From positions 1 through 64,000 of IMG/VR virus record IMGVR_UViG_3300009161_000033: a DNA stretch of 64,000 nt; one strand, given 5' to 3'. This DNA comes from a virus. The position numbers were made by a program, and so were the translations under genes. This document shows, in pieces, positions 1 to 64,000 of this stretch. Each line of letters begins with the position of its first letter. Position 1 is the first letter of the stretch. The notes under the pieces are model-generated. The model did not search any database and was not told where the DNA came from. It saw only the letters and a list, made by a program, of their open reading frames with translations.

Positions 1-936
1 ACACCTACTATTTCATTAACACCTACAAGAACGGTTACACCTACAATTACACCTACTGTAACACCTAGTACACCATATTCATTCTTCCTCACTAAAAACT
101 GTTGTACTAATCTTGTTGACACTATCTATTTACCGACATCATCCGTAATAGGTTCAGTTTTTATTGATACTTCAGGAGTTTGTCAACAAATAACATCAAT
201 CGGAGGAACAGTTGCAACTGTTATTTGGAACGGAGGGGTTTCTTATGCAACATGTGTCTCGTGTACAGGGGTGAACGTGTGTCCTACCCCAACACCTACC
301 CCAACAAAAACTACAACTCCTACACCAACCCCAACAAAAACTACAACTCCTACACCAACACCAACGGCAACCGCAACTTGTATAACATATACTATAACTT
401 CAGGTACTTTAGGAGCAAGAGTTTCATTTAATGGTTGTTGTCGTAACTCAGGAGAAACAAGTTTAATATTGCCAGCATCAACAGGATTTCAAAAATGTTC
501 AACAACTCTACCTGTTGTAACTAATGGTACCGCAACAATTACATCGGGAGGAGCTTGTCCTTCTTGCGATGATGCTATTGTTACAATTAATTACAGAACA
601 TCAAATGGTGGTTTTACAACTAATCAAACAGGAACTTTAAGTTACACATTGAACGGTGGTTCCCCCGTAACATTATCCACAACAATTGCATCAAACCATG
701 GTACTCTTTATGTTGGAGTACCTCCAAATATTTCTTGTAATTATGGTGACATTTTAGTCTTTAACTTTGTGGCAAATACGGGAGGAAATAACTCTTGGGG
801 TCAAGGTAATTCAGGTCCTTATAATAACATTGGTTGTTTTGGAAACACATACACATATAATGTACTATCAACAGGAGCAATCTCTTTATATTTCAATATC
901 ACATCCCTAAATACGATATGGGGGTCAACTTGTTAA
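1..936 (+). CDS. Thr/Pro-rich virion (tail fibre-like) protein, 5' truncated
   Basis: The reading frame is open from the first base, so the true start lies upstream of the window; the ATG-less region before 271 is coding. It contains Thr-Pro repeats near the left edge, a Cys-containing globular segment, a second mucin-like linker of TPTPT and KTTT units (about nt 283-378), and a Cys-rich Ig-like C-terminal part with CC and CPSCDD motifs. Such Thr-rich linkers recur in the sheath (17407) and in the PKD protein (57895). The composition suggests an extended, surface-exposed tail or head fibre. No enzymatic motif is visible, and the family assignment is inference. It is followed directly by a glycosyltransferase cluster. 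Confidence 0.6.
   Translation, partial: TPTISLTPTRTVTPTITPTVTPSTPYSFFLTKNCCTNLVDTIYLPTSSVIGSVFIDTSGVCQQITSIGGTVATVIWNGGVSYATCVSCTGVNVCPTPTPTPTKTTTPTPTPTKTTTPTPTPTATATCITYTITSGTLGARVSFNGCCRNSGETSLILPASTGFQKCSTTLPVVTNGTATITSGGACPSCDDAIVTINYRTSNGGFTTNQTGTLSYTLNGGSPVTLSTTIASNHGTLYVGVPPNISCNYGDILVFNFVANTGGNNSWGQGNSGPYNNIGCFGNTYTYNVLSTGAISLYFNITSLNTIWGSTC
301..360 (+). repeat. 30-bp tandem repeat, two copies (Thr/Pro linker)
   Basis: Bases 301-330 and 331-360 are identical except at the last base. The repeat is in frame (10 codons) and encodes a P-T-K-T-T-T-P-T-P-T type unit. It is a likely site of repeat-number variation in the linker. Confidence 0.9.
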
Positions 937-947
937 TTTAACAAATC

Positions 948-954
948 TATTTAT
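948..954 (+). promoter_or_regulatory. TATTTAT element upstream of the GT60-like gene
   Basis: Coding-strand TATTTAT, 39 nt before the ATG at 994, in a 57-nt intergenic gap. It belongs to the window-wide set of this motif. Its promoter function is inferred. Confidence 0.45.
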
Positions 955-993
955 TTTAGGTAAATTCTCATTATTTTTTCCATAAAAAGAAAT

Positions 994-2241
994 ATGAAAA
1001 TTTTTGTTCAGATTGCATCTTATAGAGACCCGCAATTAATTCCAACAATCAAAAATATGTTTGAGAACGCCAAAAAACCTAAAAATTTGGTGTTAAGTAT
1101 TTGTAGACAATATCATCCTGAGGATGGTTTTGATAACCTTGATGAATATAAAAATAATAATCAGTTTAGAATTATTGATGTTTTATATTCAGAATCAAAA
1201 GGTGTATGTTGGGCAAGAAATTTAACTCAACAACAATATAGTGGTGAGACTTACACTTTACAGATAGATTCACACATGAGATTTGAAAAGAATTGGGATG
1301 ATACTCTAATCAAAATGGTTAAACAACTACAGAAGAAAGGATTCCCTAAACCATTATTAACAGGGTATGTATCATCATTTGACCCTGACAATGACCCTCA
1401 AGGAAGAGTACAAGAACCATGGAGAATGGGGTTTGATAGATTTATCCCTGAAGGTGCAGTTTTCTTCTTACCTGAAACAATTCCTGGATGGAAAGAAATG
1501 AAAGAACCTGTGACCGCAAGATTCTACTCCGCTCACTTTGGATTCACAATAGGTAAGTTTAGTGAGGAGGTCCAACACGACCCTGAGTTCTATTTCCATG
1601 GAGAAGAGATTTCAATCGCTGCAAGAGCTTATACACATGGGTATGATTTATTCCACCCTCATAGAGTTGTGATTTGGCATGAATATACTCGTAAAGGAAG
1701 AACCAAACAATGGGATGATGATAAAGAATGGGTTAAGAAAAATGATGTTTCCCACTCTAAAAACAGACAACTATTCGGAATGGATGGTGAAGAGGTTACA
1801 TTAGACTTTGGTAAATATGGTTTTGGAACTGAAAGAACTTTAAAAGAATATGAAATATATTCAGGTTTAAGATTTTCAAGAAGAGCGGTTCAACAATACA
1901 CATTAGATAAGCAATATCCACCTAACCCTCAAATATTTGAAACCGAGGAAGAATGGGAAAGTAGTTTTGCAAGTATATTCAAACATTGTATTGATATTGG
2001 GTTCCATCAGGTTCCTGAAAAAGATTATGAGTTTTGGGTTGTCGCTTTCCATGACGAAAAAGACGAAACTCTTTTTAGAAAAGATGCTGATATAAGTGAA
2101 ATTAATAGAATGATGACCGACCCTGACGGATACTGTAAAGTATGGAGGGATTTCCAAACGGCACATAAACCAAAATATTGGGTCGTATGGCCTTATAGTA
2201 CATCAAAAGGTTGGTGTGAAAGATTAATAGGAAATTTATAA
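994..2241 (+). CDS. GT60-like (GlcNAc-type) glycosyltransferase
   Basis: The protein has 415 aa and resembles the Glycosyltransferase (GlcNAc) family, the CAZy GT60 type. Visible hallmarks are the N-terminal IFVQIASYRDPQLIPTI, the metal/nucleotide-sugar segment LQIDSHMRFEKNWD (about residues 89-102), and the acceptor-side block HGEEISIAARAYTHGYD followed by HEYTRKGR. Characterised GT60 enzymes transfer GlcNAc from UDP-GlcNAc to hydroxyproline or threonine of polypeptides (Dictyostelium Skp1, trypanosome mucins). The gene starts at an ATG with an A-rich leader and no Shine-Dalgarno. It heads a cluster of sugar and methyl transferases and lies directly after a Thr/Pro-rich virion protein, so virion protein glycosylation is a reasonable inference. 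Modification of host surface glycans is the alternative. Confidence 0.8.
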   Translation: MKIFVQIASYRDPQLIPTIKNMFENAKKPKNLVLSICRQYHPEDGFDNLDEYKNNNQFRIIDVLYSESKGVCWARNLTQQQYSGETYTLQIDSHMRFEKNWDDTLIKMVKQLQKKGFPKPLLTGYVSSFDPDNDPQGRVQEPWRMGFDRFIPEGAVFFLPETIPGWKEMKEPVTARFYSAHFGFTIGKFSEEVQHDPEFYFHGEEISIAARAYTHGYDLFHPHRVVIWHEYTRKGRTKQWDDDKEWVKKNDVSHSKNRQLFGMDGEEVTLDFGKYGFGTERTLKEYEIYSGLRFSRRAVQQYTLDKQYPPNPQIFETEEEWESSFASIFKHCIDIGFHQVPEKDYEFWVVAFHDEKDETLFRKDADISEINRMMTDPDGYCKVWRDFQTAHKPKYWVVWPYSTSKGWCERLIGNL

Positions 2242-2243
2242 AT

Positions 2244-2618
2244 ATGAAAATGCCAATTAGTGAAATATTAGATAGATATTCTATTGCGATATTAAAAAGA
2301 GAAAGAGCCGACGCTGAAAACTCTAAAGAAATTAATGATTTACAATCAGAGATTGATAAGTATTCCGAAGAACATTATGAGTTCATTAACCAAAAAATTA
2401 AAGATTTAATTGAGGTTAATGGTAATATTTGGGATTTAGAATCCGATATCCGTAAAGGTAAGGAAGGTGAATTAGGTTTAGAGGAAGTTGGTCGTAGAGC
2501 CATAAAAATACGAGAATTTAATAAAGTTAGAATCACTTACAAAAATAATGTTGTTGATTATTTTGGGGAGGGGTATAAAGATATTAAAATGAATCATGTA
2601 AGTAGTGATGATAAATAA
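2244..2618 (+). CDS. Small helical accessory protein of the glycosylation cluster
   Basis: The protein has 124 aa, is charged and largely helical, and starts KMPISEILDRYSIAILKRER. The N-terminal pattern (I-S-E-I-L-D-R-x-x-I-x-x-L-K) resembles DUF6165-type small proteins found beside glycosyltransferases, but I cannot confirm the family. It begins 2 nt after the GT60-like gene and overlaps the next glycosyltransferase by 11 nt, so it is surely co-translated with them. A role as an accessory or partner of the flanking transferases is inference only. Confidence 0.6.
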   Translation: MKMPISEILDRYSIAILKRERADAENSKEINDLQSEIDKYSEEHYEFINQKIKDLIEVNGNIWDLESDIRKGKEGELGLEEVGRRAIKIREFNKVRITYKNNVVDYFGEGYKDIKMNHVSSDDK

Positions 2619-3426
2619 AATTGTAGTAACATTAACAACCGTCCCTGAAAGACTATCTTATCTTGTTGAGGATGGGTTTAAATTAGTGGTCCAATCAATC
2701 TGTGAACAAAATCATAACAACTATGAAGTTCATTTAAATCTACCTAACGTTTATTCTGTAACAGGGGAGTTTTATTTAATACCCGAGTGGTTAGATGAAT
2801 TCCAAGGTAAATACGGACACTTAAAAATATTTAGGACTGAAGATATGGGTCCACCAACCAAAGTTATACCAACCATACTTAGAGAAATACCAGATACTTT
2901 ATTAATTGTTGTTGATGATGATTTAGTTTATCATCCCGATATGATTAACGAACATATAAAATATCATGAAGAACTACCAAATTCAGTTATGTTGTATGAT
3001 GGTAGAGGTTTAATTGGTGATAGATTTAATGATTTAAGAGATTCATGGATTATTTGTGTAACCAAACCTACAAGAATTAGTGGATTGTTACAACATTATA
3101 AATCGGCGTCGTATTTTGTGAGGTATTTTGAACAGGACTTCTATAATGATTTTGTTGGTAAAACAAAATCTGATGATATTCTTATGACTTATTATTTCTT
3201 ATTTAAAAAAATAAAAATGTATGTTATACCATATGAAAAAGATAACGATAAATTGTTAACCTACGACAATTGGTACAACTTCCAAGGAGTTACTACATTC
3301 CCTGTTACAAGACATTCTAATAGTCTCGGAAACACAGGTTGTAACCATCCAAAAATATTAGAATTAGAAACTAAATTTTTCATACCTGAAGAATTTAAGT
3401 TTATAGATAAATTACCTTTAGATTAA
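2608..3426 (+). CDS. GT-A fold glycosyltransferase
   Basis: The protein is 272 aa from the ATG at 2608; a GTG three bases earlier is possible but less likely. It has the N-terminal beta strand and loop IVVTLTTVPERLSYL typical of GT-A transferases and a DxD-type metal site in LLIVVDDDLVYHPDM (about residues 105-119). Further on come the conserved-looking SASYFVRYFEQDF and SDDILMTYYF, where the DD may be the catalytic or acceptor-side acids. It overlaps the upstream small gene by 11 nt and is followed after 3 nt by an FkbM-type methyltransferase. Donor and acceptor are unknown. It is likely cytoplasmic. Confidence 0.7.
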   Translation: MINKIVVTLTTVPERLSYLVEDGFKLVVQSICEQNHNNYEVHLNLPNVYSVTGEFYLIPEWLDEFQGKYGHLKIFRTEDMGPPTKVIPTILREIPDTLLIVVDDDLVYHPDMINEHIKYHEELPNSVMLYDGRGLIGDRFNDLRDSWIICVTKPTRISGLLQHYKSASYFVRYFEQDFYNDFVGKTKSDDILMTYYFLFKKIKMYVIPYEKDNDKLLTYDNWYNFQGVTTFPVTRHSNSLGNTGCNHPKILELETKFFIPEEFKFIDKLPLD

Positions 3427-3429
3427 AAA

Positions 3430-4119
3430 ATGGAATATTTTGAAAAAGTAAAATTATGGGACGATGAACATTGTGAAAAACATGTTTGGAACCTTGCTAA
3501 TAATATGAAAGAATTATTACAATCAAAAAACATAAATGAATTACATTATCTTGACATTGGGGCTAATGTGGGTAAGGTATATGATTTAATGAGTAACGGT
3601 TATACTGTTAAAAAAGTATGGATGTATGAAGCGAGTCCGATACTTTTTGATTACTTAAAAATTAAGTATACTAATGATGAACGAGTCGTAATAAATAATA
3701 TTGCAATCTCTGATTCTGAAGGCGAAGTTAATTTTGACGAATCCTCAATTATACATCAAATTGAAACTAACTCTCCTGATTTAAATTTTGGGTTGTCTAA
3801 GATAGGTAATTCACCCGCACAAACTAAAGTAAAATCTAATAAGTTAAGTAATCTTATAAGTGGCAATAATGAAATTTTAGATAATGTAACTTTTATTAAA
3901 ATTGACACTGAAAACGTTGACTTTAATATTTTAAATGATTTAGTAACAATAATTGATAAATTTAAAACAAAACCAATTATTGAGTTTGAGGTTAATTACC
4001 ACATGGGACCAATAACTAAAGAAATTGCACAATCTATATTAAATAAGTTCTCAAACATAGGATACAAAGAATTGAAATTAGAGGATTGTTGGGGTGACGG
4101 AATTTTAATACCTGAATAA
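3430..4119 (+). CDS. FkbM-family SAM-dependent methyltransferase
   Basis: The protein has 229 aa. The Rossmann SAM-binding motif I is visible as LDIGANVGKVYDLM (about residues 41-54), followed by the acidic motif WMYEASP and then VVINNIAISDSEGEVNF, the arrangement typical of FkbM methyltransferases. A later FIKIDTENVDFNIL matches the family's C-terminal strand. FkbM proteins usually O-methylate sugars or other hydroxyls. The position between glycosyltransferases suggests methylation of the glycan made by this cluster. It sits 3 nt after one gene and 1 nt before the next, so it is operonic. Confidence 0.75.
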   Translation: MEYFEKVKLWDDEHCEKHVWNLANNMKELLQSKNINELHYLDIGANVGKVYDLMSNGYTVKKVWMYEASPILFDYLKIKYTNDERVVINNIAISDSEGEVNFDESSIIHQIETNSPDLNFGLSKIGNSPAQTKVKSNKLSNLISGNNEILDNVTFIKIDTENVDFNILNDLVTIIDKFKTKPIIEFEVNYHMGPITKEIAQSILNKFSNIGYKELKLEDCWGDGILIPE

Positions 4120-4120
4120 T

Positions 4121-4807
4121 ATGATAGAAGAAATTTTAAAAATTGCTAAAGAGTTTAATCAAATCCCTAAGAAATATTGGGAAACGATTAGTTTAACAGG
4201 ACCTCAACATGACTTTGAGAGAAGTAAGCCAGGACCTTACCTAAAAAAGTCGGCAGAAATTGCTAGATTATTAGGAATGAAAACTGTGGTTGAGATTGGT
4301 GCGACAAGATTCGCATTATCTCAAAAATGTTTGGATTATTATAATTCAGATATGAATCCATTTGTCTCCCCACCATGTTGTGCCGATGGTCACGGAGGGA
4401 TTATTTGGACTATTGAAGGTTTTGATGTTTACTCCTGTGACATAGACCCTAATTGTAGAACACAGGCAGAATGGTCATTTGGTAATATTAACCAACCATT
4501 TCCTGATAATTTACATTTACATATTCCTGAAGATGGGATTGAGTTTCTAAGAAACTTTGATAAAAAAATTGACGTGTTATTTTTAGATGGTTGGGACACA
4601 GGGACTCACGAATATCGTGAAAAACACCTTGAGTCATTTGAGGTCGCTAAAGATAAATTATCTGAGACCCATTTAATATTGATTGATGATACGGATTTCA
4701 ATATTGACGGGGAAGGTAAAGATGCTTTCTTATCCCCACATTTATTATCGTTAGGTTATATTTTATTATTTGACGGAAGACAAAAATTATACATTAATAA
4801 AATTTAA
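4121..4807 (+). CDS. Class I SAM methyltransferase-like protein
   Basis: The protein has 228 aa. A degenerate motif I (TVVEIGATRFALSQ) is followed by an acidic strand (VYSCDIDPNCRTQAEW) and by VLFLDGWDTGTHEYREKHLE and LILIDDTDF, matching the Methyltransf_24 class of small-molecule methyltransferases. The insertion PPCCADGHGG between motif I and the acidic strand is unusual and may bind a metal or substrate. The gene is in the operon of sugar-modifying enzymes, 1 nt after the FkbM gene and 3 nt before a two-domain glycosyltransferase. The substrate is unknown. Confidence 0.6.
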   Translation: MIEEILKIAKEFNQIPKKYWETISLTGPQHDFERSKPGPYLKKSAEIARLLGMKTVVEIGATRFALSQKCLDYYNSDMNPFVSPPCCADGHGGIIWTIEGFDVYSCDIDPNCRTQAEWSFGNINQPFPDNLHLHIPEDGIEFLRNFDKKIDVLFLDGWDTGTHEYREKHLESFEVAKDKLSETHLILIDDTDFNIDGEGKDAFLSPHLLSLGYILLFDGRQKLYINKI

Positions 4808-4810
4808 GAT

Positions 4811-6484
4811 ATGTTAACATTAGTAACAGGTTTATGGGACTTAGGAAGAGGTGAACTAACTGAAGGTTGGTCAAGGTCGTATGAAAATCATTATTTGACT
4901 AAATTTAGTGAATTACTAAAGACGGAGAATAACCTCATCATTTTTGGAGATTCCGAATTAGAAAAATTTGTGTGGGAGAGAAGAGATGATTCAAATACTC
5001 AGTTCATTAATAGAAGTTTAGATTGGTTTAAAAATAATGAATTTTATAACAACATTCAAAAAATTAGAACTAACCCTAATTGGTTTAATCAAGTTGGGTG
5101 GTTAAAAGAATCCACGCAAGCAAGGTTAGAAATGTACAATCCACTTGTTATGTGTAAAATGTTTTTATTACATGATGCAAAAATCTTAGATAAATTCAAT
5201 TCTGAGTATATGTTTTGGATTGACGCAGGATTAACTAATACTGTTAGTTCGGGATATTTTACTCATGATAAAGTAATTGATAAATTACCTAACTTAATTA
5301 ATAAATTTACATTTATTACATTTCCTTATGAAACAACTTCCGAAATACATGGGTTTGAATTTAATAAAATATGTGAGTTTGCGGGTGACGTAGTTAATAA
5401 AGTTGCCAGAGGAGGATTTTTTGGAGGACCTAAAGAAACCATAACCGAAACTAATAATTTGTATTATCAATTACTTTCAACAACATTATCAAGTGGATAT
5501 ATGGGAACTGAAGAAAGTATCTTCAGTATTATGTTATACAAATACCCAATGTTATTTGATTATTCAGAGATTGAAGGTAATGGTTTGATATGGTTATTTT
5601 TTGAAAACATTAAGAACGGTGATATAAAACTTAAAAATGAGAAGTCAGGTAATGAGATTGTTAAGGTTACCAACATGAGTAAAGTCGGGTTGTATGTCAT
5701 CGGATTCAATAGTCCTAAACAATTTGAGACCTTATTATTCTCAATGAAAAAGTACGATTCAAATTTCTTAGACAAACCTAAAAAATATTTGTTAGATAAC
5801 TCAACAGACCTTTCAACTACTGATAGATATCTTGAACTTTGTAAGGAATATAATTTTGAACATATTAAAAAAGATAACTTGGGTATTTGTGGGGGAAGAC
5901 AATTTATTGCGGAACACTTTGATAAAACAGATTTAGAATATATGTTCTTTTTTGAGGATGATATGTTCTTCTACCCAAAACAAGGAGATGTTTGTAGAAA
6001 CGGATTTAACCGATATGTTGACAACCTATATACCAAATCCCTCTCAATTATTAATAAAGAAGAGTTGGATTTTATTAAACTCAACTTCACAGAATTTTAT
6101 GGGGATAACTCAACTCAGTGGAGTTGGTATAATGTACCCCAAGTTGTTAGGGAGGTGATATGGCCAAATAATAAAAAATTACCTGTACAAGGATTAGACC
6201 CGAATGCTCCGAGAACAAAATTTGAATCCATTAAAACTCATAATGGGATACCATACTCAACAGGTGAGATTTATTATTGTAACTGGCCTCAGATAGTTTC
6301 AAAAGAAGGTAATCGTAAAATGTTTTTAGAAACAACATGGGGACACCCTTTTGAACAGACGTGGATGAGTCACATCTTCCAAGAAACTGTGAAAGGTAAA
6401 ATTAAATCAGGAATACTTTTATTAACACCAACAGAACACGATAGGTTTGATTTTTATGATGGTTCTTTAAGAAAAGAAAGTTAA
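4811..6484 (+). CDS. Two-domain glycosyltransferase (HtrL/YibB-like plus GT-A-like)
   Basis: The protein has 557 aa. The N-terminal half (about residues 1-280) starts LTLVTGLWDLGRGELTEGWS and contains LVMCKMFLLHDA and YMFWIDAGLTNT, the pattern of HtrL/YibB-like (WlaTC-type) putative glycosyltransferases. The C-terminal half (about 290-557) begins KVGLYVIGFNSPKQFETLL and carries YMFFFEDDMFFYPKQG, a DxD-like site, as in GT-A family 2-type enzymes. It therefore looks like a fusion of two transferases acting in sequence on one glycan. It is the last gene of the cluster; the next gene follows after 47 nt with its own TATTTAT element. Specificities are not predictable from sequence. Confidence 0.65.
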   Translation: MLTLVTGLWDLGRGELTEGWSRSYENHYLTKFSELLKTENNLIIFGDSELEKFVWERRDDSNTQFINRSLDWFKNNEFYNNIQKIRTNPNWFNQVGWLKESTQARLEMYNPLVMCKMFLLHDAKILDKFNSEYMFWIDAGLTNTVSSGYFTHDKVIDKLPNLINKFTFITFPYETTSEIHGFEFNKICEFAGDVVNKVARGGFFGGPKETITETNNLYYQLLSTTLSSGYMGTEESIFSIMLYKYPMLFDYSEIEGNGLIWLFFENIKNGDIKLKNEKSGNEIVKVTNMSKVGLYVIGFNSPKQFETLLFSMKKYDSNFLDKPKKYLLDNSTDLSTTDRYLELCKEYNFEHIKKDNLGICGGRQFIAEHFDKTDLEYMFFFEDDMFFYPKQGDVCRNGFNRYVDNLYTKSLSIINKEELDFIKLNFTEFYGDNSTQWSWYNVPQVVREVIWPNNKKLPVQGLDPNAPRTKFESIKTHNGIPYSTGEIYYCNWPQIVSKEGNRKMFLETTWGHPFEQTWMSHIFQETVKGKIKSGILLLTPTEHDRFDFYDGSLRKES

Positions 6485-6509
6485 TTCGTTTATTTTATGT
6501 AATTCAAAC

Positions 6510-6516
6510 TATTTAT
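6510..6516 (+). promoter_or_regulatory. TATTTAT element upstream of the 143-aa gene
   Basis: The motif ends 15 nt before the ATG at 6532, one of five genes with exactly this spacing. Confidence 0.5.
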
Positions 6517-6531
6517 TATTAAAAATAATAG

Positions 6532-6963
6532 ATGGAGTTTTATATCAAAAAAAACGCAACCCTACCCATAATTAAATTACAGGTTGTTAAAGACGGAAGA
6601 AGTGACTACAACAATTTCATGGACTTGATTGAGGTGTCAGCACTATTCTTTTCTATGGTTGACGTTGAGACGGGCGTACCAAAGATAACTTCTCGTCCTG
6701 CAGGTTTTGTGGAGAAAACTTTCATAGAGCCAAATGCAACACCTGAATACTACATTTATTATCAATTTACAAATAGAGACACAAGTAAAGTCGGTAGATT
6801 TGAAGGTCAGTTTATGTTAAGAAGTGATGATGGTACTTTAATTTTACCAATCAGAGAAAAACTTTATATTAACGTACAAGATTCATTTATTGCTGACGAT
6901 TTAGATTATGAAACTTGTTATTCTTCTGAATTCCCTTGTTGTGTTAACGGACCAATCCTTTAA
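6532..6963 (+). CDS. Small unknown, probably virion-associated
   Basis: The protein has 143 aa, is beta-rich, and starts MEFYIKKNATLPIIKLQVVK. I do not recognise a family with certainty. The layout (LPIIKLQVVKDGR, then FFSMVDVETG, then GRFEGQFMLR) loosely resembles N-terminal domains of baseplate or fibre proteins of the BppU type, which have a short beta sandwich. The C-terminus is Cys-containing (CYSSEFPCC). It stands alone between the glycosylation cluster and DNA polymerase, with its own TATTTAT element, which elsewhere in the window mostly precedes structural genes. Confidence 0.55.
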   Translation: MEFYIKKNATLPIIKLQVVKDGRSDYNNFMDLIEVSALFFSMVDVETGVPKITSRPAGFVEKTFIEPNATPEYYIYYQFTNRDTSKVGRFEGQFMLRSDDGTLILPIREKLYINVQDSFIADDLDYETCYSSEFPCCVNGPIL

Positions 6964-6976
6964 TTTTCAAAATCGT

Positions 6977-7005
6977 TTGATTTAATCACACCAACTCATT
7001 ATACT
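6977..7005 (+). promoter_or_regulatory. Sigma70-like promoter for DNA polymerase
   Basis: TTGATT (6977-6982) and TATACT (7000-7005) are separated by exactly 17 nt, and the -10 box is followed by TA. The same architecture with 17-nt spacing precedes the SSB gene (38352-38380). It is likely an early or middle promoter read by host RNA polymerase. Transcription would start near 7012 and include the hairpin at 7024-7038. Confidence 0.5.
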
Positions 7006-7023
7006 TATAAAGGTAAGGTAAAC

Positions 7024-7038
7024 CCCATTCTGTATGGG
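7024..7038 (+). promoter_or_regulatory. Leader hairpin, possible translational operator of DNA polymerase
   Basis: CCCAT and ATGGG pair in a 5-bp stem with a 5-nt loop (TCTGT), 29 nt before the polymerase ATG, in an otherwise A/T-rich leader. T4 and RB69 gp43 repress their own translation by binding a small leader hairpin. This one is a candidate functional analogue, but it does not overlap the start region as in T4. Confidence 0.3.
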
Positions 7039-7067
7039 AGCTAATAAACCAACTAAAATAATTTATA

Positions 7068-9857
7068 ATGATAAGTCAAGAAGAAATTAAATCCTTCCTT
7101 GAAGGTGGTGACCCAGAGGAGTTCATCGTAGCAATTGAGTTTGATTACGCATCCAATTGTATTTTTAAAATCAAAGAAATTCCTGGTAAAGGTAAAGAAA
7201 TTAGAAAAGACACATTCACCCCATTCGCTTGGGTTGGTGATTTACGTGGATTAAATTTCTATCAATCATCGAAAGGTGCTCAAAAAGAAGCCATGAGCAA
7301 ACATGGTATTATGATTGAGAAATTAGAAACTGATGGTAATGAAAGATTAGACCAAGGTCTTAATTACATGGTTAAATCCTTAAAGGGTTACCGAGAATTA
7401 ATCCAATTTTTCAGAGATGGTGGAGTAGACCCATGGGGTGAAAGAACCAAAGACAAAATATTAATTCTACCTCCTGTAGAACAATACTTAATCCAAAAAG
7501 AAAAACGACTATTCAAAGGATATGAAGAATATAATGATATCACGAGATTAGGATTCGACTTAGAGACGACCGCGTTAGAACCAAAAGACGGTCGTATATT
7601 CATGATTGGAATCAAAACAAATAAAGGTTACAAAAAAGTAATTGAGTGTTCAACACCTGAAGAAGAACGAAGAGGTTTAGTTGAATTCTTTGAAATTATT
7701 AATGAAATTAAACCAAGTATTATTGGTGGGTATAACTCATTTAACTTTGACTGGTATTGGATTTTTGAAAGATGTAGAGCATTGAATCTTGATATTAAGA
7801 AGATATGTAAAACATTGAATCCTAAGATTAATATCAAGCAAAGTGAGAACATGTTAAAACTAGCCAACGAGGTTGAGAGATACAATCAGGTCGGTATGTG
7901 GGGATATAATATCATAGATATCATTCACTCAGTTAGACGAGCCCAAGCAATCAATTCAAGTATTAAGTCAGCGGGTTTGAAATATATAACTCAATACATC
8001 AATGCTGAAGCGAATGACCGTGTATATATTGACCATGATAAGATTGGTTCAATGTATGCCGAGAAAGATGAGTATTGGTTAAACATTCAAAATGGTAAAT
8101 ACAAAAAGGCAAACAACCCTGAGTTTGACAATTTAGACACCCGTTTTCCTGGTACTTATATTAAGACCACAGGTGATGACATTGTGGAGCGTTATCTTGA
8201 TGATGACTTGGAGGAAACGTTATTGGTGGATGATGAATTCAACCAAGGAACGTTTCTATTAGCATCCATGATTCCAACTACTTATGAGAGAGTTTCTACA
8301 ATGGGGACCGCAACACTATGGAAGATGTTGATGTTAGCGTGGTCATACAAATACAAATTAGCAATCCCTAAGAAAAACGAAAAGACAGAATTTGTTGGTG
8401 GATTATCAAGATTACTTAAAGTAGGATACTCAAGAAATGTATTAAAACTTGACTACTCTTCACTATACCCATCAATTCAATTGGTACATGATGTATTCCC
8501 TGAATGTGATATCCGAGGTGCGATGAAAGGAATGTTATCTTATTTCCGTAACGCTCGTATCATGTATAAAAACTTAGCATCAGAATGGTATGATAAAGAT
8601 AAAAAGAAATCATTATCGTATGACCGTAAACAGTTACCAATTAAGATTTTCATCAACTCCATGTTTGGAGCGTTATCAGCACCGCAAGTATTTGCGTGGG
8701 GTGACATGTATATGGGAGAACAAATTACTTGTACAGGTAGACAATATCTTCGTCAGATGATTAGATTCTTTATGAAGAAGGGTTATACACCTCTTGTAAT
8801 GGATACCGATGGTGTCAACTTCTCAAAACCTGAGGGTTGGGAAAATAGACGATATATTGGTAAAGGTTTGAATTGGAAAGTTAAAGAGGGTAAGGAATAT
8901 ACAGGTGATGACGCTGACGTTGCGGAGTTCAATGACATGTTCATGAGAGGTGAAATGGCGTTAGATACCGATGGAACATGGCCATCATGTATTAACTTGG
9001 CTCGTAAGAACTATGCGGTTATGGAAGCCAGCGGGAAGATTAAGTTAACGGGTAATACAATTAAATCTAAAAAACTTCCGTTGTATATTGAGGATTTCTT
9101 AGATAAGGGAGTTAAACAATTACTTGAGGGTAAAGGACAGGAATTTGTTGAATGGTATTATGAGTATGTCAATAAGATTTACGACCAACAAATCCCACTT
9201 ATGAAGATTGCTCAAAGAGCTAAAGTAAAACTCTCAATGGAGGATTATATTAAACGTTCTACTCAAAAGACAAAGTCAGGTGGTGCGATGAGTATGATGG
9301 CTCATATGGAATTGGCTGCAAAGAATAAATTAAATGTTAGTTTAGGTGATGTTATTTATTATGTTAATAACGGAACCAAAGCATCACAAGGTGATGTACA
9401 AAAAGTGAATAAACTTAAGAGGGGTTGGAGTTCAGAACAATTACAATACTATTTTTCAGACCATGGAAAATACCCTGAAGATTCTATGACATCAATGGTT
9501 CAGATTAATTGTTATATATTGGACCCATCAGAGATTGAGAATAATCCTGATATGAAAGGTGAATACAATGTCGCAAGAGCCATTACAACTTTCAACAAAC
9601 GTATTGAACCTTTATTGGTTGTTTTTAATAAAGAAATTAGAGATGAACTGTTGGTTACTAATCCTGAAGATAGAAGTTTCTTTACTAAAGTACAATGTGA
9701 GTTGATTAATGGAGTTCCATTTGATGAAAGTGGTCAAGATAATTTAGAAGAAGTATTGGCACTTTCTGAGGGAGAAGTTAAATATTGGGATAAACGAGGA
9801 ATTGACCCTAACTACATATATGAATTAGCGTCTGATGGATGGGAAGAGTTTGTTTAA
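7068..9857 (+). CDS. 43: Family B DNA polymerase with 3'-5' exonuclease (T4 gp43-like)
   Basis: The protein has 929 aa (T4 gp43 is 898). Exo I is GFDLETTAL (D164, E166) and Exo II is GGYNSFNFDWYW. Polymerase motif A is DYSSLYPS (D462), motif B is KIFINSMFGALSAP (about residues 525-538), and motif C is MDTDGVNF (D579, D581). Both exonuclease and polymerase active sites are therefore intact. It is the replicative polymerase of the phage, expected to act with clamp and clamp-loader proteins that are not in this window. It has its own sigma70-like promoter and leader hairpin. There is no Shine-Dalgarno; an A/T-rich stretch precedes the ATG. The stop overlaps that of a convergent minus-strand gene by 4 nt. 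Confidence 0.95.
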   Translation: MISQEEIKSFLEGGDPEEFIVAIEFDYASNCIFKIKEIPGKGKEIRKDTFTPFAWVGDLRGLNFYQSSKGAQKEAMSKHGIMIEKLETDGNERLDQGLNYMVKSLKGYRELIQFFRDGGVDPWGERTKDKILILPPVEQYLIQKEKRLFKGYEEYNDITRLGFDLETTALEPKDGRIFMIGIKTNKGYKKVIECSTPEEERRGLVEFFEIINEIKPSIIGGYNSFNFDWYWIFERCRALNLDIKKICKTLNPKINIKQSENMLKLANEVERYNQVGMWGYNIIDIIHSVRRAQAINSSIKSAGLKYITQYINAEANDRVYIDHDKIGSMYAEKDEYWLNIQNGKYKKANNPEFDNLDTRFPGTYIKTTGDDIVERYLDDDLEETLLVDDEFNQGTFLLASMIPTTYERVSTMGTATLWKMLMLAWSYKYKLAIPKKNEKTEFVGGLSRLLKVGYSRNVLKLDYSSLYPSIQLVHDVFPECDIRGAMKGMLSYFRNARIMYKNLASEWYDKDKKKSLSYDRKQLPIKIFINSMFGALSAPQVFAWGDMYMGEQITCTGRQYLRQMIRFFMKKGYTPLVMDTDGVNFSKPEGWENRRYIGKGLNWKVKEGKEYTGDDADVAEFNDMFMRGEMALDTDGTWPSCINLARKNYAVMEASGKIKLTGNTIKSKKLPLYIEDFLDKGVKQLLEGKGQEFVEWYYEYVNKIYDQQIPLMKIAQRAKVKLSMEDYIKRSTQKTKSGGAMSMMAHMELAAKNKLNVSLGDVIYYVNNGTKASQGDVQKVNKLKRGWSSEQLQYYFSDHGKYPEDSMTSMVQINCYILDPSEIENNPDMKGEYNVARAITTFNKRIEPLLVVFNKEIRDELLVTNPEDRSFFTKVQCELINGVPFDESGQDNLEEVLALSEGEVKYWDKRGIDPNYIYELASDGWEEFV

Positions 9858-10207
9858 TCAAACTTTATCCCATCTGATGAGGTGATTAACCAAGTGTCCT
9901 CAACAAATTGTAAATGGATACAAGCTCCCTTTTCTAAGTGGAGCTCGTCCCATTCATCATCAATTTTATTAACGTCAGGTTTGATTATTGTTTTAGTTAA
10001 AGATTTTACAAGAACAAAAATATTTTTAGTAGAATCTAAAATAATATCAGAATTCTCAGGGTCTCTAACAACAATGAATATTTCTTCATTAAGTTTTTCT
10101 TCTTTAGGTTGGGGTATAACTTGATTATCAACCACAACAACAGTTGGGTTCATTCTTGTTTGATACCTTACGATATTTTTTCTTGGTGTAAAATCAACTG
10201 TTCTCAT
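9854..10207 (-). CDS. Conserved-looking small protein, unknown function
   Basis: The protein has 117 aa and starts MRTVDFTPRKNIVRYQTRMN. A central proline/acid linker (PQPKEEKLNEE) is followed by a beta-rich C-terminal domain ending LQFVEDTWLITSSDGIKFD. No family is recognised. Its ATG overlaps the stop of the upstream 375-aa gene by 1 nt (TAATG), so it is translationally coupled to that neck-like virion gene and probably functions with it, for example as a connector or head-tail joining partner. It is convergent with DNA polymerase. The functional suggestion rests on context only. Confidence 0.6.
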   Translation of the reverse strand: MRTVDFTPRKNIVRYQTRMNPTVVVVDNQVIPQPKEEKLNEEIFIVVRDPENSDIILDSTKNIFVLVKSLTKTIIKPDVNKIDDEWDELHLEKGACIHLQFVEDTWLITSSDGIKFD

Positions 10208-11334
10208 TAGATTACATATATTTGTCTCGGCATTGCCGTGAATTTCTTTTGTTTGTTTAGGTTTTCAGCAAGTAACGCCTCCCTTTCCATAACCTTTTCA
10301 GGTTTTAATCTTGTTAGACGACCTTCAGCTCCGATTAGTTCCTCAATTAATTTAGTTTTTTCATCTTTCGCTTCAGTTGCTAATGATTGATAGTCCATGG
10401 TTAATTCACTGTCAGGTGTTTTGATATTACCACTAAATTTACCTCTAACTCTTGATAAGGATTCTTTAGCATATGCAAAGAACCATCTACGAATCCAAAT
10501 TTGTGATGGGTTATTTAAATCAACCCATGAGATTTTCTCAAATGGCACATCGGAAGGTAATTTAATAATGTCAGGATTGTCCTTTAAACATTTATCTCTG
10601 TCGGCACCATCAACTTCATAATAGTGATACCAAACTCTACCTTTTGTCATTGTCCCATTACCAAAATCAAATTTACCGCCAGGTGTATTCATTAAATGTA
10701 TCGCTTTCTTACCTTCAGGTAACGCGGTAATTTTATAAGTTAAATCACCTGCGATGATACGTCTTTGAATATTAATTTCTTGCATTCTTAATAACATGTC
10801 AAAAGCGGGCATCATAAAATATCCACCTGCCATACCACCACCTTGAGCGAGTCCTCCTCCACCACCAAGTCCTCCTCCGACACCTAACGCCCCGAAAGAC
10901 CATGGGTCAAACATGATGTTATTTAATTCTGCGGGTGTGAACCATAATAGTTCATTAATTTCTCTACCTGCAGGGATTTCATATGATTGTTGATTTCTAA
11001 CTAATTGGATATAGTCTTTCTTTAGAACCGAATCACCACCCGCTTGTAAACCAACAATTTTGGAGTACGCGTAAGTGTATCGTTCTTCATAAGTCAAACT
11101 TTTGGTTATGAAGGCTTTAGATAAAGATTGTGTATCTAAATTAAGATTATAAAGAGAGGTCCATTGTGATTCAATTAACCAATCTTGTACGTATTGGGAG
11201 TAGTCTTCAATAGATAACTCAAGTAGTGAATCCAACATCTCATCTTCAAGTTCGACACTTCTAAGAGGAGCTCCTAATAGGTGTCGTAATCTTGTGTAAA
11301 GTTGACTTCTTTCTGGTTCTGCGATAATTGACAT
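10207..11334 (-). CDS. Putative neck/connector virion protein (gp13-like position)
   Basis: The protein has 375 aa. The N-terminus (YTRLRHLLGAPLRSVELEDE, then SIEDYSQYVQDWLI) resembles the helical start of head-tail connector or neck proteins. A long glycine-rich loop lies at about residues 149-167 (GALGVGGGLGGGGG region). A C-terminal charged helix follows (EKTKLIEELIGAEGRLTRL). Gene context supports a neck role: gp14-like and gp15-like genes lie about 3.5-5 kb away, in T4-like order but with an inserted minus-strand block. A TATTTAT element lies exactly 15 nt upstream on the minus strand. Family assignment is tentative, and another structural role such as portal accessory is possible. Confidence 0.5.
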   Translation of the reverse strand: MSIIAEPERSQLYTRLRHLLGAPLRSVELEDEMLDSLLELSIEDYSQYVQDWLIESQWTSLYNLNLDTQSLSKAFITKSLTYEERYTYAYSKIVGLQAGGDSVLKKDYIQLVRNQQSYEIPAGREINELLWFTPAELNNIMFDPWSFGALGVGGGLGGGGGLAQGGGMAGGYFMMPAFDMLLRMQEINIQRRIIAGDLTYKITALPEGKKAIHLMNTPGGKFDFGNGTMTKGRVWYHYYEVDGADRDKCLKDNPDIIKLPSDVPFEKISWVDLNNPSQIWIRRWFFAYAKESLSRVRGKFSGNIKTPDSELTMDYQSLATEAKDEKTKLIEELIGAEGRLTRLKPEKVMEREALLAENLNKQKKFTAMPRQIYVI

Positions 11335-11349
11335 GTTTTGTTTTTCTAT

Positions 11350-11356
11350 ATAAATA
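11350..11356 (-). promoter_or_regulatory. TATTTAT element upstream of the neck-like gene
   Basis: On the minus strand TATTTAT ends 15 nt before the ATG at 11334. It abuts the stop codon of the SOD-fusion gene. Confidence 0.5.
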
Positions 11357-12895
11357 TCAATTCAATGTATAAATTAAATCTTCTTCAGGGAAAACATATG
11401 ACCCACCAACAATCTTAACGTTTTTATTATCAAAAATTAAGACCTCTTTATTTTTTCTTGAGAATACCATCCAAGATGTGTGATATTTTTTAACCTGTCC
11501 CGTATCCAATACAATTATGGTTCCTTTTTCTTTTTTAACACGACTAAATGGTTTTATTTGAGCAGTATATTCAACATTATCAACAGTTACCTTACAGTCA
11601 ATACCCCCTAGCATATCTTCTTTGTTACCTAATTCACCAATTTGTTCAACATTATCATCACCAAATTTTTTTTTCATAACTTTGACAGTATAGTCTTCAG
11701 TTTCACTACCCATATCATGGGTAATACCTAAAGTCGCCATTAAATTTTGGAAAGTGCCTGACTCAGGTGTAAAAATTCTATCTTTATATTCGTTTAACTT
11801 CTTAACAAATTTTTTAGTTTCACTAATTTGTTCAAAAGGTTTTAAACCAATTATTTTTATTTCAGGCTGACCATAATGTTTTAACACTTTATTAATGTCA
11901 GTCAATAGAATGCAGAAACAAGTGTAGTTAGTATTAAGTTTGTTGATAACCGACCTACCAGTCCCCTCAAAATCGTATATACCCGACATTTGACCTTCAC
12001 CATATTCATTAGCTTTATAAAAGTTATCAGGAAAGACACTTTTTAAAATATCCTCAATCCCGTATCTAAATGTATTTTTAACTTTTGGATTAATATTGAA
12101 AACAAAACGAATTGCTTCGTTCATATCTCTACCACATTTTTCAGACTTACCTTCAGACAAAACGTTTCTTAATGAAACTGTCTCATTTAATTTTTTCTTA
12201 ACACGTAAATCAAGTAACTCATTAACAAATTTCCAATTAACACATTTCCAAAAGTTTTTAATGTATTCATCTTTTTTGTTACGGTACTTTAGATAATATG
12301 CGTGTTCCCATAAATCTAACCCTAACACAGGATACCCACCATTTTCAACAACGTTCATTAATGGATTATCTTGATTGGGGGTTGAAATAATTTTTAAAGT
12401 GTTTCGTTTAGTTAGAACCAACCAAACCCATCCTGAACCAAAACGTTCTTTAGCTATCTCCTCAAATTTAACTTTGAACTTTTGAAATGTTCCAAAATTT
12501 TTCTTAATTAATTCTAAAATTTCTCCTGAAGGTGACTGTGTTTTAGGAGATAACATTTTCCAAAATAACGCGTGATTAAAAGCACCACCAGCGTTATTTC
12601 TAATTGTTTTATCAAATTTACTAATTGATTTGATAATTTCTTCTAACTCTAAATCTCCATAATCTTTCTTGGATAAAGCGGAATTTAATTTTTCCACATA
12701 ACCTTTATAATGTTTATTATAATGGTACTCCATTGTTTCGGCATCAATAAATTGTTTTAGTGATGAATAGGCGTAAGGTAATTTTTCAATCCCTATTTTT
12801 TTCATTTCAGTTAGAAAGAGAGTTTGGTTTTCTTTTTTCTCTTCAATGATTAACTGTTCTGTAATTAAGTTAATCTTCTCTTCTATTTTTTTCAT
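11357..12895 (-). CDS. Mn-type superoxide dismutase fused to a nuclease-like domain
   Basis: The protein has 512 aa. Residues about 36-232 are a full SodA-like superoxide dismutase: LPYAYSSLKQFIDAETMEYH resembles E. coli SOD, and all four metal ligands are visible (H58 in YHYNKHY, H108 in FNHALFW, D194 and H198 in DLWEHAYY). GSGWVWLV and the NQDNPLM motif favour manganese. SOD converts superoxide to peroxide and oxygen. Residues 233-512 are unrelated to SOD; near 395-450 the order ETEDYTVKV, then MLGGID (D433), then AQIKP (Q446, K448) fits a PD-(D/E)xK nuclease core with Gln replacing Glu. An N-terminal extension contains LITEQL, shared with other proteins here. TATTTAT lies 4 nt before the ATG. 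SOD is certain; the nuclease is inferred. Confidence 0.85.
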   Translation of the reverse strand: MKKIEEKINLITEQLIIEEKKENQTLFLTEMKKIGIEKLPYAYSSLKQFIDAETMEYHYNKHYKGYVEKLNSALSKKDYGDLELEEIIKSISKFDKTIRNNAGGAFNHALFWKMLSPKTQSPSGEILELIKKNFGTFQKFKVKFEEIAKERFGSGWVWLVLTKRNTLKIISTPNQDNPLMNVVENGGYPVLGLDLWEHAYYLKYRNKKDEYIKNFWKCVNWKFVNELLDLRVKKKLNETVSLRNVLSEGKSEKCGRDMNEAIRFVFNINPKVKNTFRYGIEDILKSVFPDNFYKANEYGEGQMSGIYDFEGTGRSVINKLNTNYTCFCILLTDINKVLKHYGQPEIKIIGLKPFEQISETKKFVKKLNEYKDRIFTPESGTFQNLMATLGITHDMGSETEDYTVKVMKKKFGDDNVEQIGELGNKEDMLGGIDCKVTVDNVEYTAQIKPFSRVKKEKGTIIVLDTGQVKKYHTSWMVFSRKNKEVLIFDNKNVKIVGGSYVFPEEDLIYTLN

Positions 12896-12899
12896 ATCT

Positions 12900-12906
12900 A
12901 TAAATA
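12900..12906 (-). promoter_or_regulatory. TATTTAT element 4 nt from the SOD-fusion start
   Basis: Minus-strand TATTTAT is followed by AGAT and then ATG. If it is a -10 type box, the transcript would start at or next to the start codon (leaderless). Confidence 0.45.
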
Positions 12907-12911
12907 TGAAA

Positions 12912-14678
12912 CTAACTCCGATTATTAATCTTGTTCATTAAGACCTCAATAAAATCACCTTTTTCTTCTACGTTATCACCCATTACAGTATCAATAATAT
13001 TTTTCTTATTTGACAACATATCATATATAACACCCTCAATAGTGTTTTCAAAAATTGGGTAGTATACTGAAACATTTGATTTTTGTCCGTAACGGTACGC
13101 TCTATCCTCAGCTTGTGAATGGTCTGAAGGTACAAATGATAAGTCATTCATAATAACGGCCTCAGCAGAAGTTAGAGTAATACCAACACCTGCTGCTTTT
13201 AAGTTCCCAACAAAGACTTTAATTTTATCGTTCTCTTGAAATTGGTCAACCGCATATTGTCTTTGTGGTTTAGTACAAGACCCGTCTAAATAAACGGACT
13301 GTTTACCAAAGTGAGAATGTATTTTTTGTAATGTATCTGTAAAGTTTGTGAAGATAATAACTTTTTTATCTTGGTCAATGATATTCTGAGCTAGTTCAAT
13401 TGTATCATTTATTTTTTCTTCCGCAATCACCTGTCTAACTTTCATTAGTTTAGAGAATTGTACGGTTAATGATGAGGATTCTTCGGCTCTATTTTTATAC
13501 CAATCATAATATTCCCCCATCAGGCCTTCATATAATTTTGATTTTAAACGTAAATAAATTGGTGTGATAATTTTATCAGGTAAATCCAATACCTCAGTCT
13601 TTAAACGTCTTAGTACTTGACGAGAAGTTCTATCTCTTAATTCTTCTAAATTAGACGCTCCTGAAGTATTCCAAATTTTTCTATTACCCGCTTTAAATTG
13701 ATAACCTTGACAATAACGAATTGCATAAGCCATCCAATTCTGAGCCACAGGACTCTCAATTAGGTTCAACAAATTATAATAATTCATTGGTCGTGATGTC
13801 ATTGGTGTTCCTGTTAATAACCATAACTTATCAGTTCGTTTACTGAAATGGTTAACTAATTTGGTTCTTTGAGCCTGTCCATTTTGGATATAATGTGCTT
13901 CATCAATAATAATTAAATCAGGATTGAATTGATAAATTAAAGTTTCTTCATTTTTTTTGATATCGTAGAAATTCTTTAAAATATCATAATTAACAATTAC
14001 AAAATCGTGTTCTGTTGAAAAGTTTTTACCTTCTGCAATATAAACACTTCTATCCGTATAATTTTCAATCTCTCGTTGCCAATTAATTTTTAGAGATGCA
14101 GGACAAATTATAAGAATTCTTTTTGCTCCCGTTTCTATTGCTGCTATAATTGTTGAGGTTGTTTTACCTAACCCCATATCGTCAGCCAAAATAAATCTTT
14201 TGGAACCTGCTAATTTCTCAATCGCCTCCTTTTGGTGAGTAAGTGGAGGCCTATGACCATACTTTAAATAATCAATCTCAACCTTCTCAACCTTATGAGT
14301 TTTTAATAACGCTCCTTTAGGTAACCAAAAATCATGTATTTGTTCGTTATCAAGGACCTTACCCCAAATATGATATGATTTTTCTTTTTCAGCCAATAAC
14401 TTTTCAACCCAAACTTCTTTAGGTATATCGGTATATAATTTTTCATCTGCAATCTTTTTTGCAAAGTATGGGTCTAACTCAACCCATTTTTTAGCGACCT
14501 TTGGAGACTTGTCATGGAAGTTAAGAATATATTCAGATTGGGCTCTTGTAGGGTAAAACTTCTTATTAGTTTCTTTTTGATATCTTAATTTTAAGATGTA
14601 GTTATTTCCACCTGAATATGTATCAAGTATTAACAAAGCATTTTGTTCAATAACATTAATTGTATTTCCTGTAATCAA
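12912..14678 (-). CDS. SNF2-family DNA helicase/translocase
   Basis: The protein has 588 aa. RecA-like core 1 contains the Q-like element HRPPLTHQKEAIEKL, Walker A in DDMGLGKTTS, motif Ia ILIICPASLKINW, the DEAH box in LIIIDEAHYIQNG, and motif III LLTGTPM. Core 2 contains KVIIFTNFTDTL, KAAGVGITLTSAEAVI and the SNF2-type motif VI AEDRAYRYGQ. It lacks the extra domains of large remodelers and resembles small SMARCAL1/HARP-like translocases of phages, so a fork-remodeling or repair role is likely, perhaps replacing T4 UvsW. The only plausible in-frame start is a TTG; a stop codon lies four codons upstream and no ATG precedes the conserved region. It is upstream of the SOD fusion by 16 nt. Confidence 0.85.
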   Translation of the reverse strand: MITGNTINVIEQNALLILDTYSGGNNYILKLRYQKETNKKFYPTRAQSEYILNFHDKSPKVAKKWVELDPYFAKKIADEKLYTDIPKEVWVEKLLAEKEKSYHIWGKVLDNEQIHDFWLPKGALLKTHKVEKVEIDYLKYGHRPPLTHQKEAIEKLAGSKRFILADDMGLGKTTSTIIAAIETGAKRILIICPASLKINWQREIENYTDRSVYIAEGKNFSTEHDFVIVNYDILKNFYDIKKNEETLIYQFNPDLIIIDEAHYIQNGQAQRTKLVNHFSKRTDKLWLLTGTPMTSRPMNYYNLLNLIESPVAQNWMAYAIRYCQGYQFKAGNRKIWNTSGASNLEELRDRTSRQVLRRLKTEVLDLPDKIITPIYLRLKSKLYEGLMGEYYDWYKNRAEESSSLTVQFSKLMKVRQVIAEEKINDTIELAQNIIDQDKKVIIFTNFTDTLQKIHSHFGKQSVYLDGSCTKPQRQYAVDQFQENDKIKVFVGNLKAAGVGITLTSAEAVIMNDLSFVPSDHSQAEDRAYRYGQKSNVSVYYPIFENTIEGVIYDMLSNKKNIIDTVMGDNVEEKGDFIEVLMNKINNRS

Positions 14679-14715
14679 AGATTTACGTTTTAGTTAAAAA
14701 TAAGTATTAATAGGA

Positions 14716-14722
14716 TATTTAT
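14716..14722 (+). promoter_or_regulatory. TATTTAT element 4 nt from the gp14-like start
   Basis: TATTTAT, then CAAT, then ATG at 14727, in the 48-nt divergent gap between the SNF2 gene and this gene. The extreme closeness repeats at 12895 and 20796. Confidence 0.45.
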
Positions 14723-14726
14723 CAAT

Positions 14727-15242
14727 ATGTCAGAGAATAAAGTTCCAATTACAAGAATAGGTAAATTTTTCGGTGCCGAAGATTACGACCTTGATATCTC
14801 CATGGGAGAAGAATGGTTGTATGGTGATATGAATTTCACATTAGTGTTATACCGAGTTGATAGACAAAAAACAAAAACGGATGATGTTTATGGTGAGACC
14901 ATAACTGACGGGATTAAATTCTTACCTCCGATTGAATTTAAAGGACACGTACAAATCATGGCACCTGAAAATAAAAACTTGGGTAATTCTAAGATTGAAC
15001 AGTTTGAACCTGGTAACTTGAAAGTTTCGGTTTATCAAAAACAATTGGATGAATTAGGAGTTGATATTAACTTTGGTGATTACATTGGGTACTATGAAAC
15101 TGAGGATAGAGTTAGGTATTATACGGTGAATAATGATGGAAGGGTAATCTCTGATAACAAACATACTTACGCAGGGTATAGACCGTTCTACAGAACAATT
15201 ATAGCGTCTGCGGTTGTGAATAATGAATTTAGAGGACTATAA
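14727..15242 (+). CDS. Putative neck protein, gp14-like
   Basis: The protein has 171 aa and is beta-rich. Segments such as DVYGETITDGIKFLPPIEF, EQFEPGNLKVSVYQKQLDEL, FGDYIGYYETEDRVRYYTV and YAGYRPFYRTI follow the layout of T4 gp14: a GE/GD motif, a strand with polar repeats, then a Y-rich edge. It is shorter than T4 gp14 (256 aa). It begins the plus-strand block leading to gp15-like and sheath genes, which supports a neck role. Its stop overlaps the next ATG (TAATG). The assignment is tentative and rests on synteny plus weak sequence resemblance. Confidence 0.45.
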   Translation: MSENKVPITRIGKFFGAEDYDLDISMGEEWLYGDMNFTLVLYRVDRQKTKTDDVYGETITDGIKFLPPIEFKGHVQIMAPENKNLGNSKIEQFEPGNLKVSVYQKQLDELGVDINFGDYIGYYETEDRVRYYTVNNDGRVISDNKHTYAGYRPFYRTIIASAVVNNEFRGL

Positions 15243-15538
15243 TGGATATACTAATCACAGAAAATCAGGTTGACGTATTAAGAAGGTTACACGAGATAGG
15301 TAAGATTGTTGACTATGTTATTGATTCGTTGAATGATGACATTAAACTAGGAGGGCCAGGTAATAAACCTGACAACTTCGGTGTGTATGAAAATTGGGTT
15401 AGTCAAAGAGTTAGTTCAATGTTTAAACGTAGATATCCCGATATTGATTTTGATAAATATGATTTTCGGTTGATTGTGTCAGGACAACATAATGATGAAC
15501 TTAGAAAAGGTTTTAATAAAGTTAGAAAGAGAAAATGA
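15242..15538 (+). CDS. Small ITE-tagged protein, unknown
   Basis: The protein has 98 aa and starts MDILITENQVDVLRRL. The N-terminal I-T-E-x-Q tag followed by an amphipathic helix is shared in type with the next protein and with the SOD fusion. The rest is helical and basic (NWVSQRVSSMFKRRYP; C-terminal KGFNKVRKRK). No family is recognised. It overlaps the upstream stop by 1 nt and the downstream ATG by 4 nt, so it is co-translated with its neighbours. Packaging into the head through the tag is a hypothesis. Confidence 0.65.
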   Translation: MDILITENQVDVLRRLHEIGKIVDYVIDSLNDDIKLGGPGNKPDNFGVYENWVSQRVSSMFKRRYPDIDFDKYDFRLIVSGQHNDELRKGFNKVRKRK

Positions 15539-16083
15539 AAATTATAATTACAGAAGAACAAAGAAAAATGATTCTTGAATCTGTTACAAATAATGAAGTA
15601 ATTTGTGACAAATGTGGATGGGAATGGGATTTATCTGATGGAGGTGAAGACCCCTATATCTGTCATGAATGTGGACATAACAATTTCAAAGAAGATTACC
15701 GAGGAAAACGTGTTATGGTTTATTATAATTTACACAAACATACTTTTTCGGTTACTTATGACTCAATTGTTATAATGCACGCCGACTATGTTAAGTTAAA
15801 AGATGTTGAGTTTAGAGTTAGACAGGGGGGTAAAGAAAAAGTTAGAGGAGAAAAAAGAAAGAACGTTCACGCGTTTGTTATTGGAACATTAGTTGATTAT
15901 TGTAAATATCCTTGTGAAAATATGCCTGAAGAAAGTAACGATAATATTGTTACTTACGACCCATACAAGTATGATAGTTTTGTTTATAAGTCAACTAAAG
16001 AACCTGTTTATAGAGCCAAAGAGGTTGATATGGTTAACCAAAAAAATAAATTATTCGTCATTAACGAAATAAGACAATATTAA
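15535..16083 (+). CDS. ITE-tagged zinc-ribbon protein, unknown
   Basis: The protein has 182 aa. It starts MKIIITEEQRKMILES (ITE tag), followed by a four-Cys zinc ribbon: CDKCGWEWDL, then a short acidic loop, then CHECGHNNF (about residues 23-49). The C-terminal domain contains VMVYYNLHKHTFSV and KNVHAFVIGTLVDYC, which I associate with a recurring phage protein family of unknown function. Zinc ribbons of this type often bind nucleic acid or act as structural clamps. It overlaps the previous gene by 4 nt and is followed after 1 nt by the gp15-like gene. Confidence 0.65.
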   Translation: MKIIITEEQRKMILESVTNNEVICDKCGWEWDLSDGGEDPYICHECGHNNFKEDYRGKRVMVYYNLHKHTFSVTYDSIVIMHADYVKLKDVEFRVRQGGKEKVRGEKRKNVHAFVIGTLVDYCKYPCENMPEESNDNIVTYDPYKYDSFVYKSTKEPVYRAKEVDMVNQKNKLFVINEIRQY

Positions 16084-16084
16084 G

Positions 16085-17122
16085 ATGCCATTACCTAAGA
16101 AAATAAAAAAACATATTCCGTTAACAGAATCAAAAACTCTTTTACCAAGAAGACAAGAGTTAGTTGATAAGATAAATAAAGATGGTACTTATTTACCAAA
16201 ATCTTTATTACATGCCGATTTAGATAGAGGGTTTTTAGATTTTGTTAAAGACGAATTAAAAACTATTGTTGACGGTAAAAAAATACCAACAATTGATATA
16301 TTAGTTACAACTCAAAATTGGGCTCAATTTACTGAGACTTGGAATTTACAAAATATTGATAAGAATGTTGAACCACCATTTATAACAACGGTTAGAGTTC
16401 CTGAAGTTAAATTCGGAACCAATCCCGCAGTGTTATATAATATCCCAAACAGAAGACAGTATTTTTACGCTCAAGTTCCAACATGGGATGGGCAAAGAAG
16501 TGGTACAGATATTTATAAAATTCCTCAACCTGTTCCTGTTGATATTAGTTTTACGGTTAAAATTGTTTGTAATAGAATGAGAGAACTTAACGAGTTCAAC
16601 AAAAACGTAATTGAAAAGTTTGCGTCTAAACAAGCGTATCAAGTTATCAAGGGTCATTACATTCCAATTGTAATGGGTAATATTTCTGACGAATCAGTAA
16701 TGGAATTAGAAAAAAGAAAGTTCTACATCCAAAGTTATGAATTCACAATGTTGGGATTTTTAATCGATGAAAATGAGTTTGAAATTTCACCAGCAATTTC
16801 ACGAGTTTTACAAGTTGTTGAGTTTGAGACGGGGGTTACTAAACGACAACCTAAGAAAGATATTTTTAAAGGTGGTAATGAATTATCAGTTTTATTTGTT
16901 GTTGGTAACGATACCAATTCACAAATATTTGATTATACCACAAATATTTTAATTGGGTCAACAATTAATGTTGAATCCTTTGATGTGTTCATTAATAATG
17001 ATTATTATGGTTCAGATTTGACCGAAATTCAAATTAATACTAACGACAAATTAAAAATTGTTGTTATTAAACAAGACAGTGGTCAAGAATCAACAATTAA
17101 CTTAATAAGTAACTTACTTTAA
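16085..17122 (+). CDS. Putative tail terminator / sheath stabiliser (gp15-like)
   Basis: The protein has 345 aa (T4 gp15 is 272). A basic N-terminal extension has PLTESK at residues 12-17, another ITE-like motif. The central domain (about 75-245) contains VPTWDGQRSGTDIYKIPQPV, NRMRELNEFNKNVIEKF and GHYIPIVMG, with the layout of tail terminator/sheath-completion proteins. The C-terminal 100 residues form an added beta domain. Its place immediately upstream of the sheath gene is the T4 position of gp15, so a role in capping the tail tube and sheath before head joining is likely. Its stop overlaps that of the minus-strand RHH gene. Confidence 0.5.
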   Translation: MPLPKKIKKHIPLTESKTLLPRRQELVDKINKDGTYLPKSLLHADLDRGFLDFVKDELKTIVDGKKIPTIDILVTTQNWAQFTETWNLQNIDKNVEPPFITTVRVPEVKFGTNPAVLYNIPNRRQYFYAQVPTWDGQRSGTDIYKIPQPVPVDISFTVKIVCNRMRELNEFNKNVIEKFASKQAYQVIKGHYIPIVMGNISDESVMELEKRKFYIQSYEFTMLGFLIDENEFEISPAISRVLQVVEFETGVTKRQPKKDIFKGGNELSVLFVVGNDTNSQIFDYTTNILIGSTINVESFDVFINNDYYGSDLTEIQINTNDKLKIVVIKQDSGQESTINLISNLL

Positions 17123-17283
17123 TTCTCACCGTAGATATCGGGCTTTTCCTTACACTTCTCTATAATCATTCTTTCTAAGAACCGATACATCTTGATACCA
17201 TTCTTTTCACAATATGTCTTTAGGATATCGTGAACCTCAATTGATATCTTTAAGTTCTTTATTTTTTTCTCTTTGTTCTCCAT
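17119..17283 (-). CDS. Ribbon-helix-helix DNA-binding protein, 54 aa
   Basis: This is a short ORF on the minus strand from the ATG at 17283-17281 to the TAA at 17121-17119, encoding 54 aa. After a lysine-rich start, IKNLKISIEVHDILKTYC and MYRFLERMIIEKC match an RHH fold: one beta strand, then two helices with the hydrophobic pattern of MetJ/Arc-type dimers. It would be a small repressor, acting as a dimer on DNA. It lies antisense between gp15-like and sheath genes. Its own upstream region carries a TATTTAT element (35 nt away) and, between the two, a triple 7-bp repeat suited to autorepression. No other transcription regulator is visible in the window. Confidence 0.75.
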   Translation of the reverse strand: MENKEKKIKNLKISIEVHDILKTYCEKNGIKMYRFLERMIIEKCKEKPDIYGEN

Positions 17284-17312
17284 GGTAGAAAAAAGGTAGA
17301 ATTTATTCTACC
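17284..17312 (-). promoter_or_regulatory. Operator-like triple repeat (GGTAGAA half-sites)
   Basis: GGTAGAA occurs at 17284-17290 and 17295-17301, and its reverse complement TTCTACC at 17306-17312, each separated by 4 nt (11-bp period). The last two form a perfect 7-bp inverted repeat. The array starts at the base next to the RHH gene's ATG and lies downstream of its TATTTAT element. RHH dimers typically bind such tandem half-sites; autoregulation is inferred. Confidence 0.55.
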
Positions 17313-17318
17313 CAATTT

Positions 17319-17325
17319 ATAAATA
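17319..17325 (-). promoter_or_regulatory. TATTTAT element upstream of the RHH gene
   Basis: Minus-strand TATTTAT, 35 nt before the RHH ATG, with the repeat array lying between them. Confidence 0.45.
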
Positions 17326-17362
17326 CTTGCAATAAAGTAAAGTATTTTGGTTTTTTCACTAA

Positions 17363-17369
17363 TATTTAT
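17363..17369 (+). promoter_or_regulatory. TATTTAT element upstream of the tail sheath gene
   Basis: The motif ends 37 nt before the sheath ATG at 17407. The leader between them is very A-rich. Confidence 0.5.
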
Positions 17370-17406
17370 CTATAAAATAAATTAACAAGCTAAAAGAAAA
17401 AAAATA

Positions 17407-20400
17407 ATGGCAACAAACAACAAAGTATTCGTATCTCCTGGAGTGTATACCTCTGAAGTTGATTTGAGTTTTGTAGCACAAAGTGTAGGTGTTACAACTT
17501 TAGGTATTGTTGGTGAGACTTTAAAAGGTCCCGCTTTCGAACCTATCTTTATCAGAAACTTCGATGAGTTTTCATCATATTTTGGAGGAACATCTCCTGA
17601 AAAATTCATAAACACTCAAATACCTAAATACGAAGCGGCTTACATCGCTAAATCTTATTTACAACAATCTAATCAATTGTTCGTAACAAGAGTATTAGGT
17701 TTGTCAGGTTATGATGCTGGACCATCTTGGTCAATTACTACTAAAGCAAACGTTGACCCATCAACAGTAAATTTTTATTGTGAAAGTGCAACAACTATTG
17801 ATTGTGTTACAGAATGTATAGATATATTAACGGTTGATTTCGAGATTGATTTCACAGGTTGTACTGATAGTACATCAAGTATTACATTTACAAACCCATC
17901 TCAAATCCCAACAATGATTGCGGATAGACTTAATTTACCATACGAAAATTTTGACGGTAGTGTTACAACTTTAAATAGTGGAATGCTTAACCAAATATTT
18001 GGTGTTATGAATGACGTTGACCCGTTCACTGCTGAAACAGTAAATATTAATTATTATGGTACTATTGATTCTAATGATTATAACTCATTGTCTACTCAAT
18101 TTACCGATGAAACAAATGTTTTAGGTGTTCCAAGTGTAAGTTCAGAATTAGAAGATTATTCAGCACCACAAAATGACCCTTGGTATTACGCATTATTTGA
18201 TAATTTAGGTAGTGGTAATTATAGTGGTTATTCATATTGGTCAATCGTTTCAGGTTTAACTGATATCACGACTACTACGACAACAACTAGTACGTCAACT
18301 ACAACTACAACAACTAACCCTTGTGTGACACCAACACCAACGTCAACTACAACAACTACAACTGCAAAACCTGTTAAATGTTTCTCAGGTATTTTGAAAG
18401 GTAGAGTTTATGTTTACTCAGGTATGTCATTTACTGATTATGATGATTTGGTAGTTGCAACTTTACGTTCAAGAGGTTTAGCGACTTACGGTAGTGATGA
18501 CGGAGCGGTTTATGAAGTAACAGGATTGACAGATGTACAAATGGTTTGTACTAACCAATATTCAGGTGTTACTAAAAACCCATACTCAACATTTGCATTA
18601 AATGTTACAAATAATGACGGACAACAATTCTTCTTTGAAACTTCATTGTCTAACTCAGATAGTAAATACATTGCTAAAGTATTTGGACAATCTAATTTTG
18701 CAAAACCAAAAGATGTTGTTCCTGTATTTGTTGAAGAAAGATTCCAAACGTTATTAACTTACGGTTATAGAAAAGGATATATTAGAGGTTTAAGTTGTGA
18801 CTTAACTGCTTTACCTGATGCTAGACAAGGTGTTGACCCAACGTCAATCGCTTGGTACTTAGAAAAATATCAATCTCCAACATCACCTTGGGTTGTTTCT
18901 GAATTAAGAGGTACTAAAGTGTACAACTTATTTAGATTTACAACTATTGCTGATGGAGACGTTGCGAATACTGAAGTTAAACTTTCAATTGCAAACATTT
19001 CATTTAACAATGGAACATTTGACGTTCTTGTAAGAGACTTCTTTGATTCAGATAACAATCCTGTAGTTATTGAGAAATTTACTAACTGTACAATGAACCC
19101 TAATGATAATAGTTTTATCGCTAAGAAAATTGGTACTTTAGACGGTGAATACGCATTGAACTCAAAATACATTATGTTGGAAATTAATGAGGATGCTCCG
19201 ATTGACGCATTACCTTGTGGATTCCAAGGATATAACTTTAGAGAATATGCAGGTGTAAGACCTCCATTCCCAATTTATAAAACTAAATACGATTACCCAG
19301 GTGAAGTGGTTTATGACCCACCATTCGGTTTGTCTTCAGGAGCTAATGACTCAAGAACAAGTCCTGGTGACAATGTTCGTAGAACTTATTTAGGTATCTC
19401 TGACACTATTGGTATTGATGTTGACTTCTATTTATATAAAGGTAAACAATTACCATTAGATGTTTGTACAGATATTACAGGTGACGATTGGGCTTACAGA
19501 ACAAGAGGTTTCCACATGGATATTAACGCAAGTGGTATCACAATTCCAAACGGATTTGCAACAAGTGGGACACCAGCATACTATGTAGGTTCTGCACCGT
19601 TTACTTCAGACCCTGAAAATGAGTCTAACCCTTATTACAGATTATACGCTCGTAAATTCTCATTACTATGTCAAGGAGGATTTGACGGATGGGATATCTA
19701 TACAGAACATAGAACAAATGCTGATAAATTCATGTTGGGTAAACAAGGTTATAAAAATGGGGCTTGTCCTTCATTCAAATATCCAACTGCAACAGGATGG
19801 GGAGCGTTCAAACAGATTACTGTTGGGAACAACTCAACTGATTTTGCAAATACTGACTACTACGCTTACTTATTAGGACAACAAACATTCTCTAATCCTG
19901 AAGCGGTAAACATTAACGTATTCGTTACTCCTGGTATTGATTATGTTAACAACCCTAACTTAGTGGGTGACGCGATTGAGATGATTGAGTTTAACAGAGC
20001 TGACTCAGTTTATATCTGTACAACTCCTGACTATAACATGTTTGTTCCTACAACAGGTAACCAATTAGATTTGATTTACCCACAAGAGGCGGTAGACAAT
20101 TTAGAGACTGCAGGAATTGACTCTAACTACTCGGCAACTTATTACCCATGGGTATTAACAAGAGATACTGTTAACAACACACAAATCTATCTTCCACCAA
20201 CTGCGGAGGTAACAAGAAACTTGGCGTTAACAGATAACATCGCTTTCCCTTGGTTCGCTGCGGCGGGTTACACTCGTGGTATTGTAAACGCAATCAAAGC
20301 GAGAAAGAAACTTACTCAAGAAGATAGAGATACTCTATACAAAGGTAGAATCAACCCAATTGCAACCTTCTCTGATGTAGGTACTGTAATTTGGGGTAAC

Positions 20401-20742
20401 AAAACTCTACAAATTAGAGAGTCTGCACTTGACAGAATTAACGTAAGAAGATTGTTATTACAAGCTCGTAAGTTGATTTCAGCGGTTTCAGTAAGATTGT
20501 TGTTTGAACAAAATGACCAAAAAGTAAGACAAGATTTCTTAGATGCGGTTAACCCTATCTTAGATGCAATCAGAAGAGACAGAGGTTTATACGATTTCCG
20601 TGTAACAGTTTCTTCAGACGTGGCTGACTTAGACAGAAACCAAATGACAGGTAAAATCTATATCAAACCAACTAAATCTCTTGAGTTCATAGACATTACG
20701 TTCTACATTACTCCAACAGGTGCATCGTTTGATAATATCTAA
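17407..20742 (+). CDS. 18: Tail sheath protein (gp18-like) with a large insertion
   Basis: The protein has 1111 aa; T4 gp18 is 659. The N-terminal sheath motif is VSPGVYTSEVDLSF, followed by TLGIVGETLKGPAFEP. The C-terminal sheath domain is clear, with NVRRLLLQARKLISAVSVRL, VNPILDAIRRDRGLYDFRV and a final KSLEFIDITFYITP. In between, roughly 400-450 residues exceed T4, including a poly-Thr linker (about residues 288-320). The sheath contracts to drive the tube through the envelope; the extra domain probably decorates its outer surface. It is followed by a strong terminator, as expected for an abundant late product. The gene has no Shine-Dalgarno. Confidence 0.9.
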   Translation: MATNNKVFVSPGVYTSEVDLSFVAQSVGVTTLGIVGETLKGPAFEPIFIRNFDEFSSYFGGTSPEKFINTQIPKYEAAYIAKSYLQQSNQLFVTRVLGLSGYDAGPSWSITTKANVDPSTVNFYCESATTIDCVTECIDILTVDFEIDFTGCTDSTSSITFTNPSQIPTMIADRLNLPYENFDGSVTTLNSGMLNQIFGVMNDVDPFTAETVNINYYGTIDSNDYNSLSTQFTDETNVLGVPSVSSELEDYSAPQNDPWYYALFDNLGSGNYSGYSYWSIVSGLTDITTTTTTTSTSTTTTTTNPCVTPTPTSTTTTTTAKPVKCFSGILKGRVYVYSGMSFTDYDDLVVATLRSRGLATYGSDDGAVYEVTGLTDVQMVCTNQYSGVTKNPYSTFALNVTNNDGQQFFFETSLSNSDSKYIAKVFGQSNFAKPKDVVPVFVEERFQTLLTYGYRKGYIRGLSCDLTALPDARQGVDPTSIAWYLEKYQSPTSPWVVSELRGTKVYNLFRFTTIADGDVANTEVKLSIANISFNNGTFDVLVRDFFDSDNNPVVIEKFTNCTMNPNDNSFIAKKIGTLDGEYALNSKYIMLEINEDAPIDALPCGFQGYNFREYAGVRPPFPIYKTKYDYPGEVVYDPPFGLSSGANDSRTSPGDNVRRTYLGISDTIGIDVDFYLYKGKQLPLDVCTDITGDDWAYRTRGFHMDINASGITIPNGFATSGTPAYYVGSAPFTSDPENESNPYYRLYARKFSLLCQGGFDGWDIYTEHRTNADKFMLGKQGYKNGACPSFKYPTATGWGAFKQITVGNNSTDFANTDYYAYLLGQQTFSNPEAVNINVFVTPGIDYVNNPNLVGDAIEMIEFNRADSVYICTTPDYNMFVPTTGNQLDLIYPQEAVDNLETAGIDSNYSATYYPWVLTRDTVNNTQIYLPPTAEVTRNLALTDNIAFPWFAAAGYTRGIVNAIKARKKLTQEDRDTLYKGRINPIATFSDVGTVIWGNKTLQIRESALDRINVRRLLLQARKLISAVSVRLLFEQNDQKVRQDFLDAVNPILDAIRRDRGLYDFRVTVSSDVADLDRNQMTGKIYIKPTKSLEFIDITFYITPTGASFDNI

Positions 20743-20753
20743 AAATAATTTTA

Positions 20754-20783
20754 GGACAAGTCGGTTAAAAAATCGGCTTGTCC
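20754..20783 (+). terminator. Rho-independent terminator after sheath
   Basis: A 10-bp stem with one T-G wobble (GGACAAGTCG pairs with CGGCTTGTCC) around a 10-nt A-rich loop, followed by TTATTTATT. It separates the sheath gene from the HAD gene. Confidence 0.8.
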
Positions 20784-20784
20784 T

Positions 20785-20791
20785 TATTTAT
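20785..20791 (+). promoter_or_regulatory. TATTTAT element 4 nt from the HAD gene start
   Basis: TATTTAT, then TAAT, then ATG at 20796. It lies in the T-rich tail of the preceding terminator, so part of its composition could be explained by the terminator. Confidence 0.35.
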
Positions 20792-20795
20792 TAAT

Positions 20796-21620
20796 ATGAC
20801 AATGATAAGAAAAGGAAGATATATTAATGAAGGGTTGACTGAGGAGGGAACTCCTGACATGAAGTATTATGCTTTTGATTGGGATGATAATATCATGATT
20901 ATGCCAACAAAAATTATTTTAAAAGATGAAAGTGGTGATGAGGTTGGAATGACAACTGAAGACTTTGCGGAATATAGAACTGAAATTGGTAAAGAACCTT
21001 TTGAATACGAGGGACATACTATTGTTGGTTTTGCTGAGGAACCTTTCAGATACTTTGGTGTTAAAGGTGACAAACAATTTATTATTGATTCTTTAACCGC
21101 AAAACCAGGACCTGCATGGGACGACTTTGTGGAAGCAATTAATAATGGGTCTATCTTCTCAATAATAACTGCAAGAGGACATACCCCAAGTGTATTAAAG
21201 GAAGCAATCTATAACCTTATCATTTCAAACCGAAATGGAATATCTTCAAAAGAGTTAGTTAAGAATTTAGAAAAATATCGTGAATTAGCCGACCAAGAAA
21301 ATACGTCTCCAAAAGAAATGATTCGTGAATATTTGGACTTATGTAAATATCATCCTGTAAGTTATGGTGAAGGTTCCGCAACTAATCCTGAAGAAGGTAA
21401 AGTTAAAGCGATGAAAGAATTTATTAACTATATTAAAGAAACTTCTTCAAATATTAATAAACAGGCATATTTAAAGAATAAAGTATCCAACAGATTTGTA
21501 TTACCTAAGATAGGTTTTTCAGATGACGATATAAGGAATGTAGAAACAATGAGAAAGAATTTTGATAAAGACGACTTAAATATTTATCATACAAGTAAAG
21601 AAGGTAAAAAGAATTACTAG
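20796..21620 (+). CDS. HAD-superfamily phosphatase-like protein
   Basis: The protein is 274 aa from the ATG at 20796; a TTG at 20778 lies inside the terminator and is rejected. Residues 24-34 (YYAFDWDDNIM) carry the HAD motif I aspartates D28 and D30, and IFSIITARGHTPSVL is motif II with its Thr. A C-terminal helical region ends in a basic tail. The N-terminus YINEGLTEEGTPD carries I/L-x-E motifs like those of the ITE-tagged proteins. HAD enzymes hydrolyse phosphate esters; the substrate is unknown, and nucleic acid ends or nucleotides are plausible for a phage. Its position between sheath and tube genes is unusual. Confidence 0.7.
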   Translation: MTMIRKGRYINEGLTEEGTPDMKYYAFDWDDNIMIMPTKIILKDESGDEVGMTTEDFAEYRTEIGKEPFEYEGHTIVGFAEEPFRYFGVKGDKQFIIDSLTAKPGPAWDDFVEAINNGSIFSIITARGHTPSVLKEAIYNLIISNRNGISSKELVKNLEKYRELADQENTSPKEMIREYLDLCKYHPVSYGEGSATNPEEGKVKAMKEFINYIKETSSNINKQAYLKNKVSNRFVLPKIGFSDDDIRNVETMRKNFDKDDLNIYHTSKEGKKNY

Positions 21621-21685
21621 AACTGGACTAGTAGAAGATTAAAATTAAAAAAATAAAAGTAAAGAGAAAAAATTTCATCTCTGTA

Positions 21686-21692
21686 TATTTAT
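21686..21692 (+). promoter_or_regulatory. TATTTAT element upstream of the tail tube gene
   Basis: The motif ends 36 nt before the ATG at 21729, nearly the same spacing as for the sheath gene (37 nt). Confidence 0.5.
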
Positions 21693-21728
21693 AGAAATAA
21701 ACTAAACAAAAAAACAAAAAACAATACA

Positions 21729-22217
21729 ATGGCTGATTTACTAATGAAAATGCCGATTCCTTACGAACCGAAAAGACAAAACAGGTTCATTCTTCGTTTC
21801 CCTTCTACTTTGGGAATTAACGAATGGTTTGTGGAATCAACATCAAGACCTCATATAACAATTAACCCTGTTGAGATTCCGTTCTTAAATACTTCAACGT
21901 ATGTTGCAGGACGTTTCACATGGGGAACTATTAACGCTAAATTCCGTGACCCTATCGGACCTTCTGCATCACAAGCCTTAATGGAATGGGTACGTTTATG
22001 TGCTGAGTCTGTAACAGGTCGTATGGGTTATGCTGCAGGTTATAAGAAAAACATTGACCTTGAAATGTTAGACCCAACAGGAGTTGTTGTGGAAAAATGG
22101 ATTATGGAAGGTACTTTTTTATCTGACGTTAACTTTGACACCTTAGCTTACAATACTGATGCTATCGCAAGTATTACTGCGACATTACGTATGGACCGTT
22201 GTATTTTAGTTTACTAA
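21729..22217 (+). CDS. 19: Tail tube protein (gp19-like)
   Basis: The protein has 162 aa, the size of T4 gp19 (163). The pattern NRFILRFPSTLGINEWFVES, then INPVEIPFLNTSTYVAGRFT, then KNIDLEMLDPTGVVVEKWIM, then SITATLRMDRCIL matches the tail tube / phage T4 gp19 family, a beta-barrel that stacks as hexameric rings. It forms the channel for DNA passage inside the sheath. It follows sheath and HAD genes and has its own TATTTAT element and downstream terminator, so it is likely one monocistronic late transcript. Confidence 0.9.
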   Translation: MADLLMKMPIPYEPKRQNRFILRFPSTLGINEWFVESTSRPHITINPVEIPFLNTSTYVAGRFTWGTINAKFRDPIGPSASQALMEWVRLCAESVTGRMGYAAGYKKNIDLEMLDPTGVVVEKWIMEGTFLSDVNFDTLAYNTDAIASITATLRMDRCILVY

Positions 22218-22240
22218 TTTTTGTTTTATTATTATAAATG

Positions 22241-22273
22241 AATCCTGTGCAGAAATGTACGGGATTTTTTTTT
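22241..22273 (+). terminator. Terminator after tail tube
   Basis: AATCCTGT pairs with ACGGGATT (8 bp including one T-G), then a run of T through 22273. Confidence 0.75.
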
Positions 22274-22314
22274 GTAAAAAAAGTATTCTCTTTATAAAAA
22301 ACAAAGGTAACCTA

Positions 22315-22322
22315 TATTTTAT
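22315..22322 (+). promoter_or_regulatory. TATTTTAT, variant of the TATTTAT element
   Basis: One extra T compared with the usual element; it ends 17 nt before the ATG at 22340. It may be a weaker version of the same signal. Confidence 0.3.
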
Positions 22323-22339
22323 AATAAAACAAACATATT

Positions 22340-23098
22340 ATGGACCAAGATTTAATTAAAGCTGGAACTGAAGGGTTTAGTCTACCACATGACGTTGTAG
22401 GATTACCCACAGGAGGTGTATTTTACAAATCAAAAAAGAAAACTGTTAAAGTAGGTTATTTAACCGCGAACGATGAAAATATATTATTGGGGGCTGCTCA
22501 AAACGCAAACACTGATGTAATTCTTTCATTACTTAGAAATAAACTATACGAAACTGATATTAGACCTGATGAACTTTTGAATGGTGATATTGAAGCGTTG
22601 ATGATTTTTTTAAGAAACACATCATTTGGACCTGAGTATAACGTCACTTTAAATGACCCCAAGACAGGAAAACCATTCACTTCAACAATCATTTTAGATG
22701 AATTGAATATTAAACAGTGTGAATATAAACCTGATGATAACGGTTTATTTACAACTAAATTACCTAAAACAGGTGTAACTGTTAAACTTAAACCATTAAC
22801 TTATGGTGAGGTTATGGAATTGGGTAAAATGGCTGACCAATACCCTGCAGGTAGAGTCGCACCAACTGTGACATGGAGATTAAATAAACAAATCCAAGAA
22901 GTTGACGGTACTACCGATAAAGGACAGATTGCAATGTTTATTGAAGCGTTACCAATTATGGACTCAAAGTATATCCGTAAATTTATGAAAGATAATGAAC
23001 CGTCTTTAGACCTAACAAAAACACTACAAGCCCCGTCTGGAGAATTGGTAACCTTTGAAGTTGCCTTTGGGGTGGAGTTTTTTCGGCCTTTCTTCTAA
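22340..23098 (+). CDS. 26: Baseplate hub assembly protein / tail chaperone, gp26-like
   Basis: The protein has 252 aa (T4 gp26 is 208). VKVGYLTANDENILLGAAQN, then DIRPDELLNGDIEALMIFLR, then NTSFGPEYNV matches the T4 baseplate protein family that contains gp26. It is an assembly factor rather than a main virion part in T4-type phages. The frame ends GVEFFRPFF-stop. The sequence TTT TTT CGG at 23078-23086 offers a +1 shift into a downstream open frame, so a fused product is likely (see the extension feature). It precedes the tape-measure gene, where tail chaperones with frameshifts usually sit. Confidence 0.65.
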   Translation: MDQDLIKAGTEGFSLPHDVVGLPTGGVFYKSKKKTVKVGYLTANDENILLGAAQNANTDVILSLLRNKLYETDIRPDELLNGDIEALMIFLRNTSFGPEYNVTLNDPKTGKPFTSTIILDELNIKQCEYKPDDNGLFTTKLPKTGVTVKLKPLTYGEVMELGKMADQYPAGRVAPTVTWRLNKQIQEVDGTTDKGQIAMFIEALPIMDSKYIRKFMKDNEPSLDLTKTLQAPSGELVTFEVAFGVEFFRPFF

Positions 23099-23240
23099 TT
23101 ACCGACAATATCTTATTGAGGAGTACTACCTAATGGCTAAGTTTCTCAGAACATCGTATTCTGATTTCCATATTATGCCGACCTACATGAGAAAATTTCT
23201 TATTGATAAAATCATAGAACATAACACACCCAAAAATTAA
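23085..23240 (+). CDS. +1 frameshift extension of the gp26-like protein
   Basis: The open +1 frame continues from the slip site (first codon GGC at 23085) for 51 codons and encodes GLSSNYRQYLIEEYYLMAKF followed by a domain with FHIMPTYMRKFLIDKIIE. The MPTY-x-RKF element is typical of short C-terminal tail-chaperone domains. Slippage of tRNA-Phe from TTT to TTC at a CGG codon, which seems rare here, would create the fusion. Alternatives are reinitiation at the ATG at 23133, giving a 35-aa peptide, or a start at TTG 23055. It ends inside a hairpin. Confidence 0.55.
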   Translation, partial: GLSSNYRQYLIEEYYLMAKFLRTSYSDFHIMPTYMRKFLIDKIIEHNTPKN

Positions 23241-23260
23241 TTTAAAAAAGGGGTGTGTTA
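23222..23260 (+). terminator. Hairpin after the gp26 extension
   Basis: Perfect 10-bp inverted repeat, TAACACACCC and GGGTGTGTTA, with a 19-nt A-rich loop. The left arm includes the last codons of the frameshift extension. The tail TGTATTTAT is only partly T-rich, so termination is likely but not certain. Confidence 0.55.
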
Positions 23261-23262
23261 TG

Positions 23263-23269
23263 TATTTAT
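23263..23269 (+). promoter_or_regulatory. TATTTAT element upstream of the tape-measure-like gene
   Basis: The motif ends exactly 15 nt before the ATG at 23285, directly after the preceding hairpin. Confidence 0.45.
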
Positions 23270-23284
23270 AATAAAACAACTTAA

Positions 23285-25138
23285 ATGGCTGATTCAGGTG
23301 GTACTATAAATGATATAAAATCTTACACAAGTAATCTACTTAGTGAGTTTAAGACTGCATTCATGTCTAACTTTAATGTTGACGAAATTAAAAAACAAAT
23401 TAAGGAGGTTGATGAGGCAGCTTCTATAGTTACTAAACAATTTGGACAAGGTAGAGAACAGATTGTTGCGATTAAAGCGGCAATGGCCGATGCGGTAACA
23501 AGTGTCACCGCTTTAGGAGGAGGTTTTTCAGATATTGCTGAGATTCAAAGAAATATAAGTGATAGTTTAGGTAGGAATGTAATAGCTAGTACCGAATCTT
23601 ATGAAAAAATTTACGCGTTAAAACAAGTTCTTGGAGAAGCCTCAGCAGGTATGATTAAATCATTTAAAGACGCAGGTTACTCAGCGTATCAGGCGGGAAG
23701 TCAAATGGAGAAGGTGGTTAATACCGCAAGAGAAATAGGGGTAAACGCAACCGCAGTATCCTCACAAGTTCTAAGTAATATGGACATGTTAAACAAATAC
23801 ACATTCCAAGGAGGTGTTGAAGGTTTGGCAAAAATGGCCGCTCAAGCGATTAATTTACGAATCTCGGTTACAGATATCAAAGGTGCTATGGAGAAAGCGT
23901 TTAATCCTGAGTCCGCAATTGATATGGCAGCGTCATTACAAAGGTTAGGTGTTGCTCAAGGTGATTTATTAGACCCATTAAGATTAATGGATATGGCACA
24001 AAATGACCCCGCTGAGTTAATGAATCAAATTGGGGAGATGTCCCAACAATTTGTTCAACTTAACAAAGATGGACATTTTGAAATTATGCCAGGGGCTAAA
24101 AGACAATTGATGGAGATTGAATCCTCTATGGGGTTAACACAAGGTAGTTTATCAAAAATGGCGTTAAGTTCTGCAGAATTAGATGATAAAATGTCTAAGA
24201 TTAGATTCCCTGAGTTTGCAACAAAAGAACAACAACAGTTAATTGCCAATATGGCTGAGATGGACACCAATGGTGAATATAAAATTACCATGACTGATGA
24301 AAAAGGTGAGAAAGTTACAAAATCAATTACCGAGATTAATCCTTCAGACATTGAAAAATTAAAAGAAGCCTCAGCCCCAAAAAGTATGGAGGACTTGGCC
24401 AAGGACCAATTAAATACTCAACAGTCTATGGATGCAAGTCTTAAAACTTTGGCAGGTAGAACGGGATACGCATTGGCGGGTACTAAAAGTATTACTGACG
24501 CACAAAACGCGGGTAGAGAAGTATACTCAAAAGTTCCAAAAATACCAGGGGAATCGTTTTCAATTAAAGGACTACGAGAGAATATGGGTGAAGGTTTAGA
24601 TAACTTTATAAAAGCTATTGGTGATGGTAAACCTATGGAAGCTCTTATGGGTGCTGCCGCAGGAACCGCAAAATTTTTAGATACTGCTTTTAAAGAATCG
24701 TTTGAAAATACTAAAACTGTTATTGACGAATTGGGGAAATCAACAAATCCTGTAATAACGGCGTTTGAAAAAATTGGTAAAAGTACAGTTAATGCGGTTG
24801 CTGAACATGAAAATATTAAAGTGAAAGATTTTACTATTGAAACACACCCTGAAGATAAATTAGTAATGGCAGGAGGAACTAATCTTGATGGAAATAAAAA
24901 TTCAGGGAATTCAACTCAAACTGATACAAAAACAACTGCCGATATTAATTTGAATATTAAGATTGAAGCACCTTCAAATATTGACACCGCTCAACTAATG
25001 TTAGCCTTCAATGACCAATCAGTTAGACAACAAATGATTAGTGCATTTCAAAAAGGTTTGAGTGATAGTAATGGTTCAGGTCCTTTAAACCCTATTGAAG
25101 CAAGAAAACAAATGATGAATCTTGGTAATATGGTGTAA
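23285..25138 (+). CDS. Tape-measure-like protein (gp29 position)
   Basis: The protein has 617 aa, predicted mostly helical, rich in Ala/Met/Gln and almost free of Cys. It contains coiled-coil-like stretches (EVDEAASIVTKQFGQGREQI and TESYEKIYALKQVLGEASAG). Length is close to T4 gp29 (590 aa), which sets tail length, so a tail of roughly T4 length is expected. The C-terminus (LNIKIEAPSNIDTAQLMLAF, then VRQQMISAFQKGL) resembles C-terminal ends of tape-measure proteins. It follows the gp26-like chaperone, the normal place for a tape measure. No enzymatic motif is seen. Confidence 0.6.
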   Translation: MADSGGTINDIKSYTSNLLSEFKTAFMSNFNVDEIKKQIKEVDEAASIVTKQFGQGREQIVAIKAAMADAVTSVTALGGGFSDIAEIQRNISDSLGRNVIASTESYEKIYALKQVLGEASAGMIKSFKDAGYSAYQAGSQMEKVVNTAREIGVNATAVSSQVLSNMDMLNKYTFQGGVEGLAKMAAQAINLRISVTDIKGAMEKAFNPESAIDMAASLQRLGVAQGDLLDPLRLMDMAQNDPAELMNQIGEMSQQFVQLNKDGHFEIMPGAKRQLMEIESSMGLTQGSLSKMALSSAELDDKMSKIRFPEFATKEQQQLIANMAEMDTNGEYKITMTDEKGEKVTKSITEINPSDIEKLKEASAPKSMEDLAKDQLNTQQSMDASLKTLAGRTGYALAGTKSITDAQNAGREVYSKVPKIPGESFSIKGLRENMGEGLDNFIKAIGDGKPMEALMGAAAGTAKFLDTAFKESFENTKTVIDELGKSTNPVITAFEKIGKSTVNAVAEHENIKVKDFTIETHPEDKLVMAGGTNLDGNKNSGNSTQTDTKTTADINLNIKIEAPSNIDTAQLMLAFNDQSVRQQMISAFQKGLSDSNGSGPLNPIEARKQMMNLGNMV

Positions 25139-25154
25139 AAATAAAGATGAAACC

Positions 25155-25161
25155 TATTTAT
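25155..25161 (+). promoter_or_regulatory. TATTTAT element upstream of the 1703-aa baseplate gene
   Basis: The motif ends exactly 15 nt before the ATG at 25177. Confidence 0.45.
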
Positions 25162-25176
25162 AAATAAAAATAATAC

Positions 25177-28100
25177 ATGACAGGGAGTACATTATCTTTC
25201 ACATCGTCCGCAAGTTTTAGAGATAGTTTACTATCTAAAAATTTGGCACCATATACTGTTTCAGGTGTATACACTCCACCTTCGGGTCCTATTAGTTATG
25301 AGGTAGTCCAAAACGTCTCAGAAGTGATAGATTCTCCTGATAGTTTAATAAGTGATGACCCTTTTGCACAACAACTATATCCATTAAATGAATATGGTCC
25401 TGAGGGGGGTTATAATTTAAATATTACTTACAATAACCCACCGTTACCTGTTAACTCAAATCAAGGTGAGTATAGTCCTAACGATACTGTTTTAGATTTA
25501 GTTAATGAATTTTATATTGATGCGGGATATATTGAAAATAGATATGGACCTGATGGAGGATTTAAAGACATGGTTATTATTGATACCCTTCAAAACAATA
25601 ATAAAATTTATCAACCATATTGGAATCCACCAACGTTTGTACCTTCATTATACACACCGTTTGAAATTCTAACTTCAACGTCACCTGTTGGTTCTGACGG
25701 ACCATTATCTCAAGATTCTTATCTTGCTAAGATAGGTGCAATAACATTAAAAAGTTTATTTGAAGATAGAATAGCCCTTGAGATTTATCAAAATACTGTT
25801 GGTGCGGTTAACTTACAATCACTACAAGACCCTTTTGAGGCAAGTTTATTAGCCACAGGACAACAACCTTTAATTTATAAAAATTGGAAAATCACGGTTC
25901 CTGAAAACCCTGTTTTTGCGGCAATTGACTTTGCAACAAGATTGGCGGGAGCGTATTGGCCTGTTTCACCAATCCCTGGAGATTATTTTGATGAGAATGA
26001 TTTAAATAGTCAAACACCACAAACATCAAACGCGTTAAATGTAACGAATCAATTAACAGGAGGATTCTTAGGACCGATTTTAAATAAATCAAGAAACCCA
26101 TCGGAAATATTTATTGCCAATACAGGTAATGGACAGAGGTCCGCATTATTTGCAAACATTGATTATAATAGATACAAACCAGGTTATCCAAAAAGTTTTG
26201 GTGGTTTATTAGGAGTTGGACAAGCTTTAGTTAATTTGGCCGTTAATTTAATTAACCCTGATAATGGAACACTTGTAGGTGGTTATTATGTTGGTAGTAA
26301 AAATGCTGAACCGTCAACAATTACCTCACCTTCTAATCAAATCCCTGTTGACCCATTTGGAAAACAAGTTCAGACACCTGTATATGGTCCGTCTGAATTG
26401 GGTATTTTATTTGAGGGTAATGAAAAACAAATTAACTTTGGTCTTGCGGGTAAATCATCAAGTGATGGTGGAGGTATTGATGGTCAATTTGTTTGGGTTT
26501 CACCTAAGTATAAAGACAATGCTGGATTCCACGCAACTCCTGGAGGTGGTTCAGGAAGTATGGACCAACAGTTTAATCAGATTAGTTCAAATTACCTGAA
26601 AGATGAATCAACAAATATTACTTTCAAACAATCGTCAATCCTTGACCAAACTCAAAGATTAGTTGATTCTGCGGATAATGTTACGGGAATCAATAGATTA
26701 AAACACGTTGGTAATGCAATCAACCAAGTCAGTAAAGTATTCAATGATGGGTATAAAGAAATGACCAAAGGTTCTCAAGTATTGTCTTATACTGATAATA
26801 CAACAGGGGGAGAAGTTGGTATTGAATATTGTAGAGTGTTCACTAAGGATACACCATATTATACTTATGCTGACTTACAAAAAACTGATGGTATTACTAC
26901 TTCAGGAAGAAGATTTACTAATTCAGTATTTGATAATACATACAATTTAAATATCGCCCCATTAAAAAATCCTGGCTCAACAAACATTGTTGCTGACGGA
27001 CCTAATGGTATTGGTGGTTACGCTAAAAAATATATGTTCTCAATTGAGAACTTAGCTTGGAGAACATCAAGTAGACCTGGATTTACTTACGATGAATTAC
27101 CCGTATGTGAAAAAGGACCGAATGGAGGTAGAGTTATGTGGTTTCCACCATATGATATTAAATTTACCGAAACAAGTTCACCGTCTTTCCAAGGAACAGA
27201 TTTCTTAGGAAGACCTGAACCTATTTACACATATAAAAGTACTTCAAGAACAGGAACACTGTCTTGGAAAATGATTGTTGACCACCCTTCAGTTATGAAT
27301 ATTGTGGTTGAAAAACAATTAAAAGGTCAAAATAAAGAAAGAATTAATTCAATCATCGATTCATTTTTTGCTGGTTGTGTTAAGTTTGACATTTATGAAT
27401 TAGCCAAGAAATTTAATACGATTCCTGTTAAGGATTTATACACTTATCAAGAAATATTAAATAACCCAAGATTAACTGATGAAGAATTATCAGGTATTAA
27501 TAAGTCAATTCCTAAAGAGAATACGGACACGAGTGGGGATAATCAAAATACTAATACAGGTAGTAAAACTACTGAAGATACCACAGGTTCAGGTTTTATT
27601 GATACATTTAAAGAATTGGCGTTTTATTTTCATAATGATAGACCTGACCCTAATACTAATAGTACGGTGTCAAGTTTATCTTATGACCAAACATTTGGAC
27701 CTTATGAGGCGTTATTACCAACTTATGTGACTAAAGCAAACACATTATTTAGTGACACCGCGAATTTTTGTAAAAAAACAGGTAATGTAGTTGGAACAAG
27801 TGGTGATGCTAAAACAAACATTGATTTAGGTGAAACTTATGACGTTTATTGTAAAAACGCTAAACCCGTTGAAGACTTTTTTAATAAAGTAGTTAAATCA
27901 AATTACAATAAAATTGCTAATGATGATGAGAACTTTATTAAAAAGGCTTATGAAATAATTAATGATAAAAAAGGTGAAATAACAGTAACTTTAATTGGTT
28001 CTGCATCGGCACCCGCACAAGAAAACTACAATAAAAACCTATCACAAAGAAGGATTGATTCAGTTAAGAAATTTTTTAAAACGTTCAAAACTAAAGACGG

Positions 28101-30288
28101 TATTAGTATTGGTGACTTCATTGATAAAAAATTCTTTATTAAGTCGGAACCTGGTAATGGTGAAAATATTGTAATACCAAAAGGTGAATTGGGTATTGGT
28201 TTTGAAGTTGATTGTACAATAGATATTTCAGGGGGAACTGCAAATATTACGGATAATAAATCTGCGGACGTTTACTCAGTAAATGCTATGGCTTGTAGAC
28301 GTGTTAAATTTTCAGAAATTAAAGTTACAATTCCACCTATAGTTGAACCTGTTACTCCTGAAGTACCAAAAGAAATACAAACAATAAATGTTGATGTACC
28401 AAAACCAGCACCAACTGTTGAATATGTCCAAAAGTTAAAAGAAGGTATTAGTAAAAAAATATTAAGAAATTTATTATCTGAGTGTGATTATTTTGAAGTT
28501 GTTAAGGAAGAAAATCCAATGGTTTATGACTCGTTTAAAGAGAAAATCAGATACTTTAATCCTGCGTTCCACTCAACAACACCTGAAGGTTTAAATGCTC
28601 GTTTAACTTTCTTAAATCAATGTGTTAGACCTGGTGAAACAATACCAGTAATTGGTACTGATGGTAAACCAAAATACAACGATGCGGTTAATACCTCATT
28701 CGGGGCACCACCTGTATTAATATTAAGATTAGGGGATTTTATTAATACTAAAATTATTCCTACGGCATTGTCATTCACTTACGACCCGTTAATGTTAGAC
28801 CTAAACCCTGAAGGTATTGGTATTCAGCCAATGATTGCGAGTGTTAGTATGTCCTTTAACATTATTGGTGGTATGGGATTAAAAGAACCTGTAGAACAAT
28901 TACAAAACGCATTATCGTTTAACTATTACGCGAATACTGAGATATACGATGAAAGAGCGGTTTGGACTGAAGATACGTCAGCGTTAGATAAACAAGTTGT
29001 TGATGCGATTTTAGCGTCTCAAACACCTGCAACCACTAAAGATGTTACTAATCCACCAACAAATAATGGAGGGACTACCATTGGTGAAATTATTACTAAT
29101 ATACCAATTGTTAGTGGACAAACGGGTGAAATCGGATATCAAAAAATAATGGATAGCTTATTAACAGAGACTAAAAATTATTTTGAATTAGTCACAAATA
29201 AATTAGAGAGTATTAACTCAAGTTATAATTATGGTGTAGTTCAGATGTTAAATATCCAACGACAATTTACAGGCGGTACTATTAGCGGTCAAACATCACC
29301 ACTTAATCTTGAATCTCCTGTGGATATATATGGTAAACCTGTTTATACCGAGAATGGTACGGATTTAATCAAACTTCAATTTACAAATGCAATCAGTGAC
29401 ATTAACTCAAATACAAATCCTATTTTAGTTAAATTATTACCACATCAATTTCCTGATAGTGTTCTTAGAGATGTTAGAACTAACATGATTCAATACCTTA
29501 ACAGTATGGAGAGTACGTTCTCAAATGGTATTACAACAACAATGCAAGAAGTTGTTACTTTTGAACAAACTTATGTACAAATTATTAGAAAATTAGATTT
29601 AATTGCGGATTTAACAGACGGTAAAATTTTGGATACTAATTTACCAAGAGTTTATAATTTAAGTGCGACAACACAAGTTAGTTCATCAAGTAAAACCTCA
29701 ACACCAGTACCCTCAACAACATATGAGGAATTTGGATATGATTACTTAACTTTAAATAAAGCAACAACTAAATTCAATGACTTATTGGGAAGTGCTGATT
29801 ACCAAGTGGCCTTTGGGACTAGCCCGTGGAATGGTGGTAATTTTAGAGTTTTAAATACTAACGTATTAAAAGACGAATACGATAAAACATTCTTTTTTAT
29901 TATGGCTAGAATCCTTTCGGATAAAAATAAAAAAGATGAATTTATTAATTACGTTATTAAAGGTACTTTAGTTAACGTGACAACACCTGTTAAATTAAAA
30001 AATAAATTTGAAAAAATTGTGGATGATTTATCTGATGATTATAAAAAAGAATTAAAAGATGAAGAAAAAATGTTTGACAAATTAAAGAAAGAGAAAGTTT
30101 ATAAAGATTTAACTAATGGTATTGAGGATACTATGTACCCTAAAGGTAAGACAAGAAAATTTGAATATGATACAGTACCAAATCCTGCTACGGAGGCGGC
30201 TCAAAAAGAAAAAATCTTGAATTTATATAAATCAATAAATGTTAATGATGTTGTAACAACCTATAAAGGTAAAATTAAATTTACATAA
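25177..30288 (+). CDS. Giant baseplate protein with OmpA-like domain
   Basis: The protein has 1703 aa. The N-terminal third is Pro/Gly/Asn-rich with repeated YGPEGGY-type segments. Around residues 654-710, MWFPPYDIKFTE, then FLGRPEPIYTYKSTSRTGTL, then WKMIVDHPS is a recurring phage baseplate signature. Residues about 934-990 (ITVTLIGSASAPAQENYNKN, then LSQRRIDSVKKFF) match the OmpA C-terminal peptidoglycan-binding fold, with the N-x-x-LSxRR core. The end of the protein contains charged helices. It lies between tape measure and gp53-like genes, so it is likely part of the hub or wedge and may anchor to the cell wall during infection. No single T4 counterpart is recognised. Confidence 0.6.
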   Translation: MTGSTLSFTSSASFRDSLLSKNLAPYTVSGVYTPPSGPISYEVVQNVSEVIDSPDSLISDDPFAQQLYPLNEYGPEGGYNLNITYNNPPLPVNSNQGEYSPNDTVLDLVNEFYIDAGYIENRYGPDGGFKDMVIIDTLQNNNKIYQPYWNPPTFVPSLYTPFEILTSTSPVGSDGPLSQDSYLAKIGAITLKSLFEDRIALEIYQNTVGAVNLQSLQDPFEASLLATGQQPLIYKNWKITVPENPVFAAIDFATRLAGAYWPVSPIPGDYFDENDLNSQTPQTSNALNVTNQLTGGFLGPILNKSRNPSEIFIANTGNGQRSALFANIDYNRYKPGYPKSFGGLLGVGQALVNLAVNLINPDNGTLVGGYYVGSKNAEPSTITSPSNQIPVDPFGKQVQTPVYGPSELGILFEGNEKQINFGLAGKSSSDGGGIDGQFVWVSPKYKDNAGFHATPGGGSGSMDQQFNQISSNYLKDESTNITFKQSSILDQTQRLVDSADNVTGINRLKHVGNAINQVSKVFNDGYKEMTKGSQVLSYTDNTTGGEVGIEYCRVFTKDTPYYTYADLQKTDGITTSGRRFTNSVFDNTYNLNIAPLKNPGSTNIVADGPNGIGGYAKKYMFSIENLAWRTSSRPGFTYDELPVCEKGPNGGRVMWFPPYDIKFTETSSPSFQGTDFLGRPEPIYTYKSTSRTGTLSWKMIVDHPSVMNIVVEKQLKGQNKERINSIIDSFFAGCVKFDIYELAKKFNTIPVKDLYTYQEILNNPRLTDEELSGINKSIPKENTDTSGDNQNTNTGSKTTEDTTGSGFIDTFKELAFYFHNDRPDPNTNSTVSSLSYDQTFGPYEALLPTYVTKANTLFSDTANFCKKTGNVVGTSGDAKTNIDLGETYDVYCKNAKPVEDFFNKVVKSNYNKIANDDENFIKKAYEIINDKKGEITVTLIGSASAPAQENYNKNLSQRRIDSVKKFFKTFKTKDGISIGDFIDKKFFIKSEPGNGENIVIPKGELGIGFEVDCTIDISGGTANITDNKSADVYSVNAMACRRVKFSEIKVTIPPIVEPVTPEVPKEIQTINVDVPKPAPTVEYVQKLKEGISKKILRNLLSECDYFEVVKEENPMVYDSFKEKIRYFNPAFHSTTPEGLNARLTFLNQCVRPGETIPVIGTDGKPKYNDAVNTSFGAPPVLILRLGDFINTKIIPTALSFTYDPLMLDLNPEGIGIQPMIASVSMSFNIIGGMGLKEPVEQLQNALSFNYYANTEIYDERAVWTEDTSALDKQVVDAILASQTPATTKDVTNPPTNNGGTTIGEIITNIPIVSGQTGEIGYQKIMDSLLTETKNYFELVTNKLESINSSYNYGVVQMLNIQRQFTGGTISGQTSPLNLESPVDIYGKPVYTENGTDLIKLQFTNAISDINSNTNPILVKLLPHQFPDSVLRDVRTNMIQYLNSMESTFSNGITTTMQEVVTFEQTYVQIIRKLDLIADLTDGKILDTNLPRVYNLSATTQVSSSSKTSTPVPSTTYEEFGYDYLTLNKATTKFNDLLGSADYQVAFGTSPWNGGNFRVLNTNVLKDEYDKTFFFIMARILSDKNKKDEFINYVIKGTLVNVTTPVKLKNKFEKIVDDLSDDYKKELKDEEKMFDKLKKEKVYKDLTNGIEDTMYPKGKTRKFEYDTVPNPATEAAQKEKILNLYKSINVNDVVTTYKGKIKFT

Positions 30289-30290
30289 CA

Positions 30291-30614
30291 ATGGCAAAAC
30301 AAAATTATAATAGATATAGTGACTTTATTCTTGATGGACAACAAACCATTGTTCCATATATTACTTTACCTACTAAATCTACAGATAAACGATATATTTA
30401 TAAAGTTGGTCAATCTAGGATGGATAAGGTTTCTCAACAATATTTCAGTTCCCCAACATTTGGGTGGTTGATTATGATGGCAAACCCAATATATGGTGGA
30501 CAAGAATGGAATATTCCTGACGGTGCTATCTTGACAATTCCATTTCCTTTAGTAGCTTCTTTACAGGACTATAAAAATCAATTAGATAACCATTTCTTCT
30601 ATTATGGTAGGTAA
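30291..30614 (+). CDS. 53: Baseplate wedge protein, gp53-like
   Basis: The protein has 107 aa; T4 gp53 is 196, so this is a short form. The start RYSDFILDGQQTIVPYITLP, then IYKVGQSRMDKVSQQYFSSP, then TFGWLIMMANPIYG and IPDGAILTIPFPL match the gp53/LysM-like wedge fold, a short beta-alpha-alpha-beta unit that reads much like a LysM repeat. It sits 2 nt after the 1703-aa gene, and its end overlaps the next ATG by 11 nt, so the three are co-translated. In T4, gp53 joins neighbouring wedges. Confidence 0.65.
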   Translation: MAKQNYNRYSDFILDGQQTIVPYITLPTKSTDKRYIYKVGQSRMDKVSQQYFSSPTFGWLIMMANPIYGGQEWNIPDGAILTIPFPLVASLQDYKNQLDNHFFYYGR

Positions 30615-33600
30615 TCAACCAGAAAATATATTAGTAGAGTTTGACTATAACAACATTACAGTAATTGACCCCAACAAAGTTGTGGACGAATTTGGTGTTG
30701 CTAAAGAAAGACACGTTAACCAAGAGGACTTGGTTATGTACGCCAATTTGGAATGTAAAGTTATTCCAAGAACTAAACTCTCAGTTGGTACTGCGAACAA
30801 TGATGCGATTCAGACAATCTCTGTTGCGTCTATGAACTTCCTAAAACCTGGAGGTAAAACTTTTTTAGATAACAGTTATACAGATGAGATAACGGGTAAA
30901 GATTCTATTAAAGGTGAAGGAGTTAATCAACCAAAACAAACATCAGTATCTAACCCTAAGAAAGATAATGATTTCTTTATTAGACAAACAATAAATTCAG
31001 GTGGTAAGCCAGGAGCAACCGATAACGGGTTATTGGGTATTACAAGTATCACTATTAAACAAAACACATCGTTCATGTCAACAATTACTGTTGAAATGGA
31101 AGACGTTAAAGGTCGTGCATTGTTTGAATCGGGTGATAATTCACCATACGCAGCATTTTTTAATTTACCCTATCCTTTATTTTATTTAACGGTTAAGGGT
31201 TATTATGGTAAAGCGGTTAGGTTACCAATAATGTTACAGACGTTCACTTCACGATATAACACAGGGTCAGGTAACTTCCATATTACTTTAACATTTTTAA
31301 CTTACAAATATACAATCCTAAGTGAAGTTCCTATGGGATATTTGGTTGCTGCCCCGCACATGTATAAATCAAGAGTGAAGATTCAAACAACAAGTGGTAA
31401 CGCAAGTCAATTCTCTAATGTTGATGATACAATCTATGAAAGAGGATATCAGAAGATTAAAGAGATGTATAGTGAGTATAAAACTAAAGGATTAATCCCT
31501 GATGACTTCCCTGAGATTACCCTTGTCCAAATGCAGAACAGAATTGAAAATTTCGTAAAGAATATTTTAGATTCATTTACTAAACAAAACTTAGACCCCT
31601 TAAGTCATGTTGACGAATACCAAAAAGTTTTAATTGATTATGGTAAGGATGTTTATTACGCCGCGGGTACATCATGGTTTGACAAATACATGGATAAAAC
31701 TAATTATTTTGTTTTAAAAAATTCCACAGGTAATAATAATGACCAACTTAAAATATATAGTTTTAAACCTGAGATTAAAACTTCAAAACAAAGAGAAGAT
31801 GCTAAATCGGAATTAAAAAGTATTATTGAAAAAAACAACAAACTTTTAAATGAGAATGAGACTGTTGGTAAAAATGGTAAATATAAAATCGATGGAAAAG
31901 AAACACCTTGTCAAATTGTGTGTGACATTAACTATGAAATTTTCCCTATTGAAATACAATCTACTGACGTTGATTTAAAAGAAACATTTAAACAAAAAAA
32001 TAAAGATAAGGAACCTACTGATGTTGAGTTATTGGAATTACAAGCTAATTTAGAAAAAAACAATATTTTTAACAGTGGCGAGATAGTAGAAAAAGATGGT
32101 TCAAAACAACCAATATATACATATTATATTTTTGAAGGTACTAAAAAGTTTACGGACAAATTAGACAAACTTTCAAAAGATTTAAAAACAAAACGAGAAG
32201 AGATTGAAGTTAAATTAACTGACGCACTATCAAAACTACTACAAAGTAAAGATAGTGGTATAGGGTTTGTCCCAAACATTAGAAACGTATTGGCGGTTGT
32301 CTTTGCAAATGGAGAGGCGTTCTTACGAATGATGGATGACGTTCACACATCGGCGTGGGAACAAAGAGATAACAAATATAGAAAAGAAGTTATATTTGAT
32401 AAACAAATTGCGGGAGCGTCTGCCGACAATATAACTTCAGGGGATAATAGTAAACAACCTGTATATCCATGGCCACAATTAATTGTTGAGACTGCGGGTG
32501 AGGATGGACATGAGAAATATGAAATAACTTATCCTGGTGACCCAAAGATTATTAATAGAAGTAAGGGTTATTTATTTAATGTGTGGCCTGAAATTGAGTT
32601 TGTTGAAGAATTTATTAAAGGACTTACGGAAAGAACATTACCTCCTGCGGACCCTACCGCAACATCAAATGAATTAGTTCAAAGTGAAAGAATCTCTATT
32701 GATGCAATTGAATTCCCAATAGGAAATTGGGTATACGGTAATAAAGAAGAAGTTAAATATTTCTTTGAAATATACGAAAGAGTTATTTTAAATTCTTATT
32801 ATTCAAGATTCTCAAGAAGTAATGGGTTTGTTAGTGATTCAGATAAAATCAGTAATTTAATTGCCGAAGCGGAAAAAAGTAATATTGTTAAAAGTCTATC
32901 TAACGATAATCCATTCATCATCCAAAAGTTAAAACAATATGGGTTTAATGCAAGTAATTTTGCAACTATTCTAAGACAGTTTTCAAACGGAGGGTTAGGT
33001 GAAAGTTGGCAGAATTATATTAGAGGTATTTTTAATACTCCATATATTAAAAATTTAGTTAATAATAGTAGTTTTGAATTTATAAATTACAATGTTATTA
33101 ATAGTGCTTCAGCACAACCATTGGTTTCATTACCAAATGAATCTGGTATGACGGAATATATTTCAGGGTCAACAACATCTAATAAATTTGATTTAGCGGA
33201 TACCTTCCCGTTTACTAATAAAAATTGGGATAGTAAGTATTTGGCTAACGGGACAACAATCTTAGATGCTAATGGTTCTCTTGACACTAGAAAAACTTTA
33301 AAGTATGACCAAAACATTAAATCTATAACGAGTAATGTTGGAAGTAATACTAATGAAGTTAGACCGATAACTAACTTTGTTTATTTGTCAAGTCAAGTTC
33401 CAAATGTAAGTAGTTCAACAAGTCTAAAAGAATTCTATAGTAGTAGGACTTTTGAATCTCAGTTAATTACTGAAGGTAACGTTAGATATTATGATTATAG
33501 TGGTTTGGTAAGTAACGACCAAACAACATCTATATTGAACACCCCTTATTTTGTGAATTCAATCCAAGAAGGAGTTAAGAATTTTAGAAATAATGATGAG

Positions 33601-36600
33601 TATCCATTTGCATCATCTGCCTACTTGTTCATTAACAGTTTACCATTAGGGACTTTAAGAGAAAAGTATAAAACTTATAGTAATGGTGCAACAACCGATT
33701 TGGATTATATTTTTGCAACCCTTAAAAAATTTGGTGCTATTCATAAAATACCATACGCTTGGATTTTAAAAATTGGTTCTGTTTGGTATCGTTATAAAAA
33801 ATATATTGAAGAGGGTGTTGATATCTTGGATAAATCATGGTCGGGATTTAGTTATACTACTAACTTTGACCCTGTTACAAGTGCGAACACTCGTAACTAT
33901 GGTTTAATCATAAATGGAGCCCCGATTGATATTGTATTACAAAAAGATACTGCAATAGGGTCTGAATTATCTACTCTAATCAATGTTGGTTTTTACCCAA
34001 AGTTAATAAACGACTTTAATGTATTCTACCAAGGGTATGAAGTATTTTCAGGATATACTGATACATTAATACAATCAGGGATAACCTCAGGAGTATCTAT
34101 CAATTATGTTGATGAAGCGATTATTAATTTATCCGAAGGATTTGACCCTGCGGTTCCTCTTAGAGATTTGAGAGTTATTCCTTGGTCAGTAACCGTTGAT
34201 ACTGTTGATGGTAATTATACGTATATTATGCCATCAGAGGGTTCTGTTTTAAATCAAACGTTAAATGAATGTTTTGAAAACGGGAAACTTAAATTTGAAG
34301 TTAATTCTAATCAAGCAATGTACGATGGTTCTGTCAGATTATTTTGGGGATTACCTAACTATGGTTATTTTGATAACTCAAAACTTAGTAAACCGTCACC
34401 ATTTGTGTACATGAAACAAATTTTCTCAGGTCAAAGCAAACAGGAAAACTTCTCAATTAACGGGACCAATAGTGAATATTCACAAATTAGTGAAATGTTG
34501 TCTGTTTTTGAAAAATCTGTATTAGATGAATTTGAAACCGTCTTTTTAAATTTCTCAAAATCGGTTTACGATTATTCACCTGATACTATAACAAATAGTT
34601 CATCACAAAATGAGGCGATTGCAAGTGCGTTAGGGGTTAGCCCAACTGATATTAATACTAGTGGAGATACTAATGGTGTTGTTACAGATACTGAAAAGAC
34701 TTTTAAAAACTTCCAAATGTTATTTAGAAGTTTAATGAAGACTCCAAAAGTAACAGGTGAAACAGGGACCGATATTGTAAATAAAATACAAAACGCTCAA
34801 GTAACAAATGTTACAAATGTTCTAAAACAATTCTTAAATTACGATGTTGTATTTAAATACGGTAACCCTTCATTTTACGATAAGAAATTGTTTTATACTT
34901 TCTCATCATTACCATTAACAGAACCATATACGTGGGGAAGTTATAATTCATTCACACCTGGTTCAGTCCCTACAAATGGTGGAGGTGTTACATTAACAAC
35001 ATCTAAAAGTAATTATCCTAATGAATGGATTGCTTTACAAACATATGTTGGTTTTTCAGAAATACCTGAATTAGTTTACGATAATAATGGGTCTTATATT
35101 ACTGACTTCTTCGTTGATTTAGATGTTGCATTTACAGTTGATAATATTAAATTATTTGCACCAATCGTTAAGATTTATGCAACTCAAAAATTAAATCAGT
35201 TCCAAGCAAACCCAATACCTGCTCCTGAACCACCAATTTCATCACCAAGTCAAGTTGTCTCAGTTACTAAATTATTAAGTGGGGATACGGTTACGGTTAG
35301 AAAAGAAGCATTAAAAAATGTTGCGTATGTTTCGGATAGTTCAGGTCTTATTTTATTTGAAAGTTTACCTGCAAGTTTTCCACCAACTACAGGTTATACT
35401 CAATCATTAATTGATGAAGCGATTATCATTGTATATGGCTCATTAGCAGTAAACCCAACGGACAAACAATTTATTGTAAGTACAGTTTTCACACCACAAC
35501 CACAATACCCACAAATACCTGCACCAAATACAAAACAAGGACAAAGTGCTTTTTATCAAGCGATGACTAACTACCTATTAGATATTAATAATTTCCAAGC
35601 TAAAATAATTAATAATTTAATACCTAAATTACAATTGGCGTTACCTGACACAAATACAGTTGCGGACTCTCAAGTTCAGTCTGAATTACAAGGTGAACAA
35701 TCTAAAGTTGAGTTGTGGGAAACATTCAAAGCGTTAAATGATAAATGGATATCAGGTAATGACTTTAAAACAAAAACATTATTTGAAGACATTTTATTAT
35801 TGGATAGGGCAAGTAGAAATGTTGGGGATAAAATTTTAGTTGATATCTACAAATTAAAAGATAGATTACTTAATATACCTGTTAAGGCATCAATGTTATC
35901 TTTTGTTCAAAGTATTTTAATTGAGAACCATTTTGTGGTAATGAATATCCCATCGTATGTTAATTTCTATAATGTACAAGAGGCGGTTAAAAACCCAAAA
36001 CCAAGAATTGAAGGAACTACCGAATTTGCAAACACTATGTTTGGAACACACTTAAATGTGGATTATAGAGATTCTTCTTCTAAAATGGTTTGTTTCTACG
36101 GTGGTAAACCAAGTGAACAATTAGATTTGAAAAACAATGTTGATTATAGATATAGAAATGATGCTTTTGATTTACGTAGAGCAAGTGACAACCCATTAAT
36201 TGAAAACCAAGTTGGTAAAACAGATTGGGACAAATCAAATAAAGTTGTTGGGTTTAATGTTGATATTGGAGTTCAAAACCAACAAATATTTAAAAGTTTT
36301 TCTGTTGACCAAAATGCGGGTAAAGCGACTGCGGAATCTTTAGAAGTGATAAATCAAATGGCCAACCAAGCGGGAGGTAGAGGAGGTACAACTCAAAATA
36401 CTTCATTATATAACCTTTATAAAAATAGAAGTTATGGTTGTCAGATAACCATGTTAGGTAACGCAATGATACAACCAACCATGTACTTTAACCTAAGACA
36501 CGTTCCGATGTTTAGTGGACCATACATGATTCTTTCTGTTGACCATAGTATAACACCTGGTAATTTTGAAACATATATTTCAGGTATTAGACAACCTATT

Positions 36601-37338
36601 GCTTCATTACCTAAGATTGATAACTATATCCAATCACTTAGAACTAATTTACTAAAATCAATTGTTGAAAAAAATAAAGAAGTTAAAGCACAAACAACTA
36701 AAGACTCAAAAGGAAATGTTGTTTCACAACAAAATAAAGTAACATCAAATGCTAACGGAGGAAAAGAAGTAACTCAAGTCCAATCATGTGTTCCGTCAAA
36801 TTCATACAATAGATTTGTTAATATTACACCAACAAGTACTAAAGCAACGTTTAAAGAGGCTTTAAGTACGATAAAAAATCAAATAATTGCATCAGGAGTT
36901 TCTGATGACGGTAAATTGAAATATTGTGTATTTGCCGCGTTGTACTTAGAGTCTAGTACTACAACAGGTTTAGAATCTTACGAAAATAATTTCGCGGGTA
37001 TTGATTTATCACAATCATGGGGAACCTCATCAAGATACTTTAGTGGTAATGAACAATTCTTCTGTTTAAAATCAGATACAACTACACTACCTTATGCAGT
37101 ATTTGACGATTTATCAAATAATGTTAGATTGTTAATTGAAAGATGGAAAGACAGGATGGGTAATGTTCCTAATAATAGTGCAAAAGAAATTACTAAGTTT
37201 TGGATACTTAATTTTGGAGCGAATCAAAATCAATCAAACGTCTATACATCAATGGACCCAACAAAACTTTCTAACATTGAGGCTAAAGTACAAAAATCAA
37301 TTGACAACGTAAATTCGTTAGAATTAATAACCCCTTAA
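30604..37338 (+). CDS. Giant baseplate hub protein with C-terminal cell-wall hydrolase
   Basis: The protein has 2244 aa. The N-terminal part (about residues 130-260: GLLGITSITIKQNTSFMSTI, then PYPLFYLTVKGYYG) is a baseplate-type beta domain. Residues about 1944-1995 (SYGCQITMLGNAMIQPTMYF, then SGPYMILSVDHSITPGNFET) match gp27/late-control-D hub domains. Residues about 2080-2244 (YCVFAALYLESSTTTGLESY, then NNFAGI and PYAVFDDLSNNVRLLIERW) resemble glucosaminidase or lysozyme-like domains, with E2116 a candidate catalytic acid. It thus combines T4 gp27-like hub and gp5-like lysozyme roles in one chain: symmetry adaptor plus local peptidoglycan cleavage. Roughly 1700 central residues remain unassigned. 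Confidence 0.65.
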   Translation: MVGNQPENILVEFDYNNITVIDPNKVVDEFGVAKERHVNQEDLVMYANLECKVIPRTKLSVGTANNDAIQTISVASMNFLKPGGKTFLDNSYTDEITGKDSIKGEGVNQPKQTSVSNPKKDNDFFIRQTINSGGKPGATDNGLLGITSITIKQNTSFMSTITVEMEDVKGRALFESGDNSPYAAFFNLPYPLFYLTVKGYYGKAVRLPIMLQTFTSRYNTGSGNFHITLTFLTYKYTILSEVPMGYLVAAPHMYKSRVKIQTTSGNASQFSNVDDTIYERGYQKIKEMYSEYKTKGLIPDDFPEITLVQMQNRIENFVKNILDSFTKQNLDPLSHVDEYQKVLIDYGKDVYYAAGTSWFDKYMDKTNYFVLKNSTGNNNDQLKIYSFKPEIKTSKQREDAKSELKSIIEKNNKLLNENETVGKNGKYKIDGKETPCQIVCDINYEIFPIEIQSTDVDLKETFKQKNKDKEPTDVELLELQANLEKNNIFNSGEIVEKDGSKQPIYTYYIFEGTKKFTDKLDKLSKDLKTKREEIEVKLTDALSKLLQSKDSGIGFVPNIRNVLAVVFANGEAFLRMMDDVHTSAWEQRDNKYRKEVIFDKQIAGASADNITSGDNSKQPVYPWPQLIVETAGEDGHEKYEITYPGDPKIINRSKGYLFNVWPEIEFVEEFIKGLTERTLPPADPTATSNELVQSERISIDAIEFPIGNWVYGNKEEVKYFFEIYERVILNSYYSRFSRSNGFVSDSDKISNLIAEAEKSNIVKSLSNDNPFIIQKLKQYGFNASNFATILRQFSNGGLGESWQNYIRGIFNTPYIKNLVNNSSFEFINYNVINSASAQPLVSLPNESGMTEYISGSTTSNKFDLADTFPFTNKNWDSKYLANGTTILDANGSLDTRKTLKYDQNIKSITSNVGSNTNEVRPITNFVYLSSQVPNVSSSTSLKEFYSSRTFESQLITEGNVRYYDYSGLVSNDQTTSILNTPYFVNSIQEGVKNFRNNDEYPFASSAYLFINSLPLGTLREKYKTYSNGATTDLDYIFATLKKFGAIHKIPYAWILKIGSVWYRYKKYIEEGVDILDKSWSGFSYTTNFDPVTSANTRNYGLIINGAPIDIVLQKDTAIGSELSTLINVGFYPKLINDFNVFYQGYEVFSGYTDTLIQSGITSGVSINYVDEAIINLSEGFDPAVPLRDLRVIPWSVTVDTVDGNYTYIMPSEGSVLNQTLNECFENGKLKFEVNSNQAMYDGSVRLFWGLPNYGYFDNSKLSKPSPFVYMKQIFSGQSKQENFSINGTNSEYSQISEMLSVFEKSVLDEFETVFLNFSKSVYDYSPDTITNSSSQNEAIASALGVSPTDINTSGDTNGVVTDTEKTFKNFQMLFRSLMKTPKVTGETGTDIVNKIQNAQVTNVTNVLKQFLNYDVVFKYGNPSFYDKKLFYTFSSLPLTEPYTWGSYNSFTPGSVPTNGGGVTLTTSKSNYPNEWIALQTYVGFSEIPELVYDNNGSYITDFFVDLDVAFTVDNIKLFAPIVKIYATQKLNQFQANPIPAPEPPISSPSQVVSVTKLLSGDTVTVRKEALKNVAYVSDSSGLILFESLPASFPPTTGYTQSLIDEAIIIVYGSLAVNPTDKQFIVSTVFTPQPQYPQIPAPNTKQGQSAFYQAMTNYLLDINNFQAKIINNLIPKLQLALPDTNTVADSQVQSELQGEQSKVELWETFKALNDKWISGNDFKTKTLFEDILLLDRASRNVGDKILVDIYKLKDRLLNIPVKASMLSFVQSILIENHFVVMNIPSYVNFYNVQEAVKNPKPRIEGTTEFANTMFGTHLNVDYRDSSSKMVCFYGGKPSEQLDLKNNVDYRYRNDAFDLRRASDNPLIENQVGKTDWDKSNKVVGFNVDIGVQNQQIFKSFSVDQNAGKATAESLEVINQMANQAGGRGGTTQNTSLYNLYKNRSYGCQITMLGNAMIQPTMYFNLRHVPMFSGPYMILSVDHSITPGNFETYISGIRQPIASLPKIDNYIQSLRTNLLKSIVEKNKEVKAQTTKDSKGNVVSQQNKVTSNANGGKEVTQVQSCVPSNSYNRFVNITPTSTKATFKEALSTIKNQIIASGVSDDGKLKYCVFAALYLESSTTTGLESYENNFAGIDLSQSWGTSSRYFSGNEQFFCLKSDTTTLPYAVFDDLSNNVRLLIERWKDRMGNVPNNSAKEITKFWILNFGANQNQSNVYTSMDPTKLSNIEAKVQKSIDNVNSLELITP

Positions 37339-37376
37339 TAGTTATTTGGGTTAAGAAATTTTTAATAGAACAATGA

Positions 37377-37383
37377 TATTTAT
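37377..37383 (+). promoter_or_regulatory. TATTTAT element upstream of the 74-aa gene
   Basis: The motif ends exactly 15 nt before the ATG at 37399. Confidence 0.5.
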
Positions 37384-37398
37384 ATAAAAAGAGAAATT

Positions 37399-37623
37399 AT
37401 GAACACAAAATTAATTTTAGATAATTACTTAGGTAAGAGTACTAGAACCACTGAGAAAGACATGGGTAATGGTAATAAACAAGTATGTGACTTAGATACA
37501 GGTGATTGTTATACAATCAGAATGAAAGACGGTCTTATTGAAAGAGTGGATAATACGATGTCCCAAAATAAAAAAATCCAAGTTGAAACAACTACTGGAG
37601 TAAAACAATTATTAAATGGATAA
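37399..37623 (+). CDS. Small conserved-looking protein, unknown
   Basis: The protein has 74 aa: KLILDNYLGKSTRTTEKDMG, then KQVCDLDTGDCYTIRMKDGL, then IERVD. The two Cys flank a LDTGD turn. It looks like a compact beta-hairpin protein, and I have no function for it. It overlaps the next ORF's first ATG by 8 nt and shares its TATTTAT-driven unit, so the two are probably used together. Confidence 0.6.
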   Translation: MNTKLILDNYLGKSTRTTEKDMGNGNKQVCDLDTGDCYTIRMKDGLIERVDNTMSQNKKIQVETTTGVKQLLNG

Positions 37624-38311
37624 GAAAATGAAAGTAGATGTAAGAATCTTAAACGAAGTTATGAGATACAAAAGTATTAATAATTATATCTCAGAACAAG
37701 ATGCCACTTTACCTCCACCACCTGATGCGGGAGCGTTACCACCACCTGATGCGGGAGCTTTACCACCACCACCTGATGCGGGAGCGGTTCCACCTCCAGC
37801 ACCTGATGCTACGGGAGCTGAAACACCACCTGAAACAATTGATGTTGCGAATGACCCTGATGTAGAAAAAGTTGGTGAAGAAGACAAAGGAAAAGGAGGA
37901 ACTCAAGAAATTGAAATCACTGATTTGGTTAAATCTCAAAAAAATGTTGAGAAGAAACAAGAAGAATATTTTGATAACTTGTTCAAACATTTGGACGACT
38001 TAGAAAATAAATTATCTACTATGGATACTATAGTTAACCAACTTAACAGTTTGGAAGCTAAAGTTGAAAAAATGAGACCAAAAACACCTGAAGAAAAATT
38101 AGAATTAAGAAGTTTAGATTCAGGACCTTATAATCAAAAATTGAGTGATTTTTTTGAAGATAAGCAAGAAGACATGGAAAAGTCAGGAAAAAATGAATAT
38201 ATTTTAACTCAAGACGATGTTGAAAGTTATTCTCCTGGAGATATCAAAAAAAGTTTCAGAAATTTTGGGACTGATGACTCAGAACTTGACTCATTCCAAA
38301 CAATTAGGTAA
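37616..38311 (+). CDS. Proline-rich coiled-coil protein with ITE-like N-terminus
   Basis: The protein has 231 aa. An ATG at 37628 (4 nt after the preceding stop) is an equally plausible start. The N-terminus VDVRILNEVMRYKSINNYIS is followed by EQDA and contains two L/I-x-E sites, as in T4 prohead-protease-cleaved or capsid-targeted proteins. Four LPPPPDAGA-like repeats follow (about residues 32-68), then an acidic, strongly coiled-coil region (VEKKQEEYFDNLFKHLDDLE). Overall it looks like a scaffold or internal head protein, but the location beside SSB is not the T4 scaffold position. The strong terminator after it marks the end of the late block. Confidence 0.55.
   Translation: MDKKMKVDVRILNEVMRYKSINNYISEQDATLPPPPDAGALPPPDAGALPPPPDAGAVPPPAPDATGAETPPETIDVANDPDVEKVGEEDKGKGGTQEIEITDLVKSQKNVEKKQEEYFDNLFKHLDDLENKLSTMDTIVNQLNSLEAKVEKMRPKTPEEKLELRSLDSGPYNQKLSDFFEDKQEDMEKSGKNEYILTQDDVESYSPGDIKKSFRNFGTDDSELDSFQTIR
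37709..37819 (+). repeat. Four imperfect 24-36 bp Pro/Asp/Ala repeats
   Basis: In-frame units encode LPPPPDAGA, LPPPDAGA, LPPPPDAGA and VPPPAPDATGA. They are likely to vary in number by slippage. Confidence 0.85.
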
Positions 38312-38314
38312 AAG

Positions 38315-38338
38315 AACGGTCCTAATGGACCGTTTTTT
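38315..38338 (+). terminator. Rho-independent terminator before the SSB gene
   Basis: Perfect 8-bp stem, AACGGTCC and GGACCGTT, with a 4-nt loop TAAT, followed by T's. Confidence 0.9.
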
Positions 38339-38351
38339 AACTTAAAAATAT

Positions 38352-38380
38352 TTGACAAAACAAAGGCTGACACTTATACT
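38352..38380 (+). promoter_or_regulatory. Sigma70-like promoter for the SSB gene
   Basis: TTGACA (38352-38357) and TATACT (38375-38380) are spaced 17 nt apart, a near-perfect sigma70 arrangement, with TSS expected near 38387 and a short leader to the ATG at 38406. It shares the -10 sequence and spacing with the polymerase promoter. Confidence 0.6.
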
Positions 38381-38405
38381 TAGTAAACAATTAAAACATA
38401 AATAA

Positions 38406-39266
38406 ATGGCGACAAACAATTCCTTAGATTCGGTACTAGCACAGTACGAACAATCAAAACAAGGTGGTTATACTTCCACCTCAAAAATATCTCAAGAAGA
38501 TAGAATGAAAAAGTATTTCGCGGCAATCCTTAAGGATAACGAAAAACAAGGACAAAAAAGATTACGTATCTTACCAACACCTGATGGTTCTTCACCTTTC
38601 AAAGAAGTATGGTTCCACGAAGTTCAAGTAGATGGAAAATGGGTAAAGTTATTTGACCCAGGAAAAAATGACAATGAGCGTTCACCTTTGAGTGAAGTTC
38701 ATGAAGAGTTAATGTCAACAGGTAAAGATTCCGATAAGGAACTTGCTAAGTCCTACAAACCACGTAAATTCTACATTGTTAAGGTTATTGACCGTGACAA
38801 CGAGCAAGATGGTGTTAAATTCTGGCGTTTTAAACACAATTACAAAAACGAAGGAATTCTTGACAAAATTATTCCTATTTGGAGAGCTAAAGGTGACATC
38901 ACAGACGAAACAACAGGTCGTGACATTATCCTTGAATTAACCAAAGCAAAAACCCCAAAAGGTGCGGTTTATACAGTTATCCAAACTGTTATGTACGAAG
39001 ACGCGGGACCTGTTCACGAAGATGATGAGACTGCAAAATCTTGGATTACTGATGAACTTACTTGGTCTGACGTTTATTCTAAGAAACCTGTAGAATATCT
39101 TGAAGCGATTGCACGAGGAGAAACTCCACGTTGGGATAGTGACAAAGGCGGATACTCATATGGAAACTCTGATGAATCAGAAATTTCTATGGGTGGTACA
39201 TCTGAAAAACAACCAACTATTGACCCACAAGCGGGTGACCAACCTGACGAAGATTTACCATTCTAA
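38406..39266 (+). CDS. 32: Single-stranded DNA-binding protein (gp32-like)
   Basis: The protein has 286 aa (T4 gp32 is 301). The N-terminal helix is a self-association segment (SLDSVLAQYEQSKQGG). The core contains LRILPTPDGSSPFKEVWFHE, KSYKPRKFYIVKVIDRDNEQ and KFWRFKHNYKNEGILDKI, the gp32 OB-fold pattern. No Cys is present, so the T4 zinc finger is missing. The acidic C-terminus ends DEDLPF, like the bacterial SSB tip that binds partner proteins. It coats single-stranded DNA and organises the replication and recombination proteins that follow (UvsX, helicase). It has its own promoter and strong terminator. Confidence 0.9.
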   Translation: MATNNSLDSVLAQYEQSKQGGYTSTSKISQEDRMKKYFAAILKDNEKQGQKRLRILPTPDGSSPFKEVWFHEVQVDGKWVKLFDPGKNDNERSPLSEVHEELMSTGKDSDKELAKSYKPRKFYIVKVIDRDNEQDGVKFWRFKHNYKNEGILDKIIPIWRAKGDITDETTGRDIILELTKAKTPKGAVYTVIQTVMYEDAGPVHEDDETAKSWITDELTWSDVYSKKPVEYLEAIARGETPRWDSDKGGYSYGNSDESEISMGGTSEKQPTIDPQAGDQPDEDLPF

Positions 39267-39272
39267 GTTATT

Positions 39273-39331
39273 GAACTTGGACATATACTTAGACGCGATG
39301 TCTTAGTAAGTGTCCAAGTTCTTATTTTTTT
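39273..39331 (+). terminator. Long hairpin terminator between SSB and UvsX
   Basis: An 11-bp perfect stem (GAACTTGGACA and TGTCCAAGTTC) continues inward to about 22 bp with two mismatches and one wobble, loop GCGAT, followed by TTATTTTTTT. The inner left arm contains TATACTTAG, the -10 sequence of the two early promoters, but without a -35 at 17 nt. Confidence 0.85.
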
Positions 39332-39360
39332 ACAAAACATTTAACAAACACATAGACAAT

Positions 39361-40365
39361 ATGGCAATTAAGAAAAACGACTTTAAATCAATTAAAGATA
39401 AATTTTCTACGTCTGCGAAATACAAACCCCAAAGGTTTTTTGATTTGGGTAATGATTTCTTGGATGCGGTAGGTTTACCAGGACCAGCGATAGGACATTT
39501 GAACATGTTCTTAGGTCACTCAGATACAGGAAAGACAACGGCATTGGTAAAGACTGCGGTTGATGCACAAAAGAAAGGTATACTTCCTGTGTTTATTATT
39601 ACAGAACAAAAATGGTCATTTGAACATGCAAAATTAATGGGATTTGACTGTGAAGAAGTTGTTGACGAAGAAACAGGAGAATTAGATTGGGATGGGTTTT
39701 ACATCTTCAATAATAATTTTGATTATATTGAACAAATTACTGATTACATTAATTCATTATTAGACGCACAAGAAAAAGGTGAATTAGATTATAGTTTATG
39801 TTTCATGTGGGATTCAGTTGGCTCCGTTCCTTGTAAGATGACTTACGAAGGTAAAGGTGGTAAACAACATAACGCATCAACATTGGCGGATAAGATTGGA
39901 ATGGGTATTAACCAACGTATTTCAGGAAGTCGTAAGGCTGACTCAAAATTTGAGAATACATTAATCATTGTTAATCAACCTTGGGTTGAGTTACCTGACA
40001 ATCCATTTGGACAACCAAAAATTAAAGCGAAAGGTGGTGAGGCAATTTGGTTAAACTCATCTTTAGTATTCTTGTTTGGTAATCAAAAAGGTGCGGGAAC
40101 AACTAAAATTACAGCAACTAAAGATAAAAGAACTATTAAGTTTGCATCAAGAACTAAAGTATCTGTAATGAAAAACCATATTAATGGTTTAGGTTATGAA
40201 GATGGAAAAATCATTGTAACACCTCATGGATTTATTGCAGGAAAAGAAGCGTCGGAAGAAAAGGCCTCTATTGAAAAATACAAGAAAGAGTACGCCGACT
40301 ATTGGAAAGAAATCATTGGAACAGATGGTGATTTTGATTTAAAAGAAGAGAGAGAACAGTCATAA
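39361..40365 (+). CDS. uvsX: UvsX-like RecA-family recombinase
   Basis: The protein is 334 aa from the ATG at 39361. An in-frame GTG at 39310 lies within the terminator hairpin and is not used as the start here. Walker A is GHSDTGKTT (residues 52-60), and Walker B is in SLCFMWDSVGSVP. NQPWVELPDNPFGQPKIKAK and GGEAIWLNSSLVFLFGN match UvsX loop regions. It forms nucleoprotein filaments for strand exchange and recombination-dependent replication, displacing the SSB coded just upstream. The next gene, a flap nuclease, follows after 16 nt. Confidence 0.9.
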   Translation: MAIKKNDFKSIKDKFSTSAKYKPQRFFDLGNDFLDAVGLPGPAIGHLNMFLGHSDTGKTTALVKTAVDAQKKGILPVFIITEQKWSFEHAKLMGFDCEEVVDEETGELDWDGFYIFNNNFDYIEQITDYINSLLDAQEKGELDYSLCFMWDSVGSVPCKMTYEGKGGKQHNASTLADKIGMGINQRISGSRKADSKFENTLIIVNQPWVELPDNPFGQPKIKAKGGEAIWLNSSLVFLFGNQKGAGTTKITATKDKRTIKFASRTKVSVMKNHINGLGYEDGKIIVTPHGFIAGKEASEEKASIEKYKKEYADYWKEIIGTDGDFDLKEEREQS

Positions 40366-40381
40366 CTATAAACCAATACAA

Positions 40382-41386
40382 GTGATAAAAACATTATTAG
40401 TCGATGGGAATAACCTCCTTAAGATTGGATTTCATGGGGTAAAAGATTTTTATCATGATGGTAAACATATTGGTGGAATATGGCATTTTTTAAATACTAT
40501 CAGAAGATTTATTGAAGAACAAAATTTTGATAAAGTAGTCGTATTTTGGGATGGAGAAGAAAATTCTTTAAGTAGAAAACTTCTCTATCCGAGATACAAA
40601 GAAAATCGTACAAAAGAAATTAATGAGTACAAGGAGAGTTCTTTCCAATCCCAAAAAGAACGAGTAAAACAATATTTAGAGGAGATGTTTATTAGACAGA
40701 TAAACATTACTAATAATGAGGCGGATGATTTAATCGCCTACTATTGTCAGATTTCTCATAACGAACTTAAAACCATTTTTTCGTCAGATAAAGACCTTAC
40801 ACAACTTATTTCCGATAAAGTGAGTGTCTATTCACCTTCTGCTAAACTAACGTATAAGAACGGAGATAAAATCAAACTACAAGATTATTCTATCCCACAT
40901 GAGAATGTAAAAACTTATAAAATATTGGCAGGTGATAAATCTGATAATATTGATGGAATTTATTATTTAGGTGAGAAAACTTTAATCAAATTATTCCCTG
41001 AGCTACTTGACGAAACGGTTAAACTCACCGATATTTTAACAAAGGCAGAAAGATTATTGTCTGAAGATAAAGACAATACCGTCTTAAAAAATCTTCTGTC
41101 AGGAAAAACAAAAACAGGTATTTACGGAAACGAATTTTTTGAGATAAATGAAAAAATTGTAGACTTATCAAACCCATTAATTACCGATGAAGGTAAACAA
41201 TTAGTTGAACTGTATTATACAGAATCATTAGACCCCGATGGGAGGGGACACCGAAACATTATTAAAATGATGATGGAAGATGGATTTTTCAAATTCCTAC
41301 CTAAAGGGGACGACAATTGGGTGAAATTCCTAACCCCATTTTTAAAATTAACAAGAAAAGAAAAGAAAAAATTTAAACAAAAATAA
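40382..41386 (+). CDS. rnh: RNase H / 5'-3' flap exonuclease (FEN family)
   Basis: The protein has 334 aa; T4 RNase H is 305. Conserved acids: the N-terminal D in TLLVDGNNLL, VVVFWDGEENSLSRKLLYPR (the metal-binding WD), NNEADDLIAYYC, the TIFSSDKDLTQL block, and AGDKSDNIDGI (H3TH region). This is the FEN-1-like family that removes RNA primers from lagging strands. The start is GTG, since no ATG is nearby. It lies between UvsX and a small unknown gene in the replication operon. Confidence 0.85.
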   Translation: MIKTLLVDGNNLLKIGFHGVKDFYHDGKHIGGIWHFLNTIRRFIEEQNFDKVVVFWDGEENSLSRKLLYPRYKENRTKEINEYKESSFQSQKERVKQYLEEMFIRQINITNNEADDLIAYYCQISHNELKTIFSSDKDLTQLISDKVSVYSPSAKLTYKNGDKIKLQDYSIPHENVKTYKILAGDKSDNIDGIYYLGEKTLIKLFPELLDETVKLTDILTKAERLLSEDKDNTVLKNLLSGKTKTGIYGNEFFEINEKIVDLSNPLITDEGKQLVELYYTESLDPDGRGHRNIIKMMMEDGFFKFLPKGDDNWVKFLTPFLKLTRKEKKKFKQK

Positions 41387-41387
41387 C

Positions 41388-41840
41388 ATGAGAGACCAAG
41401 ACACAACCAAATTAGAATTCTTAATGATGGTTAACGACAACATCATCGTTCAACGATTTTTCAACGTTAAAGAGTACAATCCTAACGCTAAAAGTTCTAC
41501 TGAATTGTATGAATACCTTTATGACTTTAAAGGTCAATTGGAGAGAGAATTGAAAATGAAATCTGTTACATATATGTTGGACAATACATATGAGATTTCA
41601 CAGAATCCTGCTATGTTAGAGACATCAAATACCGATGGTCCAGAACATTTTAACATTTTTATTAAGGTAGGAGACATGACAATTTGTCATAGAAGAATGG
41701 ATGCAAAAGTCTTCCCACCTAAAATAAGATACACCGTAGACATACGTCCGCACATAAAAAGTATACTTTCGGATTTGACTGACATTTTTTCGTCTAAAAA
41801 TTTAACATACGAGTACGCTGGAGTTCCGACAAAGGGGTAA
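41388..41840 (+). CDS. Small unknown of the replication operon
   Basis: The protein has 150 aa and starts TTKLEFLMMVNDNIIVQRFF. It has a mixed alpha/beta composition with LYEYLYDFKGQLERELKMKS and FNIFIKVGDMTICHRRMDAK. I do not recognise a family. In T4 this region holds dsbA, 33 and 59, and none of them clearly resembles this protein. It begins 1 nt after the flap nuclease gene and has a 28-nt gap to the helicase gene, so a replication or transcription accessory role is possible but unproven. Confidence 0.6.
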   Translation: MRDQDTTKLEFLMMVNDNIIVQRFFNVKEYNPNAKSSTELYEYLYDFKGQLERELKMKSVTYMLDNTYEISQNPAMLETSNTDGPEHFNIFIKVGDMTICHRRMDAKVFPPKIRYTVDIRPHIKSILSDLTDIFSSKNLTYEYAGVPTKG

Positions 41841-41847
41841 TATTTAT
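41841..41847 (+). promoter_or_regulatory. TATTTAT element upstream of the helicase gene
   Basis: The motif ends 21 nt before the ATG at 41869, outside the three main spacing classes. Confidence 0.35.
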
Positions 41848-41868
41848 TTTATACAAAACTTAAAAAAT

Positions 41869-43248
41869 ATGGCGTCAAACAAAAACTTTGATTATCTCGG
41901 AAGTAATTTTCAAATACAATTATTAAATCAAGTCGTGGTGGATAAAGACTTTTCAAGGTCTATCATTGATGTGATTGAAACTAATTATTTTGAAAACAAA
42001 TACTTCAAGATAATCATACAAATGATTAAAGAGTACTACTCTAAATACGAACACACACCAACGTTTGACACTTTAGAACAAATCACAAAATCAGAATTAC
42101 AACAAGAATTAGCGTCTAAAATTGTTTTAGATACTTTAACAAAAATCAAAGACGCACCGACTGAGGGACAAGAATTTGTTCAAGAGAAAGCGTTGAAATT
42201 TTGTAAACAACAAGAGTTACAAAAGGCGATTACTAAAGCTCAAAAAGTTATTGATGGTGGAGAGTTTGAAAACTACGACACGTTAGAGACTTTGGTAAGA
42301 GAAGCATTACAGATTGGTGAAAGAGAAGACGGAATGACTGACATTTTTGCCAATTTGGATGAGGTGTTAAATGAGGATTACCGACACCCAATACCTATGG
42401 GAATTCCTGGTATTGATAGACTACTTAAGGGTGGTCTCGCTAAAGGGGAGATAGGTGTGATATTAGCACCAACAGGAGTCGGTAAGTCAACCTTACTAAC
42501 TAAGATTGCTAACCATTCATTTAACTTGGGGTACAATGTCCTACAAATCTTCTTTGAAGATAACCCTAAAATTATTCAAAGAAAACACATTACTTTATGG
42601 ACCAAAGTTCATCCTGATGAGTTAACCTTAAAGAAAGATGAGGTAATGGCTAAAGTTAATCAAATTAAAAATTCTATGGAGAATAAGTTGATTATGAAAA
42701 AACTTCCATCTGATACTGTAACCATGTTACAAATCAAAAACCAAATCAGAAAACTAATTGCTGACGGTACTAAGATTGATATGGTATTACTTGATTATAT
42801 TGATTGTGTAGTACCTGATAAAAACTTAGGAGATGAATGGAAGTCTGAAGGGTCTGTAATGAGAGGGTTTGAATCAATGTGCCACGAATTAAATCTGGCA
42901 GGTTGGACTGCAACTCAAGGTAATAGGAGTTCAATCTCTTCTGAGGTTGTAACAACAGACCAAATGGGTGGGTCAATTAAGAAAGCTCAAGTTGGTCACG
43001 TAATCATTTCCGTGGCAAAAACATTACAACAAAAAGAAATGAAATTAGCAACTATTGCGATTACCAAATCACGAATCGGTGATGATGGTGTTGTCTTTGA
43101 AAACTGTAAATTTGATAACGGTATGTTAGAAATTGATACGGAATCATCTGTAACATTCTTAGGTCTTGAAGAACAAAACGAAGAGAAAAACAGACAAAGG
43201 ATTAAAGATTTATTAGACAAACGAAAACAAAGAGAAGAAAAAAATTAA
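41869..43248 (+). CDS. 41: Replicative DnaB-like helicase (gp41-like)
   Basis: The protein has 459 aa (T4 gp41 is 475). The N-terminal helical domain ([20 protein letters not shown]) is followed by a RecA-like motor: Walker [10 protein letters not shown] (residues 200-208), Walker B in [12 protein letters not shown], and the [20 protein letters not shown] block near the sensor/arginine-finger region. It is a hexameric 5'-3' helicase that opens the fork for the polymerase. The C-terminus is charged and coiled-coil-like. NrdB follows after 4 nt. Confidence 0.9.
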
Positions 43249-43252
43249 AAAA

Positions 43253-44203
43253 ATGAACGAAAAAATATTAAAAGAAAATCCCGATAGATTTGTGATTTTT
43301 CCAATCCAACATAATGATATATGGGAATATTATAAAATGCACCAAGCCGCATTTTGGACCGCAGAGGAAATTGATTTAACAGGGGATATTAGAGATTGGG
43401 AAAACCTTTCGGATAATGAGAAGTATTTCGTTAAGAACGTATTGTCGTTCTTTGCGGCATCTGATGGAATTGTAAATGAAAACTTAGCTGAGAATTTTTA
43501 CCGAGAGGTTCAGTACCCTGAGGCTAAATTCTTTTACGGTATACAGTTGGCAATGGAGAATATCCACTCACTAATGTATTCTTTATTGATAGACACCTAT
43601 GTCTCAAATGAACAAGAAAAAGATGAATGTTTTCATGCAATTGATAGATTACCTGCAGTTCAAAAGAAAGCAAAATGGGCACTTGAGTGGATTGAAAACG
43701 GTTCATTCCAAGAAAGATTAGTAGCCTTTGCTGCCGTTGAAGGTATATTCTTCTCAGGTTCGTTTTGTTCTATTTTTTGGTTAAAATCAAGAGGTATTAT
43801 GCAAGGACTATGTAATGCAAACTCACTGATATTTAAAGATGAAAATCTACATTGTGATTTTGCAATTCACTTATTAAATAATCACTGTGAAAACAAACCA
43901 TCCGAGAAAAGAATTAAAGAAATTTTATTTTCTGCATTGGAGATTGAAAAGGAGTTTATCACAGAGTCACTACCAGTATCTTTGATTGGTATGAACTCAA
44001 ATTTAATGAAACAATATCTTGAATTTGTGGTGGACGGGTTACTTATTAAATTTGGTTATAAGAAACACTTTAACGTGGAACAACCATTCAAATTTATGGA
44101 ACAAATTGCCGTGGAAACTAAAGGTAATTTCTTTGAGTCTAGAACGGTTGAGTATCAAAAAGCAAAGCTTAATGAGACAATTTCCTTTACAGACGATTTT
44201 TAA
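43253..44203 (+). CDS. nrdB: Class Ia ribonucleotide reductase beta subunit (NrdB)
   Basis: The protein has 316 aa. Diiron ligands are visible: D in [12 protein letters not shown] and H in [12 protein letters not shown] in [10 protein letters not shown], and E and H in KDENLHCDF. The radical tyrosine is conserved in ENIHSLMY, 7 residues after the Glu. With NrdA it makes deoxyribonucleotides from ribonucleotides for phage DNA synthesis. The gene is 4 nt after the helicase and 19 nt before NrdA; the order NrdB-NrdA is opposite to many bacterial operons. Confidence 0.95.
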
Positions 44204-44222
44204 TCAACTATTTTATTAAACT

Positions 44223-46655
44223 ATGATGTCACTAAGAATTAAAAAAAGAGGTGGGGACGACGCGTCCTTTAACCCACAAAAAATTTATAATAGAATTAAA
44301 CGAGCTTCAAAAGGGTTGAGTGTTAATTCAGATGAAATCTTTATCAAGGTAATTACTTCAGTACCAACTGAGGGTTTAATTACCACTAAAGAATTAGATA
44401 AACTTATCTATGAAATTGCCGCGGCTTTTACAGGTAGTCATCACGATTACTCAAGATTGGCTTCGTCAGTTGCTATTTCATCTTACCATAAAGAAACTGA
44501 ACCAAGTTTCTCAAATACTATGCACATGTTACATGATGATGGTATTGTTAATGATGAATTCATGAGTATGATTGAATCATATGGACCTGATAAAATTGAT
44601 GAAGTTATTAATCATGATAATGATTATAATTTTGACTACTTTGCTTGGAGGTCCCTTCAAGAAATGTACCTATTAAAACTATCAGGTGGTAAAGTGGTTG
44701 AACGACCACAACATATGTATATGAGAGTTGCTATTTGGGTAACAAAATCATTTGAACAGGCGGTTGAGTATTACAAGTCATTGTCTAATCAATTAATTTC
44801 ACCTGCAACACCAATCATGATTAACGCGGGAACTAAAGTTCCTCAATTAGCGTCATGTGTGTTACATTACAATAATTCAGATTCTCGTAACGGGTTATTA
44901 AACACTTTAAATGACATCTCAACATACTCATCTGATGCTGCAGGTATTGGGTTATCTATGTCTAACATCCGAAGTAAAGAAAGTAGAATTTCTTCTTCAG
45001 GAGGATTTGCAGGAGGATTGTTAAAGTACTTGAAAATTGTTAATGAATCACTTAGATTCTTCAATCAGCAAGGACGTAGACCTGGTTCTGCAGCAATCTA
45101 TCTTGAACCTTGGCATAAAGATATTTTTGATTTATTAGATATTAAAAAGAATACGGGAGCTGAGGAATTAAGAGCGAGAGATTTATTTACGGCACTTTGG
45201 ATTCCTGACAACTTCATGAGAGCGGTTAAGAATAACGGTGATTGGTATCTGTTCTGTCCTAATGATATTTTAAAAAGTGGTATTAAACCATTACAAGAGT
45301 GTTACGGTGATGAGTACGAAGAGAATTACAAAAAGGCGGTTTCTATGGGTCTTGGTAAGAAAGTTAAAGCTCAAGAAGTTTGGAATAAAATTATTGAATC
45401 CCAAGTTGAAACAGGGGTTCCTTATCTTTGTTCTAAAGACAGTGCTAACAGAAAGACTAATCATCAGAATATTGGTGTTATTAAACAATCAAACTTGTGT
45501 AATGAAATTTATCAATTTACTGATGAGAACACAACCGCAATTTGTACATTATCATCCATGGTGTTGAAGAACTTCATTATTGATGGAAAATTTGACTTCC
45601 AACTATTATATAGTGAGGTTAGAAAAGTTGTTAAAGCATTAAATAAAGTAGTTGATATCAATAGTTACTCAACTGAGAAAGGACGTAAAGGAGGTCTTGA
45701 CCAAAGAGCTATCGCAATTGGAACTCAAGGATTGGCTGACGTTTTTTATTTAATGGATTATATTTTCACTTCTGAGGAGGCTCGTAAACTAAACAAAAAT
45801 ATTTTTGAAACGATTTACTTTGCAGCAATTACAGAAAGTATGGAGTTGTGTAAATCAGGTCAATATAAACCTTACTCTCACTTTGAAGGGTCGCCGATGT
45901 CAAAAGGAAATTTCCAATTTGATATGTGGGGATTAGACTATGAAGGATTAGGAGGAATGTGGGATTGGGATTCACTTAAATTAGAAGTGTCTAACCATGG
46001 TGTTTGTAACTCATTATTTACGGCTCAAATGCCTGTAGCATCTTCAGCAAAGATTACAGGTTCTTTTGAAATGACTGAACCCGCTCACTCGGCATTGTTT
46101 AACAGACGAGTTGTTGGTGGAGAAATTATGATTGTTAACAAATACTTAATTAGTGATTTTGAAAAGATTGGACTTTGGAGTGAAGATTTAAAAAATGAAA
46201 TCATTATTAATGAAGGGTCAATTCAGAATGTTAACTTTAACAATCATATTGATTTGGAAGATAAGAGATATAACTTCAAAGTTAAAAGAGTGGAACATTT
46301 AATTCAAAAATACAAAACCATTTGGGAAATTTCTCAAAGAGAGTTAATTGATATGGCGGCAGAACGAGCACCATTCATTGACCAATCACAATCAATGAAT
46401 ATCTACATGGCTAACCCAACATTGTCTAAAATTACCTCATCACATTTCCACTCATGGGAAAAAGGTTTAAAAACTTTGTGTTACTATGTAAGAACTAAAG
46501 CGATATCCACAGGGGCAAAACACTTGGCGGTTGATATCTCTAAAATGGAGAAATCAAAACCAATAGTTGAAAAACCTAATGTTGATTTTAGTAATATGAA
46601 TTTACCTGAAAAACCAATAGATAGTCAATTTGATTGTTTTGGTTGTTCATCTTAA
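44223..46655 (+). CDS. nrdA: Class Ia ribonucleotide reductase alpha subunit (NrdA)
   Basis: The protein has 810 aa. The N-terminal ATP cone is present (MSLRIKKRGGDDASFNPQKI), so allosteric activity control is probably retained. The active site includes LASCVLHY (the first cysteine), SNLCNEIYQF (catalytic Cys, Asn, Glu) and AICTLSSMVL (the second redox Cys). The C-terminal CFGC pair reduces the active site through thioredoxin or glutaredoxin. The first two codons are ATG ATG; either may be the start. A perfect terminator follows. Confidence 0.95.
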   Translation: MMSLRIKKRGGDDASFNPQKIYNRIKRASKGLSVNSDEIFIKVITSVPTEGLITTKELDKLIYEIAAAFTGSHHDYSRLASSVAISSYHKETEPSFSNTMHMLHDDGIVNDEFMSMIESYGPDKIDEVINHDNDYNFDYFAWRSLQEMYLLKLSGGKVVERPQHMYMRVAIWVTKSFEQAVEYYKSLSNQLISPATPIMINAGTKVPQLASCVLHYNNSDSRNGLLNTLNDISTYSSDAAGIGLSMSNIRSKESRISSSGGFAGGLLKYLKIVNESLRFFNQQGRRPGSAAIYLEPWHKDIFDLLDIKKNTGAEELRARDLFTALWIPDNFMRAVKNNGDWYLFCPNDILKSGIKPLQECYGDEYEENYKKAVSMGLGKKVKAQEVWNKIIESQVETGVPYLCSKDSANRKTNHQNIGVIKQSNLCNEIYQFTDENTTAICTLSSMVLKNFIIDGKFDFQLLYSEVRKVVKALNKVVDINSYSTEKGRKGGLDQRAIAIGTQGLADVFYLMDYIFTSEEARKLNKNIFETIYFAAITESMELCKSGQYKPYSHFEGSPMSKGNFQFDMWGLDYEGLGGMWDWDSLKLEVSNHGVCNSLFTAQMPVASSAKITGSFEMTEPAHSALFNRRVVGGEIMIVNKYLISDFEKIGLWSEDLKNEIIINEGSIQNVNFNNHIDLEDKRYNFKVKRVEHLIQKYKTIWEISQRELIDMAAERAPFIDQSQSMNIYMANPTLSKITSSHFHSWEKGLKTLCYYVRTKAISTGAKHLAVDISKMEKSKPIVEKPNVDFSNMNLPEKPIDSQFDCFGCSS

Positions 46656-46665
46656 TTACGACATT

Positions 46666-46696
46666 AATCCCGACACTTAGTCGGGATTTTGTTTTT
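46666..46696 (+). terminator. Rho-independent terminator after nrdA
   Basis: Perfect 9-bp stem, AATCCCGAC and GTCGGGATT, with a 5-nt loop, followed by TTGTTTTT. Confidence 0.95.
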
Positions 46697-46702
46697 AAGT
46701 TA

Positions 46703-46709
46703 TATTTAT
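46703..46709 (+). promoter_or_regulatory. TATTTAT element upstream of the 351-aa gene
   Basis: The motif ends 13 nt before the ATG at 46723, just after the nrdA terminator. Confidence 0.5.
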
Positions 46710-46722
46710 TAATTAAAACACG

Positions 46723-47778
46723 ATGAACATTAAAAACATTTTAATTACCGAAATAGAAAAGAAAATTATTAGAGAAATGTATGGGATGATTACTGAGGAA
46801 GATTCAAAACCAATCAGAATTAGACATAAAGATACATCAAGATACGATGTTAATTCAACAGACCCTAAAAATTTTATAGATAAATTTGTAAATGATTTGG
46901 TTACCAAAATAGATGCGACTCCTGGAGGTAAACAAATGAGAGATAGTGGTAAGATGACTATAGTAAGTTTACTAACTCAAACAGGTGCTAGTAATCATTG
47001 GGGAGGTAAACCGACAGGTTATGATTTTGAAAATAATTTAACAACACCCGCATCGTCTAAAATTGAAACGGAACTTTACGATAAAAATAAAGATTTGTCT
47101 AAAAGAAGAGGTGATGATTTTAATAAATTGTTACAAACTAAATTAGATAAATTTGGTATTAAATTTTCACCTCAAACAAAAATGGCAACTTCTGCAGATG
47201 TTATTAATACAGGAGGTAAAAATGACGAACAAAAAGACTCATCCAAATACCCGAATAACGGTCAATATGTTGGACTTACTTTATCATTACAATACGCGGA
47301 TAAAATAACTACACAAACAACCTCACCAACTAAAGTGAACATTGCCTCATTTCAAAGTTGGAAAGATATTAAATCAGACCACATATTAACAGGGTCTTAT
47401 TTTTGTGATGGTACTAATAGTGAAAAACGTGGAGCTTCTAGTGATACTTATGAAAGTGTTTGTTCTAAATTACCTGAAAATTTAAGAAATCATGACCACA
47501 TATCCGCATTTGAAATAAAATGGGGACCTAATGTTATTGGAGCGACTTATACTGTACCCGTCGCAAGATGGATGTTTATATGGGGACCTGACAATAAAAT
47601 AACCTCAATCTACAGAAAACAATACAATAAGAAATATCCTGTGGACCAAAGTTTACCTGAACAACAAGTAACTCTTGATGACCCGACTTTAAAATTCTTT
47701 ATGGGAATATCAGAAGGTCAAACCGCAACTGGCGGGGAAAGATACAAAAAATATGTGTTACCTTTCATTAAAAAATAA
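46723..47778 (+). CDS. ITE-tagged protein with possible OmpA-like segment
   Basis: The protein has 351 aa and starts MNIKNILITEIEKKIIREMY, an I-T-E tag followed by an amphipathic helix as in the other tagged proteins. A region near residues 118-150 (LYDKNKDLSKRRGDDFNKLL, then DKFGIKF) recalls the N-x-x-LSxRR core of OmpA-like domains, also seen in the 1703-aa baseplate protein. The later part (YVGLTLSLQYADKITTQTTS, then VPVARWMFIWGP) is beta-rich. No family is certain. It lies between nrdA and gp25, with its own TATTTAT element. It could be an injected internal protein that meets peptidoglycan, which is speculation. Confidence 0.55.
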   Translation: MNIKNILITEIEKKIIREMYGMITEEDSKPIRIRHKDTSRYDVNSTDPKNFIDKFVNDLVTKIDATPGGKQMRDSGKMTIVSLLTQTGASNHWGGKPTGYDFENNLTTPASSKIETELYDKNKDLSKRRGDDFNKLLQTKLDKFGIKFSPQTKMATSADVINTGGKNDEQKDSSKYPNNGQYVGLTLSLQYADKITTQTTSPTKVNIASFQSWKDIKSDHILTGSYFCDGTNSEKRGASSDTYESVCSKLPENLRNHDHISAFEIKWGPNVIGATYTVPVARWMFIWGPDNKITSIYRKQYNKKYPVDQSLPEQQVTLDDPTLKFFMGISEGQTATGGERYKKYVLPFIKK

Positions 47779-47827
47779 TAAAACTATTTAATTTACCTTT
47801 AATAATAGGGAATTGACACACAGTAGT

Positions 47828-47865
47828 TGGTATTTTGTTTTTATAACTATTTATTGAAAATACCA
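47828..47865 (+). repeat. Inverted repeat around a TATTTAT element
   Basis: TGGTATTTT and AAAATACCA form a 9-bp inverted repeat with a 20-nt loop containing TATTTAT (47848-47854). It could be a regulatory hairpin or a terminator of the 351-aa gene; the tail is not T-rich. Confidence 0.45.
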
Positions 47866-47880
47866 CGACACTATATTTAT
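47848..47880 (+). promoter_or_regulatory. Two TATTTAT elements upstream of gp25
   Basis: TATTTAT occurs at 47848-47854 and 47874-47880. The second is 5 nt before the ATG at 47886 and the first is 31 nt before it. Doubling may raise expression of the gp25-gp6 unit. Confidence 0.45.
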
Positions 47881-47885
47881 ATTAT

Positions 47886-48341
47886 ATGGCAGAAGGAAAA
47901 ACATATGGAGTTAATTTCCCTTTTAGAGATTCTTTAAAAGGTAACTATCTTTCTTTATCACAAACCGCTGATGAGGAGGTAAGAAGTAGTTTAATTCATT
48001 TATTATTAACAAGAAAAGGTACAAGATATTATTTACCTGATTTTGGAACAAGATTATATGAATATATTTTTGAACCTATGGACGCTCCTACATTTTCTGA
48101 TATTGAGTCTGAAGTTAGAGATTCGGTGGCGGAATACATTCCTGGTATTACTATTACTAAAATTAGTGTCACCGCGGCATCGGATGGTGAAGAGGACAAA
48201 GGAACTTACGTTCAAGGGGACACAAGAGTTTACCGAGTACCTGGTATTAGTGAAAAGGAACACACTGCCAAAATTAAAATAGATTATATCATTACGGATT
48301 CCGCTTTTAATCAGAGTGATTTCGTAATCATTAATATTTAA
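47886..48341 (+). CDS. 25: Baseplate wedge protein gp25 (lysozyme-like fold)
   Basis: The protein has 151 aa (T4 gp25 is 132). NFPFRDSLKGNYLSLSQTAD, then VRSSLIHLLLTRKGTRYYLP, then FGTRLYEYIFEPMD matches the gp25 family; FEPMD stands at the place of the conserved EPR-type core motif. gp25 sits in the baseplate core and nucleates the sheath. It is 6 nt upstream of gp6, its direct partner in the wedge. Confidence 0.9.
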   Translation: MAEGKTYGVNFPFRDSLKGNYLSLSQTADEEVRSSLIHLLLTRKGTRYYLPDFGTRLYEYIFEPMDAPTFSDIESEVRDSVAEYIPGITITKISVTAASDGEEDKGTYVQGDTRVYRVPGISEKEHTAKIKIDYIITDSAFNQSDFVIINI

Positions 48342-48347
48342 TGATAT

Positions 48348-50186
48348 ATGGCAAATAAAAAAATATCGTATACTACGAGGGACTTTCAGTCAATAAGAAC
48401 TGAATTAATTAATTTTACCCGAACATATTATCCTGAACTAATTGATAATTTTAACGACGCGTCAGTATTTTCTGCGTTATTAGATTTAAATGCCGCGGTA
48501 AGTGATAACCTACAATTTAACATTGATAGAAGTATACAGGAAACTGTATTACAGTATGCCCAACAAAGGTCTTCTATTTTCAACATTGCAAGAACCTATG
48601 GATTAAAAGTACCAGGTCAAAGACCTTCAGTTGCGTTAGTTGATTTTGCGATAACTGTTCCTGCGTTTGGAGATAAAGAAGATTTAAGATATTGTGGTAT
48701 CCTTAGAAGAGGTTCACAAGTTAACGGTGCAGGACAAGTATTTGAAACGGTTTATGATATTGATTTTGCATCTGCCATTAATGCTGAAGGATACCCAAAC
48801 AGATTAAAAATACCAAACTTTGATTCCAATAATAAATTACTCAATTATACTATTGTTAAAAGAGAAACGGTTGTTAACGGGATTACCAAAGTTTTCAAGA
48901 GAGTAGTAACTGCAAATGATGTTAAACCATTCTTTGAAATGTTTTTACCTGAAAAAAATGTTTTAGGTGTGACAAGTGTATTATTAAAAGACGGTACTCA
49001 ATACGCTAATATGCCCTCATCACAAGAATTCTTAGGTCTTGACAATAGATGGTACGAAGTTAAAGCTTTAGCTGAGGATAGAGTTTTCATTGAGGACCCT
49101 ACTAAAGTATCTGACCAACCTGGAATTAAGGTAGGTAAGTATGTTGTTACAAGTGACAAATTTATTACCGAATACACACCTGAAGGTTTTATGAAATTAA
49201 CTTTTGGTGGTGGTAGTCAGTCCGCTGATGAACAATTACGAGAATTTGCTAGAAATGGTTATAAATTAGATTTGTATAAATACTCAAACAACTTGGCATT
49301 GGGTAGTACATTAAAAGCGAACACGACCATGTTTATTCAATATAGAATTGGTGGAGGTACAGGAAGTAATTTAGGTGTTAGTGTTATTACACAAATTGGT
49401 ACAGTTTCTTTCTTTGTTAACGGTCCTTCAGATTCAGTCAATACAAGTGTGGTTAATTCATTAAGTTGTAACAATGTAACCGCGGCAATTGGGGGAGCGG
49501 CATCACCAACAACTGAAGAGGTTAGAAACTTGGTGGCGTTTAACTTCTCAGCACAGAACAGAGCGGTTACTGTAAATGACTATGATTCGTTAATTAGAAC
49601 AATGCCATCACAATTTGGGGCACCTGCAAAGGTTGCAATAACTGAGGAGAATAACAAGATTAAAATTAAAATGTTATCTTTTGACGACTCAGGTAAATTA
49701 ACCGAAATAGTATCAGACACATTAAAGAATAATGTTGCAAACTACCTATCCAACTATAGAATGATTAATGATTACATCTCAGTTGAAACCGCAAGTGTTA
49801 TTGATTTGGCGATGAATATTGATGTTGTTTTAGATAATAGCCAAACTCAAGGAGCGATAATTTCTCAGATTGTAAACATTGTTACAAATTACTTTGACCC
49901 AGCAAATAGACAAATGGGTGAGAATGTTTATGTTTCAGAAATTAGAAGGTTAATTCAAGCAGAAAATGGAGTTATCTCGGTATCAGGAATCCAAGTATTC
50001 AACAAGGTTGGAGGACAGTACTCATCATCTCAAACGTCACAAGCTTATTTAGACAGTACAACAAGAGAAATCCAATTAATTGATGAGACAATCTATGCTG
50101 AACCTAGTCAAACTTATCAAGTTAGGTTCCCAAACAAGGATATTAACGTAAGAGTTAAGAATCTATCTACAGTTAATTTCTCCTGA
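48348..50186 (+). CDS. 6: Baseplate wedge protein gp6 (baseplate J-like)
   Basis: The protein has 612 aa (T4 gp6 is 660). The start KISYTTRDFQSIRTELINFT, followed by DNFNDASVFSALLDLNAAVS, is typical of gp6/BaseplateJ-type wedges. AFNFSAQNRAVTVNDYDSLI and QFGAPAKVAITEENNKIKI match the baseplate J C-terminal region. gp6 forms the ring linking wedges around the hub. It ends 72 nt before the next large gene, which has its own TATTTAT element. Confidence 0.9.
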   Translation: MANKKISYTTRDFQSIRTELINFTRTYYPELIDNFNDASVFSALLDLNAAVSDNLQFNIDRSIQETVLQYAQQRSSIFNIARTYGLKVPGQRPSVALVDFAITVPAFGDKEDLRYCGILRRGSQVNGAGQVFETVYDIDFASAINAEGYPNRLKIPNFDSNNKLLNYTIVKRETVVNGITKVFKRVVTANDVKPFFEMFLPEKNVLGVTSVLLKDGTQYANMPSSQEFLGLDNRWYEVKALAEDRVFIEDPTKVSDQPGIKVGKYVVTSDKFITEYTPEGFMKLTFGGGSQSADEQLREFARNGYKLDLYKYSNNLALGSTLKANTTMFIQYRIGGGTGSNLGVSVITQIGTVSFFVNGPSDSVNTSVVNSLSCNNVTAAIGGAASPTTEEVRNLVAFNFSAQNRAVTVNDYDSLIRTMPSQFGAPAKVAITEENNKIKIKMLSFDDSGKLTEIVSDTLKNNVANYLSNYRMINDYISVETASVIDLAMNIDVVLDNSQTQGAIISQIVNIVTNYFDPANRQMGENVYVSEIRRLIQAENGVISVSGIQVFNKVGGQYSSSQTSQAYLDSTTREIQLIDETIYAEPSQTYQVRFPNKDINVRVKNLSTVNFS

Positions 50187-50237
50187 TAATTTATTTTAAT
50201 AATTTATGGTTTATCTTTTTGAAAATGGTATATAAAC

Positions 50238-50244
50238 TATTTAT
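50238..50244 (+). promoter_or_regulatory. TATTTAT element upstream of the 1684-aa gene
   Basis: The motif ends 14 nt before the ATG at 50259. Confidence 0.5.
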
Positions 50245-50258
50245 CAAAAAAGATTTAA

Positions 50259-53200
50259 ATGTCAAATTCATATAGAATAAGAACTCAAGTAGGTGTAGAT
50301 AAATCAATTAAAGTATTAATTGACCAAGAATTTGAATATCTTGAAATTTTATCACTTAAAGTACTACAGAGTCAAATTTACACAAGACAATGTTCAGACT
50401 ATGGTGTTGTTATAGGTAGAGTCACCGCAAACGATGGTTTCGGTATTCCTAATGCCAAAGTTTCAGTTTTCATCCCATTAACTGATGAAGACTCAAACAA
50501 CCCAATAATTTCTGACTTATATCCATACAAAACTTTATCAGAATTAAATGAAGATGGGTATAGATATAATTTATTACCTTATATTCAATCATATAGTGAA
50601 CATACCCCAACAGGAACTTTCTTCACTAAGAATGATGTTTTAGTTGACCCTACATTAATTGAGGTTTACGACAAATATTTTAAGTATACTGCAAAAACTA
50701 ATGATAGTGGTGACTACATGATATTTGGTGTTCCTGCAGGACCCCAAACAATTCATATTGATGTTGATTTATCAGACATTGGTGAATTTTCATTATCACC
50801 TCAAGATTTGGTTAGAATGGGGGTTGCCTCACCTAATCAAGTTGCTGGAACCAAGTTTAAATCGTCAACTAATTTAAATGAACTACCTCAGATTATATCA
50901 ATAAATAGAGTTATTGAAGTTGAGCCATTATGGGGACAACCCGAAGTTTGTAATTTAGGTATTACAAGAACAGACTTTGATTTAACGGGTGAAGTGAACA
51001 TTACAATTACTCCGACATCTATTTTTATGGGGTCTATCTTTTCATCTAATGACGACCAATTCCAAAAAAGAAACTGTAAACCAAAATTAAAACAAGGTAA
51101 GTTATGTAATTTAGTTACAGGTCCTGGTGAAATATTGGCAATTAGACAAACAATACAACAAGATTCTGCGGGACAACCTATATTAGAAACTGTAGATTTA
51201 GAAAGTGGTGGACAAGTTATAGATGAAAATGGAACATGGTTAATTGACGTCCCAATGAATTTAGATTACGTCATTACTAATGAATTTGGTGAAAGAGTTC
51301 TTTCTAATGACCCTAATAAAGGAATTCCAACAAAGGGAAAATATCGTTTTAAGGTTAAGTGGAATCAATCACCTTCACTAAGTGAATCAGTTAAACGAGG
51401 GTATTTCTTAGTACCTAATGTTAGAGAATACGGGTGGTCATCAAGTAATGTTGACCCACTTAGACAATCCCCATCAAGTATAGTTTACCAAGAAGCAATC
51501 AAATCGTATTCATTCAGTTTAGATTGGAATGATTATGCCGATGTGCAATCAGCAATTAATTGTGAGGATACTTTTTATGAAATGAAGTATAATAAAGTTT
51601 ATACGGTGTCTCAAATGATTGACCAGTATAGACGAGGATATTTACCAAACCGTATGATTACGGTAAAAGACATTTTGGATGAATCGTGTGAGAGTGAAAA
51701 TGTAAAATTCCCAACAAATGATTCAATCCTTAGATTTGATATTATTTATCTGTTGTTTGTTATGATGATGTTCATTTTCAAACCTACACTATACCTTTTA
51801 TTAATTACCGTCCACATATTGGCGTTTTTCTTAATGTTAATTGGACCAATATTAGCGGTGATTGTTGGAGTTGTAATGGAGATTGTTTTTGTAATATGTA
51901 ATTTTATTAACGGAATTATTTGGGCTATAAATTTAATCCCTGGAGTAGATATTGATGGGTTAGATTGTCCATCACAACAAGACATTAAAGACGCGGTTAA
52001 TAGTTGTTTAACATTATATAAAAAATTTACTCATTTAAATTTACCTAATTTATCTTACCCTGATTGTGAATTATGTTCATGTAAAGAAGGTGAATTGGTT
52101 GAAGATACAACATCAAGTGACCCGAGTACTTCAGGTCTTTATACAGGATTAACGGATTCAGGAATTAATAGTGTATTATCCCGATATCAAGTATTAAACA
52201 ATTATAATATTATTGGGGCGAGTTATCCAGGAAACTTCCAAGGGATTATTGCAGGAGGTAATATTAATACCTCATCACCAACCGCAACAAGTAGAGCACC
52301 TCAAATGACTACATATGGAGATGATGGTGGAGGTAATAGACATTTATTTACATCAAGTTTAACATTAGCAGAAAGAATAAACCTATTCAATAATAAAGCA
52401 AAGTACTTTGATGATTTAGGAGGGACTAATCCTGGTGGGGGACAAAATAGAATTAAAGTTACATTTGACACCGATTTAAATGTACCTGCAACAACCTACC
52501 ATTACGATAATATTGTAATGATTTCATGTCAACCGAGTCAATTAGGTAATTTTCAATTAGGTCAAATAGTTTCATTTCAAGATGTAACATTAAGCGGTGA
52601 TAAAAATTTAACAGGATATACTTTAACTAATCAGTTTGGGACCAATGGTATAACAGGAACCTCAATCAATGATTCAGGTAATATTACCGTTAGTTACGCT
52701 AATCCTGCAACACCAACAGGATTACCTGTTCAAACAACGGTATATAATATTACCCAAAACCCTGACGATGCAAGTTATGCAAAATTTGCAATGGACGTTG
52801 AATACTTCCAAGTAATTACCGCGATGACTTATAATACTTTTTCAGGATTAACAAATGCTACGGGGAGTGATTTGAGTTTAAATAAACGTTATTTGAATAA
52901 TAACATGACATTCGCGTATGTTAGTTCAGATAACTGTGTTGCTCAGTTATCACCTATGGTTATCCCTATGAACCCATTACAGTTATATACCGATGGGGCA
53001 TCACAAGTTTTAGTGTTCTTAGTTAGAGGTGTTGACCCATACTCAACAAGAAAAAATAATTCATATGATTTTAGTAGAATTTTTGGTTATTCATCATGGA
53101 ATCAACCAGGGTTAACTGTTACAGGTAGTTTTAAATTAAATCACCCTATAAAAGGAGGTTTAGGTTCGGTAAAACATAATATGACGAGTAATGTCACGTC

Positions 53201-55313
53201 AATTGACTTGACAACTTCAGAATATCTTTATTATGAATCTTTTCACTTTCAACCTGAAACAAACCCATCAAACGCGGGATTCTCAGCATTTACATCTAAC
53301 TTACCGTCTTATTATTCATCATTAGATTCTACAACATTTGGATTTACACCTACGGGTGGAGTTGGGATGTCAATCGCTTGTGACAATGGAATTTATAACG
53401 TTGCATCAGTTAAAACACAATCATCAAATCCTTTATCAAGTGTTTCTCAAAACGGATTCACTATTGAATGGGATGGTTCATCTTCTTTACTTGGATGTGG
53501 TCCTAATGATTTATACTTTACATGGTCAACTAATTCATATCCTACTGATAATAGAGGATATTTTGAAAGAGAGATTGTTGAAGGTGGTTCGGTAATGTTA
53601 CAAAGAGTACAATTAACACCTGAAGGAACAATATATAATAAATCATTTTATTATGCACCAAGATACTCAAATTCTACGGTATATAATTATAATGGTTTAG
53701 GAACTAATAACCGTCAGATTATTATGAGGTCAGATAGGTTACCGTTATCAACAAGTGTACAAGAGACGGCAAATAACAGTTTCGCATTACAAAATAACTC
53801 AACGTTTGCAGCATATTTAATTAGTGATGACGGAACATCTTTAAATGTTGGTGGTACGGCTTCTAACTCACCATCAGTTGCTGAAGGAGGTGAAACGCAG
53901 GAAGAAGGATTACCATCATTTACTCCAAATGTATTAGCGAGTTTTAGTTGTGGACAAATGGTTCCATTAAATTGTTATTATGATAATTCAGGAGAAATTG
54001 CAATTGAGAATGTTGGAAATAACTGTTATGAGAATGGAGTTACGGGTAGTAAAATTATGGAAAATGGTTGTTATGTTACGGTAACTGCAATATTTCTTTC
54101 ATTACCAAAAGATATTCAGTTGTTAACTGAATGGACATCAAGACTACAAATTACCTTTGGTGCTTGTAGAGACGTATGGTCACATATTTTCACAAATAAT
54201 TGGATTAACGGAACGTTATACGCATTTTCATTTAAAAATGATAGATTCTTTAATAGTCAAAATGTTCCGTCAAGTTATTACTGTAAAGACACTATTATAT
54301 TACATCCAACAACTAATAATTTTTACTACAGAAGTAGTCCTTGGAACGGTTCAGGGTTTATTGGTGCAAACGCTCCAAACGGGATTTTTGGACCTGATGG
54401 GGGTAACGACAAAAACCTTAAATTCCCAACGACTATAATGGACTTAGGACCAAGAAGTCAGTACCTACAAGAGATTGTCATGTCAGATGATTATGATGGG
54501 TATGTTGTTAATAAATTAAATTCAACAACTTTTACAGATGTGTCAGAAATTTTAAATTTATTAATTATTAGTAGATTAACAAATACAAGTTTCTTGGGTC
54601 AATTAATTGGTGTTGGTGGTGGTAATATATTATCATATTTTAATCAAAGAGGTAAACGATTTGTTGACGCGGATTACGCTCAAATGTTATCCATTAGTTC
54701 TGAATTAGGTGTTGCGGACTTTGAGCCTGATAATTACCCACCAATAGTTGGAGCTCAAGACCCAGTCTATTTTAACGGTGCTGGTAGTTCAGATGGTATT
54801 ATTGGTATATTCTTTTCTTCGGATACTCAAGTTAGAGATTACATAACACCTAAAAGGACCATAATTGACAATACTGCAACGGTCACTAACCCATGCGGAT
54901 TTAATTACTTTAGTGTATTCACACAAGAAGTTCCTTTTTACCAATGGGAGGTTAAAACAGGAAACCCTGACAGTATTTTTGGTTCCCAAAGTAATGATTG
55001 GTATACAACACCAATAAGTGGAGGTAATTTCTTTACTCACAAATATCAAACAATGGACAGGATAGATATTAATTCAAGATATTTTAGAACTAATGGAAGT
55101 ACTGAGACTAAAGACTTTAAAGGTTATATTTATTCAGTTGATGGTTCAGGTAATTATGACCCTAATACGGCGTCTCAAAATCCTAATAATCCATTACCAA
55201 GAACAATAACCGTGGGAGCACCATTCCATTTTTATTTTGGTTTAAAGAAAGGTAAAACTGCGTTTGATAGATTTGCTGCTAAATGGATATCATTTGAAAC
55301 AATAACAGATTAA
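50259..55313 (+). CDS. Giant baseplate protein with membrane segments (gp7 position)
   Basis: The protein has 1684 aa. It begins YRIRTQVGVDKSIKVLIDQE, then a carboxypeptidase-regulatory/Ig-like domain (VVIGRVTANDGFGIPNAKVS). At about residues 495-560 there is a long hydrophobic region, FDIIYLLFVMMMFIFKPTLY to ILAFFLMLIGPILAVIVGVV and beyond, long enough for two or three transmembrane helices. After it come a Cys-rich linker (CPSQQDIKDAV, then CELCSC) and a long beta-rich C-terminal part. The position after gp25 and gp6 is that of T4 gp7 (1032 aa), but sequence similarity is not visible. A structural protein with true membrane segments is unusual; insertion into the host envelope is inferred. 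Confidence 0.55.
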   Translation: MSNSYRIRTQVGVDKSIKVLIDQEFEYLEILSLKVLQSQIYTRQCSDYGVVIGRVTANDGFGIPNAKVSVFIPLTDEDSNNPIISDLYPYKTLSELNEDGYRYNLLPYIQSYSEHTPTGTFFTKNDVLVDPTLIEVYDKYFKYTAKTNDSGDYMIFGVPAGPQTIHIDVDLSDIGEFSLSPQDLVRMGVASPNQVAGTKFKSSTNLNELPQIISINRVIEVEPLWGQPEVCNLGITRTDFDLTGEVNITITPTSIFMGSIFSSNDDQFQKRNCKPKLKQGKLCNLVTGPGEILAIRQTIQQDSAGQPILETVDLESGGQVIDENGTWLIDVPMNLDYVITNEFGERVLSNDPNKGIPTKGKYRFKVKWNQSPSLSESVKRGYFLVPNVREYGWSSSNVDPLRQSPSSIVYQEAIKSYSFSLDWNDYADVQSAINCEDTFYEMKYNKVYTVSQMIDQYRRGYLPNRMITVKDILDESCESENVKFPTNDSILRFDIIYLLFVMMMFIFKPTLYLLLITVHILAFFLMLIGPILAVIVGVVMEIVFVICNFINGIIWAINLIPGVDIDGLDCPSQQDIKDAVNSCLTLYKKFTHLNLPNLSYPDCELCSCKEGELVEDTTSSDPSTSGLYTGLTDSGINSVLSRYQVLNNYNIIGASYPGNFQGIIAGGNINTSSPTATSRAPQMTTYGDDGGGNRHLFTSSLTLAERINLFNNKAKYFDDLGGTNPGGGQNRIKVTFDTDLNVPATTYHYDNIVMISCQPSQLGNFQLGQIVSFQDVTLSGDKNLTGYTLTNQFGTNGITGTSINDSGNITVSYANPATPTGLPVQTTVYNITQNPDDASYAKFAMDVEYFQVITAMTYNTFSGLTNATGSDLSLNKRYLNNNMTFAYVSSDNCVAQLSPMVIPMNPLQLYTDGASQVLVFLVRGVDPYSTRKNNSYDFSRIFGYSSWNQPGLTVTGSFKLNHPIKGGLGSVKHNMTSNVTSIDLTTSEYLYYESFHFQPETNPSNAGFSAFTSNLPSYYSSLDSTTFGFTPTGGVGMSIACDNGIYNVASVKTQSSNPLSSVSQNGFTIEWDGSSSLLGCGPNDLYFTWSTNSYPTDNRGYFEREIVEGGSVMLQRVQLTPEGTIYNKSFYYAPRYSNSTVYNYNGLGTNNRQIIMRSDRLPLSTSVQETANNSFALQNNSTFAAYLISDDGTSLNVGGTASNSPSVAEGGETQEEGLPSFTPNVLASFSCGQMVPLNCYYDNSGEIAIENVGNNCYENGVTGSKIMENGCYVTVTAIFLSLPKDIQLLTEWTSRLQITFGACRDVWSHIFTNNWINGTLYAFSFKNDRFFNSQNVPSSYYCKDTIILHPTTNNFYYRSSPWNGSGFIGANAPNGIFGPDGGNDKNLKFPTTIMDLGPRSQYLQEIVMSDDYDGYVVNKLNSTTFTDVSEILNLLIISRLTNTSFLGQLIGVGGGNILSYFNQRGKRFVDADYAQMLSISSELGVADFEPDNYPPIVGAQDPVYFNGAGSSDGIIGIFFSSDTQVRDYITPKRTIIDNTATVTNPCGFNYFSVFTQEVPFYQWEVKTGNPDSIFGSQSNDWYTTPISGGNFFTHKYQTMDRIDINSRYFRTNGSTETKDFKGYIYSVDGSGNYDPNTASQNPNNPLPRTITVGAPFHFYFGLKKGKTAFDRFAAKWISFETITD

Positions 55314-55314
55314 T

Positions 55315-57105
55315 ATGGGGAATAGACAAGATACAAGAGTTATATTAGGTTCGTTAAGGTATAAATCGGCCCCTGACACAACATTGTTGTTTGAGGTTCC
55401 ATTAATACAAACAACAAAAGAAAATGTTGAGTTTGATAGAAGTATTGATGTTGACTTAGAACAAGTTTTTAACGATGAAAGACAAAACTCAGACATTATT
55501 AGACCAACTTGTAAGTTCTCCTTACTTTTTGAAAATGCTTATTCAGGGTTCACTAATTATCCACCATTTGAAAATAATTTATATTATTTAAATGCTGAGA
55601 CCGCAGCAATTGCATCATGTGGGTTACCTAATCCGTTGTCAGTTTCTTGGACAGGATTACCACAATATAATGAATTTGATTTTATTAGAACAGATTATAA
55701 TGTACCTGGTTATACCCAACCACCGAATCAACATTTAAATTTTATACCTAAAAGTGCATCAAGTTATAATTGGAATTTTTATATGAGTTATGCGTATGAA
55801 AACGATTATACAAAACCTATGACCGCAACGGATAAAAAAACAAACACTGTTTTAAATTGGATAGTTGGTGACGGGATACCGTTTATTATTGAAAACACGG
55901 TATATAAAGGAATAAATACCGTTTCATTTAGATGTCCTGTTAAACATGGGATGTCAGTCGGGGATTCGGTTAAACTAAGTATTAATTATAATGGGGAAGA
56001 CATTTTTCAAATAGATTCATTAGGTAATAGTACTTTTGATAGTGACCTTTATGTTTTTAATCTTATCAATGTTGGGTATTTAGGAACCACATTTAATAAC
56101 GGAACTACGGGAACTGCTAAACGAATAATTATTAGGGATAGTGTTGATGACACTATTTCTACATACTATGTTAGACGAAACAAGATATTAACTAATTCTG
56201 ATAATGCGGTTTTAGTCAAAGCGGGGTTTGAACAAAACATCTTTGGAGAAAAGAAAAAATACGAAAGTAGTGGATATACCCCAACTCAAACCGCAAGAGT
56301 TTCAATTAAAGAAGGTTCACAATCATATACTTTATCTTTTAATAAAGACATTTTAGTTAATCCTATTAGAGATAATCAAAAAAGACCAATCACTGAATTA
56401 TATTTTACGGTTGTTTATAAAGGTTATTTTGGGTGGATGTTTGGAATTCCTAATAGTACAGGTGGATATTATGGTTTAAAACAAGGTTACGATTTTAATT
56501 TACCATTAAATTCATTAGGTCAACCTAGTAGTTGGTGGAGTAATTCAAATTCAAACTCGGATGCTAATTTATCTGTCGGTACTTATAGTACTTCGGAAAG
56601 TGTTGGATATGGACCAGGTGGAGGACCAATTACCTTTACTTATATTAAATCACTAAATGAAGGTGAAATAATTGATGGGGATTATTGTGAATGGAACGAC
56701 TACGAACAAAGTGAAAGAGTTATCTCAAATCTATTTCATAAATTAAGGTACAATCCCTTTTCATTTAGAATTGGTACAACACCATCAAATCAACTTGGAT
56801 ATTATTATCAACCTCACCACGTCTTAACTACAAAAGTATTTTCGGATTATATTGAAAATGGAAACCCTGTTAATGTGGTCGGAATACCCGATTACGCTCA
56901 TTTCTCAACAACACAGAATTTATTTATATGGAGAGATTTATATCCATATGGTTTTATTGATAGTACAGGAATAGGTGTTAATTATCCATTTTTAAATGGT
57001 ACTCATTACCCGTTTAAAAACATTATTTTCAGAATAATCCCTGAAGGAACTAATTATAAAGAACAAACCATAATCGCAGAACCAATATCAGATAATTGTG
57101 AGTAA
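55315..57105 (+). CDS. Baseplate protein, gp8-like position
   Basis: The protein has 596 aa. The start RVILGSLRYKSAPDTTLLFE, then FDRSIDVDLEQVFNDERQNS, is followed by a beta-rich body. The C-terminus contains FIWRDLYPYGFIDSTGIGVN and YPFKNIIFRIIPEG. T4 gp8 is 334 aa and has a similar place after gp7; the W-x-D-L-Y-P-Y motif near the C-terminus could be the wedge core. It starts 1 nt after the 1684-aa gene, and the next GTG start lies inside its end. The gp8 assignment is synteny-based. Confidence 0.45.
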   Translation: MGNRQDTRVILGSLRYKSAPDTTLLFEVPLIQTTKENVEFDRSIDVDLEQVFNDERQNSDIIRPTCKFSLLFENAYSGFTNYPPFENNLYYLNAETAAIASCGLPNPLSVSWTGLPQYNEFDFIRTDYNVPGYTQPPNQHLNFIPKSASSYNWNFYMSYAYENDYTKPMTATDKKTNTVLNWIVGDGIPFIIENTVYKGINTVSFRCPVKHGMSVGDSVKLSINYNGEDIFQIDSLGNSTFDSDLYVFNLINVGYLGTTFNNGTTGTAKRIIIRDSVDDTISTYYVRRNKILTNSDNAVLVKAGFEQNIFGEKKKYESSGYTPTQTARVSIKEGSQSYTLSFNKDILVNPIRDNQKRPITELYFTVVYKGYFGWMFGIPNSTGGYYGLKQGYDFNLPLNSLGQPSSWWSNSNSNSDANLSVGTYSTSESVGYGPGGGPITFTYIKSLNEGEIIDGDYCEWNDYEQSERVISNLFHKLRYNPFSFRIGTTPSNQLGYYYQPHHVLTTKVFSDYIENGNPVNVVGIPDYAHFSTTQNLFIWRDLYPYGFIDSTGIGVNYPFLNGTHYPFKNIIFRIIPEGTNYKEQTIIAEPISDNCE

Positions 57106-57895
57106 TAAATTTTTATTTACCATTCCAAAAGGAAACAAAACAATTGATTTACCAATAGAAATTAAATGGGATTTTTATGGTAGAGATGATAGTATTGAAC
57201 TGTATGAGGAAGAAGTTTTAGTTGATATTATTGGAGTCCCTAAAGATTTTGAAATTTTAAGATTTAGTCATAATTCTTATATTCCTTATGAAGAAACCGC
57301 AATAAAATATGATTTTTATTTTTATAGTGGGGTGTCAAGTAATGTTAGTGCGTCAACATCAACTGATTGGGTTAATAGTTATTTAGCTGAAGGATTTCAA
57401 GCTGATGAAGTGTATTACTACACCAAACCATTTACTAAGTCATTTTTTAAACTTGATTTTTACGATACTAAAGAAGCCCAAAGTCAAACAAATTATTTTA
57501 CAATTATAATACCTGTACAACAAGGTGCGACTGAAAATGTAAGTATTTCACCACTAACCCCTAATGTTAATATTAGAATACCATCATATAAATTAGATTT
57601 TGTTGGAGATAAGGAAGGGTTTTTTATTTATTGGTTAAAAAATGAATTATTCCTTAACATTGATACTTTTTATATGACCGCAAAATTCTTTGACGGTAGA
57701 TTAGGTGTCTTTGTTAAGATGATGAACGAACCACAATCATCGTTACCTGATAAATTCAACTTTGACGCTAGCCGTTATTTTTATAACAAAGTGGTTTTAG
57801 ATTACACAACAAAAACTTATGAAGTGTTTAATTATTTAGATAACCGAATAGGTACGGGAACACCGATAAAATGGTATGAATATGTTAACCCATAA
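57098..57895 (+). CDS. Baseplate/tail structural protein, unknown
   Basis: The protein has 265 aa with a GTG start overlapping the previous stop by 8 nt. It opens KFLFTIPKGNKTIDLPIEIK, then carries Tyr/Phe-rich beta strands (DEVYYYTKPFTKSFFKLDFY and FFIYWLKNELFLNIDTFYMT). No family is recognised. The last base of its stop is the first base of the next ATG, so it is tightly coupled to its neighbours in the baseplate operon. A wedge or fibre-connector role is inferred from position only. Confidence 0.5.
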   Translation: MSNKFLFTIPKGNKTIDLPIEIKWDFYGRDDSIELYEEEVLVDIIGVPKDFEILRFSHNSYIPYEETAIKYDFYFYSGVSSNVSASTSTDWVNSYLAEGFQADEVYYYTKPFTKSFFKLDFYDTKEAQSQTNYFTIIIPVQQGATENVSISPLTPNVNIRIPSYKLDFVGDKEGFFIYWLKNELFLNIDTFYMTAKFFDGRLGVFVKMMNEPQSSLPDKFNFDASRYFYNKVVLDYTTKTYEVFNYLDNRIGTGTPIKWYEYVNP

Positions 57896-59082
57896 TGGAC
57901 GATAGATATTACAGTATACGAATTTCACCTGAAGTTATTCGTGGGGATTTATTCACGACACCGTATAATGCGGGGTATTCTCAATTTAATTTAAGTGGAG
58001 ACCCATGTTGTGATACAACCACAACAACAACGACAAGTCAATACACTGGATTTACCTATGTTTATTCATCAATGACTCAAGTCTTGACAGGTGGTACAGA
58101 TGGGACATCTTTATTAACAGGTTTAACTCTACCAATTTTTCTTACTGAGAATACGGTTGATATTGGATATTATTCGGTATTTGACGGAATGGTTACTCAA
58201 AAAGATACCATGACAAACTTTTTGTTTTCTGCAACAACATACGACCCGTTTACATATTATTTTTATAATACATCAGATACAGAATTTAAAAAATATCTTG
58301 CCTTTGCCACCTATCAGATTGATTGGGGGGATAGTTCACCAAGTGAAATAGTTAGTACTACTTCTCCGAGTTATTACAGTCATACTTACGCGTCTGCGGG
58401 TGTTTATACGATAACAATGTCGGGGATGAGTCCTTGGGGTTATAATGTAATTAAAAAAGATGTCACAGTTCCGTTCACAAATGTTGTTGCAACCAACCCT
58501 AATGGGACTGCCTATTTTTACCCATCAGGAGGTAATTGGACAGGAACACCATTAATGTATGATTACATATTCACAGGAGATTCTAATTGTGATATATATG
58601 ACCAATCAAGTTACAATTATACAACAGTACCATTCTTAGTTACAGGGTATACAAATTCAACCATGAGTGATTTAGTTCAATATGGAAGTAAGTACGACCC
58701 AACAAGATTTTCAGGTAAGTACAAACTTGGAGTACAGGTAACAGGAACGTCAGGGAGTATTGGAACATTTTGGGGTCCATCTGTGGATAACTTATATACT
58801 GCCTATACAATTAATGACATTAACTACTATGATTATAATGACGGAACAACAATTTTTACGGTTTATTCATCAGGGATGACACCTGACATGATGGTTTGTT
58901 CGGCAATAACAAAAAATGAGGTATTATTAAACGTAATTGATGAAGCAGAAATACAATCCAATGTATTTATAGAACGAGGGAAGAACTCTGTTTTAGAAAG
59001 GTTGGAGAGATTAGGTGAAGTTGATAATGTTGGAGACCTTGAAAAATACGGATACAAATTCTTTAATGTAATTAATATATAA
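57895..59082 (+). CDS. PKD-domain tail protein
   Basis: The protein has 395 aa. A short N-terminal segment (RYYSIRISPEVIRGDLFTTP) is followed by a poly-Thr linker (CCDTTTTTTTSQ, about residues 38-49). A PKD domain follows around residues 138-175: YQIDWGDSSPSE, then SHTYASAGVYTITMSG. The C-terminal region (EVLLNVIDEAEIQSNVFIER, then NSVLERLERLGEVDN) looks like a conserved attachment module. PKD domains mediate protein or glycan contacts on cell surfaces and are common in Bacteroidota exoproteins. It is probably a baseplate-attached receptor-contact protein. It overlaps the upstream gene by 1 nt. Confidence 0.6.
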   Translation: MDDRYYSIRISPEVIRGDLFTTPYNAGYSQFNLSGDPCCDTTTTTTTSQYTGFTYVYSSMTQVLTGGTDGTSLLTGLTLPIFLTENTVDIGYYSVFDGMVTQKDTMTNFLFSATTYDPFTYYFYNTSDTEFKKYLAFATYQIDWGDSSPSEIVSTTSPSYYSHTYASAGVYTITMSGMSPWGYNVIKKDVTVPFTNVVATNPNGTAYFYPSGGNWTGTPLMYDYIFTGDSNCDIYDQSSYNYTTVPFLVTGYTNSTMSDLVQYGSKYDPTRFSGKYKLGVQVTGTSGSIGTFWGPSVDNLYTAYTINDINYYDYNDGTTIFTVYSSGMTPDMMVCSAITKNEVLLNVIDEAEIQSNVFIERGKNSVLERLERLGEVDNVGDLEKYGYKFFNVINI

Positions 59083-59083
59083 T

Positions 59084-59992
59084 ATGGCAACAGGAACATA
59101 CGGAACAATAAGACCAGCTGATGTATCACCCGAAGATGTGGACATCATCTTAAACTACACCCCATCAAGAGATGAGACTGATAATTTTGTGTTAACTAAA
59201 TTAGACGCTCCGTCTATTTTAAAACCATATTTTAATAATGCTGATACGGGAGGTAATGCAGGTATTGAAATTTTAGGTGGGTTATACAACTTAAAATTAC
59301 CTGCGGACCAATTTAATAAGATTGGTATCTACACATTATTGATTAGACCTGCTCAAATTAGAACTACGATTTTAGATTGTGGGGTTTTATCGGCATTACC
59401 TAATGTTAGAGGGGTTGTAATTGACTTAAACTCAGTCCCAACACAATATAGAAATAAATTTATTAACCAAGGTTTAGTTGGATTTAGAATTGAATACTTA
59501 AATTCTGACGGGACTAAAATCCCTAACTTTTTTAGATTGATTACCTCATCTTTCTTTTGTGAACCTGTTGTTCAAAATTTAACTAACACATCACAGAAAG
59601 CTATTAGATATAGATATACTGATAATAATACTAATTTAATATTTTGTACCTTATCACCATCTTCGGCACCAACAAATAAACCGAATTCTATTCCGTATAT
59701 TGGTCAACCCGACCAAAGTATTATTATTACAAATACATTCTTCAATCCAATAACATTAGATGTTGAGATTGCAGAACATGACTTCTCAACGTTAGCAATT
59801 GCATTATTTGGTAATCAAACTAAATCAATTGATGATGGTATCTACACATTATACGATAGTCAAAATAACATCTACAAACAATACAACTTGTATGAAATTA
59901 GAGACCAATTTAATGAGTTGTTGTATGAGGTTAGACAAGATAGAGGGGATAATATTGATTTTAGTAAAAACTTTACAAACATTACACAATAA
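59084..59992 (+). CDS. Baseplate/tail structural protein, unknown
   Basis: The protein has 302 aa. GTYGTIRPADVSPEDVDIIL, then LPADQFNKIGIYTLLIRPAQ, then SVPTQYRNKFINQGLVGFRI give an alpha/beta fold that I do not place in a T4 family. The C-terminus is a charged helix (LYEIRDQFNELLYEVRQDRG). It lies 1 nt after the PKD gene and overlaps the next ATG by 1 nt. Baseplate wedge or fibre-socket function is inferred from the operon. Confidence 0.5.
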   Translation: MATGTYGTIRPADVSPEDVDIILNYTPSRDETDNFVLTKLDAPSILKPYFNNADTGGNAGIEILGGLYNLKLPADQFNKIGIYTLLIRPAQIRTTILDCGVLSALPNVRGVVIDLNSVPTQYRNKFINQGLVGFRIEYLNSDGTKIPNFFRLITSSFFCEPVVQNLTNTSQKAIRYRYTDNNTNLIFCTLSPSSAPTNKPNSIPYIGQPDQSIIITNTFFNPITLDVEIAEHDFSTLAIALFGNQTKSIDDGIYTLYDSQNNIYKQYNLYEIRDQFNELLYEVRQDRGDNIDFSKNFTNITQ

Positions 59993-62900
59993 TGGCGGTT
60001 AAAAAATATACTTGTCCACCACAATCAGCAACAGGTGCTGGTACATTCTCTGACAACTTAGTTGGACTACAACTTGTTGCGGGAGGAGGTCTTACGCAAG
60101 GAAATTTTAATTTTATAACGTCAACTAATGAAAAAACTAATAGAACTTTTAGTACAGGTACTTTTTCGGACCCTATTAATTTAGATTCATTAGGGATTAA
60201 TAGTATTAATCAATCAAAATCAATTGTTGAGAATAATTTTAAAGTTTACCCTAACTTTGACTTAAGTCAGGTTACTAACTTCACAATGTATGGGTCAATG
60301 AGTAAAAGGATGTCAGCATCTATTACAACAATCATTAGTTATTTCCCTGCAGGTATTGAATCTACATACATGGGGTCTAATTATGTTTCAGGTCCTACTG
60401 CGGTTAATATTGTTTATAATATCACTGATGATGAAACTAGTTTTGATTTAGACGTAACAAGATTACGTAATCCATTTGATGTTGATTTTACAACTAACTC
60501 AACAAGAAATTTACAATTAAAGGAAGTACAAGTTTCACCATTAAGAGACATGACACTTCAATATACAAAATACTCATTATATTTTAAAGGTGACGGGTAT
60601 AACGTCACAGGTATTGTCCCAACTACGGGATTAACTAACGGAACATTAAAAGTATATGTTACTGGAAACCCATTCTCAGGTGAACCCATCACTAATGAAA
60701 ACTTGGTCATTAGACCAAATGACATGGAGGTTAATAAAGTATTTAACGAAGAACTTGATGAGGTTGAAAATTTCTTATTAAACCGAAACGTTACTCCTAA
60801 ATACACATCGGTATTTAAAGTTCCGAGAGAAAATGAGGACGGTACTTATTATATACAAAATTTGAATACCACATGGCCATTATATGGTAGTTGGAATATT
60901 GACATTGTTACTAAAGCGTTCTCAAGTTATTTGACAATTATTAACGATGTAAGTGATTCTTTTGATTTATATAAAACAAATTTAGTTTCTAGATTTTTAA
61001 CAACGGGGGCTTTTAAAGAGTTTGATACTTCGGAACATAAAGTTGAAAAGGTATTACAAGTTTACGGTAAAAGTTTTGATGATATTAAAAAATATATCAC
61101 CGCATTATCATTCATGACCTCGGTTAATTATAATGTTGGTAATGACATACCATCACAATTACTTAAAAATTTGGCACAAACTCTTGGATGGGCCACAAAC
61201 ATTTCACCAATATCTGAAACTGAATTATTAAATTCTGTGTTTGGGGAGAAAAATAGTAACACATCGGTTTACCCTGGAGTATCTCAAGAACAAACACCCG
61301 ACTCATTAAATTACCAATACTATAGAAATTTAATATTAAACTCTGCTTATCTATTTAAATCTAAAGGAACAAGAAAATCTATTGAAATTTTATTAAGATT
61401 GATTGGTGCTCCCGAAGCATTAATTGAATTTAATGAACATGTTTATTTGGCAGACCAAAAAATTAATTTAAATCAATTTAATACTCAATTTGCTCAAATC
61501 TCAGGTGGTACATATGTCCAACAGATACCTATTTTGGATTCTACAGACATATACTCTATCTTTGGTTTACCATATACTGGATTCACAACAACTAGTGATA
61601 TACAAGATGTTAACATCACCATAGATGAATACCCAATGGATAGTTATGGGTTTCCCATGACACCGACTAATTCAGAAAGTTACTTTTTCCAAATGGGTAG
61701 TGGATGGTTTGAACAAACACCACAACACAGAGCTCCTGAACAAGTTGATTTAACAAATAGTATTTTTGTAGGTAATAACCCTAATTATCAAACAGTTTTA
61801 ATGCCATATTCTTATGGTCAAGAATATCTAAATAGATACCGAAAATTCCCATTTATGAATTTAGGTTACCAATTAACAAAAGCGATTGATAATAATAAAA
61901 GTTGGGTTGATAATGAAGTAGGTATTAGAAGTAATCTTGATGGTAATTTTAATGCCAGATATTATACCTCAGATGAACGTTTAGTCTTGAACGTTAAAAA
62001 TGTGGATTTGTTTATGAATCCTGCTCAAGGTATCGCTTATGACATATGGTATATGTCACAACAATATAATTACCCAATACCTAATGAAGGATTAAATTAC
62101 GTTACCCCAACATATTGTGACCCAAAACCGTATTCACCATATCCAAGTATAGGAGGTGTGGATTGGACTGAAATTAACCCACAACCAAAAAGAAAAACTT
62201 TCTTTGAGTTTGCTCAAACGTTTTGGTTGAATACTATCAATGTTAGAAACAGACAATTCTCATCTAACGGAAAGACAGGGGGATACCCAACATTGGAGTC
62301 TATTTTTTGGAGATACTTACAATCAGACGAAACAATCGGGATACCAAATGACAATTTCACATATAAAACTATGATGGAATATGTTAACGGTTTAGGTGAT
62401 TATTGGATTAGATTAATTGAACAAATGGTTCCAGCAACCACTATTTGGAATACAGGTGTTAAACTTGAAAACTCAATTTTTCATAGACAAAAATTTGTTT
62501 GGAGAAGACAAGAGGGTTGTCAATTAATTAAAGTTCCATGTAAACCATGTTCAATAATATCAAATCTATTTGATTATGATTGTCCGTTAGAGTCGGTTGA
62601 ATGTCCTATTTATCCATGGACCAATAACCCAACGATTCAGGATTTTGGAGGTGTGTTAGGTCAATTATTAACTAATTATTTAACCGCTAATAGTTATAGT
62701 TTAAATGATTGTGATTTTAACGGAATGACAACCGAATGGTTTGTTGACTTACAGTTAAATGATTATAGTGTGGTGAGGTATTCATTCTTTAATGGGATTG
62801 GATATAGTAGTCCTATTTATAGTACACCAACAACTTCACAATGGAATTCGGGTCTTTTAATTGCTTTGAACAGTTTAGAAGATAATGGTTATGGTTATTA

Positions 62901-63012
62901 TTTAACAAATACCAACACAGTTATTGTATACAACCAATCATGTTCACAATTAACTAATGGTATTAATTTTAAACTGAATGTTGGAATAAACTTTAAAATC
63001 TTATGTAGTTAA
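59992..63012 (+). CDS. Large tail/baseplate protein with P2 gpI-like region
   Basis: The protein has 1006 aa. The N-terminal part is a beta domain. Around residues 440-485, YRNLILNSAYLFKSKGTRKS, then IEILLRLIGAPEALIEFNE resembles the phage tail protein I (P2 gpI) region, where F-x-SKGT is typical. Residues about 750-850 (KTFFEFAQTFWLNTINVRNR, then GDYWIRLIEQMVPATTIWNT) are characteristic, and a Cys-rich C-terminal section (CKPCS, YDCPL, VECPIYPW) follows. It probably links the baseplate rim with the distal fibres. Its TAA overlaps the ATG of the SprB-repeat gene by 1 nt. Confidence 0.55.
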   Translation: MAVKKYTCPPQSATGAGTFSDNLVGLQLVAGGGLTQGNFNFITSTNEKTNRTFSTGTFSDPINLDSLGINSINQSKSIVENNFKVYPNFDLSQVTNFTMYGSMSKRMSASITTIISYFPAGIESTYMGSNYVSGPTAVNIVYNITDDETSFDLDVTRLRNPFDVDFTTNSTRNLQLKEVQVSPLRDMTLQYTKYSLYFKGDGYNVTGIVPTTGLTNGTLKVYVTGNPFSGEPITNENLVIRPNDMEVNKVFNEELDEVENFLLNRNVTPKYTSVFKVPRENEDGTYYIQNLNTTWPLYGSWNIDIVTKAFSSYLTIINDVSDSFDLYKTNLVSRFLTTGAFKEFDTSEHKVEKVLQVYGKSFDDIKKYITALSFMTSVNYNVGNDIPSQLLKNLAQTLGWATNISPISETELLNSVFGEKNSNTSVYPGVSQEQTPDSLNYQYYRNLILNSAYLFKSKGTRKSIEILLRLIGAPEALIEFNEHVYLADQKINLNQFNTQFAQISGGTYVQQIPILDSTDIYSIFGLPYTGFTTTSDIQDVNITIDEYPMDSYGFPMTPTNSESYFFQMGSGWFEQTPQHRAPEQVDLTNSIFVGNNPNYQTVLMPYSYGQEYLNRYRKFPFMNLGYQLTKAIDNNKSWVDNEVGIRSNLDGNFNARYYTSDERLVLNVKNVDLFMNPAQGIAYDIWYMSQQYNYPIPNEGLNYVTPTYCDPKPYSPYPSIGGVDWTEINPQPKRKTFFEFAQTFWLNTINVRNRQFSSNGKTGGYPTLESIFWRYLQSDETIGIPNDNFTYKTMMEYVNGLGDYWIRLIEQMVPATTIWNTGVKLENSIFHRQKFVWRRQEGCQLIKVPCKPCSIISNLFDYDCPLESVECPIYPWTNNPTIQDFGGVLGQLLTNYLTANSYSLNDCDFNGMTTEWFVDLQLNDYSVVRYSFFNGIGYSSPIYSTPTTSQWNSGLLIALNSLEDNGYGYYLTNTNTVIVYNQSCSQLTNGINFKLNVGINFKILCS

Positions 63013-64000
63013 TGTCTTGTTTATTGACTTATACAAATAGTATAACAGGTGACTGTTTAAATGATTTATCGGGTGCGTTTAGCATTGATATTGCAGGTAG
63101 TGCTCCTGATTACAGTATTGAATGGATTAGTCCTTTTATAGGAACCATCTTTTTGGGACCTGGAGTTAGTAATTATACTCAAACAGGGTTATCAGGTGGG
63201 ACATACTCGTTCAACATCATTGATAGTTGTTCCCCGACAAATACGACATTAGCGGTGAACGTAAATATTTCCACAGGGACTTGTGTGAGTATTACAAGTG
63301 AGACAAATACTGTATGTGGTTTAAATAACGGAGCCTTAACTGCTACTACAACCAACATGTATTCCGAAGCTAAATTTTATTTATATGAATATAGTTCAGG
63401 TTATATAACTTCAGGAACAAGTTTTACAGAATCTTATAGTTTTGGTTCTTTATCAGGAGGAACATATTATGTGATTGCGGATGACGGAGGAGGATGTACG
63501 GGTAAATCTGAGACATGTATTATTAAAGAATCAAGTCCTCTTGAAATTGGTTTATATGTTATTAATGATGCGGGATGTGCCGTTAATTCAGGTGCTATTT
63601 ATATCACAGGATTAACAGGTGTACCACCTTACACTTATTTATGGAGTAACGGTGGAACATTACAATCAATAACGGGTTTAACTGCTGGACCTTATAGTGT
63701 TACTGTTACAGATAGTTCGGGGTGTGCTCAAAGTAGTGGTGTTACAGTTAATACAGTACCCCCCATTGGATTAGGTGCGTTTACTGTTGTAACTCCAAGT
63801 TGTTTCGCTTCTGACGGTGAAGTAACCGTGACAATAACAGGTGGGACTGCTCCGTTTTATTATTCAGGTTCAAATGGAACAGTTGCGGTTAGTTTTGCAA
63901 CTTCTTATACTTTTGTTGGTGTTCCTGCAGGAATGTTTTCAGTACATGTAACTGACTCGGGATTATGTAGTTTTACTTCGTCAACAACTTTATTAACACC
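63012..64000 (+). CDS. SprB-repeat tail fibre/adhesin, 3' truncated
   Basis: The ORF is open from the ATG at 63012 to the window edge, with 329 complete codons visible. It contains repeated Cys-flanked beta modules; residues about 205-245 read PPYTYLWSNGG, then GLTAGPYSVTVTDSSGC, the signature of SprB repeats from Bacteroidota adhesins. Other modules (LSGGTYSFNIIDSC; LSGGTYYVIADDGGGC) are degenerate copies. It is the last gene of the tail operon, so it is likely the distal fibre that recognises the host. It overlaps the previous stop by 1 nt (TAATG). The rest lies outside the window. Confidence 0.75.
   Translation, partial: MSCLLTYTNSITGDCLNDLSGAFSIDIAGSAPDYSIEWISPFIGTIFLGPGVSNYTQTGLSGGTYSFNIIDSCSPTNTTLAVNVNISTGTCVSITSETNTVCGLNNGALTATTTNMYSEAKFYLYEYSSGYITSGTSFTESYSFGSLSGGTYYVIADDGGGCTGKSETCIIKESSPLEIGLYVINDAGCAVNSGAIYITGLTGVPPYTYLWSNGGTLQSITGLTAGPYSVTVTDSSGCAQSSGVTVNTVPPIGLGAFTVVTPSCFASDGEVTVTITGGTAPFYYSGSNGTVAVSFATSYTFVGVPAGMFSVHVTDSGLCSFTSSTTLLT

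Follow-up and report, generated by a model that had tools for sequence, protein, structure and literature searches.

In bacteriophage T4, the internal proteins IPI-IPIII and Alt carry N-terminal capsid-targeting sequences and are processed in the prohead by the protease gp21, which cuts after L/I-X-E, and such targeting sequences also carry foreign enzymes, including nucleases, into the head (PMC9026906). A virion-associated superoxide dismutase (SOD) has been described for the chlorovirus PBCV-1, whose Cu/Zn-SOD A245R is expressed late and packaged in the virion (PMC7019647). Fe/Mn SODs (PF00081, PF02777) form an unrelated SOD family, and SODs annotated on their own occur in phage records such as those of Pseudomonas phages Callisto and MIJ3. 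The freshwater Bacteroidetes bS21 jumbo phages have genomes of 293-331 kb with a GC content of 31-33.7% and T4-like head genes, and the main text of that study does not mention superoxide (PMC9723584). Here, we analyzed a 64,000-nucleotide stretch (positions 1 to 64,000 of the IMG/VR record IMGVR_UViG_3300009161_000033, designated as the window), in which one gene joins an SOD to a nuclease-like domain. The gene belongs to a family of what appear to be giant phages of lake bacteria, and its product is proposed to be loaded into the virus head and cut there into two enzymes. The features of the locus are as follows.

11357-12895, minus strand: SOD-nuclease gene, 512 aa, ATG start.
12806-12895, minus strand: residues 1-30, N-terminal propeptide and proposed capsid-targeting sequence, ending in L28-T29-E30.
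12182-12805, minus strand: residues 31-238, Mn-type SOD, proposed mature product 1 (208 aa).
12152-12181, minus strand: residues 239-248, interdomain peptide between the sites [L/I]-x-E238 and [L/I]-x-E248.
11360-12151, minus strand: residues 249-512, helical plus PD-(D/E)xK-like nuclease domain, proposed mature product 2 (264 aa), with the core E400, D427, D433, Q446 and K448.
12899-12906, minus strand: TATTTATA, late-promoter-like motif (inferred function) in the gap between the SNF2 gene and the SOD-nuclease gene.
12912-14678, minus strand: SNF2-type helicase gene, constant upstream neighbor.
10207-11334, minus strand: head-tail-adaptor-like gene (phrog_211 match, E 3.3e-9 over part of the protein), constant downstream neighbor.
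15535-16083, plus strand: ITE-tagged zinc-ribbon/L5 gp82-like gene, ending at an [L/I]-x-E linker.

The first-pass annotation described an Mn-type SOD followed in frame by about 280 residues with a GGID...AQIKP pattern, and this observation was confirmed, with the minus strand now added. Residues 36-226 are a complete Fe/Mn SOD. Sod_Fe_N and Sod_Fe_C matched at E 4e-23 and 3e-39, and the best PDB match was an Mn-SOD (1gv3, E 8e-58, residues 37-226). Both SOD domains are above the curated cut-offs (133.6 and 82.1 bits vs 20.9 and 27). The metal ligands H58, H108, D194 and H198 are at the annotated positions and are invariant in 80 of 80 distinct homologues together with H62, Y66, Gly103-Gly104, Gln175 and Glu197, which is a Mn-type pattern. 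The closest cellular SODs are mostly from Bacteroidota (about 50-52% identity), consistent with capture from a host-like source. The C-terminal part contains the GGID...AQIKP stretch, in which D433, Q446 and K448 are invariant.

A frameshift or a chimeric assembly of two genes, which had been named beforehand as a condition that would overturn the annotation, was excluded. Full-length fusions at 59-100% identity were found in 80 IMG/VR contigs from many metagenomes, and down to 54% with a divergent query, giving 80 distinct complete proteins over all scans. Both domains are under strong purifying selection (median dN/dS 0.04 and 0.07 for the SOD and the C-terminal domain, respectively). The order SNF2, [SOD-]nuclease, adaptor was kept in 221 of 221 loci examined, although these loci overlap and are not all independent contigs. 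Thus, this is a real, functional gene. All SOD copies found in this syntenic slot are fused to the nuclease, and no free-standing SOD reading frame was found there.

The C-terminal domain has no significant Pfam, PHROG or PDB sequence match. A Pfam YcaO_C match at residues 352-431 (E 0.0025) and a PADLOC Csx1 match (E 0.0026) were below cut-off or isolated and were treated as chance, a PDB sequence search with the C-domain profile returned nothing, and no cellular relatives of the domain were found in the genome contigs searched. An alignment of fusions, SOD-less orthologues and remote paralogues (46 sequences, down to 21% identity) left 14 invariant columns, among them E400, D427, D433, Q446, K448 and P449. 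This is the layout of a PD-(D/E)xK active site with Gln in place of the second acid. The AlphaFold2 model of the domain is confident (pLDDT 92.4, pTM 0.84). A Foldseek search against the PDB gave, as its 16 best matches, only I-Ssp6803I and Hjc-type resolvases. I-Ssp6803I is a PD-(D/E)xK enzyme (PMC1995217). The Hjc resolvases belong to the same superfamily. The individual matches are weak (best E 0.0064, none below 0.001, target TM about 0.34-0.46), and membership of this fold is likely but not proven. A fold unrelated to nucleases, the other condition named beforehand as one that would overturn the annotation, was not indicated. One viral entry in BFVD (A0A6J5L953, 501 aa, named superoxide dismutase) is a full-length relative, and thus the sequence type is already deposited, under the SOD name alone. 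Another BFVD entry, A0A8D9CCA0, is an uncharacterised marine phage protein of 1113 residues whose model matches the C-domain (TM 0.83 on the query) and is possibly a larger polyprotein.

To examine the boundaries of the domains, every column of the fusion alignment (32 non-redundant sequences) was scanned for [L/I]-x-E in at least 90% of sequences, and only four positions were obtained: 30, 197, 238 and 248. E197 is the active-site Glu of the SOD motif DLWEH inside the fold, whereas the other three are located at the borders of tag and SOD, SOD and linker, and linker and nuclease. The site at E30 is present in 32 of 32 non-redundant sequences and, with L or I two residues before, in 80 of 80 homologues, while one of the 32 lacks the E248 site. 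The linker around these sites varies (2-3.6 bits at many positions). The AlphaFold model of the whole chain (overall pTM 0.48) drops below pLDDT 50 only at residues 22-41 and 232-250, and residues 1-30 are predicted as a helix. After E30 the chain reads M/A-K-K-I-G-I-E-K-L-P, resembling the start of a normal SOD. The first-pass annotation had pointed to an N-terminal LITEQ tag as a hint of packaging into the head. This tag is present at residues 10-14 but poorly conserved ([L/I]-x-E in 25 of 32 sequences), and it was rejected as the main processing site; the hint was right in spirit but referred to the wrong residues.

The window lies in a 92-kb record, probably a fragment, in which neither a gp21 match nor a PF04586-type protease was found. 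Longer relatives carry a gp21-like S77 protease, found in 5 of 11 records (E to 1.5e-25), three of which carry the fusion (records G002, with the gp21 homologue at 242014-242739, G003 and G005), and a gp23 capsid protein; four of these longer relatives are 309-322 kb. Their capsid protein has FLINE|AT, the same motif, at the expected N-terminal boundary, and cleavage at this position is inferred.

Short N-terminal tags of the type MKIIITE are enriched 25- and 26-fold at residues 4-8 in G002 and in a further relative, G007 (p about 1e-18), and 14-fold in the record of the window. Many of the ITE-tagged genes look paralogous, which inflates the enrichment, and the genes were called by a simple greedy ORF method. 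G002 (loci L164-L180) and G007 (L463-L478) each encode dozens of short proteins of unknown function starting with MK-I/L-I-ITE-S/N-Q/K, many of them in tandem clusters. In the window, further plus-strand genes with [L/I]-T-E within the first ~22 residues are candidates for the same capsid cargo set (15242-15538, 15535-16083, 16085-17122, 46723-47778 and 20778-21620). The distant Flavobacterium phage immuto showed no ITE enrichment in the 100 kb tested. A TATTTATA motif lies within 40 nt of 43 of 366 genes in G002 (2.8 expected), including the prohead protease, a scaffold-like gene, tail genes, many tagged genes and the SOD-nuclease gene. This motif is about 15-18 times enriched in the 40 nt upstream of genes in G002 and G007 and is a candidate late promoter for these phages; in the window it lies closer to the start codon than in most relatives. 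TATAAATA, considered as a late promoter in the T4 orientation, was less enriched than TATTTATA. The window also contains a cluster of glycosyltransferase-like genes at 994-6484, plus strand (GlcNAc transferase PF11397, HtrL_YibB PF09612 and a weak GT2 match).

SOD-less versions occupy the same slot, and on the C-domain tree the presence of SOD changes at least three times, probably by losses, with the nuclease retained. Two SOD-less records of 318 and 309 kb, G006 and G007, have no SOD anywhere. The SOD-less orthologues mostly keep a propeptide-like N-terminus and an [L/I]-x-E before the nuclease, although some (loci L295 and L319) lack the latter site. In the SOD-less loci L109 and L110 both elements are retained, as after an in-frame deletion of the SOD. 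A second type of fusion (L003, L007, L034, L041, L045 and L049) consists of an ITE tag, a zinc ribbon (in most), an L5 gp82-like domain and the same nuclease module behind an [L/I]-x-E in the linker; the corresponding gene of the window (15535-16083) stops at that linker. Two more N-terminally tagged proteins, L363 and L156, contain remote copies of the nuclease module, and L156 lies close to the prohead protease gene.

The best explanation, which we consider more likely than not, is that the gene encodes a capsid-targeted polyprotein. In this view, residues 1-30 would act like a T4-type capsid-targeting propeptide that brings the chain into the prohead, and the gp21-type protease would cut after E30, E238 and E248, releasing a normal-sized Mn-SOD (31-238) and a PD-(D/E)xK-type nuclease (249-512) inside the head. 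Both would be ejected with the DNA at the next infection, where the SOD would remove superoxide around the incoming genome early in infection and the nuclease would act independently on DNA. The domains, the conserved active-site residues, the three sites, the gp21 and gp23 homologues in relatives and the SOD-less versions in the same slot are evident from the sequences, whereas targeting, cleavage, packaging, ejection, the dismutase and DNA-cleaving activities and the protective role are inferred from sequence alone, without protein-level evidence. In giant phage SPN3US the identified cleavages remove N-terminal propeptides, apart from the self-cleavage of the protease (PMC10052503), and no precedent for an internal gp21 cut releasing two enzymes was found in the papers searched. 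If the proposal is true, a T4-type prohead protease does more than trim propeptides and separates packaged enzymes from a polyprotein, as animal-virus proteases do, and a phage would deliver an SOD from the virion, making it testable whether superoxide limits early phage infection. The tag and the [L/I]-x-E borders would also provide a signature with which packaged effector repertoires of uncultivated jumbo phages could be read from sequence. A broader possibility, slightly less likely than not, is a genome-wide capsid cargo system in which dozens of ITE-tagged proteins, some as polyproteins cut by the prohead protease into several enzymes, are loaded into the head and injected, with modules gained and lost between lineages; an antioxidant enzyme and a nuclease delivered from one precursor would be one example.

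The interpretation of the first-pass annotation was partly supported: the in-frame joining of an SOD to a PD-(D/E)xK-like domain (Gln variant) in a phage and a link to head packaging held, but a single bifunctional enzyme coupling redox state to DNA cleavage is not supported. The conservation of the fusion in 80 distinct proteins with both active sites invariant is in agreement with an uncut enzyme whose domains act together, for example with superoxide removal or redox sensing coupled to DNA cleavage. However, SOD is absent in several lineages with the nuclease in place, conserved [L/I]-x-E sites lie in a low-confidence linker, and the overall pTM gives no evidence of fixed domain contact, which makes this reading unlikely. 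The annotation also suggested that the adjacent SNF2 helicase could act together with the protein. SNF2 is a constant neighbor but also of SOD-less versions, so the adjacency says nothing specific about SOD and a functional partnership remains undecided. A similarly unlikely alternative is a head-assembly (core) protein cut in the prohead whose products stay or act in the head, for example on packaged DNA or against capsid oxidation during storage, and are not injected effectors. The head-tail-adaptor-like neighbor and the same site logic as in capsid proteins favor it, whereas the dispensability of SOD, unlike that of core assembly proteins, and the invariant catalytic residues, which argue for enzymes, do not. 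It is still less likely that the sites and tag serve something else, such as a coiled-coil interaction, and that the SOD acts in the infected cell as an ordinary auxiliary gene fused to a nuclease by chance. The predicted helix at residues 1-30 and the inferred status of cleavage and packaging leave room for it, but three separate conserved sites match gp21 specificity exactly at the domain borders, in addition to the genome-wide tag set. Nothing was found in support of an assembly artefact, which the relatives refute.

In comparison with the known systems, the relatives of the window resemble the bS21 jumbo phages, G002 and G007 in size and G002 and the window in GC content. The SOD of PBCV-1 provides a precedent for a late, virion-packaged viral SOD, while it belongs to an unrelated SOD family of a eukaryotic virus, for which no nuclease fusion or prohead-protease route is described (PMC7019647). 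The SOD domain is complete, with all ligands and gate residues and the Mn-type Gly-Gly and Gln of Fe/Mn SODs, but is embedded in a larger chain. The C-terminal domain shares the E...D...D-x12-Q-x-K pattern with PD-(D/E)xK nucleases, especially I-Ssp6803I and archaeal Hjc resolvases, and differs from them by an extra N-terminal helical half; it defines a nuclease-like domain family not matched in Pfam or PHROGs. The short N-terminal propeptide ending in L/I-x-E and the gp21-type protease and gp23-type capsid of the relatives correspond to the system of the T4 internal proteins and Alt, and the ITE tags recall the N-terminus of Alt, although no sequence homology to these proteins was shown. In contrast to the T4 proteins, two different enzymes here follow one propeptide, with extra conserved sites between them.
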